Assembly (NCBI RefSeq): GCF_014306625.1
Contig: NZ_JACRYL010000024.1
Span: forward strand, 1-64,000
Source: Pedobacter fastidiosus
GTDB lineage: Bacteria; Bacteroidota; Bacteroidia; Sphingobacteriales; Sphingobacteriaceae
Length of the DNA: 64,000 nt
Reading direction: 5' to 3'
Shown: positions 1 through 64,000 of the stretch, in pieces
Position numbering within the stretch: position 1 is the stretch's first letter
Layout of the letters: each line of letters starts with the position of its first letter
Made by a program: the position numbers and the translations under genes
Notes under the pieces: generated by a model
Seen by the model: only the letters and a program-made list of their open reading frames with translations
Database searches by the model: none
Told to the model about the DNA's origin: nothing

Positions 1-1
1 A

Positions 2-181
2 CCTTATCAAATTAACTCGGCTAAGGGGAACTTTTTAGATTGGCGAAGAGGGGTCAATTTGAAGCGGTTTATCCAAACTGTTATTGATGAATCTATAAAC
101 GATATATATGAAATGCCAGTAGGAGTGGGTGCAACACGTAAAAGCCATTCCGATGTGTGGGAACCATTTAAAATAAGTTGA
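2..181 (+). CDS. Partial CDS, 3' end of unknown protein
   Basis: An open frame enters from the left edge and stops at TGA 179-181, so only the last 59 residues are visible. The tail contains FLDWRRGVNLKRF and ends in SDVWEPFKIS. I do not recognise the family. The stop overlaps the ATG of the next gene by one base (TGATG), the signature of translational coupling, so the two are probably in one operon. The segment lies on the distal side of a tRNA gene, next to a RadC-like gene, which suggests accessory DNA. Function unknown. Confidence 0.55.
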   Translation, partial: PYQINSAKGNFLDWRRGVNLKRFIQTVIDESINDIYEMPVGVGATRKSHSDVWEPFKIS

Positions 182-783
182 TGAACTCGTATATGATTAG
201 AAAGCTACTAGCTAAGTTGTTCTTATCTATTGACAAAACAACTTCTTCGGTTGGTTCGAACAGCTCCCGAGTGCTAGATGATGAATTACAACGTTCAAGA
301 AACAATGCCCGAGAACTCAGTATAAAAAATAGAGATCGTGTCTATGCAATGGTCAAAGAAGTATTAAATTATTACAATACTGTATCTTGCCAATGTGCAT
401 ATCCTCGTTTCATTCAGTACACAAGTATAGACTGTAGAGACTACGATGGAACTTTCTTTGTTCTTGAGACAGAAGCATTTATCGAGCATGCATTTGAATA
501 CTTCGATGTAAGTAAAATCAATAATGGCGAGGAAAGCATAAGATCTATTTATACCTGCAAGAAATGCAAATCAACATTTGAATATGGTTGGAGTGATTTT
601 AGTATAGCTATAAGTCGTGCTTATCTTAAGCCTATTCAGATTATGGCGATTCAGATTGGTGCAGAAGCTGATACTCCCATTCCTGTGGTTATGGGGCTTT
701 GCGGACATAAACTTCGAACGATGGAATTTTATGATATGGTTACCTTTGATGACTTTTTAGCATACATTTATGAGTTGAAGTAA
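181..783 (+). CDS. Hypothetical Cys-rich protein, coupled to upstream ORF
   Basis: A 200-residue protein with ATG at 181, preferred over the TTG at 178 because the ATG overlaps the upstream stop as TGATG. It has a polar N-terminus, then a CxC motif near residue 70, a Cys near 85, and a CKKC pair near residues 126-129, a spacing that could form a zinc ribbon. A CGH motif lies near the C-terminus. There is no signal peptide or transmembrane helix, so it is probably cytoplasmic. I do not recognise the family. It shares an operon with the partial gene before it and lies in a likely mobile segment. Metal binding is inferred only from Cys spacing. Confidence 0.55.
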   Translation: MNSYMIRKLLAKLFLSIDKTTSSVGSNSSRVLDDELQRSRNNARELSIKNRDRVYAMVKEVLNYYNTVSCQCAYPRFIQYTSIDCRDYDGTFFVLETEAFIEHAFEYFDVSKINNGEESIRSIYTCKKCKSTFEYGWSDFSIAISRAYLKPIQIMAIQIGAEADTPIPVVMGLCGHKLRTMEFYDMVTFDDFLAYIYELK

Positions 784-1061
784 AGAGCGGATAATCACTT
801 TGGGTTTTAGAATAGCCGATATCCAGAACTAATACCAATCCCCTTAAAAGAAAGAAATAGACTGAAAGTTGGATATAGGAAAGTAAGGGTGGGTAGTATT
901 TATACAATATCACACAAATTTAAGCTTGTCCTCCCAATACGTTTATAGGAACTACGACATAAACGCTCAAGTAGCCCTCGCACAGTCTATTTATTTCGTT
1001 CCTCCTATACTTAATTGGTTTGAAAGCTTGATACAAGTGCCATATTTAAATAGATACAACT

Positions 1062-1517
1062 ATGGTACAAGAACAATTTAAGGTAGCTGAAGTACAAGTA
1101 AGCTACAAACCAGATTACAAAATCAATGATCGTCCAAAGATCACATCATCCAAAGAGACATTCGCACTTCTAAAGCAACACTGGCATTTAGGTAGGATTT
1201 CCTTCCTTGAAGAGTTCAAGGTGGTTCTGCTTAATAATGGTAACAGGGTGTTAGGGATTGTAGATATATCAATGGGTGGACTTAGCGGAACAGTAGCAGA
1301 CCCTAAGATAATATTCGCTATTGCTTTAAAAGGTAATGCTTCTGGAATGATACTTTGCCATAATCATCCAAGTGGATCAGTTAGACCAAGCGAGGCAGAT
1401 ATTACATTAACTAAGCGATTGAAAGAAGGAGGAAAGCTGTTGGATATATTAGTATGGGATCATCTGATTATAAGTGAAGACCTCTATTATAGCTTTGCTG
1501 ATGAGGGAATAATGTAA
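1062..1517 (+). CDS. RadC-like JAB domain protein
   Basis: A 151-residue standalone JAB/MPN domain of the RadC family. The JAMM metal-site signature is present: Glu50 or Glu51 in FLEEF, then HNHPSG with His100 and His102, Ser110 and Asp113, fitting HxHx7SxxD. The N-terminal helix-hairpin-helix region of chromosomal RadC is missing, as in the short RadC-like proteins commonly carried by Bacteroidetes mobile elements and phages. Despite the name, a direct repair role for RadC is not established; the fold suggests a zinc-dependent peptidase or isopeptidase-like activity. It stands alone, about 280 bp after the Cys-rich gene and 200 bp before the tRNA gene. The family call is firm; the function is not. 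Confidence 0.85.
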   Translation: MVQEQFKVAEVQVSYKPDYKINDRPKITSSKETFALLKQHWHLGRISFLEEFKVVLLNNGNRVLGIVDISMGGLSGTVADPKIIFAIALKGNASGMILCHNHPSGSVRPSEADITLTKRLKEGGKLLDILVWDHLIISEDLYYSFADEGIM

Positions 1518-1533
1518 AATAAAAAATAATAAT

Positions 1534-1553
1534 ATGCGCCAACAAATGCGCCA
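1534..1553. repeat. Short direct repeat ATGCGCCA x2
   Basis: Two copies of ATGCGCCA begin 12 bp apart (1534 and 1546) in the gene-free stretch between the RadC-like gene and the tRNA terminator. They could be binding sites or part of an attachment region, but nothing else supports a role. Confidence 0.4.
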
Positions 1554-1684
1554 AAATCTGCGATTTAACTGTAAATTTATACCAGTTAGCTAGTAGAGCG
1601 ATACATACAATTAATTATATTTGACAAGGGGTTAGCACAGCATATATCCATGTTAATTGAGCTTAAACACTCGAAAGGAAACAA

Positions 1685-1716
1685 AAAAGCCTTGAAATGT
1701 AAATTTCAAGGCTTTT
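1685..1716 (-). terminator. Terminator of tRNA-Met
   Basis: A perfect 14-bp inverted repeat, AAAAGCCTTGAAAT and its complement, encloses a 4-nt loop. It lies immediately past the 3' end of the minus-strand tRNA gene, and the arm ends in a T run in that direction. The A/T tails on both sides would let it also stop transcription arriving from the RadC-like gene. Confidence 0.75.
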
Positions 1717-1722
1717 AATCAG

Positions 1723-1796
1723 TAGCGGGGAGCAGGATCGAACTGCCGACCTCAGGGTTATGAATCCTGCGCTCTAACCATCTGAGCTACCCCGCC
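1723..1796 (-). tRNA. tRNA-Met (CAT anticodon)
   Basis: On the minus strand the cloverleaf is clear. The acceptor is GGCGGGG paired with CCCCGCT (G1-U72 wobble), the D-arm is GCTC/GAGC, the anticodon loop is TTCATAA with anticodon CAT, and the T-arm has TTCGATC. The 1:72 pair is not the C-A mismatch typical of initiators, so elongator Met is preferred. A tRNA-Ile2 with lysidine-modified CAT cannot be fully excluded. The 3' CCA is not encoded. Its 3' end faces the accessory genes at 1-1.5 kb, the usual geometry of a tRNA used as an integration site. Confidence 0.9.
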
Positions 1797-1852
1797 GGGC
1801 AAAAATATTTGTTTATATTATCAAATATTTAGGTGGTTATTTTTTGGAGTTG

Positions 1853-1860
1853 CAAATATA
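1853..1860 (-). promoter_or_regulatory. Candidate -7 promoter element for tRNA-Met
   Basis: On the minus strand the sequence TATATTTG matches the Bacteroidetes -7 consensus TAnnTTTG, about 57 bp before the tRNA 5' end. No clear -33 TTTG is seen, so this is a motif match only. Confidence 0.4.
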
Positions 1861-1933
1861 GAATAAATTACCTTTCTTTAGAAAAATAAAATAAAAAAAG
1901 TAGTCCGGAACTTTATTCTGGTAATGAATTAAC

Positions 1934-2314
1934 ATGGCAGAAAAGAAAAAATTTACGCTTGAGTACGAGGTTAAATCGTCACCACGAATACTGTATAGTT
2001 TTATAAGTGAGCCAAATGGCTTGTCGCAATGGTTTGCAGATGATGTAAATTTTCGCGATCAAGTCTACACATTTACTTGGGATGATGAGCAACAAAAAGC
2101 TAAGCTTGTTTCCATAAAAGAGAACAAATTAGTTAAATTTAAGTGGTTAGACGACGAACCTCAATGCTATTTCGAGATGGAAATTGTACAGGATGAATTA
2201 ACTAACGACGTTGCGCTTTCAATTACTGATTTTACAACTGATGAATTACTTGCAGAGAAAAAGTTGATTTGGGACAACCAAATTGATTATCTGATTAGTG
2301 TTTTAGGTGCATAA
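1934..2314 (+). CDS. START-like (SRPBCC/AHSA1-type) domain protein
   Basis: A 126-residue protein beginning MAEKKKFTLEYEVKSSP. The pattern of an N-terminal strand, a helix (RILYSFISEPNGLSQWFAD), strands rich in Trp and Phe, and a long C-terminal helix ending in LISVLGA matches the START-like/AHSA1 helix-grip family common in Bacteroidetes. Such proteins have a hydrophobic ligand cavity, but the ligand of this subgroup is unknown to me. There is no signal peptide, so it is cytoplasmic. It lies 30 bp before the LptF/G permease gene on the same strand and may be cotranscribed, although that gene also has its own -7-like motif. Family call good, role unknown. Confidence 0.8.
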   Translation: MAEKKKFTLEYEVKSSPRILYSFISEPNGLSQWFADDVNFRDQVYTFTWDDEQQKAKLVSIKENKLVKFKWLDDEPQCYFEMEIVQDELTNDVALSITDFTTDELLAEKKLIWDNQIDYLISVLGA

Positions 2315-2332
2315 AATTCCCCATGCATTGTT

Positions 2333-2340
2333 TAACTTTG
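2333..2340 (+). promoter_or_regulatory. Candidate -7 promoter element before LptF/G gene
   Basis: TAACTTTG matches TAnnTTTG exactly and ends 4 bp before the GTG start at 2345. If used, the transcript would be leaderless or nearly so. No matching -33 element is evident. Confidence 0.35.
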
Positions 2341-2344
2341 TAGG

Positions 2345-3775
2345 GTGAAAAAAATCCATCTTCTTGTTATAAAAGCATTTATTAGGCCATTCATTGCTAC
2401 ATTCTTTGTAGTAATGTTTATCCTGTTGATGTTTTTTCTATTTAAGTACGTAGATGATTTAATCGGCAAAGGATTCGAATGGTACACCATAGTTGAATTG
2501 ATGTACTATCAATCCATGGTTCAAATTTCTATGGCGTTGCCACTTTCCGTTCTGCTTTCCTCCATCATGACTTTTGGTACCCTCGGAGAAAATTACGAGC
2601 TAGTCGCTATAAAATCGGCTGGAATCTCGCTCCAAAAAGCCATGCGTCCGCTCATGATTCTAATCTTGATGCTCACGGTAACTTCTTTTTTCTTTTCCAA
2701 TTATATGTTGCCGAAAGCCAATCTTAAATTCTACTCTCTAATGTATGATGTTAGAAATAAGAAGCTGGCGTTTTTAATAAAACCAGGTGTTTTTAACAAC
2801 AGTATTCCGGGCTATTCCATTCGGGTGGATCGAAAAGATTTAGATGGGACATTATATGGCATCACTTTGTACGATCATAAAGGATCTAACGGGGTTCCGA
2901 AGATTATTAAGGCCAAAGAAGGGCAGATGAACAAAACAAGTGATGGAAAATATCTGGTGATGAAGCTAATGGATGGTGTTCAGTATGAAGAGCAAGCAAA
3001 TAGTACCGGAATTTATAATCCCAGACAGATTTTATATAGAAGCAGATTTAAGGAAACAGAACCAAAATTCGATTTATCATCTTTTGAGCCAAACAGAACA
3101 GATCCCAATGCTTTTGGTAACAGTACGGTAATGCTTAATTTGAAGGGAATCGATAAAAAGAGAGCGCTCCTTATTAAGCAATTAGATACCTTAAACAGAA
3201 ATACAACAGCAAATTTATCAAACAATTTCAAGCAGAATAATTCGGCTAAAGGCTATACAAAAGTTAAAATTGCGCCTAAAAAAATTGGCGATCAAATATT
3301 AAATAGTATTCCGGTTGGTGCCCGCAAACAAAGCTTAGAAAGTGCCTCTGGAATAGTATCTGGCATTGCACAAAATTTAAGCAATGGTGCGCCTCGATAC
3401 AAAGACTTAGTGGGCGAAATCATTTTTACCAGTGTGGAATATCAACGGAAATTCACCTTAGCGGCTTCTTGCATTCTGCTGTTTTTTATTGGTGCTCCAC
3501 TTGGTGCAATTATAAGAAAAGGAGGAATGGGATTACCCGTTGTAATTGCGATTTCCTTTTTTCTGGTTTATCATATCCTCACTACAGTTGCAGAAAAATC
3601 TGCTCGTGAAGGCTCTTTAAACCCAATCTTTGCCATGTGGATTGCCTTTATTGTACTTACGCCTTTGGCCGCCTTTTTAACTTATAAAGCCACGGTAGAT
3701 TCGGCACTTTTCGATGTAAATTATTATAAGCAGTTTTTTATGAAACTGTTAAGAATTAAGCAGAAAGAAGACTAA
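2345..3775 (+). CDS. LptF/LptG family permease (YjgP/YjgQ)
   Basis: A 476-residue inner-membrane protein of the LptF/LptG family. In LPS export these subunits pair with the LptB ATPase and extract LPS towards LptC and the periplasmic bridge. Three N-terminal helices (about residues 12-35, 55-80, 98-120) are followed by a long periplasmic domain (about 125-365) and three C-terminal helices. This is the usual family plan, with a somewhat long periplasmic part. The start is GTG at 2345; the next in-frame Met residues lie inside the first helix, so a later start would destroy it. Whether it acts as LptF or LptG cannot be told from sequence alone; no second paralogue is in the window. Confidence 0.88.
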   Translation: MKKIHLLVIKAFIRPFIATFFVVMFILLMFFLFKYVDDLIGKGFEWYTIVELMYYQSMVQISMALPLSVLLSSIMTFGTLGENYELVAIKSAGISLQKAMRPLMILILMLTVTSFFFSNYMLPKANLKFYSLMYDVRNKKLAFLIKPGVFNNSIPGYSIRVDRKDLDGTLYGITLYDHKGSNGVPKIIKAKEGQMNKTSDGKYLVMKLMDGVQYEEQANSTGIYNPRQILYRSRFKETEPKFDLSSFEPNRTDPNAFGNSTVMLNLKGIDKKRALLIKQLDTLNRNTTANLSNNFKQNNSAKGYTKVKIAPKKIGDQILNSIPVGARKQSLESASGIVSGIAQNLSNGAPRYKDLVGEIIFTSVEYQRKFTLAASCILLFFIGAPLGAIIRKGGMGLPVVIAISFFLVYHILTTVAEKSAREGSLNPIFAMWIAFIVLTPLAAFLTYKATVDSALFDVNYYKQFFMKLLRIKQKED

Positions 3776-3828
3776 TATCCTTTACTTCCAAATGATATTT
3801 TATTAATCAGATTGCTTAAAATAGGTTG

Positions 3829-3836
3829 TACCTTTG
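3829..3836 (+). promoter_or_regulatory. Candidate -7 promoter element of ribBA
   Basis: TACCTTTG matches the -7 consensus TAnnTTTG, about 88 bp before the ribBA ATG. A TTG at 3812-3814 is closer than the usual -33 spacing. The leader shows no FMN riboswitch core. Confidence 0.4.
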
Positions 3837-3923
3837 CGTAAGCTAAATTGTTACAGTTTATAGCATATTCGATTGAATAAAAACTAGCGACTTATAACAA
3901 TCAAATAATAGTGTTTTTATAAC

Positions 3924-5135
3924 ATGCAAACAAAATTAAATACCATACCTGAGGCTATAGCAGACATTAAAGCCGGTAAAGTTATTATCGTTGTAGATGA
4001 TGAAGGAAGAGAGAATGAAGGCGATTTTTTAACTGCGGCAGAAAACGCAACTCCAGAAGTTATCAATTTTATGGCTACTTATGGCCGTGGCTTAATCTGC
4101 GCTCCATTAACAGAAGAACGTTGTAAGGAGCTTAATCTAACGCTAATGGTTGGTAAAAATACCGCCGCTTACGAAACCAATTTTACAGTGTCGGTAGATT
4201 TAGTTGGTCACGGTTGTACCACAGGTATCTCTGCAAGCGATCGTTCTAAAACTATGCTGGCTTTAGTTAACCCTAAAACAGATCCAGAAGAACTGGGAAG
4301 ACCAGGACATATTTTTCCGCTGATTGCTAAGGATGGCGGTGTAATTAGACGTGCCGGCCATACAGAAGCTGCGGTAGATTTAGCCAGATTGGCTGGAATG
4401 AAGCCAGCTGGTTTATTAGTCGAAATTTTAAAGGAAGATGGTGAAATGGCTCGCCTACCAGATTTATTTAAAATTGCCGAACAACATCAATTAAAAATTA
4501 TATCAATCGAGGATTTAATCGCTTACAGGTTAAATATTGATAGCTTGGTTAAGGCTGAAGTTACTATAGATCTTCCGACCGCTTGGGGCGATTTCAAAAT
4601 GACAGCTTATACCCAATTGGACAACAATGCTACACATTTGGCAATCTCTAAGGGAGAATGGAATGCCGATGAACCAATCCTTGCTCGCGTACACAGTTCT
4701 TGCGTTACTGGAGATATTTTTGGTTCTTGCCGTTGCGATTGTGGACCTCAATTACACAAAGCTTTGGAAATGATCCAGAAAGAGGGGAAAGGAATTGTGG
4801 TTTACATGAACCAAGAAGGAAGAGGTATTGGACTAATCAATAAATTACGTTCCTACAACTTACAAGATGCTGGTTTTGATACCGTTGAAGCGAATATTAA
4901 ATTAGGGTTTAAAGGCGATGAACGCGATTATGGAGTTGGGGCACAAATTTTAAGATCTGAAGGTGTTTCTAAAATGCGCTTAATGAGTAATAACCCAACT
5001 AAAAGAGCCGGCTTAATTGGTTATGGTTTAGAAGTTGTAGAAAATATTCCCATCGAAATTGAAAGCAATGTTCATAACGAACGTTACTTAAAAACCAAAA
5101 GAGATAAAATGGGTCACTCCATTATGAAAGGATAA
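3924..5135 (+). CDS. ribBA: Bifunctional DHBP synthase / GTP cyclohydrolase II
   Basis: A 403-residue cytoplasmic enzyme making both riboflavin precursors. The RibB half (residues 1-200) turns ribulose 5-phosphate into 3,4-dihydroxy-2-butanone 4-phosphate and carries [11 protein letters not shown] at 25-35. The RibA half (about 205-403) opens GTP to the diaminopyrimidine product; its zinc Cys triad is C260, C271 and C273 (Cx10CxC), followed by [10 protein letters not shown]. Length and domain order are those of the fused form. It has its own leader. Its product pathway feeds the riboflavin kinase/FAD synthetase encoded by ribF at 35.7 kb. Confidence 0.97.
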
Positions 5136-5143
5136 ATCTTTGC

Positions 5144-5178
5144 ATCATCTTCCTTAAAAAACTTTTGAGGAAGATGAT
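5144..5178. terminator. Stem-loop between convergent ribBA and esterase genes
   Basis: ATCATCTTCCT (5144-5154) pairs with AGGAAGATGAT (5168-5178). AAAA/TTTT inside the loop can extend the stem to about 16 bp. It lies just past ribBA and covers the stop codon of the convergent gene. No strong T tail follows on either strand, so termination is plausible, not certain. Confidence 0.55.
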
Positions 5179-6416
5179 TGCTTAAAAAAAAGAATTCCAT
5201 CAAAGCACAACAATATTGGTTCTCTACCTACAGTATTCTTCTCGTCTGCTAAAAAATGTGTTCCTATCGATCTGATGAAAGAATTATTTTCAATTTCTTT
5301 TTTTATAAAATCATTAGATAAAATATCCTGGAAATTTAGGAAAATTATAGGTGCTTTTAAGCTGGCAAGCAGGTTTTCAAATGATCTTAAATTTACTGAA
5401 GGCGTGATATATCTTTCTTGATACCCATCTTTCCCTGTCTCCAATAATCTAACTTTTCCTTCTCCAAACAATAGTCCAAGCGAATAGAGGTTGTCTTTAA
5501 ATTCTTGTTTAAGATAAAATCCCATTGGCACACGATTAAAGGAAGATATGTTTGAAGTATGGCCATTATGAGCCCATATCACTGCATTTGCATTCTGCCT
5601 TAAATTTTTGTTGAGCCAAATCACATTCTCAGCCATGTAAGTATCCCTCAGTGATCTCCTTTTCTCATCAGATTTGGTATTCATCATTTCATAAGACTGT
5701 TCAAGCTGTCGCGTTAAGAAAATTAGTTTTTTATCCTCTTTAATAGATGCATTTTCTTTAAGTTTTGCAATGGCTTCTAAATTTCTGATATTCTCCTTTT
5801 TTGTAAAATATTTTAATTCGCCTGTTGCAAATATTCGTGTCATACCTATAAGTGTATGGTAAACATTTGTGTCGTTTTTTCCACTATCGGGAATCTCGTA
5901 AAGCACTCGTTTAGAGATCATAACCAGATCCTGCATATCAATACCGATAATGGCTACTTGATTTTCCTTTTGCTGAGTATGATTATAAGCCCTTACATCA
6001 TAAAATAAATTAAATACTTCTTTTGTTTTATAGATGCTATAAATGCCTTTTTGTCCAAATCGCTTGCTTAGAGCAGTATCCTTGCTATCATTTTGCAAAA
6101 TTTCATTAAGGTAAATTAGAGAAGAATAGTCAGATTCAATAAAAATGGTTTTAAAATTCCCATTTGTAATTAATCCTTTAATAATTTGAGTTTTCGCATC
6201 ATAAAATTCTTTAGTGCCATGTGTGGCCTCACCTAAAGATACAATGTGCTTGTTTTTTAGAACATTAATGAGAGCGGAAATATCGAAACTTTGATCTTCG
6301 TTTGTGGCAACCGGCTTTATGTATTTGTTAAGCGAATCAACAATGACGTGTTTCTCCTGCGCAAAGAGTTTGCAACCAATGATTGAAAAGCAAATTATTA
6401 AAATGTAAACTTTCAT
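5154..6416 (-). CDS. Erythromycin esterase-like protein, exported
   Basis: A protein of about 420 residues in the erythromycin esterase (Ere) superfamily. Family landmarks are SLGEATHGT with Glu63 and His66, IESDYS near residue 95, and the late WAHNGH motif. The start is placed at 6416 (MKVYILIICFSIIGC) because it begins a hydrophobic signal sequence; the in-frame ATG 30 bp upstream would put polar residues ahead of it. IIGC at 12-15 resembles a short lipobox, so the product may be a lipoprotein or be cleaved after FAQ. Ere enzymes hydrolyse the macrolactone ring, but chromosomal homologues often have unknown substrates, so resistance should not be assumed. It converges on ribBA. Confidence 0.8.
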   Translation of the reverse strand: MKVYILIICFSIIGCKLFAQEKHVIVDSLNKYIKPVATNEDQSFDISALINVLKNKHIVSLGEATHGTKEFYDAKTQIIKGLITNGNFKTIFIESDYSSLIYLNEILQNDSKDTALSKRFGQKGIYSIYKTKEVFNLFYDVRAYNHTQQKENQVAIIGIDMQDLVMISKRVLYEIPDSGKNDTNVYHTLIGMTRIFATGELKYFTKKENIRNLEAIAKLKENASIKEDKKLIFLTRQLEQSYEMMNTKSDEKRRSLRDTYMAENVIWLNKNLRQNANAVIWAHNGHTSNISSFNRVPMGFYLKQEFKDNLYSLGLLFGEGKVRLLETGKDGYQERYITPSVNLRSFENLLASLKAPIIFLNFQDILSNDFIKKEIENNSFIRSIGTHFLADEKNTVGREPILLCFDGILFFKQSSSSKVF

Positions 6417-6484
6417 GTAAGATGGATTGACTGCACATAATTTCATTTGTCAGCTAGTCAAAATACTTTATTAATTGGTGAAAG

Positions 6485-9400
6485 TTATCTCCTCGGATTC
6501 CCTTTACTCTGATTAATAATTGCATCCTTATTAATCGACTTGTTCGTTTTGACAGGTTGTTCGGCCTGTTTTCTTTTTAAGTTTCTACGATAAGCTCCAG
6601 AAAGTTTCTGAATAAACTCTTTAAATGTATCAAACTGTTGCGTGTACACCAAGCCAAAGGAGGTTACATTTGCTGTTGCACTAATTCCACTATTTAAAAA
6701 GATACTCTGTTGTGTTGGTGGTTTATTGGCCACCTTTCCAGTCAAGCTTCCATCTTTTTTAATCAAGAAAAGCGCTTCAACTTCGCTGCCTACATTTTTA
6801 GAAAAATCGATAATGGTTAAATCATTCAAACTATTTCGATCTACAATTCCGGCATTTATAATTAAACGGTCGTTAAAGAATTTAAATGATGCATTGGCTT
6901 CGCTTAAAGATCTTACGTTTAAATCGACAAAGTTTAAGTTTAGCGAGGATAGCACATTATTGAACTGATTGAAAACCAGCTCGGTTGCCGTACTGGAAAC
7001 TGTAGATTGTAATTGATTTCCAATCGATTCACCTCCATTTCCTGGGGCAAAACTTCTTCTAATAATTAAACTGAAAGCCTGTAAGTTTAAGTTGTTTTGA
7101 TCACTAAAATAGGTTTGCAACTCTTCCTTAATTGCAGGTTGAGATGGGAAATAAATATCTAATTTAATATCAGGTTTCAATAACAAGCCTGTTAATCCCA
7201 TTTCCACTTCCGTATTTACCCTTTGATTTGCATTGCTACTGGCATCTCGGTTTGCCGCCTTGAAGAGCTCGTTTAAGTTAGCTCTTAAAGCGTAAACTGC
7301 TTTTAAGTTAATCTGTGCTGCGGTTGGATTGCCGGTCCATCTAATCGTTCCACCTTGTCTTATGTCGAACTTCTTATTGATTACTTCCTGAGCCGTGAAA
7401 TCAAAACTTCCGGTTTCGATAATGTAATCTCCAGACATTTCGAAATCGCCCAAACTATTAATGTTTAGGTTTAATTCTGCATTACCTTTCCCGCTTAAAT
7501 TACCCAGCGTAGTGTAAATATTTGCTGTGGTATTGGGATCTATCGTTAATTTGAAAGTAAGCGTTAAGCCATCAAAATTGGTGGTTTTTTTAACTATGGT
7601 TGTAGAATCTCTGCTAATAAAATTAATAAAATCTTTGTCTGAAACGGTTTCAGAACTGTTTAATGGAAGATTGAAAATGGTACCCTTTTCGGTTTTGGCC
7701 TTAATATCAATCTTCATTTTATTGGTTGGTCCATTAAACTTAAATACACCAGTTCCATATGCTCTACCGTAATAAACAGAATTATCCTTTGCAGTTGTAT
7801 TTAAGGCCATAAAGCTGTTTGCCTCAAGTATTACATTTAGGTTTGGATAGTTGATATCGTTTAAATCAACCGTACCATTGGCAACCGCTTCATGTCCTTC
7901 AAGATCATTCAATTTAAATTTATCTAGCTTTATTACGCTCTTTTCAACCTTAACCTCATCGGTAATTATGTAAGTTGTTTTCAGATAATTAACCATAAGC
8001 TGGCCTTTGTCGAGCGCTAAGGTTCCGTTAATTTCAGGTTTATCAAACTTGCCTTTTACGGTTAAATCTGAAGAGATATTTCCTTTAAGATTGGATACCA
8101 ATTCCTTTACAAAAGGCTCAAGGATGGTCAATTTACTTTCGTTCATCCTTACATTTAAATCGATTTCTTTTTCTTTAAGATCTAAATTTCCAGTCAGTTT
8201 AAAGGTTTCATTGCCATCGGCCATAATCCTAGTGAAAACATTTATTTTATTATCTTCGTTATTGAATGATGAGGTGTCGGTTAAGGTTCCTATGTAGATG
8301 TTATTAAAGTTTAACGAATCTATTTTAAGATCATCGCTTACCCTTGGAGCCTTTAAAATTCCATAGAGATTGGTTTCGCCATTTACGTTTCCAGCCAATT
8401 TAACACCGAAGCCTTTGGTAAAAGGGTTAAGTGTTCTCAAACTAAAATCCTTAAAGCCAACCTTAATCAAATCTTTTGGATCTTCAGAGATCAGTCCATC
8501 AATGGTAATTTGTTGGTTTCCATTGGTTAAATCAAAATTGGTAATTTCTGTTTTTCCGTTATTTAAAACAATGCGTACCTTTTCTTGAATCCGCCATTCT
8601 TCACTATTAATTTTTAAGATTGATGGTAAAATACTCAACCTTGCCGTGGTATCCTGGTTTTTTGTAAACTCAACCAAACCGTTCAAATCCAGCTGATTTG
8701 CATCGTCAGAATTCGACATTTTAACGTTGAAAGCTAAACTGTCATTTCGCAAAATATTCGAAATGTTAACATCCTTGATAAACAAACTGTCGTTAATTTG
8801 AACCCGATCAGAAGTTACAATTAATTGTAATTGTTCTTTGGTGGTGTTTTCATCCAGAATGATATTGTTAACCACAACGCCGTTAAACTTTAGTGTTTTA
8901 ACAAAGCCATTCAAAGTGGCCGTGTTGTTTCTGGAGTCAAAATCGCCAATAAGGGTTGCACCTTCATCAAGCTCCAATCCGGGTGAGATAAATTGAGCCA
9001 GTGGTTCAAAGTTTTTAACCTGCAGATTAAACTGAAAAATTTGGTTTTTATACTTTATAATATCTGCCTTGAGGGATGGTACATAAGTTTTGGCAATTGC
9101 TTTGTAGTATGAAGCGATAGAATTCAGGTCATATTCACCCTTTATACTGGCATCTAAAATGTCAGATTTTATGGTTAAATTTCTATTTGCTCCAGTTCCG
9201 TTAGCTAGTAATTGTACCGAATCTACATTATAAACGCCTTTTGGATTTTGAAGTCTGATTTCTTGAATCAGAAGCGTTCCCTCTATATTATCGAGATTAG
9301 TTCCAGAGAAATTTGTGCTAAACTTTGCATCAACCATCAACGAATCTTTAAGCAGTTTCAAAGCTTTTAACTTCGCTTTTGTGATCGTTGCCTTAAAATT

Positions 9401-10912
9401 AAATACCGGAAGTTTTGGATTTAGGTTAACGCCTCCATCAAATACGAGCTTTACATTTTTATCGTTGATACTTAACTTTCCATCGAAATATTTTTTGTTA
9501 AAAGTACCGTCAATTTTTACATTTCTGTACCTGTAATTGTTAAAATCGATATAATCAACATCGCCATTAATATTTTCTGATAAGCTTTTAAGTTCCGTAC
9601 CTCTTCCTTTAACATATAACGATGAGCTTATTCTGCCTAAACTTTTTTCATCCAATAGGTTACCAATATTAAAATCGTAAGTTTTAATGTTACCTGTGTA
9701 CGAAGGAACATCATTTTTGTCGATCTTCATATTTACATCAGAAACAAAGCGACCGAGCTTCGTTTTGAATTCGCCATAGGCAATAAAATCGTTTTGGAAA
9801 CCTGTAAAACTTCCATTGAAATTAATGTTGCCAAATTTGTTAACGATGCTTGGAATCAGTTTTTTCTTGCTGTTTGTAATGCCTGCCAAAACCTCGTCTA
9901 AATCCGTTTTATTTGTTCCAGCCATTTCAATGTTCAGATCCATAAAAGTTTCTTTCCATTTTGGAAGTCCTTTAATAATGAAATCGCCTTTGATGTAGGT
10001 GGCTTTGCCAGATTTTATTGATAGTTTCTTGGCTCTCAAATTATTCACCAAACCCGTTATTTGGCCATCAACATCTAAGTCGAGTTTCATTTCGTTCAGC
10101 TCTGGTGCAAAGAAAGCAACATCTCTTGATGTAATGTGGCTTTCTTTAAAAACGGCCTTCATCCTAACATTATCGATGTAATGGTTAAAATCTTTAAAAG
10201 TGTTAAAACGCATCTGGAAGTAATTTGTTAGGCGACTTTGGTTAGTCTCCAGCAACAAATTCTTTAACTCAATCGAATTGCTATCTACAGTAGTTTGGGC
10301 AGTCAGATTTTTTAAATAAAAACCACTTCTCTCTTTAAAGGTTAGGTTTTTAATGTTCGTTTTGAAAAGATGCGTTTTGGTATCCAAGCCTTCAAAAATC
10401 CCGCTTAATTCCTTAACATCAACATTATCAAAGTTTACACTTTTACCCTGCGATTGATCTTTAGCTTTATAGTTTTTATACTTAAAGCTCATTTTGTTTA
10501 AAATAATTCGGCGGAAATCGATTTTATAAGGTTCTGATTTTTTTTTCTTTACAGTAGGCTTACCACTATCAAAATAATTGATGATGAAATCAAGATTAGA
10601 AGAATTATCTTTGAAGTCTTTTAAGAAAAAGCTTCCATTGTTAATTTGAACGGTGTTAATATCAATTATCTTCTTATCGATCGATAGTTGGTTAATATCG
10701 ACCATAAACTGTGGCGTACTTAACAAAGTGTCTTTCTGTAAATCGAGCACAAGTAAATCTTCGAGCACGATGGATTTGAAAGGCTTAATGTATAAGCTTT
10801 TAATTTTAATGGTAGTATTAAGCTCCTTTGATAAATATGCGGCAGCTTTCTGAGCAAAATAAGTTTGAACAGGCTTAAATTGTAAAGAAAAGATGATTAG
10901 CGCAAGCAGCAA
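6485..10912 (-). CDS. TamB-type translocation/assembly module protein
   Basis: A large (at least 1475 residues) AsmA/TamB-like protein with an N-terminal membrane anchor, a very long repetitive beta-rich body, and the conserved C-terminal TamB (DUF490) domain over the last 350 or so residues. TamB-like proteins span the periplasm as lipid-carrying bridges and support outer-membrane assembly. The end at 10912 is the first conventional start (TTG), which cuts into the anchor. The frame stays open to 10978 and the extra codons read KKLFKILLWVIAS, closely matching the TamB at 58.4-63.4 kb (KSLKIVLWVIAS). The real start is probably an ATT near 10960-10963. Unlike the other tamB it has no tamA beside it. 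It is divergent from tsaD. Confidence 0.9.
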   Translation of the reverse strand: MLLALIIFSLQFKPVQTYFAQKAAAYLSKELNTTIKIKSLYIKPFKSIVLEDLLVLDLQKDTLLSTPQFMVDINQLSIDKKIIDINTVQINNGSFFLKDFKDNSSNLDFIINYFDSGKPTVKKKKSEPYKIDFRRIILNKMSFKYKNYKAKDQSQGKSVNFDNVDVKELSGIFEGLDTKTHLFKTNIKNLTFKERSGFYLKNLTAQTTVDSNSIELKNLLLETNQSRLTNYFQMRFNTFKDFNHYIDNVRMKAVFKESHITSRDVAFFAPELNEMKLDLDVDGQITGLVNNLRAKKLSIKSGKATYIKGDFIIKGLPKWKETFMDLNIEMAGTNKTDLDEVLAGITNSKKKLIPSIVNKFGNINFNGSFTGFQNDFIAYGEFKTKLGRFVSDVNMKIDKNDVPSYTGNIKTYDFNIGNLLDEKSLGRISSSLYVKGRGTELKSLSENINGDVDYIDFNNYRYRNVKIDGTFNKKYFDGKLSINDKNVKLVFDGGVNLNPKLPVFNFKATITKAKLKALKLLKDSLMVDAKFSTNFSGTNLDNIEGTLLIQEIRLQNPKGVYNVDSVQLLANGTGANRNLTIKSDILDASIKGEYDLNSIASYYKAIAKTYVPSLKADIIKYKNQIFQFNLQVKNFEPLAQFISPGLELDEGATLIGDFDSRNNTATLNGFVKTLKFNGVVVNNIILDENTTKEQLQLIVTSDRVQINDSLFIKDVNISNILRNDSLAFNVKMSNSDDANQLDLNGLVEFTKNQDTTARLSILPSILKINSEEWRIQEKVRIVLNNGKTEITNFDLTNGNQQITIDGLISEDPKDLIKVGFKDFSLRTLNPFTKGFGVKLAGNVNGETNLYGILKAPRVSDDLKIDSLNFNNIYIGTLTDTSSFNNEDNKINVFTRIMADGNETFKLTGNLDLKEKEIDLNVRMNESKLTILEPFVKELVSNLKGNISSDLTVKGKFDKPEINGTLALDKGQLMVNYLKTTYIITDEVKVEKSVIKLDKFKLNDLEGHEAVANGTVDLNDINYPNLNVILEANSFMALNTTAKDNSVYYGRAYGTGVFKFNGPTNKMKIDIKAKTEKGTIFNLPLNSSETVSDKDFINFISRDSTTIVKKTTNFDGLTLTFKLTIDPNTTANIYTTLGNLSGKGNAELNLNINSLGDFEMSGDYIIETGSFDFTAQEVINKKFDIRQGGTIRWTGNPTAAQINLKAVYALRANLNELFKAANRDASSNANQRVNTEVEMGLTGLLLKPDIKLDIYFPSQPAIKEELQTYFSDQNNLNLQAFSLIIRRSFAPGNGGESIGNQLQSTVSSTATELVFNQFNNVLSSLNLNFVDLNVRSLSEANASFKFFNDRLIINAGIVDRNSLNDLTIIDFSKNVGSEVEALFLIKKDGSLTGKVANKPPTQQSIFLNSGISATANVTSFGLVYTQQFDTFKEFIQKLSGAYRRNLKRKQAEQPVKTNKSINKDAIINQSKGNPRR

Positions 10913-10959
10913 AATTATTGATGCAATTACCCAAAGGAGTATTTTAAATAGTTTTTTAA

Positions 10960-10967
10960 TAATTTTG
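10960..10967 (+). promoter_or_regulatory. Candidate -7 promoter element of tsaD
   Basis: TAATTTTG fits TAnnTTTG and ends 19 bp before the TTG start of tsaD. It lies inside the probable 5' coding end of the divergent tamB gene, so the two genes appear to share and overlap their control region. Confidence 0.4.
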
Positions 10968-10986
10968 CAGCTTAAATATTAATAAT

Positions 10987-11988
10987 TTGTCTGTTATACT
11001 TGCTATCGAGTCCTCTTGCGATGATACTTCAGTTGCCATATGTAACAACGGCAAAATTACTGCCAATGTTATTGCAAACCAAACAATTCATCAAAATTAT
11101 GGTGGTGTAATCCCTGAATTAGCTTCAAGAGTGCATCAGCAAAATATTGTGCCTTCCGTACAGCAAGCATTAATTGATGCTAAAGTTACAAAACAGGACA
11201 TAAACGCCGTAGCTTTTACTCGCGGACCAGGTTTATTAGGTTCGCTTTTAGTTGGAGTTTCTTTCGCCAAATCTTTTGCTTTAGCTTTAAATATACCTTT
11301 AATTTCTGTCAATCATATGCATGCGCACATACTGGCGCACTTTATTGATGATCCCAAGCCCAATTTTCCCTTTTTATGTTTAACCGTTTCTGGTGGGCAT
11401 ACCCAAATTGTTTTGGTTAAAGATTACTTTGATATGGAAATTGTAGGAGAGACTTTGGACGATGCAGCAGGAGAAGCTTTCGATAAGACAGCAAAAATAC
11501 TGCAATTGCCTTATCCAGGCGGACCATTAATTGATAAGCATGCCAAATTGGGAAATCCGCAAGCGTTTAAATTTGCAGTTCCGCAGATTCCTGAATTAAA
11601 TTTTAGCTTTAGTGGTTTTAAAACTTCAATCTTATATTTTATCCGAAAGCAAGAAAAGGAGAATCCCAACTTTATTGCAGAAAATTTAGATGATATTTGT
11701 GCCTCAGTACAATACAGCATTATTCAGATTTTAATGAATAAACTTAAGAAAGCGGCCAAGCAATATGGCATTAACGAAATTGCGATTGCAGGTGGGGTTT
11801 CGGCCAATTCTGGTTTAAGAAATACCTTGCAAGAAATGGCTACTGAACTTGGATGGAAAGTTTATATTCCAGCTTTTCAATATTGTACAGATAATGCAGG
11901 GATGATTGCCATTGCAGGATATCAAAAATATCTTATAAATGATTTTGTTGGGCAAGAAGTTTCGCCAATGGCGAGAATGGAATTTTAA
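10987..11988 (+). CDS. tsaD: tRNA N6-threonylcarbamoyladenosine transferase
   Basis: A 333-residue TsaD (Kae1/YgjD) protein. With TsaB and TsaE it transfers the threonylcarbamoyl group onto A37 of ANN-decoding tRNAs in the cytoplasm. Landmarks are ILAIESSCDDTS at the N-terminus, the metal-binding HMHAH near residue 110, the ASKH-fold segment TVSGGHTQ, and a late AGGVSANSGLR. Length is normal. The start is TTG at 10987, giving MSVILAIESSCD; no ATG is suitably placed. It is divergent from tamB. Confidence 0.97.
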   Translation: MSVILAIESSCDDTSVAICNNGKITANVIANQTIHQNYGGVIPELASRVHQQNIVPSVQQALIDAKVTKQDINAVAFTRGPGLLGSLLVGVSFAKSFALALNIPLISVNHMHAHILAHFIDDPKPNFPFLCLTVSGGHTQIVLVKDYFDMEIVGETLDDAAGEAFDKTAKILQLPYPGGPLIDKHAKLGNPQAFKFAVPQIPELNFSFSGFKTSILYFIRKQEKENPNFIAENLDDICASVQYSIIQILMNKLKKAAKQYGINEIAIAGGVSANSGLRNTLQEMATELGWKVYIPAFQYCTDNAGMIAIAGYQKYLINDFVGQEVSPMARMEF

Positions 11989-12056
11989 AGGAGGTTAACC
12001 GTTTAATGTTTGAATTGGTTATTTGATTATTGTAATTTGTTTATTGAAATTTTTAT

Positions 12057-12260
12057 ATGACTGGAGCATCGTTAGTATTTTGGATTGTTTGTGCCATCCC
12101 TTTAACCGGAATTTTATATTGGTTAATTAGAAAAGACAAAAATAAGCTTAAAGGAAGCTGGGGAATAATTATTCTAGGTGTTTTGCTAATTGCTGCACTT
12201 TTGGTAATTGTTTATGTTACTAAAGATTTTGATGCTGTTTTTAGTCAGGATAATAATTAG
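12057..12260 (+). CDS. Small membrane protein, two helices
   Basis: A 67-residue protein with two predicted transmembrane segments (about residues 5-24 and 36-55) joined by a Lys-rich loop (RKDKNKLKGS), so the loop is probably cytoplasmic. The C-terminus is acidic. No family recognised. It follows tsaD by 68 bp on the same strand and may be read from it. Its clean two-helix hydrophobicity supports a real gene, but no function can be given. Confidence 0.55.
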   Translation: MTGASLVFWIVCAIPLTGILYWLIRKDKNKLKGSWGIIILGVLLIAALLVIVYVTKDFDAVFSQDNN

Positions 12261-12430
12261 GTTATGATGGAATCTTTTCAATAATGCTTAACGTACTGCT
12301 CCTTCGATTTCTGATAAGATGGTAAGCTATAGTGTTGTTTGATCCGGATTTAATCAAAAATTATAATTTTTTTTAAATTACACTCGTAAATACTCGCTAC
12401 TTTTCTTCACTGGTTTAACACAGCTTACTG

Positions 12431-12461
12431 AAAACTTCTCATTTAGAAAGGAAGTTTTTTT
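12431..12461 (+). terminator. Terminator-like hairpin
   Basis: AAAACTTC (12431-12438) pairs with GAAGTTTT (12451-12458) around a 12-nt loop and is followed by more T residues. It would act on rightward transcription from tsaD and the small membrane protein gene, although it lies about 170 bp past the last stop. Confidence 0.45.
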
Positions 12462-12542
12462 AATTTGTATATATTTATTTAACTGCTAACCCCTGGGCAG
12501 TTTTCACATCCCAAAGAAAACTTATTGGTTTAATATTTTGAC

Positions 12543-12557
12543 AACATGTTACATGTT
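12543..12557. promoter_or_regulatory. Candidate operator AACATGTTACATGTT
   Basis: A perfect 7+1+7 inverted repeat, AACATGT-T-ACATGTT, 40 bp upstream of the ATG at 12597. Size and position suit a dimeric regulator, but no regulator gene lies next to it. Confidence 0.35.
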
Positions 12558-12596
12558 ATGTAAATATTGTTTTCTTTAAGCTTATAAAACATTAAT

Positions 12597-13307
12597 ATGA
12601 ATGTTATTAATATTTGGGTTTTAAATCTTTTTTTGATTGTATTTGGAGTTTTTACTAAGCCCATAATTGTGATTGCTCAGGATACTATAATAGTTAACAC
12701 TTGCAGTGTTAAAAAGAAAATGGCTTTTATCAATGAGAAATTAAATTCTTGTGAAGATCAAGTTTATCCGAAGTTTAACTATTTTCAATGCATAAGAAAA
12801 TCTAATGCAGATACAGAAATTAGGTTTTATTCACAGCGAGGAAATTTAGGAAATCTAAGACTTTATCAATTTTATAAGGATTCAATAAGAACAATTGATT
12901 TTAGATTTTTATTTCTAATTGATAATATAAATCATAAGAACCTTGAAATCCCGAATTATAAATTTCTGGGATTATTTAAAGAACAAAGATTATATGTGAA
13001 AAAAGTATCCGAAAATCTTATAGAAGAGAAAGAAGAGGTTTGTCGTTTTTTTTCTCAGATAGTTGATTCCGAAATATCCTCAGTGCTAGATGGTTCACTT
13101 TTAGATGAAGACATTCGATCCAAGTTTCCAGAATTAAATCAATATGCAGAGGCATTAAATTATGTTGAATTTAAATTTCAAAACCATTTTAAAGATTTAA
13201 AAATCCCGAGTATTATTTATGATTCCAATGTTGAAAATCAAATCCCCGCTCTAAAAAAGATTAGAAATTTTTACGCAGTTTTAAAGGAAATAGATGAAAT
13301 GGAATAA
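12597..13307 (+). CDS. Hypothetical secreted protein
   Basis: A 236-residue protein with a hydrophobic N-terminus (residues 5-26) ending near IVIAQD, consistent with a signal peptide, so it is probably periplasmic or surface-exposed. The mature part is rich in Lys, Glu, Asn and Ile with four Cys residues, and has no motif I know. It is monocistronic: a candidate operator lies upstream and a strong terminator begins right after its stop. The codon usage is very AT-rich compared with the neighbouring recA, which may indicate acquisition or weak constraint. Confidence 0.6.
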   Translation: MNVINIWVLNLFLIVFGVFTKPIIVIAQDTIIVNTCSVKKKMAFINEKLNSCEDQVYPKFNYFQCIRKSNADTEIRFYSQRGNLGNLRLYQFYKDSIRTIDFRFLFLIDNINHKNLEIPNYKFLGLFKEQRLYVKKVSENLIEEKEEVCRFFSQIVDSEISSVLDGSLLDEDIRSKFPELNQYAEALNYVEFKFQNHFKDLKIPSIIYDSNVENQIPALKKIRNFYAVLKEIDEME

Positions 13308-13342
13308 AAAATGTCTTGGCAATTTAATTGCCAAGACATTTT
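13308..13342. terminator. Bidirectional terminator between unknown gene and recA
   Basis: A perfect 16-bp inverted repeat, AAAATGTCTTGGCAAT (13308-13323) and its complement (13327-13342), with a 3-nt loop and A/T tails on both sides. It begins directly after the upstream stop and ends 20 bp from the recA stop, so it serves both convergent genes. Confidence 0.85.
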
Positions 13343-13362
13343 ATAAAATACTTTTAAAAATC

Positions 13363-14388
13363 TTATTTTTCTTCCAATTTATCGCCTGTAACTTCGGCTT
13401 TAATTTTAAGTTCTAATTCATCTGCCAATTCTGGGTTATCGCTTAAAAGCTGTTTAACGGCATCTCTACCTTGTCCTAATTTGGTATCTCCGTAAGAGTA
13501 CCATGAACCTGCTTTTTTAATAATTCCGAAATCTACACCTAAATCTACAATCTCTCCGTTTTTTGAAATTCCTTCTCCAAACATTACATCAAATTCTGCA
13601 ATTCGGAAAGGTGGCGCAACTTTGTTTTTAACGATTTTAACTTTAACACGGTTACCAGAAACTTCATCAGAATCTTTAATCTGAGAAATACGACGGATAT
13701 CTAAACGCACTGAAGCATAAAACTTTAAAGCATTACCACCGGTAGTCGTTTCAGGGTTACCGAACATTACACCAATTTTATCACGCAACTGGTTAATGAA
13801 AATACAGCAACACCCAGTTTTAGAAATTGTACCTGTTAGTTTACGTAAAGCCTGGCTCATTAAACGAGCATGTAAACCCATTTTACTATCGCCCATTTCG
13901 CCTTCAATTTCACTTTTAGGTACCAATGCAGCAACAGAGTCAATTACGATTACATCAATTGCGCCTGAGCGAATTAAATTATCTGCAATTTCCAAAGCCT
14001 GCTCTCCATTATCTGGTTGAGAGATTAAAAGATTGTCTGTATCAACACCTAACTTTTTCGCATAAAACTGATCGAAGGCATGCTCTGCATCAATAAAAGC
14101 TGCAATACCACCCTTTTTCTGAGCTTCAGCAATAATATGTGTTGCCAAGGTTGTTTTACCTGAAGATTCAGGGCCATAAATTTCGATTACTCTCCCCTTA
14201 GGAACACCACCAATACCTAAAGCAATATCCAAACTAATAGAACCTGTAGAAATAAAATCTATTGGTTCAAAAGCGGTATCACCTAGTTTCATTATGGTAC
14301 CTTTACCGTAAGATTTTTCTAATTTATCTAGCGTTAACTGTAAGGCTTTTAATTTGTCAGGATTCGCAGTGCTCATTTCTTTTTTCAT
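13363..14388 (-). CDS. recA: Recombinase A
   Basis: A 341-residue RecA, the ATP-dependent strand-exchange protein that also stimulates LexA-type autocleavage. Walker A GPESSGKT is at residues 72-79, followed by FIDAEHAFD, the Walker B strand [10 protein letters not shown], the L1 region ([21 protein letters not shown]) and the L2 region ([20 protein letters not shown]). The acidic Lys/Glu-rich tail ends in GDKLEEK. Length is typical. A -7-like motif lies 11 bp upstream. No LexA-type box is obvious upstream. Confidence 0.98.
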
Positions 14389-14398
14389 TTTGATTGCG

Positions 14399-14406
14399 CA
14401 AATATA
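14399..14406 (-). promoter_or_regulatory. Candidate -7 promoter element of recA
   Basis: On the minus strand TATATTTG matches TAnnTTTG and ends 10 bp before the recA ATG. This would give a very short 5' leader. Confidence 0.4.
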
Positions 14407-14511
14407 ATTGATTGTCGGCTAAAGTGCTCGGATGTTTATAAGTAATAATGCTAAAATATTTAGCTAAGTTAATAGTTTTTTAGCTAATGTCAATAGCAAA
14501 GTAAAAATAAT

Positions 14512-15183
14512 TTATGCTTTGTGTTTATCTCGTTCATTTTGTGCCATTTGGCGTTCAAAATATCTGCACATATAAGTAATCTCACAAACCGCACATTTGG
14601 GGCTTCTGGCTACGCAAACGTATCTACCATGAAGAATAAGCCAATGGTGTGCAATGTGAATATCTTGCTCCGGCAGGTTTTTAACCAAATCTTTTTCAAC
14701 TGCTAAAGGTGTTTTGCCATTGGTTAAGCCCAAACGGTTTGCCACACGAAATACATGCGTATCAACCGCCATTGCGGGAGCGTTGTAAATAACAGAGGCA
14801 ATTACATTCGCTGTTTTTCGCCCCACCCCAGGCATTTTTTGAAGATCATCTATATCTGATGGAACCACATCGTTAAATTCGTTAACCAAAATATTGGCCA
14901 TTCCAACTAAGTGTTTGGCCTTGTTATTTGGATAGCTAATGCTCCTTATGTAATCAAAAACGATATCTGGCGTAACTTCTGCAAGTGCTTTAGCATTTGG
15001 GAAACGCTGAAATAGGGCAGGAGTAACCATATTTACCCTTTTATCAGTGCATTGAGCCGAAAGAATTACGGATACTAAAAGCTGGTAAGGATTATTGTAA
15101 TGTAATTCAGTTTCAGCATCGGGTTGCTTGGCCGAAAAATGTTCTACAAAAAGTTTATAACGTTCTTTTTTAAGCATGGGCAA
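14512..15183 (-). CDS. nth: Endonuclease III (DNA glycosylase/AP lyase)
   Basis: A 223-residue Nth enzyme that removes oxidised pyrimidines and nicks abasic sites in base excision repair. The helix-hairpin-helix MPGVGRKTANV contains catalytic Lys123, and the catalytic Asp is Asp141 in VDTHVF. The [4Fe-4S] ligands are C190, C197, C200 and C206 (Cx6Cx2Cx5C). Length and motifs are complete. The ORF opens with MPMLKKE, so the true start may be the second Met. It lies upstream of recA on the same strand, separated by about 120 bp, so cotranscription is possible but not shown. Confidence 0.96.
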   Translation of the reverse strand: MPMLKKERYKLFVEHFSAKQPDAETELHYNNPYQLLVSVILSAQCTDKRVNMVTPALFQRFPNAKALAEVTPDIVFDYIRSISYPNNKAKHLVGMANILVNEFNDVVPSDIDDLQKMPGVGRKTANVIASVIYNAPAMAVDTHVFRVANRLGLTNGKTPLAVEKDLVKNLPEQDIHIAHHWLILHGRYVCVARSPKCAVCEITYMCRYFERQMAQNERDKHKA

Positions 15184-15213
15184 ATATAGCTATCAAGATA
15201 TGAGTATCAAGGG

Positions 15214-16176
15214 CTAGGTTGAGCCATTAATTTCTACAAGTAATTTATCGCATTCTGCAAAGGCATTGTAAAGGAACTTGTTCCGGTGTTTTTCACCCTG
15301 TCCGCTAAATGAAACTGATTTTCCAATCAAACTTTGCATCCATTTCTTGGTTTGTTGGCAATAAGATTGATCTTCGGTTTTTAAATAATTAAAGGTATTG
15401 AATCTGTTATAGCACGACATTGAATCTTTGTAGTCAACTAAATAAGAAATGCTCCCCAATACATCGCAGTTATACCAGTTAAAGGTATGGCTTGGATCGA
15501 TGGTTTTTTTACTGCTAATGGCGTACATATTCATATCAGTTAAGCAATATCGAACCTGCTCAATAATCTGTTCTGCCAAAATTTTAGAGATGTAACCTGC
15601 TTCATAAGCATATCTAATCTGTTCGATTGTGCCGTGAACGGTATCCTTCGCCCAAATCTCTGTACAAGGAATCTCTAGATAAATCTGGTTAAGTTCCTTA
15701 GAAATTGAGATCACTTCCTTATCAAATAGACTTGGGTCGAATTTAACTTCAGTGTTCATCACACTATCCGACCAAAAGAAGAGCTTAAAACAGGTAAGTT
15801 CTGGGTATTTAAAAAAGTGAAATAAAGGTATATCATCTGTGGTAATGGTGATGTGCTTACTTTTGCTTTGCTGAATTTGCTTTAGATTTTTTAAGAGATC
15901 CTTTAAATACAAAAGCATGTTCGGAATTTCTTGATCAACACTTAAATAATCGAAAGTTACGGTTGGCAGTTGATCCGGCTTATATAAAAACGGAACGCCA
16001 AAGCTATCAGAGAGTTTTACAATCTGTTGCAGATTTAGAATACTCGTACCTCTAATTTTCTTGTAAGCCTCATTCGTGCTAATTTCCAAAACATCGGCAA
16101 CGCTGAGCGCAAGGTTTTGATAATCTGGCAAGGCCGATTTAATCGAATCAAAAAATAGTAGTTGTTGATTAATCAT
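15214..16176 (-). CDS. Putative HTH transcriptional regulator
   Basis: A 320-residue protein without signal peptide or transmembrane helices. Residues 15-60 (YQNLALSVADVLEIS then AYKKIRG and LNLQQIVKLSDSFGV) have the spacing of a helix-turn-helix of the phage repressor or Cro/C1 type. The remaining 250 or so residues look mostly helical and might be a ligand-sensing or TPR-like domain. No exact family recognised. It is divergent from two tandem beta-barrel-like genes, and the spacer contains a 17-bp tandem direct repeat, so it may regulate them and itself. The DNA-binding role is an inference from the N-terminus. Confidence 0.6.
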   Translation of the reverse strand: MINQQLLFFDSIKSALPDYQNLALSVADVLEISTNEAYKKIRGTSILNLQQIVKLSDSFGVPFLYKPDQLPTVTFDYLSVDQEIPNMLLYLKDLLKNLKQIQQSKSKHITITTDDIPLFHFFKYPELTCFKLFFWSDSVMNTEVKFDPSLFDKEVISISKELNQIYLEIPCTEIWAKDTVHGTIEQIRYAYEAGYISKILAEQIIEQVRYCLTDMNMYAISSKKTIDPSHTFNWYNCDVLGSISYLVDYKDSMSCYNRFNTFNYLKTEDQSYCQQTKKWMQSLIGKSVSFSGQGEKHRNKFLYNAFAECDKLLVEINGST

Positions 16177-16248
16177 AAAGAATATCTTAATGATTGAATT
16201 TACACATTATTAATATTTAATAAAATTTATTTAATTAAAATATTCAAA

Positions 16249-16281
16249 TTTATTAATCTTTAAAGTTTATTAATCTTTAAA
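16249..16281. repeat. Tandem direct repeat, candidate regulator site
   Basis: The 16-mer TTTATTAATCTTTAAA occurs twice (16249-16264 and 16266-16281), separated by one G, in the divergent spacer between the HTH-type gene and the barrel-like genes. The 17-bp period is a little under two helical turns. It could be a regulator site; it is AT-rich, so chance duplication is also possible. Confidence 0.5.
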
Positions 16282-16399
16282 ATGTATCTCTATTAATGAT
16301 TGATTTCATTTTCTGAATCCTAAAACAATAATTCTCCTTTTTATTCCTCGCTATCTTCGATTAGATATTAATTCAAGTATCCTAATAATTGAAATTGAA

Positions 16400-16954
16400 A
16401 TGAAAAAGATAATTTTAGTACTTGCATTTGCATCGTCTATTGGCGTGGCAAATGCCCAAAATAATTCTGACGGATTTTTTAATGCCTTAAGTGGAGGCAT
16501 CGAGTTTGGTGCAGCTACCTTAAAGGAGCCTTTGATATCTGGCTTTCTTGCCTACAACAAACCAAATTCTTATTTGAAATTTAAATTTTCTTCTCTTTCT
16601 CAAGAGATGTACGAAATTAATGTAAATGGAGAAAAGACAACTACTCCAGGTTTTTCTGAGGCAGCATTTATGCTGGGAAAACGAATAAAATTTAACCCGA
16701 ATAACAGATTGGAATTTGGAGGAGGCGTGGGCTTGGTGGCCGATTTGCGGAAATATGATGAATCGAATAGCAATACGTTAAGGGAAAAAATTATACAGAA
16801 AAATGCAGTCGGCTTAATTGGAGAAATTAAATATATTTTTCGATTCGTAGATGGAGTTGGTGTTTCTGTATCCATAAATGGGAATCTCAATCAACAGAAA
16901 AGTTTTGCGGCTGCAGGTTTAGGTTTGGTTTTAAGTTCAAAATTAATCCAATAA
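16400..16954 (+). CDS. Outer-membrane beta-barrel-like protein
   Basis: A 184-residue protein with a clear signal peptide, MKKIILVLAFASSIGVANAQ, cleaved after ANA or AQ. The mature part alternates short aromatic and Gly-rich strands (FKFSSLSQEMYEI, LEFGGGVGLVADL, VGVSVSINGNLN) and ends in LVLSSKLIQ, which fits a small beta-barrel. It shares the pattern GKRIxxxxxNxxxxGxGxxxx with the gene that starts 2 bp downstream, so the two are probably diverged tandem duplicates in one operon. No characterised family recognised. It is divergent from the HTH-type gene at 15.2 kb. Confidence 0.65.
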   Translation: MKKIILVLAFASSIGVANAQNNSDGFFNALSGGIEFGAATLKEPLISGFLAYNKPNSYLKFKFSSLSQEMYEINVNGEKTTTPGFSEAAFMLGKRIKFNPNNRLEFGGGVGLVADLRKYDESNSNTLREKIIQKNAVGLIGEIKYIFRFVDGVGVSVSINGNLNQQKSFAAAGLGLVLSSKLIQ

Positions 16955-16955
16955 T

Positions 16956-17534
16956 ATGAAAAGGTATATGCTAACTTTAATACTGGTTTTGGGTTTTTGC
17001 TTGACTTTTGCTCAAAAAGATACATTACATAAAAACAGTAAGACTTACTTTGGTATAGGTTTTAGTTTGGGCAGGGGCAGTGTAAGCGGAACTTATGGGG
17101 ATGTATTCTTATATGCTGAACAAAAAAGTTATTATCTGGTACTTAAAACATCTGCTATAGAAGAAATAAAGCTTTTTGGAAGTCAGCCGGATTTAATAGT
17201 ATCTGACTTTAGTTTAATTGCTGGAAAAAGGATTAGTTTAGATCAGTACAATACATTTCAGGTAGGTTTAGGTATTTCCATGTTTGAGCAACAGACTAAA
17301 GGAGCAATTATCCCAAGAGAAGGGAAGGAATGTCTTTTCTGTTCTACCAATTATGAAATAATCAAGAAAAGGCAATTTGCTGTTCCTTTTGAGGTTCGAT
17401 ATCACCTTAACTTAGATCACACAGCTTCTTTAAATCTTAGTTTTTCTGCCAACTTAAATAAACTCAATAGTTTTTACGCTATTTCTATCGGAACAACTTT
17501 AGGGCGATTAAGGGATCGAATTAAAAAACGCTAG
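16956..17534 (+). CDS. Outer-membrane beta-barrel-like protein, paralogue
   Basis: A 192-residue protein with signal peptide MKRYMLTLILVLGFCLTFAQ. The body resembles the preceding protein: IAGKRISLDQYNTFQVGLGIS aligns with MLGKRIKFNPNNRLEFGGGVG. It also has strand-like repeats (YFGIGFSLGRGSVSGTYG) and a closing segment SFYAISIGTTLGRL before a basic tail. A CLFC pair near residue 127 could form a disulfide. It starts 2 bp after its neighbour's stop, so the two genes are cotranscribed. Its stop overlaps the convergent MFS gene by 4 bp. Function unknown. Confidence 0.6.
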   Translation: MKRYMLTLILVLGFCLTFAQKDTLHKNSKTYFGIGFSLGRGSVSGTYGDVFLYAEQKSYYLVLKTSAIEEIKLFGSQPDLIVSDFSLIAGKRISLDQYNTFQVGLGISMFEQQTKGAIIPREGKECLFCSTNYEIIKKRQFAVPFEVRYHLNLDHTASLNLSFSANLNKLNSFYAISIGTTLGRLRDRIKKR

Positions 17535-18730
17535 TGTATGGTTGCATATTTGGATTTAACAGGAGACGCGTTTGTTTGTAATGCTTCTGATGCATTTCTT
17601 TTAATCAACCAGAATGCAAAGAAAGAACCAATTAGAGCCATTGCGGCGCCAACATAGGCAGGAGAAGTATAATCAAAACCATAAACAAGTGGAAGTCCGC
17701 CGAAAAATGCGCCCAATGCATTTCCTATGTTAAAACTCGCTTGACTGGCAGATGCCGCAAGCATTTCAGATCCTTTGGCGGTTTGGATCATTAACATTTG
17801 AATGGGTGCAGCAAGAGCGAAAGAAACTGCGCCTGTAATAAAAGTCATGATGAGTGCCAATACTTGGTTGCCCGATATAAAATGAACAATTGTTAAAGTA
17901 ATTACCATAATAATTAATAGTGCGGCTGATGCTTTTGCAGGTGAGTATTTATCTGCCAAAATGCCACCGATAAAATTACCAACCATCATCCCTAAACCGG
18001 CCAACATTAATATATAGGTTACGTTTTCGGCAGAGAAATCGGCAACTTCTGTCATTAATGGGGCAATGTAACTATACCAGGTAAATAAGCCACCGGTACC
18101 AATTGAAATCATGAAAATAATAATCCATGCATCTCTCTTTTTAAAAAAGCTGAGCTCTGCTTTTAAATCTCGGTTTTTTGTGGCCTCTAGTGCCGGTAAC
18201 CATAATTTTAAGCTAAACAATGTAATCAAGCCTACAAGTACGACAACGGCAAAGGAAATTCTCCAAGAAAAATTATGGCCAATAAACGTTCCCAGCGGAA
18301 CGCCCACCACGTTTGCAATGGTTAAACCCATAAACATGAGGGAAACTGCCTGGGCTTCTTTCCCTTTTTTTGCAATGCGACTGGCAACAACCGAACCAAC
18401 GCCGAAGAATGCGCCATGTGGCAAGCCCGATAATAATCTAGCTATAAATAAGGTATCAAAGGTTGGAGCAAAAGCAGAGAAGGCATTAAAAACAGTAAAC
18501 ATTACCATTAAGGCAATCAATATTTTTTTTGGTGGATATTTTCCGGCAATCATAATCAGCAACGGAGCGCCAATTACAACACCTAAAGCGTAAGCAGAAA
18601 TTAAATGACCAGCTTGAGGAATGGTTACCTTCAAATCTTTTGCTATATCTGGAAGTAGGCCCATCATAACAAATTCTGTTATTCCAATGCCTAGTCCGCC
18701 TAAAGTAAGTGGGATTAAATTCTTATTCAT
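17531..18730 (-). CDS. MFS transporter, AraJ/DHA1-like exporter
   Basis: A 399-residue major facilitator with 12 predicted helices. Features of the AraJ-like drug:H+ antiporter-1 group include GLGIGITEFVMMGLLPDIA in helix 1, the loop motif GKYPPKKI after helix 2, RLLSGLPHGAFFGVGS in helix 4 and GVPLGTFIGHNFSWRISF in helix 5. Members export sugars, drugs or metabolites by proton exchange. The substrate is not deducible. It is transcribed alone and converges on the beta-barrel pair with a 4-bp overlap. Confidence 0.88.
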   Translation of the reverse strand: MNKNLIPLTLGGLGIGITEFVMMGLLPDIAKDLKVTIPQAGHLISAYALGVVIGAPLLIMIAGKYPPKKILIALMVMFTVFNAFSAFAPTFDTLFIARLLSGLPHGAFFGVGSVVASRIAKKGKEAQAVSLMFMGLTIANVVGVPLGTFIGHNFSWRISFAVVVLVGLITLFSLKLWLPALEATKNRDLKAELSFFKKRDAWIIIFMISIGTGGLFTWYSYIAPLMTEVADFSAENVTYILMLAGLGMMVGNFIGGILADKYSPAKASAALLIIMVITLTIVHFISGNQVLALIMTFITGAVSFALAAPIQMLMIQTAKGSEMLAASASQASFNIGNALGAFFGGLPLVYGFDYTSPAYVGAAMALIGSFFAFWLIKRNASEALQTNASPVKSKYATIH

Positions 18731-18893
18731 AGGATGCTTAGTGTTAAAGTTACACTATGTAAAGGTAGCGCTTTTTTAACTTATGAATTGTAAAATTCAA
18801 GCCATTTTGATTGCGATAAACCTTGATAAAACTAAAGCTATTTAAGGTCGGATTGGCTAATCAAAAAGTGCTAAAGCAATTTTGAGTGCAAAA

Positions 18894-18928
18894 AAAAAAG
18901 CTGCCTCACTTTGTAAGACAGCTTTTTT
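18894..18928. terminator. Terminator after the sigma-factor operon
   Basis: AAAAAAGCTG (18894-18903) pairs with CAGCTTTTTT (18919-18928) around a 15-nt loop. It lies 14 bp past the stop of the 66-aa gene and has a T run in that direction. Its symmetric tails would also work on the other strand. Confidence 0.75.
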
Positions 18929-18942
18929 GGCTCGTGTAAAAT

Positions 18943-19143
18943 TTACTTCGATTTGCTATAGGCTAAAATCCTGTTGATGGTTTCATCTTGAGGATTTGTG
19001 AGTAACCCATCTAACTTACTTTTGATCTGATCGTAAAATAAGTCAATTTCGGCATCGGATTCATTATCAGTTGTAGACTGAAACATGTTTTGGGATGGTA
19101 AATTTACATTTGTTTTTGATGTAGAGGTTTTTGTCATAAGCAA
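18943..19143 (-). CDS. Small hypothetical protein downstream of ECF sigma factor
   Basis: A 66-residue soluble protein. A Ser/Thr/Asn-rich N-terminus is followed by an acidic helix (ESDAEIDLFYDQIKSKLDGLL) and a closing segment ETINRILAYSKSK. It follows the ECF sigma gene by 81 bp on the same strand, ahead of a strong terminator, so the two form an operon. It lacks a transmembrane segment and a zinc motif, so it is not a classical anti-sigma factor, although a small soluble partner remains possible. The start may be the second Met (19137). No family recognised. Confidence 0.6.
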   Translation of the reverse strand: MLMTKTSTSKTNVNLPSQNMFQSTTDNESDAEIDLFYDQIKSKLDGLLTNPQDETINRILAYSKSK

Positions 19144-19224
19144 CTAAATGTTTTTGTTTTATAAACTTAACGATAGTTGCTATGCTTTATTTCAATCACT
19201 AAAACATTTTACGTAACTTTTTTA

Positions 19225-19809
19225 TTACCCTTTATAGGTCATCTCCTTTGTCTTAAGCATTTTGCGCAAATTGCTCAGTGCATAACGCATTCTACCTAAA
19301 GCTGTATTGATGCTTACATCTGTTAAATCAGCTATTTCTTTAAAGCTCAAATCTGCATAATGGCGCATCAAAAGTACTTCCTTTTGCTCATCAGGCAATA
19401 AATGAATCATCGCTTTTAAGTCTTTATGAGTTTGGTCGCGAAGCATTTTTTCCTCTGCACTTTCATCGTAAAAGTGTAGCATATTAAATACATCCATTCC
19501 ATCAGAACTCGTAATAATTGGAGTTCTTTTCTCTTTCCTGAAGTAATCGATAACTAAGTTATGCGCAATACGCATCACCCAAGGTAAGAACTTGCCTTCC
19601 TCGTTGTATCTTCCAGATCGCAACGTATTTATTACTTTGATAAAAGCATCTTGAAAAATATCCTCCGCCAGATATTGGTCTTTAACCAATAAGTAGATAG
19701 AAGTATAAATTTTGCTTTTATGTCTTCGTAAAAGTTCCTGCAATCCATTCTCGTTCCCGGTAACGTATAACTTTACCAGGTCCTGATCATTGTATGATTG
19801 TAAATTCAT
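19225..19809 (-). CDS. ECF-type RNA polymerase sigma factor
   Basis: A 194-residue sigma-70 family factor of the extracytoplasmic-function type. Region 2 covers about residues 22-95 (LAEDIFQDAFIKVINTL, then FLPWVMRIAHNLVIDYFRK) and recognises the -10 region. Region 4 covers about 135-185 (LLPDEQKEVLLMRHYADLSFKEIADLTDVSINTALGRMRYAL) and recognises -35. Length is normal. It is the first gene of a two-gene operon and is divergent from uvrA. No membrane anti-sigma gene lies beside it. The regulon cannot be inferred from sequence. Confidence 0.93.
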   Translation of the reverse strand: MNLQSYNDQDLVKLYVTGNENGLQELLRRHKSKIYTSIYLLVKDQYLAEDIFQDAFIKVINTLRSGRYNEEGKFLPWVMRIAHNLVIDYFRKEKRTPIITSSDGMDVFNMLHFYDESAEEKMLRDQTHKDLKAMIHLLPDEQKEVLLMRHYADLSFKEIADLTDVSINTALGRMRYALSNLRKMLKTKEMTYKG

Positions 19810-20002
19810 AGGTTTACCTACACTAAATCCCGTACTATTTGCTAAAAATTAATTTGTAGATGTTTAATTTCTATAGCTTCTCTCCTATGTTTTTGACTGT
19901 TGTTAGTTTGGTTCTGAGGTTGTTAATAATCAAAGAAAGTGTTTTTTTTATCAAAAAACAAAAAATAAAATGTTAAAAAATAAATTAATCGTCTCAGTAC
20001 CC

Positions 20003-20010
20003 TATTTTTG
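20003..20010 (+). promoter_or_regulatory. Candidate -7 promoter element of uvrA
   Basis: TATTTTTG fits TAnnTTTG and lies 58 bp before the uvrA ATG. No clear -33 TTTG. Confidence 0.35.
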
Positions 20011-20068
20011 TATGTTTTTAAAACCCTTGTTAAACACTGGGGTTTATATTTTATATTCTTGATAATAC

Positions 20069-22882
20069 ATGAGCAAAAACGAAGCCGAAAAAGATCCGCA
20101 TAAAAATATAATAATAAAAGGTGCCCGTGTGCACAACCTAAAAAACATTGATGTTGCCATTCCAAAAAATAGATTGGTGGTAATAACAGGTATGTCTGGT
20201 TCGGGTAAATCATCACTTGCATTCGATACTTTATATGCTGAAGGTCAGCGTCGTTACGTGGAGAGTCTATCATCTTATGCCCGCCAGTTTATGGGCAGAA
20301 TGAATAAGCCCGATGTGGATTATATTAAAGGTATTGCGCCTGCAATTGCTATAGAGCAAAAGGTGATTACCTCTAACCCACGTTCTACAGTAGGTACATC
20401 GACAGAGATTTACGATTACTTAAAACTTTTGTTTTCCAGAATTGGAAAAACCATTTCTCCGGTTTCTGGGAAAGAAGTTAAAAAGGATTCGGTAAGTACC
20501 GTAGTAGATTATGTGAGCGCACTCCCAGAAAGTACAACAGTTACTATTTTTTGTCCTTTATATCCACATAACAATAGAACAATTAAAGAAGAGCTTGCCA
20601 TTTTATTGCAGAAGGGATTTTTAAGGGTTCTGATTGAAAATAAAATTGAGAAGATTGAATCCGTTTTGGATGATGCTGATTTTAAAGATGCCGAATTGGT
20701 AGATGATAAGACGGTTCAAATATTAATCGATCGAATCGTTACCAACCAAGAAGAGGAAACTTTAAGTCGGTTGGCGGATTCTGTTCAAACAGCTTTTTTT
20801 GAAGGTAAAGGCGATTGCTATGTAGAAGCTGATGGCGTGACCAAACATTTTAGCGATCGGTTTGAGCTGGATGGAATGCGTTTTGAAGAACCAACTCCAA
20901 ATTTTTTCTCATTCAATAATCCATACGGCGCCTGCAAACGTTGCGAAGGTTATGGAAATGTTATTGGGATTGATGAAGATTTAGTCATTCCTGATAAGAG
21001 CAAAAGTGTTTATGATAACGCAATTGCACCTTGGCGTGGAGAGAAAATGAACGTTTGGTTGCAGAACTTTGTTAAAGCAGCACCTAAGTTTGATTTTCCA
21101 ATTCACAGACCTTATAGCGGGTTAACCGAAAAGGAACAACAATTGCTTTGGACGGGAAATAAATATTTTGCGGGTTTGGATGCATTTTTCAAGGAATTGG
21201 AAGAGCAAACCTATAAGATTCAATATCGTGTAATGCTGTCGCGTTATCGTGGAAAAACCACTTGCCCAGATTGTAAGGGTTCGCGTTTGCGTAAAGATGC
21301 ATCTTATGTTAAAATTGCTGAAAAATCTATTATCGATGTGGTTTTAATGCCATTGGCTAAAGCTTTGGTATTTTTTAATGAGTTAAAACTGAACGAAAAC
21401 GATACTAAAATAGCCAAACGTTTATTGGCAGAAATAGACAATCGTTTCTTATACTTAAACAATGTTGGTTTAGGTTACTTAACATTGAACAGGTTGTCCA
21501 ATACCTTATCAGGAGGAGAATCTCAAAGAATTAATTTAGCAACCTCATTAGGAAGTAGCTTAGTGGGTTCCATTTATGTTTTAGATGAGCCAAGTATTGG
21601 ATTACATCCTCGCGATACCAATAAACTGATTGAAGTTTTGGTTTCGTTAAGAAATGTAGGTAATACCGTAATCGTAGTAGAGCACGAAGAAGAAATGATG
21701 CGTGCGGCCGATTACATTATTGATATTGGTCCTGAAGCGGGTACACATGGTGGAAACTTAGTTTTTAGTGGGAATTACGAAGAGATTTTAAAAGATAAAA
21801 ACAGTTTAACTGGGCGTTATTTAGCTGGGATAGAGAAAATTGCCATTCCAGAAAAACGACGTAAGTGGAAAGATCATATTTTAATTAAAGGTGCAAGGGA
21901 AAATAATCTTAAAAATGTTGATGTAAAGTTTCCATTGGGCGTTTTCACTGCGGTAAGTGGTGTTTCTGGCTCGGGTAAAACGAGTTTGGTTAAAAAGATT
22001 TTATATCCGGCTTTACAAAAAGCAATTGGAAACTATGCTGGCGAACAAACTGGTGCTTATGATGGCATTTTCGGTAATTACGATTTGGTAAGTGCTGTAG
22101 AAATGGTCGATCAGAATCCTATTGGTCGTTCTAGCCGATCAAACCCAGTAACTTATGTTAAAGCTTGGGATGATATTCGTGCCTTGTTCTCTAATTTGGC
22201 ATCTGCAAAAGCTGCAGGTTTAAAACCAGCAGCATTTTCTTTTAATGTAGAAGGAGGTCGTTGCGATGTTTGCCAAGGCGAAGGCGAAGTTAAAATTGAA
22301 ATGCAATTTATGGCGGATATTTATCTGCCTTGCGAGGTGTGCGGAGGTAAGCGATTTAAACAGCAGGTTTTAGATGTAACCTACAAAGAAAAAAATGTAT
22401 CCGAGATTTTGGATATGACGATTGAAGAAGCTGTTGATTTCTTTAAAGACGAGCAGAAAATTCTGAATAAATTAAATCCTTTGGTTGATGTTGGCTTGGG
22501 CTACGTTCATTTGGGGCAATCATCCAATACTTTATCGGGTGGAGAAGCACAGCGGATTAAATTGGCTTCCTTTTTAATTAAGGGAAATAATGCCAATAAA
22601 ACGGTATTTATTTTTGATGAGCCAACTACTGGTTTGCACTTTCATGATATTAAGAAACTGCTTAAAGCTTTAAATACTTTAATTGAGCAGGGTAATACCA
22701 TTTTGGTTATCGAACACAATATGGATATGATAAAATGTGCCGATTGGGTAATTGATATCGGTCCCGAAGGAGGAGATGGCGGTGGTCATGTTGTTTTTGA
22801 AGGAATCCCAGAAGACCTTGCCAAAGAAAAAAATTCTTATACAGGAAAATATTTAGCCACGCATTTGAATTTAAATCCATAA
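20069..22882 (+). CDS. uvrA: Excinuclease ABC subunit A
   Basis: A 937-residue UvrA, the damage-recognition ATPase of nucleotide excision repair, working with UvrB and UvrC. It has two ABC modules: Walker [10 protein letters not shown] at 41-49 and GVSGSGKTS near 634, with signature motifs [11 protein letters not shown] and [11 protein letters not shown]. Two zinc modules are visible: CKRCEGYG paired with CPDCKGSRL, and [10 protein letters not shown] paired with CEVCGGKR. Length is typical of UvrA. It is divergent from the ECF sigma gene. The next gene starts 8 bp downstream, so readthrough is likely. Confidence 0.98.
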
Positions 22883-22890
22883 TTTCGGCA

Positions 22891-23544
22891 ATGCTTTTTC
22901 TAACGTTTTTCATAGGCATCCTTCTCAACGCCATGGGTTATATTCCCCCTGGCAACATTAACTTAACCGTAGCGCAGCTTGCCATTAATAAGGGCATGCG
23001 CCAGGTTTGGTATTTCATCCTCTCTTTCTCTTGTGTAGAAGTGTGTTTCACTTTTGGCATGATGCGTTTTGCCCGTTGGGCGATGAGCGATATCAACCCG
23101 AATGAAGCTGTAAGTGAAGTACGACTAGGTACTTTGGTAGATGGCTTTATGATTTTGATGTTCTTGGTGATGGGAACCATTACATGGAAAAATAGAAAAA
23201 AAGTACCCAAGACGAGTAGCAAAAAGGAAGATAAGCGGAGTGGAAGCGTTTTATATGGCTTAATTTTAGGGGTTTTAAATCCAGTTCAAATTCCTTTTTG
23301 GCTGTTTTTTGGTAATTATGTAATTCTCCACCAATGGATAGAGACAGATTATTTATCACTCATAATTTTCGCTCTAGGTTCGGGTTTTGGTTCAGCAGGT
23401 GCTTTATATCTTTATGCTCATTTTGCAACCTATATCCAAGAGAAGTTTGCTTTGAGTAGCTTAATTGTAAATAAATCTATTGCGATATTTTTGTTTGTTT
23501 TAGCTGCATATTTAGTTGTAAAGCATGCAATAATACTCTTATAA
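22891..23544 (+). CDS. LysE/RhtB-type exporter
   Basis: A 217-residue membrane protein with about six hydrophobic helices. The N-terminal helix and loop (GYIPPGNINLTVAQLAINKGMRQ) carry the family's PPGP-like element, here PPGN, and GLILGVLNPVQIPFW matches the second conserved NP-containing motif. LysE-family proteins export amino acids or related small molecules across the inner membrane. The substrate is unknown. The gene begins 8 bp after uvrA and is probably cotranscribed, which may reflect convenience, not shared function. Confidence 0.75.
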   Translation: MLFLTFFIGILLNAMGYIPPGNINLTVAQLAINKGMRQVWYFILSFSCVEVCFTFGMMRFARWAMSDINPNEAVSEVRLGTLVDGFMILMFLVMGTITWKNRKKVPKTSSKKEDKRSGSVLYGLILGVLNPVQIPFWLFFGNYVILHQWIETDYLSLIIFALGSGFGSAGALYLYAHFATYIQEKFALSSLIVNKSIAIFLFVLAAYLVVKHAIILL

Positions 23545-23675
23545 GCCTTTAAATAAGTTTTGGTTTCCTTTTTATAGTAAAACTGCAACAGCTCTTGCGT
23601 CATGTCGATTCGTGTATCCAATTACGTTAGAAAAATATTAAAGCGATGCATTTAGGTAAATTCTTATTTAGGTGC

Positions 23676-24287
23676 TTATCTCGAAAGGCGCTTAACTTCC
23701 TTAATTCTTAACCAACAAACCACACCCAACAAAATCCACGAAAATCCCCAGCAACCGATTAAAGCGGCTGGTCTTTGTCCTGTTATAAGCAACAATGGAT
23801 ACATAAAAAAGAATGGAAAAACACCTACAAGCAATGGTGAAAAGCGTTTCCAACCTAACCAAAGTTTTGTTTTTAAACTGGCAATCCCTATCAATATCAT
23901 CCCAAGTGCACTTAAAAAGGCTCCAAGTGGCGCAAAAGGAATAAGCATCCAAGTAGATAAAAAATAACAGAATCCACCCAATAACGCTACATAAAAAAAC
24001 CTTCTTTTTGTACCAAAGCCAGTAGGTTCACCAACTTTATAAAGCGAATAAGAACCTATTAACAGGCCAATTGAGCATATGGTTACGCTCCAGAATTTTA
24101 AATTCATTGGAAAAAGATCATCAACTATAATTACAAAGGGTAAAAGGTTATGGTGTTTGGGTATTTCATCTACTGCGTTTAAAAACCAAAAAGGAAAACC
24201 AAAGGATATAAATGCTAGGCCGGCAATAATATAACCAGTACCAGCATATTTTAAGTAGTTAATTTTAGTTTGCGTTGTAATTTCCAT
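23676..24287 (-). CDS. Hypothetical multi-spanning membrane protein
   Basis: A 203-residue protein with about six hydrophobic segments (near residues 14-34, 45-55, 62-80, 98-113, 117-137, 150-190). A conserved-looking SFGFPFWFLNAVDEIPKHHN loop follows helix 1. No family I can name. It is on the same strand as the next membrane gene (24429-25157) but 141 bp away, so an operon is possible. The hydropathy is clearly that of an inner-membrane protein; function unknown. Confidence 0.6.
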   Translation of the reverse strand: MEITTQTKINYLKYAGTGYIIAGLAFISFGFPFWFLNAVDEIPKHHNLLPFVIIVDDLFPMNLKFWSVTICSIGLLIGSYSLYKVGEPTGFGTKRRFFYVALLGGFCYFLSTWMLIPFAPLGAFLSALGMILIGIASLKTKLWLGWKRFSPLLVGVFPFFFMYPLLLITGQRPAALIGCWGFSWILLGVVCWLRIKEVKRLSR

Positions 24288-24428
24288 AATTAATTATTTC
24301 ACTGTCAATTTTTTCTTTTTTTATGGCGCTCTGATAAAGGTTTTAATTGACCAGTATTAGTTTTCATCATTGTTATTTTCAGATATCCTTTATTGATAAT
24401 GTGCTGTGTTGAAACTTCAATATTCAAC

Positions 24429-25157
24429 CTAAAATAAATGCACAGCTATAAACTTTGCAAAGGCTTGCCACCAAACCGAATGTCCGTTTGGGATGATTAT
24501 AAAGGTGGTGGCAATAATGGCTAAAAAAACGGCCATCGGGAATGCAGATCTTCTTTTTATGATGTCGCTTATCATCCATACCAATGTAATAAGTGCAATT
24601 GCTCCAATCATAACGGGGATGGCAGTAAAGGGTAGATTGCAAACGGCAATCAAGAATCGACCCAATCCAGGACCCAAAATCATCAAACCTATAGAAGCAA
24701 AAAAACGGAGATGATAGGAGGTTTTTTTCTTATAATAAATGCCTAAACCGTACAAAATGCTGATGTAAAACATATCGGGAATGCCGTTGGCCATACCCGA
24801 TAATGCATCGGCCTCACTGCCGAATTTAATATTCCTTAAATAGCTAGCCCTTGCAACCAGAAAAAAGGAGAGTACCAAGAAGGGGAATATAAAATAGGAA
24901 GCTTTGCCAACTGTTCTGTGCCATTCTAGCTTTTTGGTTTTAATTAAAATAGGTTGAGCAACCAATATTAAAACCCAGGTAAGCATTACAACTCCATGAA
25001 AATGGTGTGCCCAAGTAAAACCCTCAAAACTTGGGAATTTAACAAGATATGTTTTGTAAAATCCAGCAAAAGAGATGATCAGCAGAAATATAAAAAAGCA
25101 AATCAATCGGATTGTTATCCTATCGGTTTTTTTAAAGGGTTCTTGTAGGTTATCCAT
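24429..25157 (-). CDS. Hypothetical membrane protein with His-rich loop
   Basis: A 242-residue inner-membrane protein with about seven helices. The distinctive feature is TWAHHFHGVVMLTWVLILVA around residues 43-62, followed by WHRTVGKASY; the paired and spaced histidines inside or near helices could bind heme or a metal. No family recognised with confidence. It is divergent from the LytS-type kinase gene at 25.4 kb. The heme suggestion is only an inference from His placement. Confidence 0.6.
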   Translation of the reverse strand: MDNLQEPFKKTDRITIRLICFFIFLLIISFAGFYKTYLVKFPSFEGFTWAHHFHGVVMLTWVLILVAQPILIKTKKLEWHRTVGKASYFIFPFLVLSFFLVARASYLRNIKFGSEADALSGMANGIPDMFYISILYGLGIYYKKKTSYHLRFFASIGLMILGPGLGRFLIAVCNLPFTAIPVMIGAIALITLVWMISDIIKRRSAFPMAVFLAIIATTFIIIPNGHSVWWQAFAKFIAVHLF

Positions 25158-25367
25158 AAGTTTGTTTCTTGCCTAAAATTGCACAGTTTAAAAATTGCAT
25201 AAAAACCAATAGGGGCTAATGCGATTTATTGTGAGTGAGCAGTAAGATTTCTTGGAGAAAGACAATAAAGCCCACATTTTTTCCATTCCCTCAAAAAACC
25301 TGTTGTTTACCATAAAGTTTCTCGAAAGCATTCTGCTTTTGTTTATATTTAAGCATATAAGCTATTT

Positions 25368-27374
25368 ATGTATAACCGTTTGTTTTTGCTATGTTTTTTG
25401 GTTGCAACCGTTCAGGTTTGCAAGGCACAGCAACCAATTGTTTTAAATGGACAGCCAAACTGGAAAGCTGATGTAGATATTGCCGATAAATGTTTGTTTT
25501 TTGAAGATCTATCGGATAAGCCACTATCTTTTGAAGCCATACAGAAACAAAAATTTATTCCTTTTAGTAAAAACCTGCAAAAACAACGTTTATCTAACAG
25601 GCCGTTAATTACTCAATGGCTTAAAGTTATTGTTAGCAATATTTCGACAAAAGACACTATAAATCTTCATTTAGATGCTTCTGCGCATTATTACACCAAG
25701 CTATACGCCAATAATAAATTAATAGCACGTGGTGGTGCTTACGAAACCAATGCGCCTAATGATGCGCTTTTTGCAATGCCATTTACCGTTCTGCCAAAAA
25801 CCACAGTTACTTTATGGGTGTTTACACAAGACCGCCAAAATCAGTTGGTCGATTCTCACCTATTTCTCAAAACACCCAATAATGATGCCGTTGGAAATGT
25901 AAAAAACAACTTTGAAGTGAGGTACCTTTTCTTGTTGATGGCCGCCATAGCTGGCTGTTTGTTTTTTATAAGCGTGTATGCCATTTATCAATATTATCTG
26001 TATCGAGATACGGCCTTTAAATGGTATATAGGCTACACCATAGCTTCGTTTTTCATCACCTTGTATTGGATGGATATTCGCCTGCATATTATGATTTTCA
26101 ATCCTTTTGTAAGGGATATTATTTTCTCTATATTTTTATTTTTCGTGCCAGTACTCTATACTTTTTTTATTGGGAGTATGTTGCAACTTCCGCATCACTT
26201 TAAAAAAGGTTGGTTACTTGTAAAAGTTTTGGTGGTAATTGCTATTCTGCAAATGTTAATCGAGTTTGTGCAGGTAACTACAGGTTGGTTTATGTTTCCA
26301 GCCAATTATTATGGAGTGGTTTTATCGGTAATTCCAATTATAGTTTTAAATGTTATTTTGCTTATACTAACTGCTAAAAGCAAGGATGCTGTTAAGTGGT
26401 TTTTGTTTAGTGGGCTGGTTAGCATGTTGCTTTTATGGTGTGTGGGTTTAACTGGTTTTTTTGCTTTCATTCCGTGGCATAGTCCTGAGTGGTTTGTTAT
26501 CGTAATTTTTCCGCCAGTTTTTATGATGTTAGGTATTGCTATAGAAGCGATTTGTTTCTCATTTGCGTTATCTTATCGAAGTAAGCTTGTGTTGGTTGAG
26601 AAAAATAACCTGCAAAAAAATTATAACCAGCAATTGGAAACTGCGCTACAAAAAAGAACAACCGAATTAGAAACGCAAGCCAAACTTATAGAGGCGCAAA
26701 AAATTAAGCAGCTACAAACTACATTTGAACATCAAATTGCCGAAACACAAATGACTGCCTTGAGGGCTCAAATGAATCCGCATTTTATTTTCAACTGTCT
26801 TAATTCCATTAAACTTTACACGCTTGAAAACAATGCTGATCTCGCCTCGGAATACCTAACCATGTTTTCGCAATTAATTCGGTTGGTATTAGAAAATTCA
26901 CATGCTGATAAAGTTACGCTTCAAAAGGAATTGGAAACCTTAAAGCTTTACATAGAGCTTGAAGCCATGCGATTTAAGGATAAAGTGAGGTATGAGATTA
27001 ACATACAATCAGATCTCGATCAGCAGTACATAGAAATTCCCCCTTTGCTACTTCAGCCTTATGTTGAAAATGCCATTTGGCATGGATTAATGCATAAAAA
27101 AGAAGGCGGTATAATTAAAATTGATGTAGTACAATTATCAGAACATCTTTTACAGGTCGAAATTACGGATAATGGAATTGGTCGAGAATTAGCCAACAGC
27201 ATTAAAAGCAAATCCGCAACCAAGCAGAAATCATTCGGTTTGGAAATTACCTCAGAGCGAATCCATTTAATAAATCAGTTATATCAAATTAATACTGATG
27301 TAAACCTAATTGATTTAAAGGATGAAAAACAAAATCCTATTGGTACAAAAGTGATTATTAAAATACCGATTTAA
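25368..27374 (+). CDS. LytS-type sensor histidine kinase with 7TM sensor
   Basis: A 668-residue kinase. A signal peptide (MYNRLFLLCFLVATVQVCKAQ) leads into a periplasmic beta domain (about 25-175) resembling 7TMR-DISM extracellular domains. Seven helices follow (about 185-405), then a coiled coil (about 408-465) and a LytS/YehU-type His_kinase domain with phospho-acceptor His472 in AQMNPHFIFNCLNS. The ATPase has PPLLLQPYVENAIWHG and EITDNGIG. Such kinases partner LytTR regulators. The matching regulator gene is at 29.1 kb, separated by araC and cupin genes. A short duplicate of this gene's 3' end lies at about 27.49 kb. Confidence 0.92.
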   Translation: MYNRLFLLCFLVATVQVCKAQQPIVLNGQPNWKADVDIADKCLFFEDLSDKPLSFEAIQKQKFIPFSKNLQKQRLSNRPLITQWLKVIVSNISTKDTINLHLDASAHYYTKLYANNKLIARGGAYETNAPNDALFAMPFTVLPKTTVTLWVFTQDRQNQLVDSHLFLKTPNNDAVGNVKNNFEVRYLFLLMAAIAGCLFFISVYAIYQYYLYRDTAFKWYIGYTIASFFITLYWMDIRLHIMIFNPFVRDIIFSIFLFFVPVLYTFFIGSMLQLPHHFKKGWLLVKVLVVIAILQMLIEFVQVTTGWFMFPANYYGVVLSVIPIIVLNVILLILTAKSKDAVKWFLFSGLVSMLLLWCVGLTGFFAFIPWHSPEWFVIVIFPPVFMMLGIAIEAICFSFALSYRSKLVLVEKNNLQKNYNQQLETALQKRTTELETQAKLIEAQKIKQLQTTFEHQIAETQMTALRAQMNPHFIFNCLNSIKLYTLENNADLASEYLTMFSQLIRLVLENSHADKVTLQKELETLKLYIELEAMRFKDKVRYEINIQSDLDQQYIEIPPLLLQPYVENAIWHGLMHKKEGGIIKIDVVQLSEHLLQVEITDNGIGRELANSIKSKSATKQKSFGLEITSERIHLINQLYQINTDVNLIDLKDEKQNPIGTKVIIKIPI

Positions 27375-27486
27375 AAACTTAAGTAGAAAGGCCAAAGCAA
27401 AATGAATGTTCTTTTAAAATTCAGAAACTATTTAAAATGCCTCGTTTAATTTACTTTCGGTTGTACGTGAGGACAAGTACAACGGC

Positions 27487-27532
27487 TGGTGGATTTAAAG
27501 GATGGAGAACAAAAGACTAAAGCAATAGAATA
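27487..27532 (+). pseudogene. Possible remnant of a kinase-gene 3' end
   Basis: About 110 bp after the kinase stop, the DNA again reads LVDLKDGEQKTK. This resembles the kinase's own LIDLKDEKQNPIG near its C-terminus; a 28-nt core (GATTTAAAGGATG and on) matches at about 24 positions. It looks like a leftover of a duplicated or recombined kinase 3' end. It is short and AT-rich, so a chance match is not excluded. Confidence 0.35.
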
Positions 27533-27546
27533 ATATTCGCTTTGCA

Positions 27547-27578
27547 CTCCCTCCCTTCTGGGGAGGGTTGGGGTGGGG
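27547..27578. repeat. Solo GC-rich palindromic repeat (related to leuS-insert ends)
   Basis: A 32-bp GC-rich unit starting CTCCCTCCCTTCTGGGG and ending TTGGGGTGGGG. It contains the hairpin CCCTCCC/GGGAGGG. It has the same length, order and hairpin design as the terminal repeats of the DUF559 insertion in leuS (42241-42272, 42679-42710). Its reading as codons explains the spurious upstream extension of the araC frame. Confidence 0.75.
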
Positions 27579-27595
27579 CCAGTTATTTAAACAAG

Positions 27596-28420
27596 ATGAT
27601 TTACAAAATAATACAACCCGCCATTCATTTAAAAAGCATCGTTAAAGATTATTTGTTGTTGCATTATGTATTTGATCATCGTAATTCGACACCAATTAAG
27701 CCTTTTCCAGCCAACACTCAGCATTGCTTGGTTTTCTATTTAAGAGGTAGTATAACTGCCTTTAACCCTAAAACTAAGTTATACACAGCTTTCCCTAAAA
27801 TTTCAATAAATGGGTCGCAAATTTCGCGGTTCGATTTTCATCTTTCACCGCAATATTCAATGTTTTCGATAAATTTTCAGCCTGGCGCCATGTCTAAATT
27901 TCTTAAAACCCCACTTACAACATTTATGGATGAAAGAATTGATGCCGAAGCTGTATTAGGTTCGGGAATAAGCGAAATATATGAGCAAATGGTAAACACA
28001 AATTGCTATGAAAGCTTGATTCAAATCGTTGAGGAATACCTCAGCAAAAGCATCCAAAAACTAAAAAATGATGACCAACCGATTGATAAAATTGCTCAGT
28101 TAATTACTCAAAATCCGAGCAATTACACGGTTGATAAAATGGCCGATTTGGCCTGTTTGTCTATTAGCCAGTTTGAGCGCAGATTCGTACAGCAATTGGG
28201 GATTACCCCAAAATTTTACGCCAGGATTAATCGCTTTTATCAAGCCTATCAAATTAAAGATCAGAATCCCGAAGCAGATTGGTTTAGTATTGCTATTAAA
28301 ACTGGATATTACGATTACCAACACTTAGTGAAAGACTTTAAAGAATTTGCGCATACCTCTCCGCATTCCTTAATTGAGGCTCAAGCACAATCGCCAGAAA
28401 GATTTTTTGGAATCGGGTAA
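27596..28420 (+). CDS. AraC family transcriptional regulator
   Basis: A protein of about 274 residues. Residues 1-150 form an N-terminal sensing domain resembling the DUF6597/AraC-binding type (KIIQPAIHLKSIVKDYLLLHYVF). The C-terminal 90 or so residues hold the two helix-turn-helix motifs of AraC (DKMADLACLSISQFERRF, then GYYDYQHLVKDFKEF). The start is put at ATG 27596 because the 18 codons before it derive from the GC-rich palindromic repeat and read like the repeat, not protein. It lies between a kinase and its likely LytTR partner, and just before a cupin gene that may be its target. Confidence 0.85.
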   Translation: MIYKIIQPAIHLKSIVKDYLLLHYVFDHRNSTPIKPFPANTQHCLVFYLRGSITAFNPKTKLYTAFPKISINGSQISRFDFHLSPQYSMFSINFQPGAMSKFLKTPLTTFMDERIDAEAVLGSGISEIYEQMVNTNCYESLIQIVEEYLSKSIQKLKNDDQPIDKIAQLITQNPSNYTVDKMADLACLSISQFERRFVQQLGITPKFYARINRFYQAYQIKDQNPEADWFSIAIKTGYYDYQHLVKDFKEFAHTSPHSLIEAQAQSPERFFGIG

Positions 28421-28504
28421 TTCGCTGATTTTATACCACTAAATTGTTTTTTATGAAATCTATTTTTGTTCTATCAATCTATTAATTCATCAAAAAAACA
28501 AAAA

Positions 28505-29068
28505 ATGGAACGTAGAAATTTTATTCAAAGTACAGTTGCATTATTGGCAACATCTAGCATTACATTACCAGTATTCGCTCAAAATAGCGTGCCACTAAAA
28601 AAAGGTTTTAAGGTGAAAGCTTTAGCGACGCGTTACAAAGAAAAAATTGTTTATGGCAAAACACCCATCGATTTTAAACTTTTAAGCAATGATACACATA
28701 ACCAGTTGTCTATATTTATAAGTACAAACAACTTAAAAGGGTTTGGTCCACCATTACATATTCACCATACTTTTGATGAATTTTTCTGTGTGTTAGAGGG
28801 CGATTTTTTATTTGAGTTGGATGATCGTATTTTAACTTTAACCAAGGGGGATAGCTTATTTATTCCTAGAAATACGAAACACCGCTTTAATTATAATGGA
28901 GAAACAGCAGGAACATTATTGGTTGGGATAACCCCGGGAAAAGGAATAGAAAAATATTTTGCCGATATGGGCAAATTACTCACGAATGATGGTGTGCCCG
29001 ATATGGTTAAAATGCAAGCACTCTATAAAACTTATAATTCTGAAATACTTGGTCCACCAATGAAATAA
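28505..29068 (+). CDS. Exported cupin domain protein
   Basis: A 187-residue protein with a Tat-like N-terminus, ERRNFIQSTVALLATSSITLPVFAQ, so export in folded form is likely. The cupin barrel has the metal motif PPLHIHHTFDEFFCVLEGDF (motif 1 His, His and Glu) and DSLFIPRNTKHRF (motif 2 His). It resembles quercetinase-like single-domain cupins, but a substrate cannot be named. The start is put at 28505, where the signal begins; the in-frame ATG at 28466 adds 13 polar residues before it. It is 8 bp upstream of the LytTR regulator, so the two are cotranscribed. Confidence 0.8.
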   Translation: MERRNFIQSTVALLATSSITLPVFAQNSVPLKKGFKVKALATRYKEKIVYGKTPIDFKLLSNDTHNQLSIFISTNNLKGFGPPLHIHHTFDEFFCVLEGDFLFELDDRILTLTKGDSLFIPRNTKHRFNYNGETAGTLLVGITPGKGIEKYFADMGKLLTNDGVPDMVKMQALYKTYNSEILGPPMK

Positions 29069-29076
29069 AACGTTAT

Positions 29077-29823
29077 ATGCTAAAAGCAATTATTATTGAT
29101 GATGAGCCTGATTGTGTAAAATTGCTTGCATTACAACTAAAAATGTACTGCAAACAAGTTGATGTTATTGGTGAATATACACATAGTGAAGATGGATTGT
29201 TGGGCATAAAAGAATTGCAACCGGATCTTGTTTTTCTGGATATTGAGATGCCAATGATGAATGGATTTCAACTGTTAGAGAAGTTGGGCGATATTAATTT
29301 TAGCTTAGTTTTTGTAACTGCTTATGATCAGTTTGCGGTAAAAGCATTTAGATTTAGTGCTTTAGATTATTTATTAAAACCCATAGCAGGCAATGATTTA
29401 ACCACGGCTGTAAAAAAAGCAGAAGCACGTAAATGGCCGGAAAAACAACAGTTGGAAATTTTGAAGCAACAATTAAAAGGTGACGAAAAAATTTGGCCGG
29501 AGAAAATAGCGTTACCTTTTCAAAACGGGGTAACTTTTGTAGAGCTAAAACAACTCATTTATTGCAAGTCTGACAATAATTACACTCATTTTTACCTAGC
29601 AGATAATCAGCAATATACAGTTGCAAAAACATTGGGAGACATACAAGAAATTTTAGAGGAAAGGAATTTTCTACGTGTTCATCGCCAATATCTAATCAAT
29701 TTAGATCACATTAAAAAGTATGTGCGTGGAGAAGGCAATTATCTTATCCTTTCAAACGGACAAAGTATTCCTGTAGCTCGCAATCAAAAAGAGAGGCTAA
29801 TTGAGAAATTTGGGTGGTTGTAA
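29077..29823 (+). CDS. LytTR family response regulator
   Basis: A 248-residue response regulator. The receiver domain (1-120) has the acidic pair in IIDDEPD, phospho-acceptor Asp55 in FLDIEMP, and Lys101 in LLKPIAG. The LytTR DNA-binding domain covers about 145-248 (YCKSDNNYTHFYL, then FLRVHRQYLINLDHIKKYVRGEGNYL). It probably takes phosphate from the LytS-type kinase at 25.4 kb. Its gene directly follows the cupin gene (8 bp), an unusual gap in what is normally a contiguous kinase-regulator pair. Confidence 0.94.
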   Translation: MLKAIIIDDEPDCVKLLALQLKMYCKQVDVIGEYTHSEDGLLGIKELQPDLVFLDIEMPMMNGFQLLEKLGDINFSLVFVTAYDQFAVKAFRFSALDYLLKPIAGNDLTTAVKKAEARKWPEKQQLEILKQQLKGDEKIWPEKIALPFQNGVTFVELKQLIYCKSDNNYTHFYLADNQQYTVAKTLGDIQEILEERNFLRVHRQYLINLDHIKKYVRGEGNYLILSNGQSIPVARNQKERLIEKFGWL

Positions 29824-30158
29824 ATTCGTTTTTAAGTCTTTAGTTTGGGAAAAATTAGAAAATCAGGTTTCTGTAATGCTTAGGTTATTGTAGCCCTGCT
29901 TTTGGTACAAGCCAAACAGAAAAGTTTGGGCTTTTCCCGCCAATCAGGTTTAATGAGGTTAAAACTGTTCTTATTTGGTAACAAATTAACTATTAACCTG
30001 AGTTCGGCAATTAAACCGCCTTTTACAATCGCTGTGAGCATGTTACAAGAACGGCCGTCATTGCGAAGCTGGCCTTGTGCGAGCTGAAGCAATCTTTTTT
30101 GCCTAAATAGATTGCTTCGTGCCTCGCAATTACGAACAATTGCTGGTAAAGTTATTGT
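29824..30158. other. Gene-free stretch with palindromic repeat
   Basis: No coding signal. It lies between convergent genes and contains a degenerate member of the CGTCATTGCGA palindromic repeat family at 30056-30134. Nothing else recognisable. Confidence 0.6.
30056..30134. repeat. Palindromic repeat, CGTCATTGCGAGG family, degenerate
   Basis: The right arm AGATTGCTTCGTGCCTCGCA matches the family seen at 41179, 44833 and 45036. The left arm begins CGTCATTGCGA and ends GAAGCAATCT but carries an extra segment of about 14 bp. Lies between the LytTR and DUF2157 genes. Confidence 0.8.
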
Positions 30159-31193
30159 TTACTTCAAAAACTCCACATTCCAGATTTTTTCTGCCTTTCT
30201 GCCGATGAGCCAAAACGATGCTGCCAATACAGAAAAGAATAAAGCCTTATGCCAGCTATCCCAAAAATATTCAAAATAACGGGTGTAAAGGTTTATGAAT
30301 AGGAAGGTAATTCCGAATTCTCTGGCAATATCATCATGGTATTTTAAGCCAAAAACGGTGCTAATTACACAAACTGTTGCAGAAATTAATGCCCAATAAA
30401 ATAAACTTAACTGCCGCACATTATACCATTCTTCCAAGCTGGCAAAGTTGCCAAAAACTGATAATGCCCAAAGCGATACAAATAAATAAACCATTCCGGC
30501 GATATATGTAACCTGAAAAAAATGTTGCGTTTTTGGTAGCGCTTTCATAATAAAGGAAGCTGCGGTTAAGATTGCTCCAAACACCACAAAACGCAAAGGA
30601 TAATTCATTCCGAGGAAATAATAATTCCAGCGACTTAAATATCCGGTTTCCGTTCCAAACCAAGCCCCAAGTGAAATTAAAGCGAAAATCCAGATTAATC
30701 TCGAGCTGAAAATATAACCCAATGCGCCGTAAATAAATACCGAAATTAGAATCAGAATCGAGAAATTACCCGATCCATTATCTATCGCTTTGCCAAAGTA
30801 AGCTATTGCATTTGCAGTTAAAAGGATGGCCGAAAATACAATCGCTTCATTACTAAATTTTAAATGCGCCAGTTTTTTCTTTCTTCTAAAACCTAAAATG
30901 TACAACCAACCAGCTAAACCTCCAGAAACAATAGCAATAACAATATTTGGCGTGTTATAAACCCTCTTTAAGTAATTCAGGATAGAATTATCAATTAAAA
31001 GCGAACCCAATGCAATGAAACCACAGGCGAGCGCTACCCAAAAAGCATATTGTGCAAGGCGAAGCCAATCGAAATTTTTCGCCTCATAGCTCTTTCGAAG
31101 TTTTGTGCTGGTTTCTTCATTAATTAAGCCGTCGGTTTGCCACTGCTCAATTATATCATCAAGAAATTCACTTTTCTCTCTATCGATTTTCAT
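30159..31193 (-). CDS. DUF2157 membrane protein
   Basis: A 344-residue protein. The soluble N-terminal domain (1-50) has LDDIIEQWQTDGLINEETSTKL, the DUF2157 signature, and is followed by about nine or ten hydrophobic helices. Members are inner-membrane proteins of unknown function. It is transcribed alone, upstream of a repeat-containing spacer. Family call fairly sure; role unknown. Confidence 0.8.
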   Translation of the reverse strand: MKIDREKSEFLDDIIEQWQTDGLINEETSTKLRKSYEAKNFDWLRLAQYAFWVALACGFIALGSLLIDNSILNYLKRVYNTPNIVIAIVSGGLAGWLYILGFRRKKKLAHLKFSNEAIVFSAILLTANAIAYFGKAIDNGSGNFSILILISVFIYGALGYIFSSRLIWIFALISLGAWFGTETGYLSRWNYYFLGMNYPLRFVVFGAILTAASFIMKALPKTQHFFQVTYIAGMVYLFVSLWALSVFGNFASLEEWYNVRQLSLFYWALISATVCVISTVFGLKYHDDIAREFGITFLFINLYTRYFEYFWDSWHKALFFSVLAASFWLIGRKAEKIWNVEFLK

Positions 31194-31266
31194 AGGTTAG
31201 GTTGTATACGAAGATATAAAATTAGTATCAAGATGAAAGTACCAGATATCAACACCAATTCTTCAA

Positions 31267-33480
31267 TCAAATCACTTCCTTAATTTTCTTATTATTTCCT
31301 ACAATCCAAATTACATCACCATTATCAAAAACAAAATCGGATGATGGATTTAAAATTTTATCTTCTCCACGCTCAATACCAACAATTAATGCTTGTGCTT
31401 TTTCTCTAATTCCTGCATTTCGAATGCTTAAACCATAAACCGGAGATTCAGAATTTACAAGCACTTTTTGAAGCGTCATTTCTTTATCTGGAAAACTTTT
31501 TTCTGATTCTGTTTCTGGAATATCTACTTCGAGAAGACCTTTTACCGAAGCGAGTTGATCATCCGCACCAATTAAAAGAAGCTTATCATTCGGATATAAT
31601 CGTTCATCTCGCCCGGGTGTTGGAATGTTGTTTCGCCCACGTTCAATCATCGCGATGTTTACACCATACTTCTCTCGGATCATCAACTCTGCCAATGTTT
31701 TACCAACCACTTCAGATTCTGGTGAAACCGTTAATTCGGCCAAGTGAGTGTCCCAAGGCAATATTGCAGGTTTTTCGTTTTCTCTGGCATTTAAATTTAA
31801 CATAAAGCGTTTCTCCAATTTATCGTAAAACGATTGAAGTTTTCTTGAAAAAATAATCATCCCGAAAACAATTAAACCTAAGGCAATTCCTGCTGCTACC
31901 CAAGTATCAAAGAATTCGTACATCAAAAATCCGACAAAGAAGATTCCAAGCGCTATTCTGAAAAATTCTATTGCGATTAATGGTCCACGGGTATATTTTT
32001 TATTTAGCCAAAGATGAGAATACGCTGTTTTTTGGATTCTCCTAATGGAAAGTGCCCATAAAAAAGGCGACATCAAAACGAAAGAAACTACAACGCTAAT
32101 AATGATTGAAGTTAGACTATTGGCGATGTTTTTTGCAATAAAAGGTTGAACGTATCTGTAGGCCAAAAAGATAATCGCGATAATAATAACGGAGTGAATA
32201 ATGGTGTTGAAAATGTAGGAACGCAAAAGAACTTTCCAATCGCTTAGCGTTGTTATTCCTTCTGTACTTGAGCTGTATCTTTCAATTCCATCTAGCCATT
32301 TTTTAGGTAATACACGATTTAAATATTGATAAAATGGCTCAGATAATTTGATTAAATATGGCGTTGTAAATGTAGTGATGGCTGCAACTGCAACTGCAAT
32401 TGGATATAAGAAATCACTAGTTACTTTTAGGGTTAATCCTAATGATGCAATGATGAAAGAAAACTCTCCAATTTGCGCCAAACTCATGCCCGATTGTACA
32501 GAAGTTTTTAAAGGTTGGCCAGATAATAATGCACCCAGTATGGTAAATATGATTTTACCCAAAATAACAACTAATGAGGCTATAAGAATGGGAACTGCAT
32601 ATTTAACCAACATGGAAGGATCTATCAGCATCCCAACGGATACAAAAAACACAGCTGCAAATAGATCTTTAACCGATTTAGTTAGATGCTCAATTCTTTC
32701 GGCCTGAGTAGTTTCAGCAAGGATTGAACCCATTATAAATGCACCAAGGGCAGGAGAGAAGCCTACCTTATCTGCCAACAGAACCATGACCAAACATAAG
32801 GCTAGAGATACTACCAGCATGGTTTCATCATTCATAAGCTTTTTGGTTGCCTTTAAGAAAGAAGGAACCAAAAATATTCCCCCTAAGAACCAAAGTACAA
32901 GGAAAAAAGCCAGTTTTAAGATGGAATAAAGCATCTCTGTACCTGCAGATTGTTGACTTACCGCAAGAGTAGAAAATAAAACAAGCAGTAAAATGGCAAC
33001 TAAATCTTCTACAATTAAAACGCCGAATACCAAGCCAGCAAATTTTTTGTGCTTTAGGCCAAGTTCTTCAAAAGCCTTTATGGTAATCATAGTTGATGAA
33101 ATGGATAGAATTCCGCCGAGGAACAAACTATCCATGTCTTTCCAGCCCATGCCCTTACCAACTAAATAACCCGCTAGGATTACAAATAAAACCTTCACAA
33201 TCGCGGTAATGGAGGCCGAACCGCCAACCTTAACCAGTTTTTTAAAACTAAATTCTAACCCAAGGCTAAACAATAGGAAAATAACACCAATCTCTCCCCA
33301 AATATTAATGCTTTTGGTATCGGTAACGGATGGAAAGAAGCTTAAATGAGAACCAACTAGTAGTCCGGCTAAAATATAACCCAATACTAAGGGTTGCTTA
33401 ATTCTTTTAAATATGAGTGTGGTTATTCCAGCGGCGGCAAGAATTAAACCTAAATCGGCAATTAAATCTGGTAAATGCAT
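31267..33480 (-). CDS. CPA2 cation:proton antiporter (KefB/YbaL type)
   Basis: A 737-residue antiporter. Residues 1-390 are the Na+/H+ exchanger domain with about 12 helices (YILAGLLVGSHL, LFSLGLEFSFKKL, LVFGVLIVEDLVAILLL). Four further helices lie around 415-560. Then come two RCK_C (TrkA_C) regulatory domains, about 588-655 and 668-737 (each with a VYG/VVGK start and a ...GD/ND...IG or VG end). No NAD-binding RCK_N is seen, unlike KefB/KefC of enterics. It probably exchanges K+ or Na+ for protons under control of a ligand at RCK_C. Monocistronic. Confidence 0.9.
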   Translation of the reverse strand: MHLPDLIADLGLILAAAGITTLIFKRIKQPLVLGYILAGLLVGSHLSFFPSVTDTKSINIWGEIGVIFLLFSLGLEFSFKKLVKVGGSASITAIVKVLFVILAGYLVGKGMGWKDMDSLFLGGILSISSTMITIKAFEELGLKHKKFAGLVFGVLIVEDLVAILLLVLFSTLAVSQQSAGTEMLYSILKLAFFLVLWFLGGIFLVPSFLKATKKLMNDETMLVVSLALCLVMVLLADKVGFSPALGAFIMGSILAETTQAERIEHLTKSVKDLFAAVFFVSVGMLIDPSMLVKYAVPILIASLVVILGKIIFTILGALLSGQPLKTSVQSGMSLAQIGEFSFIIASLGLTLKVTSDFLYPIAVAVAAITTFTTPYLIKLSEPFYQYLNRVLPKKWLDGIERYSSSTEGITTLSDWKVLLRSYIFNTIIHSVIIIAIIFLAYRYVQPFIAKNIANSLTSIIISVVVSFVLMSPFLWALSIRRIQKTAYSHLWLNKKYTRGPLIAIEFFRIALGIFFVGFLMYEFFDTWVAAGIALGLIVFGMIIFSRKLQSFYDKLEKRFMLNLNARENEKPAILPWDTHLAELTVSPESEVVGKTLAELMIREKYGVNIAMIERGRNNIPTPGRDERLYPNDKLLLIGADDQLASVKGLLEVDIPETESEKSFPDKEMTLQKVLVNSESPVYGLSIRNAGIREKAQALIVGIERGEDKILNPSSDFVFDNGDVIWIVGNNKKIKEVI

Positions 33481-33588
33481 CTATTAAAAATATTATGATC
33501 TTGGGTAAATAACTTTGTACGAGCAATTTTAATTTGCTCGACTTTTGAAAAATACGACTGCGTTCTGCAGTTTAAAAAATCAAATTAC

Positions 33589-33942
33589 TTACCAAAAAAA
33601 ATGTTTTGGATAAAGCATTTTAAACAAACACCAATAATTGTATTTTAATCTTTTAATGAGGATTTTGGAGTTGATATTTCTATTAAATGTTTGTAGAAAT
33701 ACCAAAAATAATAAAATGAGGAATGATCCTGTAGAAATTTTTAAAGTGGTATTAGAAATGAAATCTCTTTGCAAGCTTTCATTATCCTGCTGAAAATTTG
33801 AATGCAATTTTGAAATTGCTTTGGTAGAAATGAAGCTTTCTTTATAGCCGTTATTTTTAGCATTAAATTCTTTTTTCTGCGATGCGAAACCTGCAAAATT
33901 TAATGAAATTAGCAAAAAGAAAAGGATGTAAAAAAGCCTCAT
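33589..33942 (-). CDS. Hypothetical small exported or membrane protein
   Basis: A 117-residue protein with signal-like N-terminus MRLFYILFFLLISLNFAGFA, a polar stretch, then a transmembrane helix at about 72-88 (STGSFLILLFLVFLQTF) and a basic tail. No family recognised. Oddly, its first codons lie in the left arm of a 14-bp hairpin (33930-33974) that looks like a terminator for upstream transcription. Translation would need this hairpin open or a promoter inside it. Possibly a marginal or decaying gene. Confidence 0.45.
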   Translation of the reverse strand: MRLFYILFFLLISLNFAGFASQKKEFNAKNNGYKESFISTKAISKLHSNFQQDNESLQRDFISNTTLKISTGSFLILLFLVFLQTFNRNINSKILIKRLKYNYWCLFKMLYPKHFFW

Positions 33943-33974
33943 TGCCGTAAATATAGCGAAAATGAGGCTTTTTT
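33930..33974. terminator. Hairpin over a start codon, terminator-like
   Basis: AAAAAAGCCTCATT (33930-33943) and its complement (33961-33974) form a perfect 14-bp stem with a 17-nt loop and A/T tails. On the minus strand it follows the ribF remnant and hxlR, so it probably was the ribF terminator. It also contains the ATG (33942-33940) of the small gene at 33.6 kb. Confidence 0.7.
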
Positions 33975-33998
33975 AAAAGGGAAAGTTCGTTTAAGTTG

Positions 33999-34075
33999 TT
34001 AATAAAGTTTTTTAAAATAATCTAAAGTTGCCTCTTTATCTTCATGTAATTTGAACGGAAAATGCCTCTAATTCG
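33999..34075 (-). pseudogene. Remnant of ribF 3' end
   Basis: About 63 bp here align with the 3' end of intact ribF (35748-35808), same strand, roughly 85 percent identical by eye; the shared core is TTAAAATAATCTAAAGTTGC. In the ribF frame it reads ELEAFSVQIT, a 1-nt frameshift, then EDKEATLDYFKKLY and stop, against LEALTLQLQKDKEATLDYFNQAI in RibF. It overlaps the last codons of hxlR. It marks the far side of the inserted hxlR/DUF1304 block. Confidence 0.75.
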
Positions 34076-34439
34076 ATTTATTAGTTTCTTTCGCCTGCTT
34101 AATTATTTTATGAAAAGTCTCTTTATAACTTTCTCCCCAGCCTTTCATAGCGTATAGTACTTGCAAAGCGCTTTCGCCACCTTTTGTTAATGAATATTCT
34201 ACTTTCGGAGGCAAAACACTATGAATTTTCTTCTCTACAATACCATGAAATTCAAGTTCAGAAAGTTGCTGATTCAAAACTCTTGCTGATGCTTGTGGAA
34301 TAGATTTATGCAACTCAGACGGTCGTTTTAAGCCTTTATTGATATTTGCCAGTAAATTGGCTTTCCATTTTCCGCCAATAATTTCAATGGCGATATTTAA
34401 TCCACAGGATAAATCTTTAGGTATTTTCTTCTCGTACAT
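34068..34439 (-). CDS. HxlR family transcriptional regulator
   Basis: A 123-residue winged-helix regulator. Family features are CGLNIAIEIIGGKWKANLLANI (with the leading Cys and GGKW) and LHKSIPQASARVLNQQLSELEFHGIVEKK, then PPKVEYSLT. The stop codon lies in a fragment of ribF, so the last residues may be a recombination product. It is divergent from the DUF1304 gene across a perfect 14-bp inverted repeat, the likely operator. HxlR proteins often respond to reactive electrophiles or redox changes; the signal here is unknown. Confidence 0.92.
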   Translation of the reverse strand: MYEKKIPKDLSCGLNIAIEIIGGKWKANLLANINKGLKRPSELHKSIPQASARVLNQQLSELEFHGIVEKKIHSVLPPKVEYSLTKGGESALQVLYAMKGWGESYKETFHKIIKQAKETNKSN

Positions 34440-34489
34440 TTTATGCAGTTTTTAAACCTGTAAACTTCATTAATATACGTATTTTTAAT

Positions 34490-34530
34490 GTACGGTTAAA
34501 ATTATCAGTACATGACAATTTTAACCGTAC
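34490..34530. promoter_or_regulatory. Probable HxlR operator, 14-bp inverted repeat
   Basis: GTACGGTTAAAATT (34490-34503) and its exact complement (34517-34530) flank a 13-bp spacer that carries a further GTAC. The site sits between divergent hxlR and the DUF1304 gene, as expected of an autoregulated HxlR switch. The regulator assignment is from position. Confidence 0.65.
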
Positions 34531-34586
34531 TTGTATTTAACGCATCTATGTTGAAACTTTGGCTTTAGTATAATCTACTGCAAATT

Positions 34587-35021
34587 ATGGGTTTAAGCCG
34601 GTTTACCAAAGTATTGGTTGTTTTTGTGATTTTCGATTTTTTTATGTTTTTTATTCTGGAAGCCATTTTTTGGATGCAACCTTTTGTGCATAATCTTTTG
34701 CTTACATGGTTCGATAATCCTCCGGTAAGTTTAGGTTTCGAAATGCATGCATTAGTTTTGAAAAAACTTTTTATTAACCAAGGTTTCTACAATCTTTTTT
34801 TTGCTGTTGGGGGCATTGCGGGTTTGTATCAACTAAAAGTGAATCGTAGTGTAGGTTATGCATTAATTTTGTTGGTTTGTTTTGCTGCTGTTGGAGCGGG
34901 TATGGTTTTGGCAATCACATCAAAAGCTTATTTACTCGCTACCTTGCAGGCCGTCCCAGCTGCTATAGCATTTTACAATATTTTTATCCTAACCAAACAT
35001 TATAAAACTGAAAGAAAATGA
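34587..35021 (+). CDS. DUF1304 family membrane protein
   Basis: A 144-residue inner-membrane protein with four helices. The pattern matches DUF1304: WMQPF early, then LKKLFINQGFYNLFFAVGGIAGLYQL, then a helix and a final segment with ATLQAVPAAIAF. Function of DUF1304 is unknown. The gene is divergent from hxlR and shares the operator; its stop overlaps the next gene by 4 bp (ATGA), so the two are translationally coupled. Confidence 0.85.
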   Translation: MGLSRFTKVLVVFVIFDFFMFFILEAIFWMQPFVHNLLLTWFDNPPVSLGFEMHALVLKKLFINQGFYNLFFAVGGIAGLYQLKVNRSVGYALILLVCFAAVGAGMVLAITSKAYLLATLQAVPAAIAFYNIFILTKHYKTERK

Positions 35022-35719
35022 TAGAGAAATTGCCTGTATTTATATCGATTACATTTGGGTTGATAACGCTAATAACACTTTGGCTTTTTTATAATTTGTT
35101 AAAAAAATCAACTGTTGAAAAAATTGCAAATCCTGTGTGCATAACCTTGATAATTTGGCTGGTTTTACAAGCGGTTTTAACACTTAAAGGATTTTATAAT
35201 ACCAATACTACTGTATTGCCACCAAAAATAATGCTGTTTGGGATTTTGCCAGCAATTTTTGTAATTATATTATTATTTGCAACACCCAAGGGGCGAAGAT
35301 TTATTGATGCTTTACCATTGAAAGATATTACCTACCTAAACACAATTAGACTCCCGATTGAAATTGTATTGTTTTATTTGTTTTTGAACAAGGCTGTTCC
35401 TCAGTTGATGACTTTTGAGGGGCGAAATTTTGATATTATTTCTGGTATTACCGCACCTTTTATTGCATATTTTGGTTTTACAAAACAGATGCTGAGCAGG
35501 AAATTAATTTCAGGTTGGAATTTTGTTTGCCTTATACTTTTAATAAATATAGTTGCTAATGCTTTGTTATCAGCGCCATTGGCATTTCAGCAATTTGCAT
35601 TTAACCAACCCAATATTGCAATTTTAAATTTTCCTTTTAGTTGGCTTCCAACATTTTTAGTCCCAATAGTTTTATTTGGACATTTAGTTTCAATAAGACA
35701 ACTTTTAATTGCTCGCTAA
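35018..35719 (+). CDS. Hypothetical membrane protein coupled to DUF1304 gene
   Basis: A 233-residue protein with about seven hydrophobic segments. The Arg/Lys-rich loops suggest an inner-membrane protein. A conserved-looking segment is RLPIEIVLFYLFLNKAVPQLMTFEGRNFDIISGITAPF. No family I can name. Its ATG overlaps the DUF1304 stop (ATGA) and it is the last gene of the block; ribF begins 14 bp later on the opposite strand. Probably regulated by HxlR. Confidence 0.65.
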   Translation: MIEKLPVFISITFGLITLITLWLFYNLLKKSTVEKIANPVCITLIIWLVLQAVLTLKGFYNTNTTVLPPKIMLFGILPAIFVIILLFATPKGRRFIDALPLKDITYLNTIRLPIEIVLFYLFLNKAVPQLMTFEGRNFDIISGITAPFIAYFGFTKQMLSRKLISGWNFVCLILLINIVANALLSAPLAFQQFAFNQPNIAILNFPFSWLPTFLVPIVLFGHLVSIRQLLIAR

Positions 35720-35733
35720 CAATGGCGTTTATT

Positions 35734-36729
35734 TTAAATAGCTTGATTAAAATAATCTAAAGTTGCTTCTTTATCTTTTTGTAATTGAAGGGTAAGTGCT
35801 TCTAGTCCGGTGAATTTAACATCATGACGGAGGAATTTCAGGAAATTCATTTTAATATCCTGACCATAAATTTCTTGATTGAAATCGAAAATATTAACCT
35901 CTATGTTTCTCGTCATTCCGTTTATGGTTGGGCGTTGCCCGATGTAGGCCATACCTCTATAAGTCCGAAGTCCGGAGTATGAGGCCTGAAGTGTATTTGC
36001 CGATTCTAAACCTTCTTCTCTAAATTCTGCACTCATGTCTACCGTGACAGCATAAATGCCATCGCCTGGGATAAGTTTGTAGGTTTCTTCAATAAAAATA
36101 TTTGCTGTTGGGAAGCCAATAGTTCTGCCAATTTTATCGCCTTTAATTACTCTTCCAAAAATGGAAAATGGATAACCTAAATAATCGTTGGCTAAACTTA
36201 CATCGCCCGCTAAAAGTGCCTGACGGATTTTAGTAGAACTTACGGCAACATCGTGAATATCCTGTTCCATAATTTCTTCTACCGTAAAGCCATAATGTAA
36301 TCCAGCGCTTTTTAAATCGATTAAATTGCCCGAACGATCTTTGCCAAAACGATGATCGTAGCCAATAATAATATGCTTAGTACCAATATTATCTACAAGA
36401 GTATTTTTAATATAATCTTCTGGAAACTGATTTGAAAAATCTCTTGTAAATGGTGTAATAATTAAATGATCTACACCCAAACTTTCTAAAATTTCGGCTT
36501 TTTCATTAATGGTATTGATCATTTTTAAATCCTGATTTTCAGGATCGATGATCATTCTTGGATGTGGGAAAAAAGTTAGAATGACGCTTTCTCCTTGATC
36601 GCTCTTGGCCTTTTCTACCAATTGTTTAATAATTTTTTGATGTCCAAAATGAACACCATCAAAAGTACCGATGGTTACAATTGCTTTATCTAACTTTTTA
36701 AAATCGGAAAGGTTGTTGTATATTTTCAA
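35734..36729 (-). CDS. ribF: Bifunctional riboflavin kinase / FAD synthetase
   Basis: A protein of about 331 residues that phosphorylates riboflavin to FMN and adenylylates FMN to FAD. The N-terminal nucleotidyltransferase has TIGTFDGVHFGHQKII and HIIIGYDHRFGKDR plus SSTKIR. The C-terminal kinase has GRTIGFPTANI and GMAYIGQRPT. A TTG at 36729 (MKIYNNLSDF) is chosen over the ATG at 36825, because the upstream codons fall in a terminator hairpin. The C-terminus LDYFNQAI differs from the remnant at 34.0 kb (LDYFKKLY), which hints that this tail is the replaced one. Confidence 0.94.
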   Translation of the reverse strand: MKIYNNLSDFKKLDKAIVTIGTFDGVHFGHQKIIKQLVEKAKSDQGESVILTFFPHPRMIIDPENQDLKMINTINEKAEILESLGVDHLIITPFTRDFSNQFPEDYIKNTLVDNIGTKHIIIGYDHRFGKDRSGNLIDLKSAGLHYGFTVEEIMEQDIHDVAVSSTKIRQALLAGDVSLANDYLGYPFSIFGRVIKGDKIGRTIGFPTANIFIEETYKLIPGDGIYAVTVDMSAEFREEGLESANTLQASYSGLRTYRGMAYIGQRPTINGMTRNIEVNIFDFNQEIYGQDIKMNFLKFLRHDVKFTGLEALTLQLQKDKEATLDYFNQAI

Positions 36730-36782
36730 GGGTGAAATTTTTTTAATAAACTGGGTTTTACATGAGTGATGGAAGCGATATC

Positions 36783-36830
36783 CTTTTTTGTTATTCCTTC
36801 GACAATCTTCGAATAACAATAACAAAAAAG
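36783..36830 (-). terminator. Terminator between YitT gene and ribF
   Basis: CTTTTTTGTTATT (36783-36795) pairs with AATAACAAAAAAG (36818-36830). A nested TTCG/CGAA pairing in the loop adds stability. The T-rich end faces leftward, so it stops transcription from the YitT-family gene before ribF. Confidence 0.65.
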
Positions 36831-36893
36831 ATTTAGCGTACAGCCCGACCCCTTGCGCAGCTTGGGGGCATGCCCAAATTCTTTTTATTTATT

Positions 36894-37754
36894 TTAATGT
36901 AATGCATGGCGTTTAACTACACCACCTTTTAAATCGGCTATTTGTTGTTGGATTACAAAGGCATCGGCATCTATTTGCCTAATTGCTGTTTGTAATTTAC
37001 TCATTTCTAGCTTTGTAACTACTGTAAATATAATGTCGATATCTTTTTTGTCGCCATAACCACCTTCGCCTTTGTAAATGGTTACGCCACGTTTCATTTC
37101 GTTAATTATAAAAGCTTTTATAGCATCTTGATGCTCGGAAATTATGGTTACGCCCGTATATTGTTCGATCCCGTTAACGATAAAATCTATCGTGCTTGAG
37201 GCCGATAAATAGGTTAGAATTGCATAAAGTGCGGTTTCGATATTTAAAAAATAGGCCGCAAAAGCGAAGATGATGATATTTAGAATCAGGATGATGTTCC
37301 CTACGGTTAAAATACTGTTTTTACTGATGTATAGGGCTAAAACTTCTGTTCCATCGATAACGCAACCGCCACGCATGGCTAAACCAATTCCGCCACCTAG
37401 AAATAAGCCACCGAAAAATGCAATCAATAATTTATCGTGGGTAATTGGCTGAAAAGGAAGAACGATCAATGCAACTGATAAGGCCGCAATGGCTACAGCC
37501 GTTTTAATAGCGAATCCTTTTCCTATTTGCCTGTATCCCAAAATTACAAATGGAATATTGATAATAACGATTAAGTAGGAAAGTTTGAAGCCTGTTAAGG
37601 TGCTGATTAAAAGAGAAATACCTGTAACGCCACCATCAATAAAATGGCTCGGCATTAAAAAACTTTTTAGTCCAAAACACGCTGAGGTAACACCGGCAAT
37701 AATAAGAAGAACTTCTTTTATAAATCTGGTGTTTCTGTTTTTAATGTGGTTCAT
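36894..37754 (-). CDS. YitT family membrane protein (DUF2179)
   Basis: A 286-residue protein. Five or six N-terminal helices of the YitT type (GVTSACFGLKSFLMPSHFIDGGVTGISLL, GGGIGLAMRGGCVIDGTEVLAL) are followed by a C-terminal DUF2179 domain of about 80 residues (YTGVTIISEHQDAIKAFIINEMKRGVTIYKGEGGY). Members are inner-membrane proteins of unsettled function. It overlaps truB by 4 bp, so it is coupled to the truB-uppP block, and a terminator separates it from ribF. Confidence 0.9.
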   Translation of the reverse strand: MNHIKNRNTRFIKEVLLIIAGVTSACFGLKSFLMPSHFIDGGVTGISLLISTLTGFKLSYLIVIINIPFVILGYRQIGKGFAIKTAVAIAALSVALIVLPFQPITHDKLLIAFFGGLFLGGGIGLAMRGGCVIDGTEVLALYISKNSILTVGNIILILNIIIFAFAAYFLNIETALYAILTYLSASSTIDFIVNGIEQYTGVTIISEHQDAIKAFIINEMKRGVTIYKGEGGYGDKKDIDIIFTVVTKLEMSKLQTAIRQIDADAFVIQQQIADLKGGVVKRHALH

Positions 37755-38482
37755 ACTTCGGCCTGTGTTTTAGCTTCTTCTTTCTTACTGCGAATATAAT
37801 CAACGAGTTCTAAAACCTCAAATGCATTACTGAGCAAAAAGTTTCCGCTCCGTGTACGAACGAGTTTGGAAAGATATGCGCCACTGTTTAAAGATTTTCC
37901 AAAATCGGAAATGAGCGAACGAATGTAAGTTCCTTTACTGCAAACAATTCTGAAATCGATTTCGGGTAACGCTATGCGGGTAATTTCGAATTCGGGAACG
38001 GTTACAAAACGTTTGCGAAGTTCTACTTCTTCCCCCAAACGAGCTTTAACATATAAGCGTTCGCCATTAACTTTTACCGCAGAGTGTGCGGGTGGATATT
38101 GTTCGATATCGCCTGTAAATTGTGGGGTAGCCGCGTAAATCTGCTCTTCAGTAATCTGGCTAATATCGAAAGTAGAATCTACTTCGGTTTCCATATCGAA
38201 AGATGGCGTTGTTGCGCCTAAAATCATGGTGCCGGTATATTCTTTTTCTTCTGCCTGAAATGTATCTATCTGCTTGGTTAGCTTGCCCGTGCAAATAATT
38301 AGCAAACCGGTTGCCAGCGGATCTAATGTGCCGGCATGACCAACTTTTAACTTTAATGGCTTTAACGAATTGCGGATTTTGCCAACCACATCAAAAGATG
38401 TCCATTTGTATGGTTTATTAATTAAAAGGAGTTCGCCTTCGGCAAAATTGAATTCTTTAAACTTTGAATTTTCTGTGCTCAC
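37751..38482 (-). CDS. truB: tRNA pseudouridine-55 synthase
   Basis: A protein of about 243 residues. TruB makes pseudouridine at U55 in the T-loop of tRNAs. Landmarks are GELLLINKPYKWTSFDVV, then VGHAGTLDPLATGLLIICTGK with the catalytic Asp, and SKGTYIRSLISDFGK. The GTG at 38482 is chosen because it begins just ahead of the conserved core and clears uppP; the ATG at 38581 would overlap uppP by 73 bp. The gene follows uppP by 26 bp and overlaps the YitT gene by 4 bp. Confidence 0.95.
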   Translation of the reverse strand: MSTENSKFKEFNFAEGELLLINKPYKWTSFDVVGKIRNSLKPLKLKVGHAGTLDPLATGLLIICTGKLTKQIDTFQAEEKEYTGTMILGATTPSFDMETEVDSTFDISQITEEQIYAATPQFTGDIEQYPPAHSAVKVNGERLYVKARLGEEVELRKRFVTVPEFEITRIALPEIDFRIVCSKGTYIRSLISDFGKSLNSGAYLSKLVRTRSGNFLLSNAFEVLELVDYIRSKKEEAKTQAEV

Positions 38483-38508
38483 AAATCTTTTTTGCGCAAA
38501 GATACAGA

Positions 38509-39303
38509 TTATATAATTTGCAAGTTGTGGCCCGCTAGCAACAAGATAATAATTGCCAAACCTGCCACAATTCTGTACCAACCAAAAACCCTGAAACCGT
38601 GTTTGTTTAAATAACCGATAAAGCTTTTAATAGCAAGTAAAGCTACTACAAAAGCAATTACATTGCCTATAATTAGCAAGTTGGTTTGATCGTGAGAAAT
38701 GGTATGACCTTCTTTATAAAAGTCGTAAAGCTTTTTACCTGTTGCAGCAAACATGGTTGGCACTGCTAAAAAGAAGGAGAATTCTGCTGCAACTTTTCTG
38801 CTCAACTTCTGGCTCATACCACCAACAATAGTCGCACCAGAGCGGGAAACACCCGGAATCATTGCGATACATTGGAAAAAACCGATTTTTAAAGCCGTTA
38901 AATAAGTTACATTCTCTTCTTCGTTAATTGTTGGCTTGTTAAACCATTTATCAACGAATAATAAAATAACCCCGCCAACTAGTAAAGAGATTCCAACGGC
39001 CATTGGGCTTTCCAATAACTCGTCGATTTTTTTGCTTAATAATAAACCAAAAACCGCTGCAGGAATGAAAGCTACAATTAGCTTTAAATAGAAGTTAATC
39101 GATTTGAAAAAACGTTTAAAGTATAAAACCAAAACTGATAGGATTGCACCTAACTGTATTGCGATGGTAAATAGTTTAACAAATGGATCAGAGGCAATTC
39201 CCATAAAAGAGGACGCTATAATCATATGGCCGGTGCTGGATACTGGTAAGAATTCCGTTAATCCTTCTACAATGGCAAGGACAATGGCTTCGAAATAGTT
39301 CAT
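38509..39303 (-). CDS. uppP: Undecaprenyl-diphosphatase
   Basis: A 264-residue integral membrane UppP (BacA), which dephosphorylates undecaprenyl pyrophosphate to recycle the lipid carrier for peptidoglycan and surface glycans. Motif 1 is [20 protein letters not shown] at 11-30 and motif 2 is [10 protein letters not shown] near residue 150. About eight helices; length normal. It lies in the ftsX-DUF3098-uppP-truB order often seen in Bacteroidetes, all on the minus strand. Confidence 0.96.
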
Positions 39304-39386
39304 ATTATTTGGGGTGTGAAGAGTAGAAATGAAGAAAACGCTTAAAGTAAATTAAGCGTTCTCAAAATATAACCCGTTTGGATAAA

Positions 39387-39617
39387 TTACTTTTTTAAAA
39401 CAGCGTAAATTCCAAAACCGAAACCAGATAGCACAACAAGAGGTGCTAATAAAGTTCTTCTGAAATCATATATGTCGCCAGTTGTTCCCATCATTAAAAT
39501 GAAACCAACCGCTACAATTGCAATGCTGATTAATAATAATTGATAGTTTTTTTTGCTAAAAACCAATTCGCTTTGTTTAGCGTCCTTAACAATCGGACTT
39601 GCTTTTTTTTCTGCCAT
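39387..39617 (-). CDS. DUF3098 membrane protein
   Basis: A 76-residue protein with two helices (about 29-43 and 56-73), flanked by VFSKKNYQLLLIS and DIYDFRRTLLAPLVVLSGFGFGIYAV, which are DUF3098 features. It is placed exactly between ftsX (sharing one base at 39617) and uppP. Given this conserved position it may serve in envelope or division functions, but none is established. Confidence 0.85.
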   Translation of the reverse strand: MAEKKASPIVKDAKQSELVFSKKNYQLLLISIAIVAVGFILMMGTTGDIYDFRRTLLAPLVVLSGFGFGIYAVLKK

Positions 39618-40495
39618 TATCTATATAGATGATAAGATTTTAAACGTAAATATCTGCTTACAGCAAACCAAGTACTAATACCTGTTATAAAAATACCAAT
39701 GATTATTAGTCCGACAAATACGAAACCAAATTCTTTGTAGTTGTTCAAGATTATAATTTCTGGTACTTCTTTGCGTGCATAAATTAATGTAGCCAATAAG
39801 ATGATGATCGCTATAAAGGCAGCAATTAAACCATGCAAAGCAGCGAATAATAAGAAAGGACGTCTGATAAAATTTTTCGTTGCACCAACCAGTTGCATAC
39901 TTTTAATTAAAAAACGCTGAGAGTAAATGGCTAATCGTATCGTGTTGTTTATCAGCGCTATAGAGATAACTAAAAGTAATAGTGCAAAGGCTAAAATGAT
40001 TAATCCGATGGTGTTAATGTTTTTGTTTACCATATCAATTAACGAGCTCTGATAAACTACTTCTTTAACCACAGGGTTTTTAGAAATGCTTGCTTTTAAA
40101 CCATCTATACTTTTATTATTTGCATATTCTGCTTTTAAGTACACATCAAAAGTTGAAGTTAAAGGGTTGTAACCTAAAAAGTTAACAAAATCCTCACCTA
40201 AATCTTGAGTTAAATTTCTAGCGGCCAATTCTTTATTTACATATTGGGTTTGCTTAACCGCAGGGTTAGAATTTAGTTCTTTTTGGAAAGCCAAAACATC
40301 TGTTTCCTTAGCGCCTTCATCAACAATTATATTTAAAACGATATTTTCTTTAACGTAATTAGACAGGTTTTTGGCATGTACAAGTACCAACCCAAGTAGC
40401 CCCAGCATTAATAAAACCAATGCAATACTAATAATAGTAGAGATATATACGGTTTTGGTTTTCTTAGATGCATCACTTACTTCGAATTCTTCCAT
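39617..40495 (-). CDS. ftsX: Cell division protein FtsX
   Basis: A protein of about 292 residues with the FtsX plan: cytoplasmic N-terminus, helix 1 (about 17-38), a periplasmic domain (about 40-165), then three C-terminal helices of the FtsX permease domain (about 170-285). With FtsE it couples ATP hydrolysis to peptidoglycan hydrolase control at the septum. The ATG at 40495 (MEEFEVSDASKK) is preferred over the one three codons upstream because it opens the usual leader-free N-terminus, though both are possible. No ftsE in the window. First gene of the DUF3098-uppP-truB block. Confidence 0.88.
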   Translation of the reverse strand: MEEFEVSDASKKTKTVYISTIISIALVLLMLGLLGLVLVHAKNLSNYVKENIVLNIIVDEGAKETDVLAFQKELNSNPAVKQTQYVNKELAARNLTQDLGEDFVNFLGYNPLTSTFDVYLKAEYANNKSIDGLKASISKNPVVKEVVYQSSLIDMVNKNINTIGLIILAFALLLLVISIALINNTIRLAIYSQRFLIKSMQLVGATKNFIRRPFLLFAALHGLIAAFIAIIILLATLIYARKEVPEIIILNNYKEFGFVFVGLIIIGIFITGISTWFAVSRYLRLKSYHLYR

Positions 40496-40696
40496 GTATT
40501 TCAATTTTGTTTCTGCGAAAATATAAATTATACCTGATAAACACCAATTTAATGAGGGTTTAAATCAACACTAACGCATAAGTTGAAGTTTTAGTTTTGC
40601 CAAAAATCCAAATCAAAATTGGTCTATTTTTTAATATCGGTACGAAATTTGGTTAAAGGGCGTTATTAATCATATCTAAACCCTAAATATTTTATC

Positions 40697-41104
40697 ATGA
40701 AAAGACAAATTACATTCTTAAGCCTTTTATTCCTTGTCACGACGGGCCTTTTTTCTTGCAAGAAAGATACTGAATCTACAAAAGCCCGAATTATGGGTAA
40801 ATGGACAGTGAATAAAATTGTAATCACAGGCAACACTACTGATGCAGCCAACGGCACTTTTACTTATGGTAAAACAAGTGACTACATGGAGTTTAAATCC
40901 AATGATGATGATCAAGTAGAATTAAGTTTATCTGGTCAAAGAACCATCGGGACTTATGTTGGCACCCAAGATAGTTTTAATATGGCTTTCCCAGAAGAGG
41001 GAGCGTCTTATTGTACAATTAACAGCTTAACTGAAAATGTACTTCAATTTACAGCCAAAGTTGATAAAACTAACCTTGTTAAGGTGTATTATTTATCACG
41101 CTAA
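40697..41104 (+). CDS. Lipoprotein with lipocalin-like fold
   Basis: A 135-residue lipoprotein. Signal MKRQITFLSLLFLVTTGLFSC has the lipobox LFSC, with Cys21 as the lipidated residue, followed by KKDTES. The mature part (GKWTVNKIVITGN, then ...YMEFKSNDDDQVELSL, ...TYCTINSLTENVLQFTAK) looks like the small lipocalin-like domains common in Bacteroidetes lipoproteins. Ligand unknown. It is monocistronic and ends in a strong terminator. Probably anchored to the periplasmic face of a membrane. Confidence 0.75.
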   Translation: MKRQITFLSLLFLVTTGLFSCKKDTESTKARIMGKWTVNKIVITGNTTDAANGTFTYGKTSDYMEFKSNDDDQVELSLSGQRTIGTYVGTQDSFNMAFPEEGASYCTINSLTENVLQFTAKVDKTNLVKVYYLSR

Positions 41105-41129
41105 AAAACCTTAATTCCGATTATTTGCT

Positions 41130-41168
41130 TGCGCCATTGGTTTTTACATCAATGGCGCATTTTTTTTA
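41130..41168 (+). terminator. Terminator of the lipoprotein gene
   Basis: TGCGCCATTG (41130-41139) pairs with CAATGGCGCA (41150-41159) around a 10-nt loop, directly followed by a long T run. Classical intrinsic terminator. Confidence 0.9.
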
Positions 41169-41178
41169 TCAAAATTGT

Positions 41179-41241
41179 CGTCATTGCGAGGCATGAAGCA
41201 ATCTTTCTCGTAAATAGATTGCTTCGTGCCTCGCAATGACG
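41179..41241. repeat. Palindromic repeat, 63 bp, CGTCATTGCGAGG family
   Basis: Two 26-bp arms, CGTCATTGCGAGGCATGAAG... and its complement (one mismatch), enclose an 11-nt loop. It is the most compact member of a family of four in this window. Lies between the lipoprotein terminator and leuS. Confidence 0.9.
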
Positions 41242-41365
41242 ATATCGTTAATAACTGGTTTTTGATCCTCTTTGCGGTAAAATCTGTGTTTCCGTGGCAA
41301 AAATTATGTTTTACTAAACCCCTTAATTTCCGTAATTTCGCCCCTTTAAAAATTTAAAACTTGCA

Positions 41366-44300
41366 ATGGATTACCAATTCAAAGAAATAGAACAAAAGTG
41401 GCAGAAATTTTGGGCCGATAATCAAACATTTAAAGCTGAAAGTAATTCTGAAAAGCCAAAATATTATGTGTTAGATATGTTTCCTTATCCATCAGGAGCA
41501 GGTTTACACGTTGGTCACCCACTGGGTTACATTGCATCAGATATTTTTTCGAGATACAAACGCCTTAAAGGTTTTAATGTTTTGCATCCGATGGGATATG
41601 ATTCTTTTGGTTTGCCCGCAGAACAATATGCGATACAAACTGGTCAGCACCCGGCAATTACAACTGAAGCAAACATTGCAACTTACCGTCGCCAGTTAGA
41701 TCAAATTGGTTTTTCTTTCGATTGGAGTCGTGAAGTGCGCACCAGTGAGCCATCTTATTACAAATGGACACAGTGGATTTTTATGCAGTTGTTCAACTCT
41801 TGGTATAACATTGAAAACGATAAAGCGGAAGATATTTCCACTTTAATTGAAAAATTTAACGTTTCCGGCACAGCCGATGTAAAAGCGGTTTCCGATGAGG
41901 ATACTATGGAGTTTTTACCAAGTGATTGGGCGACATTTACGGAAGAAGAAAAGCAAATCGAATTATTAAAATATCGTTTAACATATCTTAGAGAAAGTAC
42001 CGTAAACTGGTGCCCTGCTTTGGGAACCGTTTTAGCAAACGATGAAGTGAAAGACGGCTTCTCTGAGCGTGGTGGTTACCCTGTTGAGCAAAAGAAAATG
42101 ATGCAATGGAGCATGAGGATCACGGCTTATTCTGAAAGGCTTTTGCAAGGTTTGGATACCATCGATTGGCCAGAACCAATAAAGGAAATGCAACGTAACT
42201 GGATTGGGAAAAGTGTGGGGGCATCAGTAAAATTCAAAATCCTCACCCCAACCCTCTCCGAAGGAGAGGGAGCTACAGGCTACGGTTATGAAACTGGAGA
42301 CCCGATGTTATGGGATATTTTAAAAGCTAATGCCAGAGAAAACAGAGGAAATCAAACAGCTGCAGAAGATGCACTTTGGCAAGAATTAAGAAACAATAAA
42401 ACTGAGCATAAAATTAGGAGACAACATCCAATAGGTACATATATCGCCGATTTTATTTGTTTAAATAAGAGATTAATTATTGAGGTTGATGGTGGCTATC
42501 ACCTTGAAAATCAAAAAAATGATGAAGCTAGAACTGGAGCTCTTAATCAATTAGGCTTTGATGTTATTCGCTTTTCAAATGAAGAAGTTTTAAGTAATCC
42601 AATAACGATTGCAAATAAAATAAAACTAGTATTAGACATCAGGAAGGATAGTGCAAGGGAAAAGCTAGGCGATTCGAACTCCCTCTCCTTCGGAGAGGGG
42701 CGGGGTGAGGCGAGTATAGAAGTCTTCACCACCCGAGTAGATACCATTTTTGGTGTTTCTTATTTAGTTTTAGCACCCGAGCATGAATGGGTTGCTGAAC
42801 TAACTACGCCGGAACAAAAGCAAGAAGTTGAGAACTATATTGCGCAAACGAAAAAGAAATCGGAATTAGACCGCATGGCGGATACCAAAACCGTTTCTGG
42901 AGCTTTTACAGGAAGTTATGTTATTAATCCAGTAAATGGCGAACGCGTGCCATTGTGGATTGCCGATTACGTTTTGGCTGGTTACGGAACGGGTGCGGTT
43001 ATGGGTGTGCCAAGTGGCGACCAACGCGATTGGTTGTTTGCAACGCATTTTAACTTACCAATTATCCAGATTTTGGATGGACAAAAGGATATAGATGTTC
43101 AGGCAGACCATACCAAAGAAGGAAAATATATTAACTCTGGTTTTATCAATGGATTAACTTATCAAGAAGCTGTTCCGTTATTGAATAATTGGTTAGAAGA
43201 AAATGAAGTTGGAAAAGCAAAAGTAAACTTCCGCCAGCGTGATGCGATTTTCGGTCGCCAGCGTTATTGGGGAGAGCCGATTCCTGTTTATTTCAAAGAT
43301 GGTTTACCTTACTTAATCAAAGAGGAAGAATTGCCTTTAATCTTACCAGAAATTGATAAATATTTACCTACCGAAACAGGAGAACCACCTTTAGCGAGAG
43401 CTGAAAACTGGGTTCCGAAAGATGGCGGACATTACGAATTAAGCACCATGCCGGGTTGGGCCGGTAGTAGCTGGTACTGGTACCGTTATATGGATGCTAA
43501 TAACGATGCTGACTTTGCTTCAAAAGAGGCTGTTGAATACTGGAAAGATGTTGATTTATACATTGGTGGTTCTGAGCACGCAACCGGCCACTTGTTGTAC
43601 AGCCGTTTCTGGAACAAGTTTTTGAAAGATTTAGGTTATACAAAGGAAGAAGAGCCTTTCAAAAAGTTGATTAACCAGGGGATGATTCAGGGGAGGAGTA
43701 ATTTTGTTTATAGATTAGTTAAGACCAATACATTTCTTTCAAAAAATATCTATAAAAATCTATTAGAGTACGAAAGTGCACTGAACAAGAGTAAAACTGG
43801 GCAAGTATTTCAAACTTTTATTGATGATATCAATTACGCAAATTTATTATCTGAAAATACTTACAATGAAGAAGATAATACTGTTTTCGACTATAATGGT
43901 AAGTTTTTTTCTCAACCTTTACATGTAGATGTAAATATTGTAAACAACGATATCTTAGATATTGAGAAGTTTAAAAAATCAAGGCAGGAGTATTCTGACG
44001 CTAAGTTTATTCTTGAAGATGGAAAATACATTTGCGGTGTTGAAGTTGAAAAAATGTCGAAATCAAAGTTCAACGTGGTTAATCCCGATGATTTGATTGA
44101 ACGTTATGGTGCCGATACTTTGCGGATGTACGAAATGTTTTTAGGTCCGTTGGAGCAAAGCAAACCTTGGAACACGAATGGTATTGAGGGCGTATTTAAG
44201 TTCTTGCGTAAGTTTTGGAGGTTGTTCCACAATGAGGCTTGGGAATTTACTGTTTCGGATGCTGAGCCAACTAAAGCGGAATTAAAAACTTTACATAAAA

Positions 44301-44737
44301 TCATTAAAAAAGTTCAGGATGATATCGAGCGTTTCTCTTTTAATACTTCGGTATCTAGTTTTATGATTGCAGTTAATGAACTAACAGATTTAAAATCTAA
44401 CAAACGAAGCATCTTGCAGGATATGGTAATTTTGTTATCCTCTTATGCACCACACATCTGCGAAGAACTTTGGGTTCAATTGGGTAATGAAGCAGGAAGT
44501 TTGTCTTACACGGCGTTTCCAACTTTCAATCCAGAACATTTGGTAGAAGATGAATTTGCTTATCCGGTTTCGATTAATGGAAAAATGAAAATGAACCTGA
44601 ATTTGAGCTTAACTTTGGCTCAGCCAGAAGCGGAAGCCATTTTGTTTGCTGATGAACATTTTCAGAAATATTTAGAAGGTAAAACACCAAAGAAAATCAT
44701 TTTTGTAAAGGGAAAGATTATTAATGTGGTGGTTTAA
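41366..44737 (+). CDS. leuS: Leucyl-tRNA synthetase with two internal insertions
   Basis: A 1123-residue LeuRS, which charges tRNA-Leu and edits mischarged products. The HIGH-type motif PYPSGAGLHVGHP is at 40-52 and KMSKS at 896-900. The editing (CP1) domain has IEVFTTRVDTIFG and GTGAVMGVPSGDQRDW. The family is usually about 930-970 residues. The excess comes mainly from residues 293-448, a DUF559 nuclease-like domain bounded by inverted repeats, spliced in frame between VKFKI and IEVFTTR at the mouth of the CP1 domain. A second excess lies at about 794-849. Both catalytic and editing motifs stay intact and the frame is open throughout. The gene is monocistronic, with repeats on both sides. 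Confidence 0.96.
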   Translation: MDYQFKEIEQKWQKFWADNQTFKAESNSEKPKYYVLDMFPYPSGAGLHVGHPLGYIASDIFSRYKRLKGFNVLHPMGYDSFGLPAEQYAIQTGQHPAITTEANIATYRRQLDQIGFSFDWSREVRTSEPSYYKWTQWIFMQLFNSWYNIENDKAEDISTLIEKFNVSGTADVKAVSDEDTMEFLPSDWATFTEEEKQIELLKYRLTYLRESTVNWCPALGTVLANDEVKDGFSERGGYPVEQKKMMQWSMRITAYSERLLQGLDTIDWPEPIKEMQRNWIGKSVGASVKFKILTPTLSEGEGATGYGYETGDPMLWDILKANARENRGNQTAAEDALWQELRNNKTEHKIRRQHPIGTYIADFICLNKRLIIEVDGGYHLENQKNDEARTGALNQLGFDVIRFSNEEVLSNPITIANKIKLVLDIRKDSAREKLGDSNSLSFGEGRGEASIEVFTTRVDTIFGVSYLVLAPEHEWVAELTTPEQKQEVENYIAQTKKKSELDRMADTKTVSGAFTGSYVINPVNGERVPLWIADYVLAGYGTGAVMGVPSGDQRDWLFATHFNLPIIQILDGQKDIDVQADHTKEGKYINSGFINGLTYQEAVPLLNNWLEENEVGKAKVNFRQRDAIFGRQRYWGEPIPVYFKDGLPYLIKEEELPLILPEIDKYLPTETGEPPLARAENWVPKDGGHYELSTMPGWAGSSWYWYRYMDANNDADFASKEAVEYWKDVDLYIGGSEHATGHLLYSRFWNKFLKDLGYTKEEEPFKKLINQGMIQGRSNFVYRLVKTNTFLSKNIYKNLLEYESALNKSKTGQVFQTFIDDINYANLLSENTYNEEDNTVFDYNGKFFSQPLHVDVNIVNNDILDIEKFKKSRQEYSDAKFILEDGKYICGVEVEKMSKSKFNVVNPDDLIERYGADTLRMYEMFLGPLEQSKPWNTNGIEGVFKFLRKFWRLFHNEAWEFTVSDAEPTKAELKTLHKIIKKVQDDIERFSFNTSVSSFMIAVNELTDLKSNKRSILQDMVILLSSYAPHICEELWVQLGNEAGSLSYTAFPTFNPEHLVEDEFAYPVSINGKMKMNLNLSLTLAQPEAEAILFADEHFQKYLEGKTPKKIIFVKGKIINVVV
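42241..42272 (+). repeat. Left inverted repeat of the leuS insertion
   Basis: A 32-bp GC-rich unit beginning CCTCACCCCAACCCTC. Inside is a perfect hairpin, CCCTCTCC-GAA-GGAGAGGG. It reads LTPTLSEGEG in the leuS frame. All three forward frames are free of stops. Confidence 0.9.
42679..42710 (-). repeat. Right inverted repeat of the leuS insertion
   Basis: The reverse complement of the left repeat at 30 of 32 positions, ending GGGGCGGGGTGAGG. It has the same inner hairpin, CCCTCTCC-TTC-GGAGAGGG. It reads SLSFGEGRGE in the leuS frame; one of the other frames carries a TGA. Confidence 0.9.
43745..43912 (+). other. Second extra segment in LeuRS
   Basis: About 56 codons between TNTFLSK and QPLHVDVN, before the KMSKS motif, that typical Bacteroidetes LeuRS sequences (from memory) have only in a much shorter form. 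The segment (…YKNLLEYESALNK, FIDDINYANLLSENT, NEEDNTVFDYNG) is more AT-rich than the rest of leuS and strongly polar, with no motif known to me. It may be an in-frame insertion or a lineage-specific expansion of the leucine-specific region. Confidence 0.45.
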
Positions 44738-44788
44738 GCAGAAAGCTTAAAGACCAAAGCTGAAAGGTTTCCAGCAAAGTTTTATAAC

Positions 44789-44826
44789 AAAACCCCGAGT
44801 TGAGCAATCAATTCGGGGTTTTTTAT
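44789..44826 (+). terminator. Terminator of leuS
   Basis: AAAACCCCGA (44789-44798) pairs with TCGGGGTTTT (44813-44822), with a nested TTGA/TCAA in the loop and a T run after it. Located 50 bp after the leuS stop. Confidence 0.85.
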
Positions 44827-44832
44827 GCTTTC

Positions 44833-44915
44833 CGTCTTTGCGAGGAACGAAGCAATCTTACTACAATAGGTTTTATAGTGACCGCATTTGGATTGCTTCG
44901 TACCTCGCAATGACG
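44833..44915. repeat. Palindromic repeat, 83 bp, copy A
   Basis: Arms CGTCTTTGCGAGGAACGAAG... and its near complement (44890-44915), enclosing a 31-nt loop with TACTACAAT and TTTTATAG. The loop is nearly the same as in copy B at 45036-45118, so the two are one subfamily. Confidence 0.88.
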
Positions 44916-45035
44916 ACAGTTTTTGTAGGGTGCATGAATATGATAGATTCTGAATCAAGTTCAGAATGACGGCCGTTTTTGTAAGGTGTATAAGCATGAA
45001 AAACGCTGAATAGGCTTATGGTTTTTAATGCTTTC

Positions 45036-45118
45036 CGTCATTGCGAGGCACGACGCAATCTTACTACAATGAGTTTTATAGCGATCGCATTAAGATTGCT
45101 TCGTGCCTCGCAATGACG
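45036..45118. repeat. Palindromic repeat, 83 bp, copy B
   Basis: Arms CGTCATTGCGAGGCACGACG... and its near complement, with the same loop words (TACTACAAT, TTTTATAG, CGCATT) as copy A at 44833. The two copies are about 200 bp apart and in the same orientation. Confidence 0.88.
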
Positions 45119-45170
45119 ACCGCTTTACACTGCATCAAGTTCAAAATGACGGCCATTCCTTGGTAAACAA

Positions 45171-45209
45171 TTCACTTATTCATCGCCGTTCGGCTTCAGC
45201 CAACGGATA
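45171..45209 (+). repeat. 39-bp direct repeat, copy 1
   Basis: Begins TTCACTTATTCATCGCCG and ends CAGCCAACGGATA. It matches 45376-45414 at about 34 of 39 positions. An inner hairpin GGCTTCAGCC is present. Confidence 0.75.
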
Positions 45210-45375
45210 TTTTTTAAGGCTAAGATCATTCCCAATTTTATTAGGAATTTTAAAGCTAATTGCATTAGGATTCCCGCCTGCGCGAGAATGACGGCAATTC
45301 TTATTAGGTGCATGAGAATGAAAACCCTTAAATAAATTCAGGGTGACGGCCGTAAATGGAAAGTGTTTCAGACCA

Positions 45376-45414
45376 TTCACCTATTCATTGCCGTCTGGCT
45401 TCAGCCGACGGATA
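45376..45414 (+). repeat. 39-bp direct repeat, copy 2
   Basis: Begins TTCACCTATTCATTGCCG and ends CAGCCGACGGATA. Direct repeat of 45171-45209. It lies just before the helicase terminator. Confidence 0.75.
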
Positions 45415-45421
45415 ACAAACA

Positions 45422-45454
45422 AAAACCCGAGCTGTAATTTACAACTCGGGTTTT
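45422..45454. terminator. Terminator of the DEAD-box helicase gene
   Basis: AAAACCCGAG (45422-45431) pairs with CTCGGGTTTT (45445-45454), with an inner TGTAA/TTACA extension. It lies about 40 bp past the stop of the minus-strand helicase gene. Confidence 0.8.
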
Positions 45455-45496
45455 ATATAATTGGCAGGAAGGCTTTATTCTTTCTGCTTTAGTCTT

Positions 45497-46804
45497 TTAT
45501 CTTTCAGCTTTTCTTCTATTACCACCGAACTTTCTTTGTCCGCTGGCATTACGAGGTTTGCCACTCATGTTACCATCACCACTTCTTTTAGCTCCACCGC
45601 CGCCACCACCTTTCGATTGTGCTTGAGGTTTGCGTTTAACTTGGTTTTTGGCCATCATACTTTGCCACGATAATGGATAAGGATGATCTTCAACAATTGG
45701 TAAAGTAATTTTAATCAGCTTCTGAATATCTAATAAGTATTCATTTTCTTCCGCATCGCAAAATGAAATTGCGATTCCATTTGCACCAGCGCGGCCAGTA
45801 CGACCAATTCTGTGTACGTAAGATTCTGGAATGTTTGGCAATTCGTAATTGAAAACGTGAGATAACTGATCAATATCAATACCACGGGCAGCAATATCAG
45901 TTGCAACCAAAACGCGGATTTTTCTATCTTTAAAATCAGTTAAAGCTCTTTGTCTTGCGTTTTGAGATTTATTGCCATGGATAGCAGCCGATTTAATTCC
46001 AGCGAAACCTAAATCCTTAACAATCCGATCTGCACCATGTTTGGTACGCGTAAAAACCAAAGCGGTTTCAATTGCTTTATCATCCAAAAGGTGAATTAAT
46101 AATTTCTTTTTATCAGGTTTATCAACAAAGTAAATAGACTGATTAATGGTTTCAGCAGTTGAAGAAACTGGTGTAACTTCTACTTTAGTTGGGTTAGATA
46201 AAATTGTGTTTGCTAACTTCTGAATTTCATCTGGCATAGTAGCTGAGAAAAATAAAGTTTGGCGTTTTGCAGGCAATTTAGCTACAACTCTTTTCACATC
46301 GTGAATGAAACCCATATCCAACATACGGTCGGCTTCATCTAAAACAAAAAGTTCTATTGAGTTTAAGTTTATAAAACCCTGGTTCATTAAATCTATCAAA
46401 CGGCCAGGTGTAGCCACTAAAATATCGATACCTTTTTTTAAAGCTTCTACTTGCGAATGTTGATTCACACCGCCGAAAATTACAAGGTGGCGTAAGTTTA
46501 AATTGCGACCATAAGCTTTAAAGCTTTCTTCAATTTGAATGGCAAGCTCGCGTGTTGGGGTCAAAACTAAAGCTTTAATTGTTTTTGAAGCTTTGGTGTT
46601 AATGTGTTTTTCGTGCAGTAATTGCAACATCGGGATGGCGAAGGCAGCGGTTTTTCCGGTTCCTGTTTGTGCGCAGCCTAATAAATCTTTTCCTTTTAAT
46701 ATTGTTGGGATGGATTGCTCCTGTATAGGCGTAGGTTGAGTATAACCTTCTGTCTCAAGGGCCTTTAAAATAGGCTCAATGAGGTTTAATTCTTTGAATA
46801 ACAT
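45497..46804 (-). CDS. DEAD-box RNA helicase, RhlE-like
   Basis: A 435-residue ATP-dependent RNA helicase. Motifs are the Q motif (YTQPTPIQEQSIP), motif I AQTGTGKT, Ia PTRELA, II LDEADRMLD, III SATMP, V ATDIAARGID and VI HRIGRTGRAG. A Gly/Arg/Lys-rich basic tail (about 395-435, GGGGGGAKRSG) probably binds RNA nonspecifically. RhlE/DeaD-type proteins act in ribosome assembly and RNA decay, often in the cold. A -7-like motif about 100 bp upstream gives a long 5' leader, as in many cold-inducible helicases. Exact subgroup not certain. Confidence 0.93.
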   Translation of the reverse strand: MLFKELNLIEPILKALETEGYTQPTPIQEQSIPTILKGKDLLGCAQTGTGKTAAFAIPMLQLLHEKHINTKASKTIKALVLTPTRELAIQIEESFKAYGRNLNLRHLVIFGGVNQHSQVEALKKGIDILVATPGRLIDLMNQGFINLNSIELFVLDEADRMLDMGFIHDVKRVVAKLPAKRQTLFFSATMPDEIQKLANTILSNPTKVEVTPVSSTAETINQSIYFVDKPDKKKLLIHLLDDKAIETALVFTRTKHGADRIVKDLGFAGIKSAAIHGNKSQNARQRALTDFKDRKIRVLVATDIAARGIDIDQLSHVFNYELPNIPESYVHRIGRTGRAGANGIAISFCDAEENEYLLDIQKLIKITLPIVEDHPYPLSWQSMMAKNQVKRKPQAQSKGGGGGGAKRSGDGNMSGKPRNASGQRKFGGNRRKAER

Positions 46805-47189
46805 GTATTTTTTTGTGTAATATTTATCGAAGAAGCTAGAACAATCATTTGTTGAAGGACTAACTTGCGGATTGCTTTAAATGATAAAGAAATTCTGCTT
46901 CGGGGGCAAAGGTAAGTAAATTAATTGTTTTTTGCTAAAACTAGATCGGAAGCTTCACAGTGAAAGTAATTTCGATTAATTTTTGGAAATGAAAGTTAAT
47001 GACTTTTGGCGAACAGCAGGTCCAGCCCTCGCTTCAATCCCCGAAGAAATCCTGATAGCTATCGGGACGGGGTATTTCCGCTAAGTCAGGTTTATAAACT
47101 ATGGATAGTATTTCAAATATCGAGCATAGACTATGATTCAAGAAAGGAATGCCCTAATCCTAAAATCCTTTAATCTTTTTAAATCCTGG
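46805..47189. other. Gene-free stretch with repeat fragment
   Basis: Holds the helicase leader and promoter-like motif. Around 47050-47070 lies CTGATAGCTATCGGGACGGG, resembling a dispersed Pedobacter-type repeat with a palindromic ATAGCTAT core. Nothing else recognised. Confidence 0.5.
46907..46914 (-). promoter_or_regulatory. Candidate -7 promoter element of the helicase gene
   Basis: On the minus strand TACCTTTG matches TAnnTTTG, about 100 bp before the helicase ATG at 46804. No convincing -33 box. Confidence 0.4.
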
Positions 47190-48527
47190 TCAATCCTTAT
47201 TCTCCTTAAACCTACTAAAAAACAAAAGCGCAATTAAGCAAAGCCCGAAGCCAACAACACCATTTAATCTTAATCCAAAATCATTGCCTGGATCTTTACC
47301 ATAAATGGTTAACATGGCAAAAATGGCAATCCCCAAAGTTTGACCAAGCTTAACGAAAAGATATTTTACCGCGAAGAACATCCCCTCATGATTTTCTCCT
47401 GTTTCTAATGTATCCTTTTGAGCAATATCGGCTAAAATGGCTGTTGGTAAAATGCCCAATGCCGCCAATGGAAAAGAGGCAGAAAGAACCAATATGTAGA
47501 TTTGAGTATAAGGACCAAAAGGCAATTTTCCTAAGAAAAATATGGTTACAAATATTAGGCAAAGTACACCGAAAGCAATCAGCACAAATGGCTTTTTTCC
47601 AATTTTGGCCGAACCAAAGTTTACCAGCGGATAAAAAAGTAGTGAAGCGAAAACCATTGCCCCCATAAACTTTCCGCCCTCCGATTCGGGCAAGCCTAAA
47701 AGTACGGTACAGAAAAATAATAATCCGCTTGAAATAATACTCAGCGCTGTATAAAAAGCAAAATCAGAAATCAGGTAATATTTGAAGTTGCTGTTTTTAA
47801 AGGTGTTTTTTATCGCTGGCCAAAGCGGAACATGCGTAGGTTTAGCGACAGAAAATTCCTTTTCATTGATAAAAAATATTGGCAAAAGCATCACTAAGCC
47901 AGATAAAATACACAATCCCCAAATTGCAATTTGAACAGCCTCACTGCGATTGGCAACATGAAAATTGTGCTGAACCAAATCGGCGAAATTATTTGTGCAA
48001 GCAGAGAGAATAATTCCAATTACAAAACCAACCTGTTGGTAACTAGATAGTTTTACTTTCTGTCTTGGTGTATTCGTTACTTCAGCAAGTAAGGCATTGT
48101 AAGGAATAATATAAGTAGTTACTGACACGAAGAATAAGCATAAAGTGATGGTTAACCACCAGGCATTATGCAAACTTTCTCCTTTTTGAATAGGATAGAA
48201 CACCAATGCACAAAAAATCATTGCAGGCACTATGGCAACTTTCATAAATGGCATTCTGCGTCCATTTGGGTTCCTGCTTGCATCACTTTTAGAAGCAATA
48301 AAGGGATCGAAAACGGCATCGACCAATCTGCCAGAAGCGGCAATAATGGAAAGAATATTAAAAGCACCCAAGAAAACAAGTTGTGGTACCAATGGAGGCA
48401 AACCTGCATTACTTGGTGGAAGATAAAAATAGGGTAGCATTACGATGATGATGTTGGTCATCGTACTCCAGCCAATCATGCCTGCTGCGTAAGCAATTTC
48501 TTGTTTTAAAGAGAGTGTTTTGTTCAT
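47190..48527 (-). CDS. MFS transporter, GPH (sugar:cation symporter) type
   Basis: A 445-residue, 12-helix major facilitator. It resembles the MFS_2/GPH group: LSLKQEIAYAAGMIGWSTMTN at the start, GRLVDAVFDPFIASKSDASRNPNGRRMPFM in the loop between helices 2 and 3, and IIPYNALLAEVTNTPRQKVKLSSYQQ. Such proteins move glycosides, sugars or other metabolites with Na+ or H+. The substrate is not clear from neighbours. It is transcribed alone. Confidence 0.87.
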   Translation of the reverse strand: MNKTLSLKQEIAYAAGMIGWSTMTNIIIVMLPYFYLPPSNAGLPPLVPQLVFLGAFNILSIIAASGRLVDAVFDPFIASKSDASRNPNGRRMPFMKVAIVPAMIFCALVFYPIQKGESLHNAWWLTITLCLFFVSVTTYIIPYNALLAEVTNTPRQKVKLSSYQQVGFVIGIILSACTNNFADLVQHNFHVANRSEAVQIAIWGLCILSGLVMLLPIFFINEKEFSVAKPTHVPLWPAIKNTFKNSNFKYYLISDFAFYTALSIISSGLLFFCTVLLGLPESEGGKFMGAMVFASLLFYPLVNFGSAKIGKKPFVLIAFGVLCLIFVTIFFLGKLPFGPYTQIYILVLSASFPLAALGILPTAILADIAQKDTLETGENHEGMFFAVKYLFVKLGQTLGIAIFAMLTIYGKDPGNDFGLRLNGVVGFGLCLIALLFFSRFKENKD

Positions 48528-48871
48528 TAATTAATTTTAACGATTAAGTTGTTGTCTATATTTTTAAGCCGTCATTTCGACCGAAGTGGAGAAATCTTTG
48601 TAAAGAGAAACCTGGTTCAAAGACTTCTTTTTTGACACAGGTTAACTTAAATATTTAAAAGCACACCATCAAATCTAAATCTCACGGAACCTTGAAAAAC
48701 GGAATCGAAATTTCAGTTTTTAGACGCTTTACAACTTTCTATTTCAGCAATAATTTGCATTTTAAACCCGACAGTAGCGACAGCCCCGAATTTTTTTTAT
48801 GAGGGCTATAGCAAATGGCGGGACTATCGAAACCGATGAGCACCGAAATTGCTTTTCAAATAAAAATTTAT
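48528..48871. other. Gene-free stretch with dispersed repeat fragments
   Basis: Contains GTCATTTCGACCGAAGTGGA near 48571 and a CCCGACAGTAGCGACAGCCC segment near 48770. Both look like parts of dispersed repeats in related genomes. No ORF supported. Confidence 0.5.
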
Positions 48872-50209
48872 CTACTTCCTTTTCATTATTCTACTGATAA
48901 AATATATTACCAAAAAGCCAATAAAAATATACAATCCATTTAACGCTGCATTTGGATCATCAGCATAAATGCTAAAGGCTACAAAGGTATAAGCTGCAAT
49001 AAATATTATTGGCAATATAGGATATAATGGGACAGTATAAATGGTTTTTTTATCAAGATGTGCAGTTCGTTTCCTCAAGATAAAAATTGTAGCTGCGGAG
49101 CTCGCCATACTAATGCTTTCTAAAAAGATAGTGTAGTTTAAAATTTTATCGAAAGTTTTGGCAAAGAAAATAATCACAATTGCAACCACGGTAAAAACCG
49201 TTAAGCTTAAGGTCATTACTTCGGTTTTCTTATTTATTTTACTGAAAACTTTTGGCAACGCACCTTCTTCGCCCATAGCAAACATGGCTCTTGGGTTGCT
49301 CAATAAATTTACATTTACATAGCCCATCACCGAGAAAAAAATAATTACCGAAAGTAGATTAAAGCCAATTGGGCCAAATATTTTCGATGCCAATATGGCG
49401 GCAATACTCTCTGCGGATTTCAATTCTTCGAACCCGATTATTTTAACGTAAACGTAATTAATGGCTAAATATAAAGTTACAATAATGGTTAAGCCGATGA
49501 TGATAGAGCGGGGAATAACTTTTTTGGCTTCCTTTACCTCGCCTCCAAAATTTATAGTTTGCGCATAACCCGCATAAGAGAATGAAACGGCAATTAAGCA
49601 CAACCCCAAAGCTTTGCCATAGTCAGACCAGACTGGGAGCGCTCCACTTACGGTTTTAAAAATAGGGGTAATGGTTTCTGTTTTTCCACCAAAAAAGATA
49701 GCACATATTAAAGTAAGCACCATGCCTATTTTAATTACTGTTAATACGTTTTGGGTTTTGGCACTTGCTTTTAAGCCTAAAAGATTAATTAAATAAAAAA
49801 TTAAGATGGTTGTAATGGCAATCGCAACGCGATAAGTCTCGTTTTGCTTATCTATTGGTAAGATTATTTTACTTAAATATTCTGCCCCAATAATTGAAAT
49901 GGCCGCTACCGATGCCGCACTCGAAATTAATACAATACAATTAATGGCAAATGCAATTGACGGATGATAAGCAATGGAAAAAATTTTATAATAACCGCCA
50001 GTAACCGGGTAGCGTGAACCAATTTCTGCATATGTTAATGCACCACAAAAAGCTACGAAACCTCCAATTACCCAAGCCAAATAAAACAGTTCTGGAATTT
50101 GTGCTTTCGACGCAACATTAACAGGTGTACGGAAAATACCCATCCCAATAACTAAACTAACCACAATCATGGATAAATCGAAAAGAGAAAGTTGCTTTTT
50201 TTGTTGCAT
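48872..50209 (-). CDS. APC family amino acid permease
   Basis: A 445-residue permease with 12 helices and the LeuT-like fold of the APC superfamily. Features are the unwound helix-1 segment VSLVIGMGIFRTP, AYAEIGSRYPVTGGYYKIF, and helix 6 LIAVSFSYAGYAQTINFGGEVKEAKKVIPRS. It probably exchanges or takes up amino acids at the inner membrane. The substrate is unknown. It is monocistronic, on the same strand as the GPH transporter but over 300 bp upstream of it. Confidence 0.9.
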   Translation of the reverse strand: MQQKKQLSLFDLSMIVVSLVIGMGIFRTPVNVASKAQIPELFYLAWVIGGFVAFCGALTYAEIGSRYPVTGGYYKIFSIAYHPSIAFAINCIVLISSAASVAAISIIGAEYLSKIILPIDKQNETYRVAIAITTILIFYLINLLGLKASAKTQNVLTVIKIGMVLTLICAIFFGGKTETITPIFKTVSGALPVWSDYGKALGLCLIAVSFSYAGYAQTINFGGEVKEAKKVIPRSIIIGLTIIVTLYLAINYVYVKIIGFEELKSAESIAAILASKIFGPIGFNLLSVIIFFSVMGYVNVNLLSNPRAMFAMGEEGALPKVFSKINKKTEVMTLSLTVFTVVAIVIIFFAKTFDKILNYTIFLESISMASSAATIFILRKRTAHLDKKTIYTVPLYPILPIIFIAAYTFVAFSIYADDPNAALNGLYIFIGFLVIYFISRIMKRK

Positions 50210-50919
50210 TTAAGAAATAATAAAGGATGGGATGAAGATAAGGAAAATAGGTTAGATGGAAGATGGAATGTGGAAGATGGAAAGCAGATTTTTGTCCTGG
50301 CCGGACGGGCTCTTTTCTTTTTGATGTCAAAAAGGAAACAAAAAACACCGGCTGAAAATTTTTCTATTAAAGTTAGTGCTTTGGCTTTGCCTAGCTATGC
50401 CGAAAAATTTGTTAGGCCGGATTAAAGTAGAACGTAGATGAAGTACTAAGGCTAAGTTGGGTTGCATATTAAGTGTACCTAGTTGTAGTCAGAAAAGGAA
50501 TACACAGCATATTCTAATATCATTTACTTAAGATTTTTTACCACAGATATCCAAATATTTTATTTAAAAATTACTTTATCTGTGCCTATCCTTTTCATCT
50601 GTGGTTGATTAATACTAATAACAGCGCCTTAAGGCCATCATCCATCTTACCTTTTACATCTTCCATTGTTTCCCCTCTTTTTTGTTGAAATTTTATTTTG
50701 CTACCCTCGAAGAATAAATCTATTATTGTATAATAATTTTTGCTATTTGAGATTTTCGAAACTACAACAACAATAATTTTCAAATTCTCAGTATCAATCA
50801 TCCCTAAATACTTGTCATGTTGAACGTTAAAGCTTGCTCCGACCATCCCTCGGTATGGCTGCTTTGTATCCAAAAAAAAATACAATGCTCAATCAACCTG
50901 ATAACAACAAACAAAATTT
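50210..50919. other. Low-complexity intergenic region with repeats
   Basis: 710 bp with no firm gene. It contains GATGGAAGATGGAA-type short tandem sequence (near 50255-50282), a CTCTTTTCTTTTTGATGTCAA-like dispersed repeat (about 50310), and an inverted repeat ACCACAGAT (50540-50548) with ATCTGTGGT (50597-50605). A weak minus-strand ORF covers 50595-50885. Confidence 0.5.
50595..50885 (-). CDS. Doubtful small ORF
   Basis: A 96-residue ORF in a repeat-rich spacer. It has a plausible core (NLKIIVVVVSKISNSKNYYTIIDLFFEG and QKRGETMEDVKGKMDDG) but no motif and no supporting context; its 3' end falls in the ATCTGTGG repeat. It may be a decayed gene or a chance ORF. Confidence 0.22.
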   Translation of the reverse strand: MYFFLDTKQPYRGMVGASFNVQHDKYLGMIDTENLKIIVVVVSKISNSKNYYTIIDLFFEGSKIKFQQKRGETMEDVKGKMDDGLKALLLVLINHR

Positions 50920-52788
50920 ATGGCAGAAGTAATTTATAACGACGACAGTATTCGATCATTAGACTGGAAAGAACACATCAGACTACGCCCTGGTATGTAT
51001 ATCGGTAAGCTGGGTGATGGCTCTGCGCAAGATGATGGTATTTATGTTTTGTTAAAAGAAATTGTAGATAACTCTATCGATGAGTTTGTGATGGGTACTG
51101 GAAAAACCATCGAAATTACGGTTTCTGAGCAAAAGGTAAATATTCGCGACTTTGGTCGTGGTATCCCTTTGGGGAAGGTTATAGATTGTGTAAGCAAAAT
51201 TAATACGGGCGGTAAGTACGATAGTAATGCTTTTCAAAAATCTGTTGGTTTAAATGGAGTTGGTACGAAGGCTGTAAATGCACTTTCAACAAATTTTGTT
51301 GTACAATCTTACCGAGATGGCAAAACGAAAAAGGTAGAGTTTTCTAAAGGTGAAATTGTAAGTGAGCAACCGATTATTGATACTACACAACGTAACGGAA
51401 CTGCGATTACTTTTTACCCTGATGAAAGTATTTTTAGAAACTACCACTACATTCCAGATTTTGTGGAGAGTATGGTTTGGAACTATGTTTTCTTAAATAC
51501 CGGTTTAACTGTAAATTTTAACAACCAGAAATATTTCTCGGAAAGAGGTCTTTACGATTTACTTTCGAAATTTAATAAGCCAGAAGAAATTCGTTATCCG
51601 ATTATCCACATGATTGGAAGCGATATCGAAATTGCAATGACTCATGGTCAGCAATATGGCGAAGATTACCATTCTTTTGTTAACGGACAGCATACTACGC
51701 AAGGTGGAACGCATCAAGCAGCTTTCCGCGAAGCCGTTGTAAAAACAGTAAGGGAATTTTATAAAAAGGAGTTTGAGGCATCCGATGTTCGTTCATCAAT
51801 TATTGCTGCAATTTCCATTCGTGTTCAGGAGCCGGTTTTCGAATCGCAGACGAAAACTAAATTGGGTTCTCAAAACATGGGACCAGAAGGGCCTTCGGTT
51901 AGAACTTTCATTATGGATTTTGTAAAGAAAGAACTGGATGATTACCTACACAAACATGCTGATGTTGCCGATGCGCTTTTGAAACGGATTCTTCAATCAG
52001 AAAGAGAAAGAAAGGACATCGCTGGAATTAAGAAACTGGCTAATGATAGGGCTAAAAAGGCTTCGTTACACAACAAAAAACTTCGCGATTGTAAAGTTCA
52101 CTTTAATACAACTCACGAAAAGCGTTATGAATCTACCTTGTTTATTACCGAGGGAGATTCTGCGTCTGGATCAATCACTAAATCTCGCGATGTAGATTGC
52201 CAGGCCGTATTTAGCTTAAAAGGAAAGCCATTAAATTGTTATGAGTTAACCAAAAAAGTAGTTTACGAAAACGAAGAATTTAACTTATTACAACATGCTT
52301 TAAATATTGAAGATGGCTTGGAAGGTTTGCATTACAACAATATTGTTATTGCGACCGATGCTGATGTTGATGGAATGCACATTAGGTTGTTAATGATGAC
52401 GTTCTTCCTTCAGTTTTTCCCTGATTTAGTTAAAGCGGGGCATGTTTACATTTTACAAACTCCACTTTTTAGAGTTCGAAATAAAAAAGAAACCATTTAT
52501 TGTTATAGTGATGAAGAGCGCCGAAATGCGATCGAAAAATTAGGGAACAAACCAGAAATTACTCGTTTTAAGGGATTGGGAGAGATTTCTCCAGATGAAT
52601 TTGGATTGTTTATCGGAAAGGATATTAGGCTAGATCCTGTTATTTTAAAAGATCAAACGATTAAAAGTTTGCTAGAATATTACATGGGAAAAAATACGCC
52701 CGATAGACAGCAGCACATCATTAGAAATCTACGTGTAGAAAAAGACGAGATAGCGGAAGAACCTAAAATTATTGATGAAGTAGCATAA
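50920..52788 (+). CDS. parE: DNA topoisomerase IV subunit B
   Basis: A 622-residue type IIA topoisomerase ATPase subunit. The GHKL ATPase has [14 protein letters not shown], the glycine-rich loops [11 protein letters not shown] and [14 protein letters not shown], and the QTKTKLG region. The TOPRIM domain has [10 protein letters not shown] and [12 protein letters not shown], and the C-terminus has [13 protein letters not shown]. Its length is that of ParE rather than the somewhat longer Bacteroidetes GyrB. ParC would be its partner but is not adjacent; a hybrid kinase follows by 39 bp. Confidence 0.92.
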
Positions 52789-52827
52789 AATTCGGCGTTG
52801 ATATGATCCAAAATTAAATCAACACAT

Positions 52828-54969
52828 TTGAAACCCACTAAAATTTCTGCAACCAAGTATCTATTAGTTGTATTTTTAATTCTCATAATCTTCGGGATTA
52901 CCGTTGGATTGTTTGTGAATTTCTCCAAGATACCGCTTCTTAAATCAGCAAATAAAATTGTTCAGGTACAGAGCGATTTTACCAAACTGGATAGCTGTAT
53001 TTTTAAGCTTTATAATGCTGAAAATAGTTGCAGAATGTATGTGGTAAGTGGTAATCAGAGTTACTATAACCAATTTTCCAAAGAGATTAAAGAGATTTCT
53101 TTAATCATGGATACCATCGAAAGACAAAACCAAAGTGAAAAGGCAATCTCTGCCGAATCTTTTGATAACTTAATTAAACAGAAAAAAATACGAACCGCAC
53201 AGTTCATCGAGTTAAAAAAGCTTTCTGATAGCTTAATCAATTTTTCTATTGCCGTAGATAAAAATGTAGAAAATATAAATCCGAAAAGCAAGCTTTTCAC
53301 ATTAAGACAGTTTAAAAGTATTGTTAAAGTTGATACGATAAAGCCAAGCTTAATCGCAAAACCGAAGAAGAAATTTTTTGGAAGAATCTTCGATGCGATT
53401 AATGATAAAGGCAAAAAAGTAATAGATAGTTCGAAATCTACCTATGTTAAAACCGTAATTTCTGCCGATACCTCTTCTTTAAATGTAGAGTATAATAAGA
53501 TGCAGCTTAAAGCCATTAATGACTATTATTTAAAATTATATCGCATTAATAAAAAGCTTAAGGGAAAGGAGAAAGAACTTTTAGATGTTAATCATCAACT
53601 CATAAACAGCATAGTTAATGGCCTGAAAGCTTATAAAGTAAAAGAAAAGGATTACTACACCTCAGTTCAATATTTAATTGGAACCTCTACCCTTAGTAGA
53701 GTGGAGAATCTAGATCGCTTTACCATAATCCTGTTATTTTTAGCCACAGGTCTTCTTATTTTTGTTTTCTTTACCATTTATAATTTCTACAAAAACGAAA
53801 AAGCTCTAATAGATTACAGCAATAAAGCATCACTTTATGCGCTTTCAAAAAGTAGGTTTTTAGCGAATATGAGTCATGAGATTCGGACCCCACTAAATTC
53901 TATAGTTGGATTTTCCGAGCAATTAACCCATGCTGATTTAGAAATTGAGCAGAAGGAGCAGATTGGTGCCATCAGAAATTCGTCTGTTATGTTGCTTGAT
54001 GTTGTAAATGATATTTTAGATTTTTCAAAATATGAAACTGGTAAAGTTTCTATGGAGCGGATTCCTTTTTCTCCAAACTTGGCCATTCAAGATATTTTTG
54101 AGAGCATGCAAATTCAGGCCACTAAAAAGAAAATAGGCTTTGTAATTAATATGCCAATTGAAAAGGAGATTTATATTTTGGGAGATCCATTACGATTAAA
54201 GCAAGCAGTGATGAATCTTTTAAGCAATGCGATAAAATTTACCACCAACGGCCATGTAACTATAAATGCAAACTTAATCAAAGGACAGGGAAGTAGCTCT
54301 GTTCTAAAAGTAAGTATAGCGGATACAGGAATGGGAATTAACCCTGTAGATCAAAAAATTATTTTTGATGAATTTGCTCAGGTTTATTATGCATCTACAA
54401 AAGAAAAACAACAAGGAACAGGTTTGGGATTAGCAATATGTAAGAAAATTGTTGAATTTCAGGGTGGCGTAATTGATGTAAAAAGTGAAGAGGGCAAAGG
54501 TTCTACCTTTTCTTTTGAACTTCCTTATGAAACTACCGAAAAACCCAAACCTAACAAATTACCAGTTTCTAGATTGAATAATGAAGCAAAGGCTTTAGAG
54601 GGTAAAAAGGTTTTATTGGCCGACGATAATATGCTGAACATCTTGCTAGCCAGTACAATTTTAAAGAAATATAAAGTTGTTTTTGATGCTGCTTACAACG
54701 GTAAGGAGGCATTGGAATTATTCAACGAAAATGAATACGACATTATTTTAACGGATATTCAGATGCCTGAAATGGGTGGAATTGAACTAACTCAGAAAAT
54801 TAGAAATAGCGATAATATGGCTAAGAGAAGGATTCCAATTTTAGGGGTTACGGCAAATGTTATGCAAGAAGATAGGCAAAAGTATTTGGCATCGGGAATG
54901 AATGAATTGGTTTTAAAACCATTCCTAGAGCAGGAATTACTCGAAAAGATTTTGAAATTTATTAAATAG
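52828..54969 (+). CDS. Hybrid sensor histidine kinase / response regulator
   Basis: A 713-residue hybrid kinase. Helix 1 (about 11-32) and helix 2 (about 297-320) enclose a mainly helical periplasmic sensor of about 265 residues. HisKA has His350 in FLANMSHEIRTPLNS, and HATPase has the N box LLSNAIKFT, G1 DTGMGI and G2 GTGLGLAI. The C-terminal receiver (about 594-712) has Asp599/Asp600, phospho-acceptor Asp643 and Lys697. There is no DNA-binding domain, so it probably passes phosphate to another protein. The start is TTG at 52828. It may be read with parE. Confidence 0.92.
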   Translation: MKPTKISATKYLLVVFLILIIFGITVGLFVNFSKIPLLKSANKIVQVQSDFTKLDSCIFKLYNAENSCRMYVVSGNQSYYNQFSKEIKEISLIMDTIERQNQSEKAISAESFDNLIKQKKIRTAQFIELKKLSDSLINFSIAVDKNVENINPKSKLFTLRQFKSIVKVDTIKPSLIAKPKKKFFGRIFDAINDKGKKVIDSSKSTYVKTVISADTSSLNVEYNKMQLKAINDYYLKLYRINKKLKGKEKELLDVNHQLINSIVNGLKAYKVKEKDYYTSVQYLIGTSTLSRVENLDRFTIILLFLATGLLIFVFFTIYNFYKNEKALIDYSNKASLYALSKSRFLANMSHEIRTPLNSIVGFSEQLTHADLEIEQKEQIGAIRNSSVMLLDVVNDILDFSKYETGKVSMERIPFSPNLAIQDIFESMQIQATKKKIGFVINMPIEKEIYILGDPLRLKQAVMNLLSNAIKFTTNGHVTINANLIKGQGSSSVLKVSIADTGMGINPVDQKIIFDEFAQVYYASTKEKQQGTGLGLAICKKIVEFQGGVIDVKSEEGKGSTFSFELPYETTEKPKPNKLPVSRLNNEAKALEGKKVLLADDNMLNILLASTILKKYKVVFDAAYNGKEALELFNENEYDIILTDIQMPEMGGIELTQKIRNSDNMAKRRIPILGVTANVMQEDRQKYLASGMNELVLKPFLEQELLEKILKFIK

Positions 54970-55000
54970 TTAAATCTTTTCAGTCTGAAAGAAATTTCCA

Positions 55001-55070
55001 CTAATGGCTAATGGCTAATGGCTAATGGCTAATGGCTAATGGCTAATGGCTAATGGCTAATGACTAATTG
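55001..55070. repeat. Heptamer tandem repeat CTAATGG
   Basis: Eight perfect CTAATGG units (55001-55056) and two degenerate ones (CTAATGA, CTAATTG). It fills the space between the convergent hybrid kinase and yihY genes and touches the yihY stop. Copy number may vary. Confidence 0.95.
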
Positions 55071-56093
55071 CTATCCTTTAGGTGCATTAACCGTATCTTC
55101 AGGGTGTTGAGGAGGGAGTACATCAACTTTCTTCTCAACAATGGTAATCTTTGTAAATACCGCATATTTACTGGGTACAATTCCACCATCATATTTTTCT
55201 GCATAAGCTTGAGTAAACTCAGCACCAAAATATAAAATTATGGAGGTGTAATAAATCCAAAGTAGAATAACAATGATGGAACTTGCTGCGCCAAATGCCG
55301 AACCTGGATTTCCTTTTTCGATGTAAATTCCAATTAAATATTTACCTAAGCTGAATAAAACCGCGGTAAAAAGGGCACCAATAATTGCCGATTTCCATTT
55401 GATTACCACATCTGGAAGAACTTTAAAGATTACGGTAAATACAGCGGTAACTGCTGCTAAGGTTATAACGTTGTTTAAAATGTAAATTAAAAGTGCCATT
55501 GTATCATCAGCAACAGGAACTACTTTATCTATTTCGCTCTTAGAGAGCAGTGAAATCAGTTTATCACCAAGGCCAACTACCACACTATTTACAACTAAAG
55601 AGACCAGTAATAAAAAACCCATTGATACAATAAGCGAAAAGGATAGTAACCTATTGGTTAGCATTTTGAGCCAACCTTTCTTGGGTATGGCCTTTACCTT
55701 CCAAATCATGTTGATACTATCTTGAATTTCGATAAAAATCGCTGTTGAACCAATAACTAGCGTAGCAATACCAATAATTAGCCCAATGGTAGATTGCCCA
55801 GTTTTATTTGCATGCTCCACAAAACCCTGTATTTGTAAAGCAGCATCTTTTCCCACCATTTCAGTAACCTGAATAAAAAATCTATCTCTGGTATTTGTGT
55901 TCATCTTATCACCAAAAAACAACGTAGCTGCAGATAGTATGATAATGATTAATGGCGTTAACGAAAAAATGGTATAATAAGCAAGTGATGCGCTTAGCTT
56001 AGTAATTCTATCTTCCGCAAAACCTTTCCCCGCGGCTATAAATAGATGGTAAAGGGCAATAAAGAAATGCTTGATTTTATGGATTACTTTCAT
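55071..56093 (-). CDS. YihY/BrkB family membrane protein
   Basis: A 340-residue integral membrane protein with six helices. Family motifs are GFAEDRITKLSASLAYYTIFSLTPL at about 20-45 and a late segment SIIVILLWIYYTSIILYFGAEFTQAYA. YihY/BrkB proteins are often annotated as virulence or ribonuclease-like factors, but the nuclease claim was a misassignment and a transport role is likelier. It ends the tamB-tamA-yihY run, 7 bp after tamA, so it is probably cotranscribed. Confidence 0.88.
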   Translation of the reverse strand: MKVIHKIKHFFIALYHLFIAAGKGFAEDRITKLSASLAYYTIFSLTPLIIIILSAATLFFGDKMNTNTRDRFFIQVTEMVGKDAALQIQGFVEHANKTGQSTIGLIIGIATLVIGSTAIFIEIQDSINMIWKVKAIPKKGWLKMLTNRLLSFSLIVSMGFLLLVSLVVNSVVVGLGDKLISLLSKSEIDKVVPVADDTMALLIYILNNVITLAAVTAVFTVIFKVLPDVVIKWKSAIIGALFTAVLFSLGKYLIGIYIEKGNPGSAFGAASSIIVILLWIYYTSIILYFGAEFTQAYAEKYDGGIVPSKYAVFTKITIVEKKVDVLPPQHPEDTVNAPKG

Positions 56094-56100
56094 TGAAAAA

Positions 56101-58413
56101 TTAAAATGGATAGCCTATTCCAATATTAAAGATTAAGTTTTGTTTTCGCCAATCTTTATTTCCAAAGGCGATATCATCTAATACCCAACGTTGTCCATCA
56201 GGCAAATAAGGTTTACGTACTGGAAACGCAACATCTAATCGTATAACAAAAATTGTTGCATCTACTCGCAAGCCAGCTCCAGTACCAACTGCAAGTTCAT
56301 TAAGTGCGTTTTTTAACTTAAATCCAGATCCTGGTCTACCAAGATTTGTGGTTCCGGGAACGCCTAAATCTTCCTTTTGTAACCAGATATTTCCTGCATC
56401 AACAAATAGTGCTCCATATAAAACACTCACAATTTTAAACCTAAGCTCGGAGTTTAGCATTAATTTAATATCTCCACCTTGGTCTGCAAAAATTGCATCA
56501 TCCTTAACTTTAAAAGTTCCGGGCCCTAAAGTTCTTGCAGCGAATGCTCTGATATCGTTACTTCCGCCAGCAAAAAACTGTCTAACAAAGGGTAAGGAAG
56601 TACTGTTTCCATAAGCATAACCATAGCCTAAATTTAAGCGGTTTGCCCAAATTAGGTTTCTGCTAATTTTGTAATAGTCTCTTAAATCTGCTTCAACCCT
56701 AATAAATTGAGATAATGGTACATTAAAAAGGTTACGTTTTCCTTCTTCATTTTTTGGAACAAATGCACCCCAAACATTACCTCCAGTTTCTAAGCCTCCA
56801 TAGAAGTAAGTATTATTCCTTCTATTCTGTTCCATTTGGTTGGTATAGGTAAAGTTATAATTACTTCCAATAATGAATTGATCTTCCAAGGTTGTTCTTA
56901 ACAAAGGATTTTCTTTATAAAGTCTTTCTTGAGTTGCTAAGTCTGGAAAACTTGTAGAAATATAACTTACCGAGATGGGATTGAAGTTATGTTCTTTATA
57001 TAGATTCTCTTTAAAGTTATACCCAAACTCTGCCTTAAATGCATTTAGCGTATATTCAGAACCACGATTTAGCATTTGATAAGAAAGTGATGCAATGGTT
57101 TTCGGAATAAAAGCTGTCGTGCTGTTCGGCTTATAAAAAGGAACAATAAATCTTGGGAATGTTAACTTTCCTTCAGCTGTGAGTGATAATGAGTTTTTGC
57201 CCAAAGAGGTTCCGGAAGTTTGTGTTTCGAAGCCACCGCTTACACTCACATCCAATTGTTCTGCACCTCTAAAAAGATTCCTTGTTGTTTGTGTTAATTT
57301 AACTTCTGAACCCACAAAGTTGTTCGATTTACTGGTTCCGGTAACTGAAAATGTTAGTGAATTTTTCTTCAGTGGAGTTAAGTAAATATTAAGATCCAGT
57401 TGATCATTTTTAGCACTATCGGGCAAAAATTCAGCTCTAACATCTTGAAATGCTCCGATATTAACCATTCTGTTTAACGATTGATTATGATCTCTCCGAT
57501 TATATGGCTCGCCCTTTTGGAAGAAAACCAATCGATCGAAAAGCCTCGGTTTAAAAGTGTTTTTATCATCGTAAATGTTGAAGTCTTTATATTCAAGCGG
57601 TTTCAGTTTTCTTAAAATACTATCTCTTCTTAAGGAGTAATTTGGGTAGATGTTAATGTTTTTAATGGTATAAGGTTTCAATCCAGCATCTGGAGCTATG
57701 TCTTTTACTTTAACTGAAACATTAACCAAATTTTTGCCAATGGTACTATCAACTTGTAGAATTAAATAATCTGGACTAAAGTAGAAATAACCCTGTTCTT
57801 TAAGATCGTTATCAATTCTGATTCTTTCATTTTTGTACACATCCAAATCATAATAATTGCCAACTTTTAATAAAGTTTTATCCTTATTTGCATTGATGAT
57901 TTTGGTTAAAATACCTGTGTCTGGTGGGAAACTAATCTTGTTAATCTTATATCGATCTCCAGTAATTGCAGTATAAACGGCCTTTCCCTTTTTATCTTTA
58001 ACAACGGTATCTCCAGTTACAGCAGCTTGCAAATAACCTTCGCTTAGTAGGTAGCTCGTTAAAACATCATTATTGTATTTCAGTTTTACTTCGCTCAACA
58101 ATACCGGTGGCTCACCTTGTTTTCTAAGCCAATTTTTTAATCCTTTCGGTTTTTTAGGTTCTCCGGCAAGGTTATAAATGCCAAGTTTATATTTTATACC
58201 CAAAATAGATTTATTGGGACGGGGCCTGGTTTTACTTTCTAAATCAGTCTTAACTTGCTTTTCATCATCAATTTTACCCGAAGAATCAGGATTTATTTTT
58301 ACCTCTGCGCCAGTGTATAAAATTTGTCCAGGTTTTAGAGATTTCGTACTACTACAGCTCGCCCAAACTAAACAGGCCATTAAAAATAAAAAGGGTCTAG
58401 TTAGTTGTTTCAT
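56101..58413 (-). CDS. TamA-like Omp85 protein, lipoprotein form
   Basis: A protein of about 770 residues of the BamA/TamA (Omp85) family. The N-terminus is a lipoprotein signal, MKQLTRPFLFLMACLVWASC, with lipobox WASC and Cys20. POTRA-type repeats cover about 100-330 and a 16-strand surface-antigen barrel about 380-770, with LPFVRQFFAGGSNDIRAF and a final IGYPF. The ATG at 58413 starts the signal; a TTG 18 bp upstream is less likely. Its start overlaps the end of tamB by 17 bp. With TamB it should form the translocation and assembly module for outer-membrane proteins. Bacteroidetes TamA homologues are often lipoproteins. Confidence 0.92.
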   Translation of the reverse strand: MKQLTRPFLFLMACLVWASCSSTKSLKPGQILYTGAEVKINPDSSGKIDDEKQVKTDLESKTRPRPNKSILGIKYKLGIYNLAGEPKKPKGLKNWLRKQGEPPVLLSEVKLKYNNDVLTSYLLSEGYLQAAVTGDTVVKDKKGKAVYTAITGDRYKINKISFPPDTGILTKIINANKDKTLLKVGNYYDLDVYKNERIRIDNDLKEQGYFYFSPDYLILQVDSTIGKNLVNVSVKVKDIAPDAGLKPYTIKNINIYPNYSLRRDSILRKLKPLEYKDFNIYDDKNTFKPRLFDRLVFFQKGEPYNRRDHNQSLNRMVNIGAFQDVRAEFLPDSAKNDQLDLNIYLTPLKKNSLTFSVTGTSKSNNFVGSEVKLTQTTRNLFRGAEQLDVSVSGGFETQTSGTSLGKNSLSLTAEGKLTFPRFIVPFYKPNSTTAFIPKTIASLSYQMLNRGSEYTLNAFKAEFGYNFKENLYKEHNFNPISVSYISTSFPDLATQERLYKENPLLRTTLEDQFIIGSNYNFTYTNQMEQNRRNNTYFYGGLETGGNVWGAFVPKNEEGKRNLFNVPLSQFIRVEADLRDYYKISRNLIWANRLNLGYGYAYGNSTSLPFVRQFFAGGSNDIRAFAARTLGPGTFKVKDDAIFADQGGDIKLMLNSELRFKIVSVLYGALFVDAGNIWLQKEDLGVPGTTNLGRPGSGFKLKNALNELAVGTGAGLRVDATIFVIRLDVAFPVRKPYLPDGQRWVLDDIAFGNKDWRKQNLIFNIGIGYPF

Positions 58414-61400
58414 CTTGTGCTTTTTGTTCAATGTTTCTGATTCTTTTTATTCTTTTTTTCTGGAAAATTTCTCTGAATTTATTGTAGTCGACCACCAAAG
58501 TAAATCCTAAACCGGTTTCTATAATCTGTCCTTGAACAATCATATCGTTTTGGTTTCTGCGATAAGCTCTTAAGCGATATCTTCCATCGGCAGAAAGTGC
58601 ATATTCTACATTAACGTTTCCTGCAATATTAGTCGATTTCTCACCTGGCGCTTGTGGGCCTTCTAACGCAAATGAACTTCCAACGGTTACCGTTAATCTA
58701 TCATTTAAAAGTTTTTTCGATAAGCCAACTTCCAAATCGGTTTTTTGCTGGAGCGAACCTGTAGAATAATCTTCTGATGAGTTTACGCCAAAATTAAGAT
58801 CTACACCTTGAATTAAGTCGGAAGTTAAATTATTCAATTGCTCCGTTAAAAGTTTGCTCACACTCGCACGGGCAAGAGTAGAAACACCACCGCCACCACC
58901 AGCCAAACTTTGGAACGGATTATTTGCGATAAATCTATTCAAAGCCAATAAAGCAAATACTTGTTTGTTCAACTCGCTTTCATCGCGATTAACGTTCAGC
59001 AATTTTGTATAAACAATTCCACCCAAAGCGTTACGCTCATTTTCTGGCAAGTCTAGTTTAAATGATATAATCGGTTTCAAAAGCTCGCCTTTCATCATTA
59101 AATAAACCTGGAAAGGCAACTTTGTTTTAGCTTCAGCAAGATCTGGTTGATTTAATAAATCAATCGGAGCAGCGTTAACTTCATAAAGTGCTGTTAGGTT
59201 TACATTGGCTGTGGTAGGTTCGCCAGTCCAAATAATGGTACTTCCCTTAACTAATTTAAATGCTTTTTTACCTAGCGGACCAACTGATAAGTTATAAGAT
59301 CCGTCAACAATTTCATAACGGCCTGTTAAGCTAATTTTTCCACTAGGGTCCATGGTTGCATTTAAATTTGCTTCACCTTTAATGTTTAAAGCATCGCCAT
59401 TAGATGGATCTACAACTACGTTAAGTTCTGCTTCTGGATCTATTGAAATGGTTGCAACAAGATTTACCCCCTTAACTGGCGATTTGCTCACACTATCAAC
59501 CTTCAATGCTTTTTGTCCATTAAAAGGTGGTGCATCAGCATCAATAAACTGAACAATTCCATCCTGATCAATTATCGATGGATCACTCGAAGGCAAAGCA
59601 AAGAAGAATTTAGTTCCCTTGTTTACTTTGATTTTCATGTTAACATCTGGCTGGTTTAAATCTCCCCGAACCTTAATATTGCTCGTTAAGAAAACCGTTC
59701 CATAAATCATGTCATTATCAGCAGCTGTTGAGTTAATTGCCCTGAAATTATTCATATTGATGTCTAAACCAAAACGATAATTTTTAAAATCCTTTGTAAA
59801 TACACTTCCATTTATGGTTGCTTTCTGGTTTAGTGAATCAATTAAAGTGAAGTTGTTAAAGCGAATTCCCTCATTGGTGAATGAGATTTTTTCGTTTGGC
59901 ATCCTGAAGTAAGAATTTACATAAGCCACTTTTATTCCAGCATTATTGAAGGTTAAATCGCCCAAAATTTTCGGAGCAGTTAAAGCACCTTTTACTGAAA
60001 GAGCTCCAGTTAGTGTTCCCGTTCCATTTTTCAATTGTCCTTGCGATAAACTTTCGATGTTCTTCATTTCGATTTTATCGATGTTTACCGTTAAATCTAA
60101 GGCACTTTGCGGCGCTGTATAATAAAAACCATTAACCCTTAATTCGTGTACGCCAGTTAAAGCAACATTCACTTCGAAGGCGTTTTGCGTATTGTTATTC
60201 ACTGCCAATCGTAAGGTTCCCAATTGATCTTTTTGATAACGTAATTGATCGATGGTTAAGTTTGCTTCAAATTTTGGGTTCGAAGCTAAATCCTTAACAT
60301 TTGCCGTTCCATTTAAACGCCCGCCAACCAAAGTGGTATCCGTTTCTGCAAACTTAGTTAACGTTTCCAACTGGAAATCCTTAAACTCCACATTCAAAGG
60401 TGCATTCGGACTTGTTGGATTGCTATTAATGGATAATGACTGGCCACTATTGCTAATTTGGAACTGGTTAACCAAAATCCCCGATTGGCCAAACTGGATG
60501 TAGTTTTCTGGTGAGACCACCCATTTTTGATAGTCCAATAAAAGTTTTTGAGGATCTAAAGTGAATTTGAAATCTTTATTAATCGATTGGAAGATTCCTC
60601 CAATCCTGTATTTATCTTTCAGTTGTCTATCTCTCAAGAAAATATTTACACCTAAGTTATTGTTGGCAGCATCGCCACTAACTTCAGTATTAAAAAGTGC
60701 AATTGAAGGGCTTTGCAAGCTTTTTACAGTTAATGCATACGCTAATTTGTTGTTGTCGTTATTAATGTTTAAAACTGTTGTATCAACTTTAAAATCTCCA
60801 TAAACAACTTGCGGGAAATTTCCTTTAATTTGCAGACTATCTTTTTGAGTATCTATTAAACCATAAAACTGCGACTGTTTAAACACGGTTAATTCAGGTA
60901 CAAAACTCTTTAATAATTTAGAATCGTAAACCTGAACAAAAAACCGCAGGCGTTGATCAGGAATTTTGGTTACTTCACCAAAGGCATAATATTTATTAAT
61001 CTCGTTAATGATGGCGTTGCTTACTTTTGTGAGTTGATATTTGCCATCAATTTTTGCTGATAAGATTTCTGATTTTAAGGTTAGTTCGTTTTCTGTTGAA
61101 GTAGATTTTGCCCGAACAGAAATTGTGTCGACATTAATTCTTTGTGCATCTTTTACCACTTGCAAACCAGTAATATCAACTGATCCATTTAAATAATCAG
61201 CATCAGCAGTAGTTAAATCTACCTTTACCAAGCCAGCAGCACTTAAAACCGTCGGACTAAAATTCAATGCCTGCAGATTAACCTGTTTTAAATTCAAATT
61301 TGCTTTTACTGCCGGATATTTCCCTGCAAGATTAACTTTAGCATCCAAAGCAAAGTTTGCATTGCTATCTGGCATACTACTTTTAATGCTGATGTTTTGC

Positions 61401-63430
61401 CCGCTATAATTACCAGCTACATTTAAATTACGATAGGTGTATTTATTGTAATAAGCACTTAATACTTTAGCGTTAAATTTTGCATTAATTTTTTTTGGAT
61501 CGAGCCCTGCTCCAACAACATCTGCCTTTGCAGAAACTCGACCAAGTTTTGGTTGCATTTTTAGCAATCGCCCTACATTGAAATTATTTAAACTTACGTT
61601 AGCCTTATAGTTCTCTCTTCCTTTTGACCCTTTCATTCCGGCCACTACAACAGCGCCACCCATATCAGTTTGGATATTTAAGTTGGTGTTAAAATCTGTC
61701 ATCGAACCTTTAAAATTGCCTTTAGCGTTAATCACATTTGGTAATTCTATAGTTGGTGGTAAAGATTTTTTAGGTACAGCAACCAGAATGTCGCTTTTCG
61801 TAATGTAAAATTTTTTAATGTTTAAATCGAGATAAGTCTTCTTGATATCAGGCAATCCTTTTGCTTTTCCGCTGATGTCGATCTGGGTATTTTTTAATCC
61901 GCTAATTTGTAAGCGAGGGATATTTAGGTTATTTAAATATCCATTAACATCAGCATTCAATTTAATTTTTTCGTTGCGATAATTTGCTGGAATTGCATCA
62001 CTAAAGAAACCAGCATCTTTTAATCCAATGGTTGTATTTTTAAAGTTCAAGCTTAATTTTACTCTTTCAGGATGTTTTGTTAAATCATCCATCGAAGTGA
62101 AATTTAGTTCCGTAGCATTTTCTATAGTCGTATTTGGTGTTTTCAAAACGAAGTTGCTCAGCTTAATTAACTTATCGTTATAAACTGCATTTCCTTTTAA
62201 CCCATTCAAGGTGAAACCGCTCTTCTCTTTTAAAGAGCCATTTTTAACGTTGGCTTTTATTCCAGCTGCGCTATAACTTACATCACCAGCACCAAAAGTT
62301 AAACCATTAATTTTTAAGTGATTAAAATCCATTCCTTTTGGAGCCGGTTTTGCGCCGAGGTTATCAAACTGAACATTGTTATCAGCCAAACTAATATTCT
62401 TAATGATTAAACCCAATGGCGATTTCTCTGGAAATACTGTATCCTTAACTTTTTTTAAATTGTTGGATGGAGCAGGCTTAAAGGCAAAAAGAATGTTCGA
62501 CTTATTTAGTTTAGCATCATCAACGGTGTATTTACTATTGGTTAAATCTACTTTAAGGTTTACCAAGCCAAGTTCATTTACATCAGCAACAGCTTTGGTA
62601 GTCGAGATTTGATCATCGTAATTTACTTTTACATTATTGAAAGCAAAATTCTGCACTTCAATTAATGGAAGTTTTCCAGTTTTTTTCTGACTGCTATCTA
62701 CGCTGTTTGTAATGTGCTGAACCAACTGCGTAAGAGGTTTCTGCTGTAAGTATTTTAAGGAAGTATTGTTTAAGCTTAACTCTTTAATTACATAATGCTG
62801 ATTAGCCAAATCAAAATCTTTTATTTTGGTTTTAAAAGCACCCAAGTATAATTTCACATCATTTCCGGCAACATCATCACGGTAAGTGATGCTAATATCT
62901 TCAAAGGAAACCTTGTCGACAGAAAATTTTAAAGTAGAAGTTGTATCCTTATTAACTTTTTCCTCAGGTTTTTTTTGGTCACTCATAAAAGCATCAACCA
63001 AAAAGGAAAAGTTAAAAGTTGTATCGGGATTTATGCGTTTTACATTCGCACGTATGTTTTTTAGTTCAATATTATTAATCTCAACCGTATTTTTCAACAG
63101 CTTGAATAAACTGATATCTACCGCCAGTTTCTCGGCATATAATAAGGTATCACCCTTTCTATCTTCAATGTAGAATTTATTTAAAACCACATCCTTTGGT
63201 AAAGCGATTTTAATGCTCTCAAGACTAACTTCGGTCTTAGTTTTGTTTTTTAAGTAATCAATAGCTTTGCCCTTTACAAAGTTTTGTACGGCTGGGATAT
63301 TTAAAGATAGGGCTAAGCCTACAACCAAAATGATTATAGATGCAATTACCCAAAGTACAATTTTCAGACTTTTACGTACGTATTTATTCAAAGCTAAGCG
63401 TGTTTGGTGTTTGACAAAAGCTAAAAGCAT
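58397..63430 (-). CDS. tamB: TamB translocation/assembly module protein
   Basis: A protein of about 1677 residues. An N-terminal anchor (KSLKIVLWVIASIIILVVG) is followed by long beta-rich AsmA-like repeats and the C-terminal TamB/DUF490 domain (about the last 350 residues, with GNVNVEYALSADGRYRLRAY). TamB spans the periplasm from inner membrane to TamA. The ATG at 63430 is chosen; a GTG at 63454 would add eight residues. It overlaps tamA by 17 bp, so TamA and TamB are coupled. It is a paralogue of the lone tamB at 6.5 kb. Confidence 0.93.
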   Translation of the reverse strand: MLLAFVKHQTRLALNKYVRKSLKIVLWVIASIIILVVGLALSLNIPAVQNFVKGKAIDYLKNKTKTEVSLESIKIALPKDVVLNKFYIEDRKGDTLLYAEKLAVDISLFKLLKNTVEINNIELKNIRANVKRINPDTTFNFSFLVDAFMSDQKKPEEKVNKDTTSTLKFSVDKVSFEDISITYRDDVAGNDVKLYLGAFKTKIKDFDLANQHYVIKELSLNNTSLKYLQQKPLTQLVQHITNSVDSSQKKTGKLPLIEVQNFAFNNVKVNYDDQISTTKAVADVNELGLVNLKVDLTNSKYTVDDAKLNKSNILFAFKPAPSNNLKKVKDTVFPEKSPLGLIIKNISLADNNVQFDNLGAKPAPKGMDFNHLKINGLTFGAGDVSYSAAGIKANVKNGSLKEKSGFTLNGLKGNAVYNDKLIKLSNFVLKTPNTTIENATELNFTSMDDLTKHPERVKLSLNFKNTTIGLKDAGFFSDAIPANYRNEKIKLNADVNGYLNNLNIPRLQISGLKNTQIDISGKAKGLPDIKKTYLDLNIKKFYITKSDILVAVPKKSLPPTIELPNVINAKGNFKGSMTDFNTNLNIQTDMGGAVVVAGMKGSKGRENYKANVSLNNFNVGRLLKMQPKLGRVSAKADVVGAGLDPKKINAKFNAKVLSAYYNKYTYRNLNVAGNYSGQNISIKSSMPDSNANFALDAKVNLAGKYPAVKANLNLKQVNLQALNFSPTVLSAAGLVKVDLTTADADYLNGSVDITGLQVVKDAQRINVDTISVRAKSTSTENELTLKSEILSAKIDGKYQLTKVSNAIINEINKYYAFGEVTKIPDQRLRFFVQVYDSKLLKSFVPELTVFKQSQFYGLIDTQKDSLQIKGNFPQVVYGDFKVDTTVLNINNDNNKLAYALTVKSLQSPSIALFNTEVSGDAANNNLGVNIFLRDRQLKDKYRIGGIFQSINKDFKFTLDPQKLLLDYQKWVVSPENYIQFGQSGILVNQFQISNSGQSLSINSNPTSPNAPLNVEFKDFQLETLTKFAETDTTLVGGRLNGTANVKDLASNPKFEANLTIDQLRYQKDQLGTLRLAVNNNTQNAFEVNVALTGVHELRVNGFYYTAPQSALDLTVNIDKIEMKNIESLSQGQLKNGTGTLTGALSVKGALTAPKILGDLTFNNAGIKVAYVNSYFRMPNEKISFTNEGIRFNNFTLIDSLNQKATINGSVFTKDFKNYRFGLDINMNNFRAINSTAADNDMIYGTVFLTSNIKVRGDLNQPDVNMKIKVNKGTKFFFALPSSDPSIIDQDGIVQFIDADAPPFNGQKALKVDSVSKSPVKGVNLVATISIDPEAELNVVVDPSNGDALNIKGEANLNATMDPSGKISLTGRYEIVDGSYNLSVGPLGKKAFKLVKGSTIIWTGEPTTANVNLTALYEVNAAPIDLLNQPDLAEAKTKLPFQVYLMMKGELLKPIISFKLDLPENERNALGGIVYTKLLNVNRDESELNKQVFALLALNRFIANNPFQSLAGGGGGVSTLARASVSKLLTEQLNNLTSDLIQGVDLNFGVNSSEDYSTGSLQQKTDLEVGLSKKLLNDRLTVTVGSSFALEGPQAPGEKSTNIAGNVNVEYALSADGRYRLRAYRRNQNDMIVQGQIIETGLGFTLVVDYNKFREIFQKKRIKRIRNIEQKAQDETTN

Positions 63431-63538
63431 GCCACTAAAATTAATAAATAGCACATTTTTATAATTAATACAAAAAATATCCTAAATTGTTCGCCCGCTA
63501 TAAAAATTTAACGATAGCGGTTTTGTAATCAGTTAAAA

Positions 63539-64000
63539 ATGAAATCGATAAATCTAAATATAAGCTTTGAACAATACGCAAGTATTTTGGAATTAAGCGA
63601 AAACGACAGAATTTTGTGTGAACTTTCTGAACAGGCATTGGCTTCCTCCTATTCACCATATTCTAAGTTCAGAGTTGGCACAGCAATCCGCCTGGCTTCT
63701 GGTGAAACGGTATTGGGAAGTAATCAAGAAAACTTAGCTTATCCATCTGGATTATGTGCAGAACGTGTGGCTCTTTTTACCATCGGCGCAACCTATCCAA
63801 ATGCGGTAATACAAAGTATGGCAATCACCGCACAAACCGATGCTTTTGAAATTTTACAGCCAGTTACTTCATGCGGTGGCTGTTTACAGGTTATGGTAGA
63901 GTTCGAACGGAAACAAAATTCTCCAATCGAAGTGATTTTTTATTGCCTAAACGGCGAGGTTATGAAAATTCCAAGTGTAAAGAGTTTACTCCCTTTTGCT
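63539..64000 (+). CDS. cdd: Cytidine deaminase, partial at window end
   Basis: The first 154 residues of a cytidine deaminase; the frame runs off the edge. The zinc site is complete: Cys and catalytic Glu in LCAERVALF, and the two further Cys in TSCGGCLQVM. YSPYSKFRVGTAI and NLAYPSGLCAE are family landmarks. It converts cytidine and deoxycytidine to the uridine forms for pyrimidine salvage. Divergent from tamB, with an 84- to 108-bp spacer. Confidence 0.93.
   Translation, partial: MKSINLNISFEQYASILELSENDRILCELSEQALASSYSPYSKFRVGTAIRLASGETVLGSNQENLAYPSGLCAERVALFTIGATYPNAVIQSMAITAQTDAFEILQPVTSCGGCLQVMVEFERKQNSPIEVIFYCLNGEVMKIPSVKSLLPFA

Follow-up and report, generated by a model that had tools for sequence, protein, structure and literature searches.

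A three-gene block between two copies of the ribF 3′ end in Pedobacter fastidiosus: an insertion scar of gene acquisition

Organization of the locus

The window analysed is a stretch of 64 000 nucleotides of Pedobacter fastidiosus (contig NZ_JACRYL010000024.1, positions 1–64 000). Within it the last ~20 codons of ribF, the stop codon and a few bases of the 3′UTR are present twice in direct orientation, and these two copies of ~85 bp bracket an hxlR gene, a DUF1304 gene and a membrane-type gene. The features of the locus are as follows, the outer limits of both tail copies having been set by eye.

33589–33942, minus strand: orf117, the gene that natively follows ribF and keeps this place in relatives
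33929–33975, minus strand: hairpin, native terminator-like element of ribF, with perfect arms of 15 bp; conserved in relatives; z −7.2
33990–34077, minus strand: relic ribF-tail copy, the frameshifted old native 3′ end, with the ribF-frame stop at 33999–34001
34068–34439, minus strand: hxlR-type regulator (Pfam HxlR, 1.3e-24), with its last codon(s) and stop in ribF-derived DNA
34490–34530, no strand assigned: 18-bp inverted repeat (94%) separating the divergent genes hxlR and DUF1304, from the repeat search
34587–35021, plus strand: DUF1304 membrane-type protein gene (Pfam DUF1304, 7.7e-13)
35018–35719, plus strand: TM233, an open reading frame for a hydrophobic protein of 233 residues, overlapping DUF1304 by ATGA
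35726–35813, minus strand: proximal ribF-tail copy, functional, comprising the last ~20 codons, the stop and a few UTR bases
35734–36738, minus strand: ribF, bifunctional riboflavin kinase/FAD synthetase, intact (Pfam FAD_syn, 7.6e-49; Flavokinase, 3.2e-38; NCBIfam ribF equivalogs)

The longest direct repeat returned by the repeat search was 33999–34051/35734–35786 (83% identity, spacing 1735). A BLAST search of the whole genome with the ribF tail gave, besides ribF itself, a single match at 34012–34070 on the same strand (86%, E = 2e-12). Both searches thus recovered the same-orientation repeat of the ribF 3′ end that had been reported in a first-pass annotation of this DNA; the extent used here (33990–34077/35726–35813) comes from alignment by eye and is wider than the limits given there. 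On the minus strand the relic reads LEAFSVQ-(+1)-LHEDKEATLDYFKKLY-stop, and the one-base frameshift described earlier proved to be one inserted A, followed by the stop at 33999–34001. At the 3′UTR edge of the repeat the relic has ACTTAAACG, the attached copy AATAAACG and P. yonginense ACTTAAACC; at the other edge the relic has CGAATTAGAGGC, the attached copy CGGACTAGAAGC and relatives usually CGGATTAGAAGC. The stop codon of hxlR is the TAG within CGAATTAGAGGC, so that hxlR now terminates in ribF-derived DNA. The ends of the block also gave an AT-rich inverted pair, which falls within the direct repeats or on their border. The two tail copies are at present 86% identical, a value in which later decay hides the state at insertion.

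For ribF, a longer reading frame from a TTG at 36825 is an alternative to the start at 36738. Protein identity to P. paludis is 88% in ribF versus 97–99% in the neighbouring genes, largely because of a length-variable loop at ~35955–36045. This loop varies strongly in both length and sequence among close relatives, the remainder of the gene being well conserved. Replacement of the whole of ribF by transfer was rejected: P. paludis is nearest or tied nearest in every DNA block down to ~35850, and a tree of the ribF body groups P. fastidiosus with P. paludis and P. yonginense (100/99).

The module between the tails

The three genes between the copies are as first described, with HxlR and DUF1304 identified by Pfam and TM233, which matched neither Pfam nor NCBIfam, as the third. 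DUF1304 is present in four of the 145 genus genomes and TM233 homologues in 47 of the 145, P. fastidiosus being included in both counts. The 18-bp inverted repeat at 34490–34530 is a possible HxlR operator. A second Pedobacter genome, G059 (L264, 6375–8705), carries hxlR (protein identity 89%) and DUF1304 (83%) in the same divergent arrangement and continues with a cyclic-nucleotide-binding-type protein and a distant TM233 relative. That cluster is not beside ribF and has no ribF tail, and its hxlR ends a few codons earlier at a stop of its own. A short ORF resembling a truncated sensor gene adjoins it. In G127 a TM233 relative again lies close to DUF1304. Because similar groupings recur in G059 and G127, hxlR, DUF1304 and TM233 look like a recurrent small module with a predicted membrane function and an HxlR-type regulator.

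Searches of the three block genes against Pfam and NCBIfam gave no integrase, in agreement with the first-pass annotation, and the block gave no transposase in the same libraries. The features of a transposon or insertion sequence are thus lacking, the duplication moreover being ~85 bp long. The GC content of the block shows no clear contrast to nearby intergenic DNA. A plasmid source of the module was rejected, as DUF1304 and TM233 had no match in plasmid records.

The native ribF junction

In a tree of two flanking genes P. fastidiosus grouped with P. paludis (G007) and P. yonginense (G157) (SH-aLRT 100). Most of the relatives read have the ribF stop followed, 40–64 nt on, by the hairpin and orf117; the next genes in relatives are, we assume, one for a KefB-type antiporter and then one of DUF2157 type. 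This is the uninterrupted ribF–terminator arrangement that had been proposed for comparison, and it was found with no block. It also bears out the earlier placing of a terminator where that of ribF would be.

In the genus genomes for which the ribF region was read, ribF is followed by its native downstream genes and the block is absent. No TM233 homologue lies beside ribF in the other genomes of the 145-genome set, and neither block genes nor a second ribF were found near ribF in 80 named relatives. ribF was matched in 143 of the 145 genus genomes, and double rows, where read, came from a single gene whose match was split; full ribF genes in tandem, the arrangement that had been set against an insertion, were looked for and not seen in either set. 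No donor in which the module is joined to a ribF end was found among the 145 genus genomes or the 80 named loci.

The relic, its 3′UTR and the hairpin are collinear with the native junction of P. paludis over 132 nt (E = 1.8e-29). By this match the relic is the original end of ribF, still at its native position and split from ribF by the block, as had been proposed for the distal copy. Since the junction is collinear and none of the genomes examined has the block beside ribF, a second ribF or a duplicated tail, the module was inserted, the relic being the old native end. Sequence comparison thus identifies the three-gene block as inserted DNA at the 3′ end of ribF. Here too the earlier reading held, with an empty site in relatives.

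The hairpin (−20.7 kcal mol−1, z −7.2) occupies the same place behind ribF in relatives and is conserved in ~60 Pedobacter. Its loop region contains a TATATTTA box like the Bacteroidota −7 element. An apparent compensatory change from A·T to C·G is seen in four genomes (G013, G019, G023 and G024). The start codon of orf117 sits in the 3′ arm, so the hairpin is more than a terminator; it possibly combines terminator, promoter and leaderless start in one element of ~46 bp.

Age and origin of the two tails

Aligned with its lineage, the relic shows ~4 non-synonymous and two synonymous changes as well as the frameshift, and for this reason seems to be free of selection; the attached tail shows ~1 change in 56 compared nucleotides. 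The relic therefore looks released from selection and decaying, and the attached tail conserved. Over the core the best match of the attached tail is P. paludis, the nearest relative (52/56 nt), and that of the relic is the attached tail (49/56). A tree of the 60-nt tails did not resolve the branching. Over the last ~105 bp of ribF P. paludis ranks ninth, a weak signal. For the last 105 nt the AU test gave p = 0.06 for the clade with P. paludis and P. yonginense and 0.13 for that with P. paludis alone, neither value being significant, and a foreign origin of this stretch was set aside. The last 215 nt recover the clade with both species at modest support (88/75). As the 105-nt clade is neither supported nor rejected and the 215-nt clade is recovered, no foreign replacement tail is claimed; of the earlier proposal that the block supplied such a tail, the foreign part was neither confirmed nor contradicted. 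The attached tail may possibly have been taken from a close relative.

At four-fold sites the observed difference from P. paludis is ~50%, and the relic branch carries only ~0.1 change per site, a rough figure that corresponds to about six changes. From this contrast the insertion is probably younger than the split from P. paludis, with which the empty site in that species agrees.

Insertions behind ribF in other genomes

In 21 of the 52 other genomes with orf117 behind ribF the two genes are separated by 120–813 nt. Seven of these inserts measure 730–813 nt (L034, L111, L113, L116, L122, L127 and L135), and those that were read are similar on the ribF side. A small protein of 83–94 residues is encoded in all four long inserts read for ORFs; two of the four also encode a full PIN-type protein facing ribF and a third a shorter ORF of that kind, the PIN domain being confirmed by Pfam in one insert (2.3e-15). 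In the long inserts read, a toxin-like PIN-domain protein and its small partner face ribF. Many of the shorter inserts contain palindromic repeats, as judged by eye. In insert-bearing genomes ribF is typically a few codons shorter, ending ..YFNG or ..YFNR versus, for example, ..YFESVS.

Duplicated tails at other ribF–orf117 inserts were rejected: the other inserts gave only short matches at chance level, compared with E = 6e-16 in P. fastidiosus, and none of 78 named loci has a duplicated ribF tail. Judged from these inserts, the ribF–orf117 junction is a recurrent insertion hotspot in Pedobacter; the spot tolerates insertion, and the tail duplication is, as far as seen, unique to one event. 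A speculative and unlikely extension is that the junction serves as a genuine landing site at which small cargo (toxin–antitoxin-like pairs, palindromic repeats and the hxlR/DUF1304/TM233 module) is taken up through a so far unrecognised process that needs no integrase and now and then copies the end of ribF.

How the duplication may have arisen

Sequence comparison shows that a horizontally acquired module of ~1.65 kb (hxlR, DUF1304 and TM233) entered the ribF–orf117 junction, probably after the split from P. paludis, leaving ~85 bp of the ribF 3′ end on both sides. The attached copy has stayed functional; the far copy, with its own UTR and hairpin, is freed from selection and decays. The duplication would have arisen without an integrase, most likely through a single crossover of the RecA type or through one-sided homologous recombination, the partner being a molecule in which the module was joined to the ribF 3′ end of a close relative. 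The insertion, the native relic and its decay rest on comparison of sequences, and from these we infer the mechanism of duplication.

We give this integrase-free homologous integration a probability of roughly 0.5. It accords with the direct duplication of a homologous gene end with no visible loss of target, with the empty site in relatives, none of the other genus genomes having the block next to ribF, with the collinearity of relic, UTR and hairpin with the native junction, with the module in G059 lying elsewhere without a ribF tail, and with a decaying relic next to a conserved attached tail. Against it, the donor was not found in the genomes searched, the attached tail has no significant foreign signal, and ~85 bp is short for homologous recombination.

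As both tails look native and no donor came to light, the main rival is duplication in situ, a serious contender that we consider distinctly less probable. A staggered break in the ribF end, or slipped repair there, would have let the foreign DNA in, and fill-in would have copied ~85 bp of the target, making both tails native. Such an event needs no donor and would suit an attached tail closest to P. paludis, a relic closest to the attached tail and a related module in G059 without a ribF tail; ~85 bp is, however, long for the process, and the other inserts at the ribF site show no duplication.

Site-specific integration was the analogy drawn in the first-pass annotation, and it was not supported. 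The element would have used an attachment site at the end of ribF, replaced the tail there and lost its integrase afterwards. The geometry is the one positive point, with a direct repeat of a gene 3′ end, the gene restored and the old end left behind, but the block has no integrase, the related module in G059 (one case) lacks a ribF tail, the other inserts at ribF carry no tail copy and give no sibling use of the site, and no report of a ribF attachment site was found in the literature searched. We consider this route quite improbable; a direct repeat of a gene 3′ end is by itself no proof of a site-specific element. A former tandem pair of ribF genes, one of them since decayed and the block lying between the two, draws only on the general possibility of tandem duplication and is highly improbable, given that only the tail survives and that neither the 143 matching genus genomes, whose double rows were split matches in the cases read, nor the 80 named relatives offered a second ribF.

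Comparison with known systems

Under integrase-free homologous integration, the closest likeness is to E. coli, where most recombinants screened for one-sided recombination were single crossovers that duplicated 109–950 bp of a gene end next to the inserted DNA (Amarir-Bouhram et al., 2011; PMC3240628). As at ribF, the insert is flanked by a direct duplication of the gene end, the target is kept and there is no integrase; that work used plasmids in E. coli, whereas the ribF locus is natural and its duplication ~85 bp. With its duplication and no visible loss, the ribF structure resembles this single-crossover kind. Homology-facilitated illegitimate recombination likewise has one homologous and one non-homologous end and could leave an old gene end behind, but it generally deletes target DNA (PMC3240628); the ribF locus keeps its downstream native DNA, and loss of a replaced ribF stretch would not show.

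Displaced 3′ ends have been described for rhs genes, where circular intermediates were proposed for tip displacement (Jackson et al., 2009; PMC2935791), and for V. cholerae T6SS effectors (Kirchberger et al., 2017; PMC5361080). In these systems, as at ribF, new DNA lies behind the gene and the old 3′ end is shunted downstream; there the new tip alters the protein, whereas ribF keeps an almost unchanged end and its cargo is made up of separate genes. A direct repeat of the gene end and a restored gene are also seen with integrative elements that occupy the 3′ ends of genes for tRNAs or proteins; at ribF, by contrast, the block has no integrase, the copies are only 86% alike and no sibling element occurs.

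Set beside these systems, the locus is an insertion scar of gene acquisition, a fairly ordinary but well resolved case of a known type of event. It points to a recurrent hotspot of insertion behind ribF in Pedobacter. It also offers a clean and roughly datable example of how a small module can settle next to a housekeeping gene without any sign of an integrase, and in it the displaced native end of ribF can still be read and now terminates another gene, hxlR.
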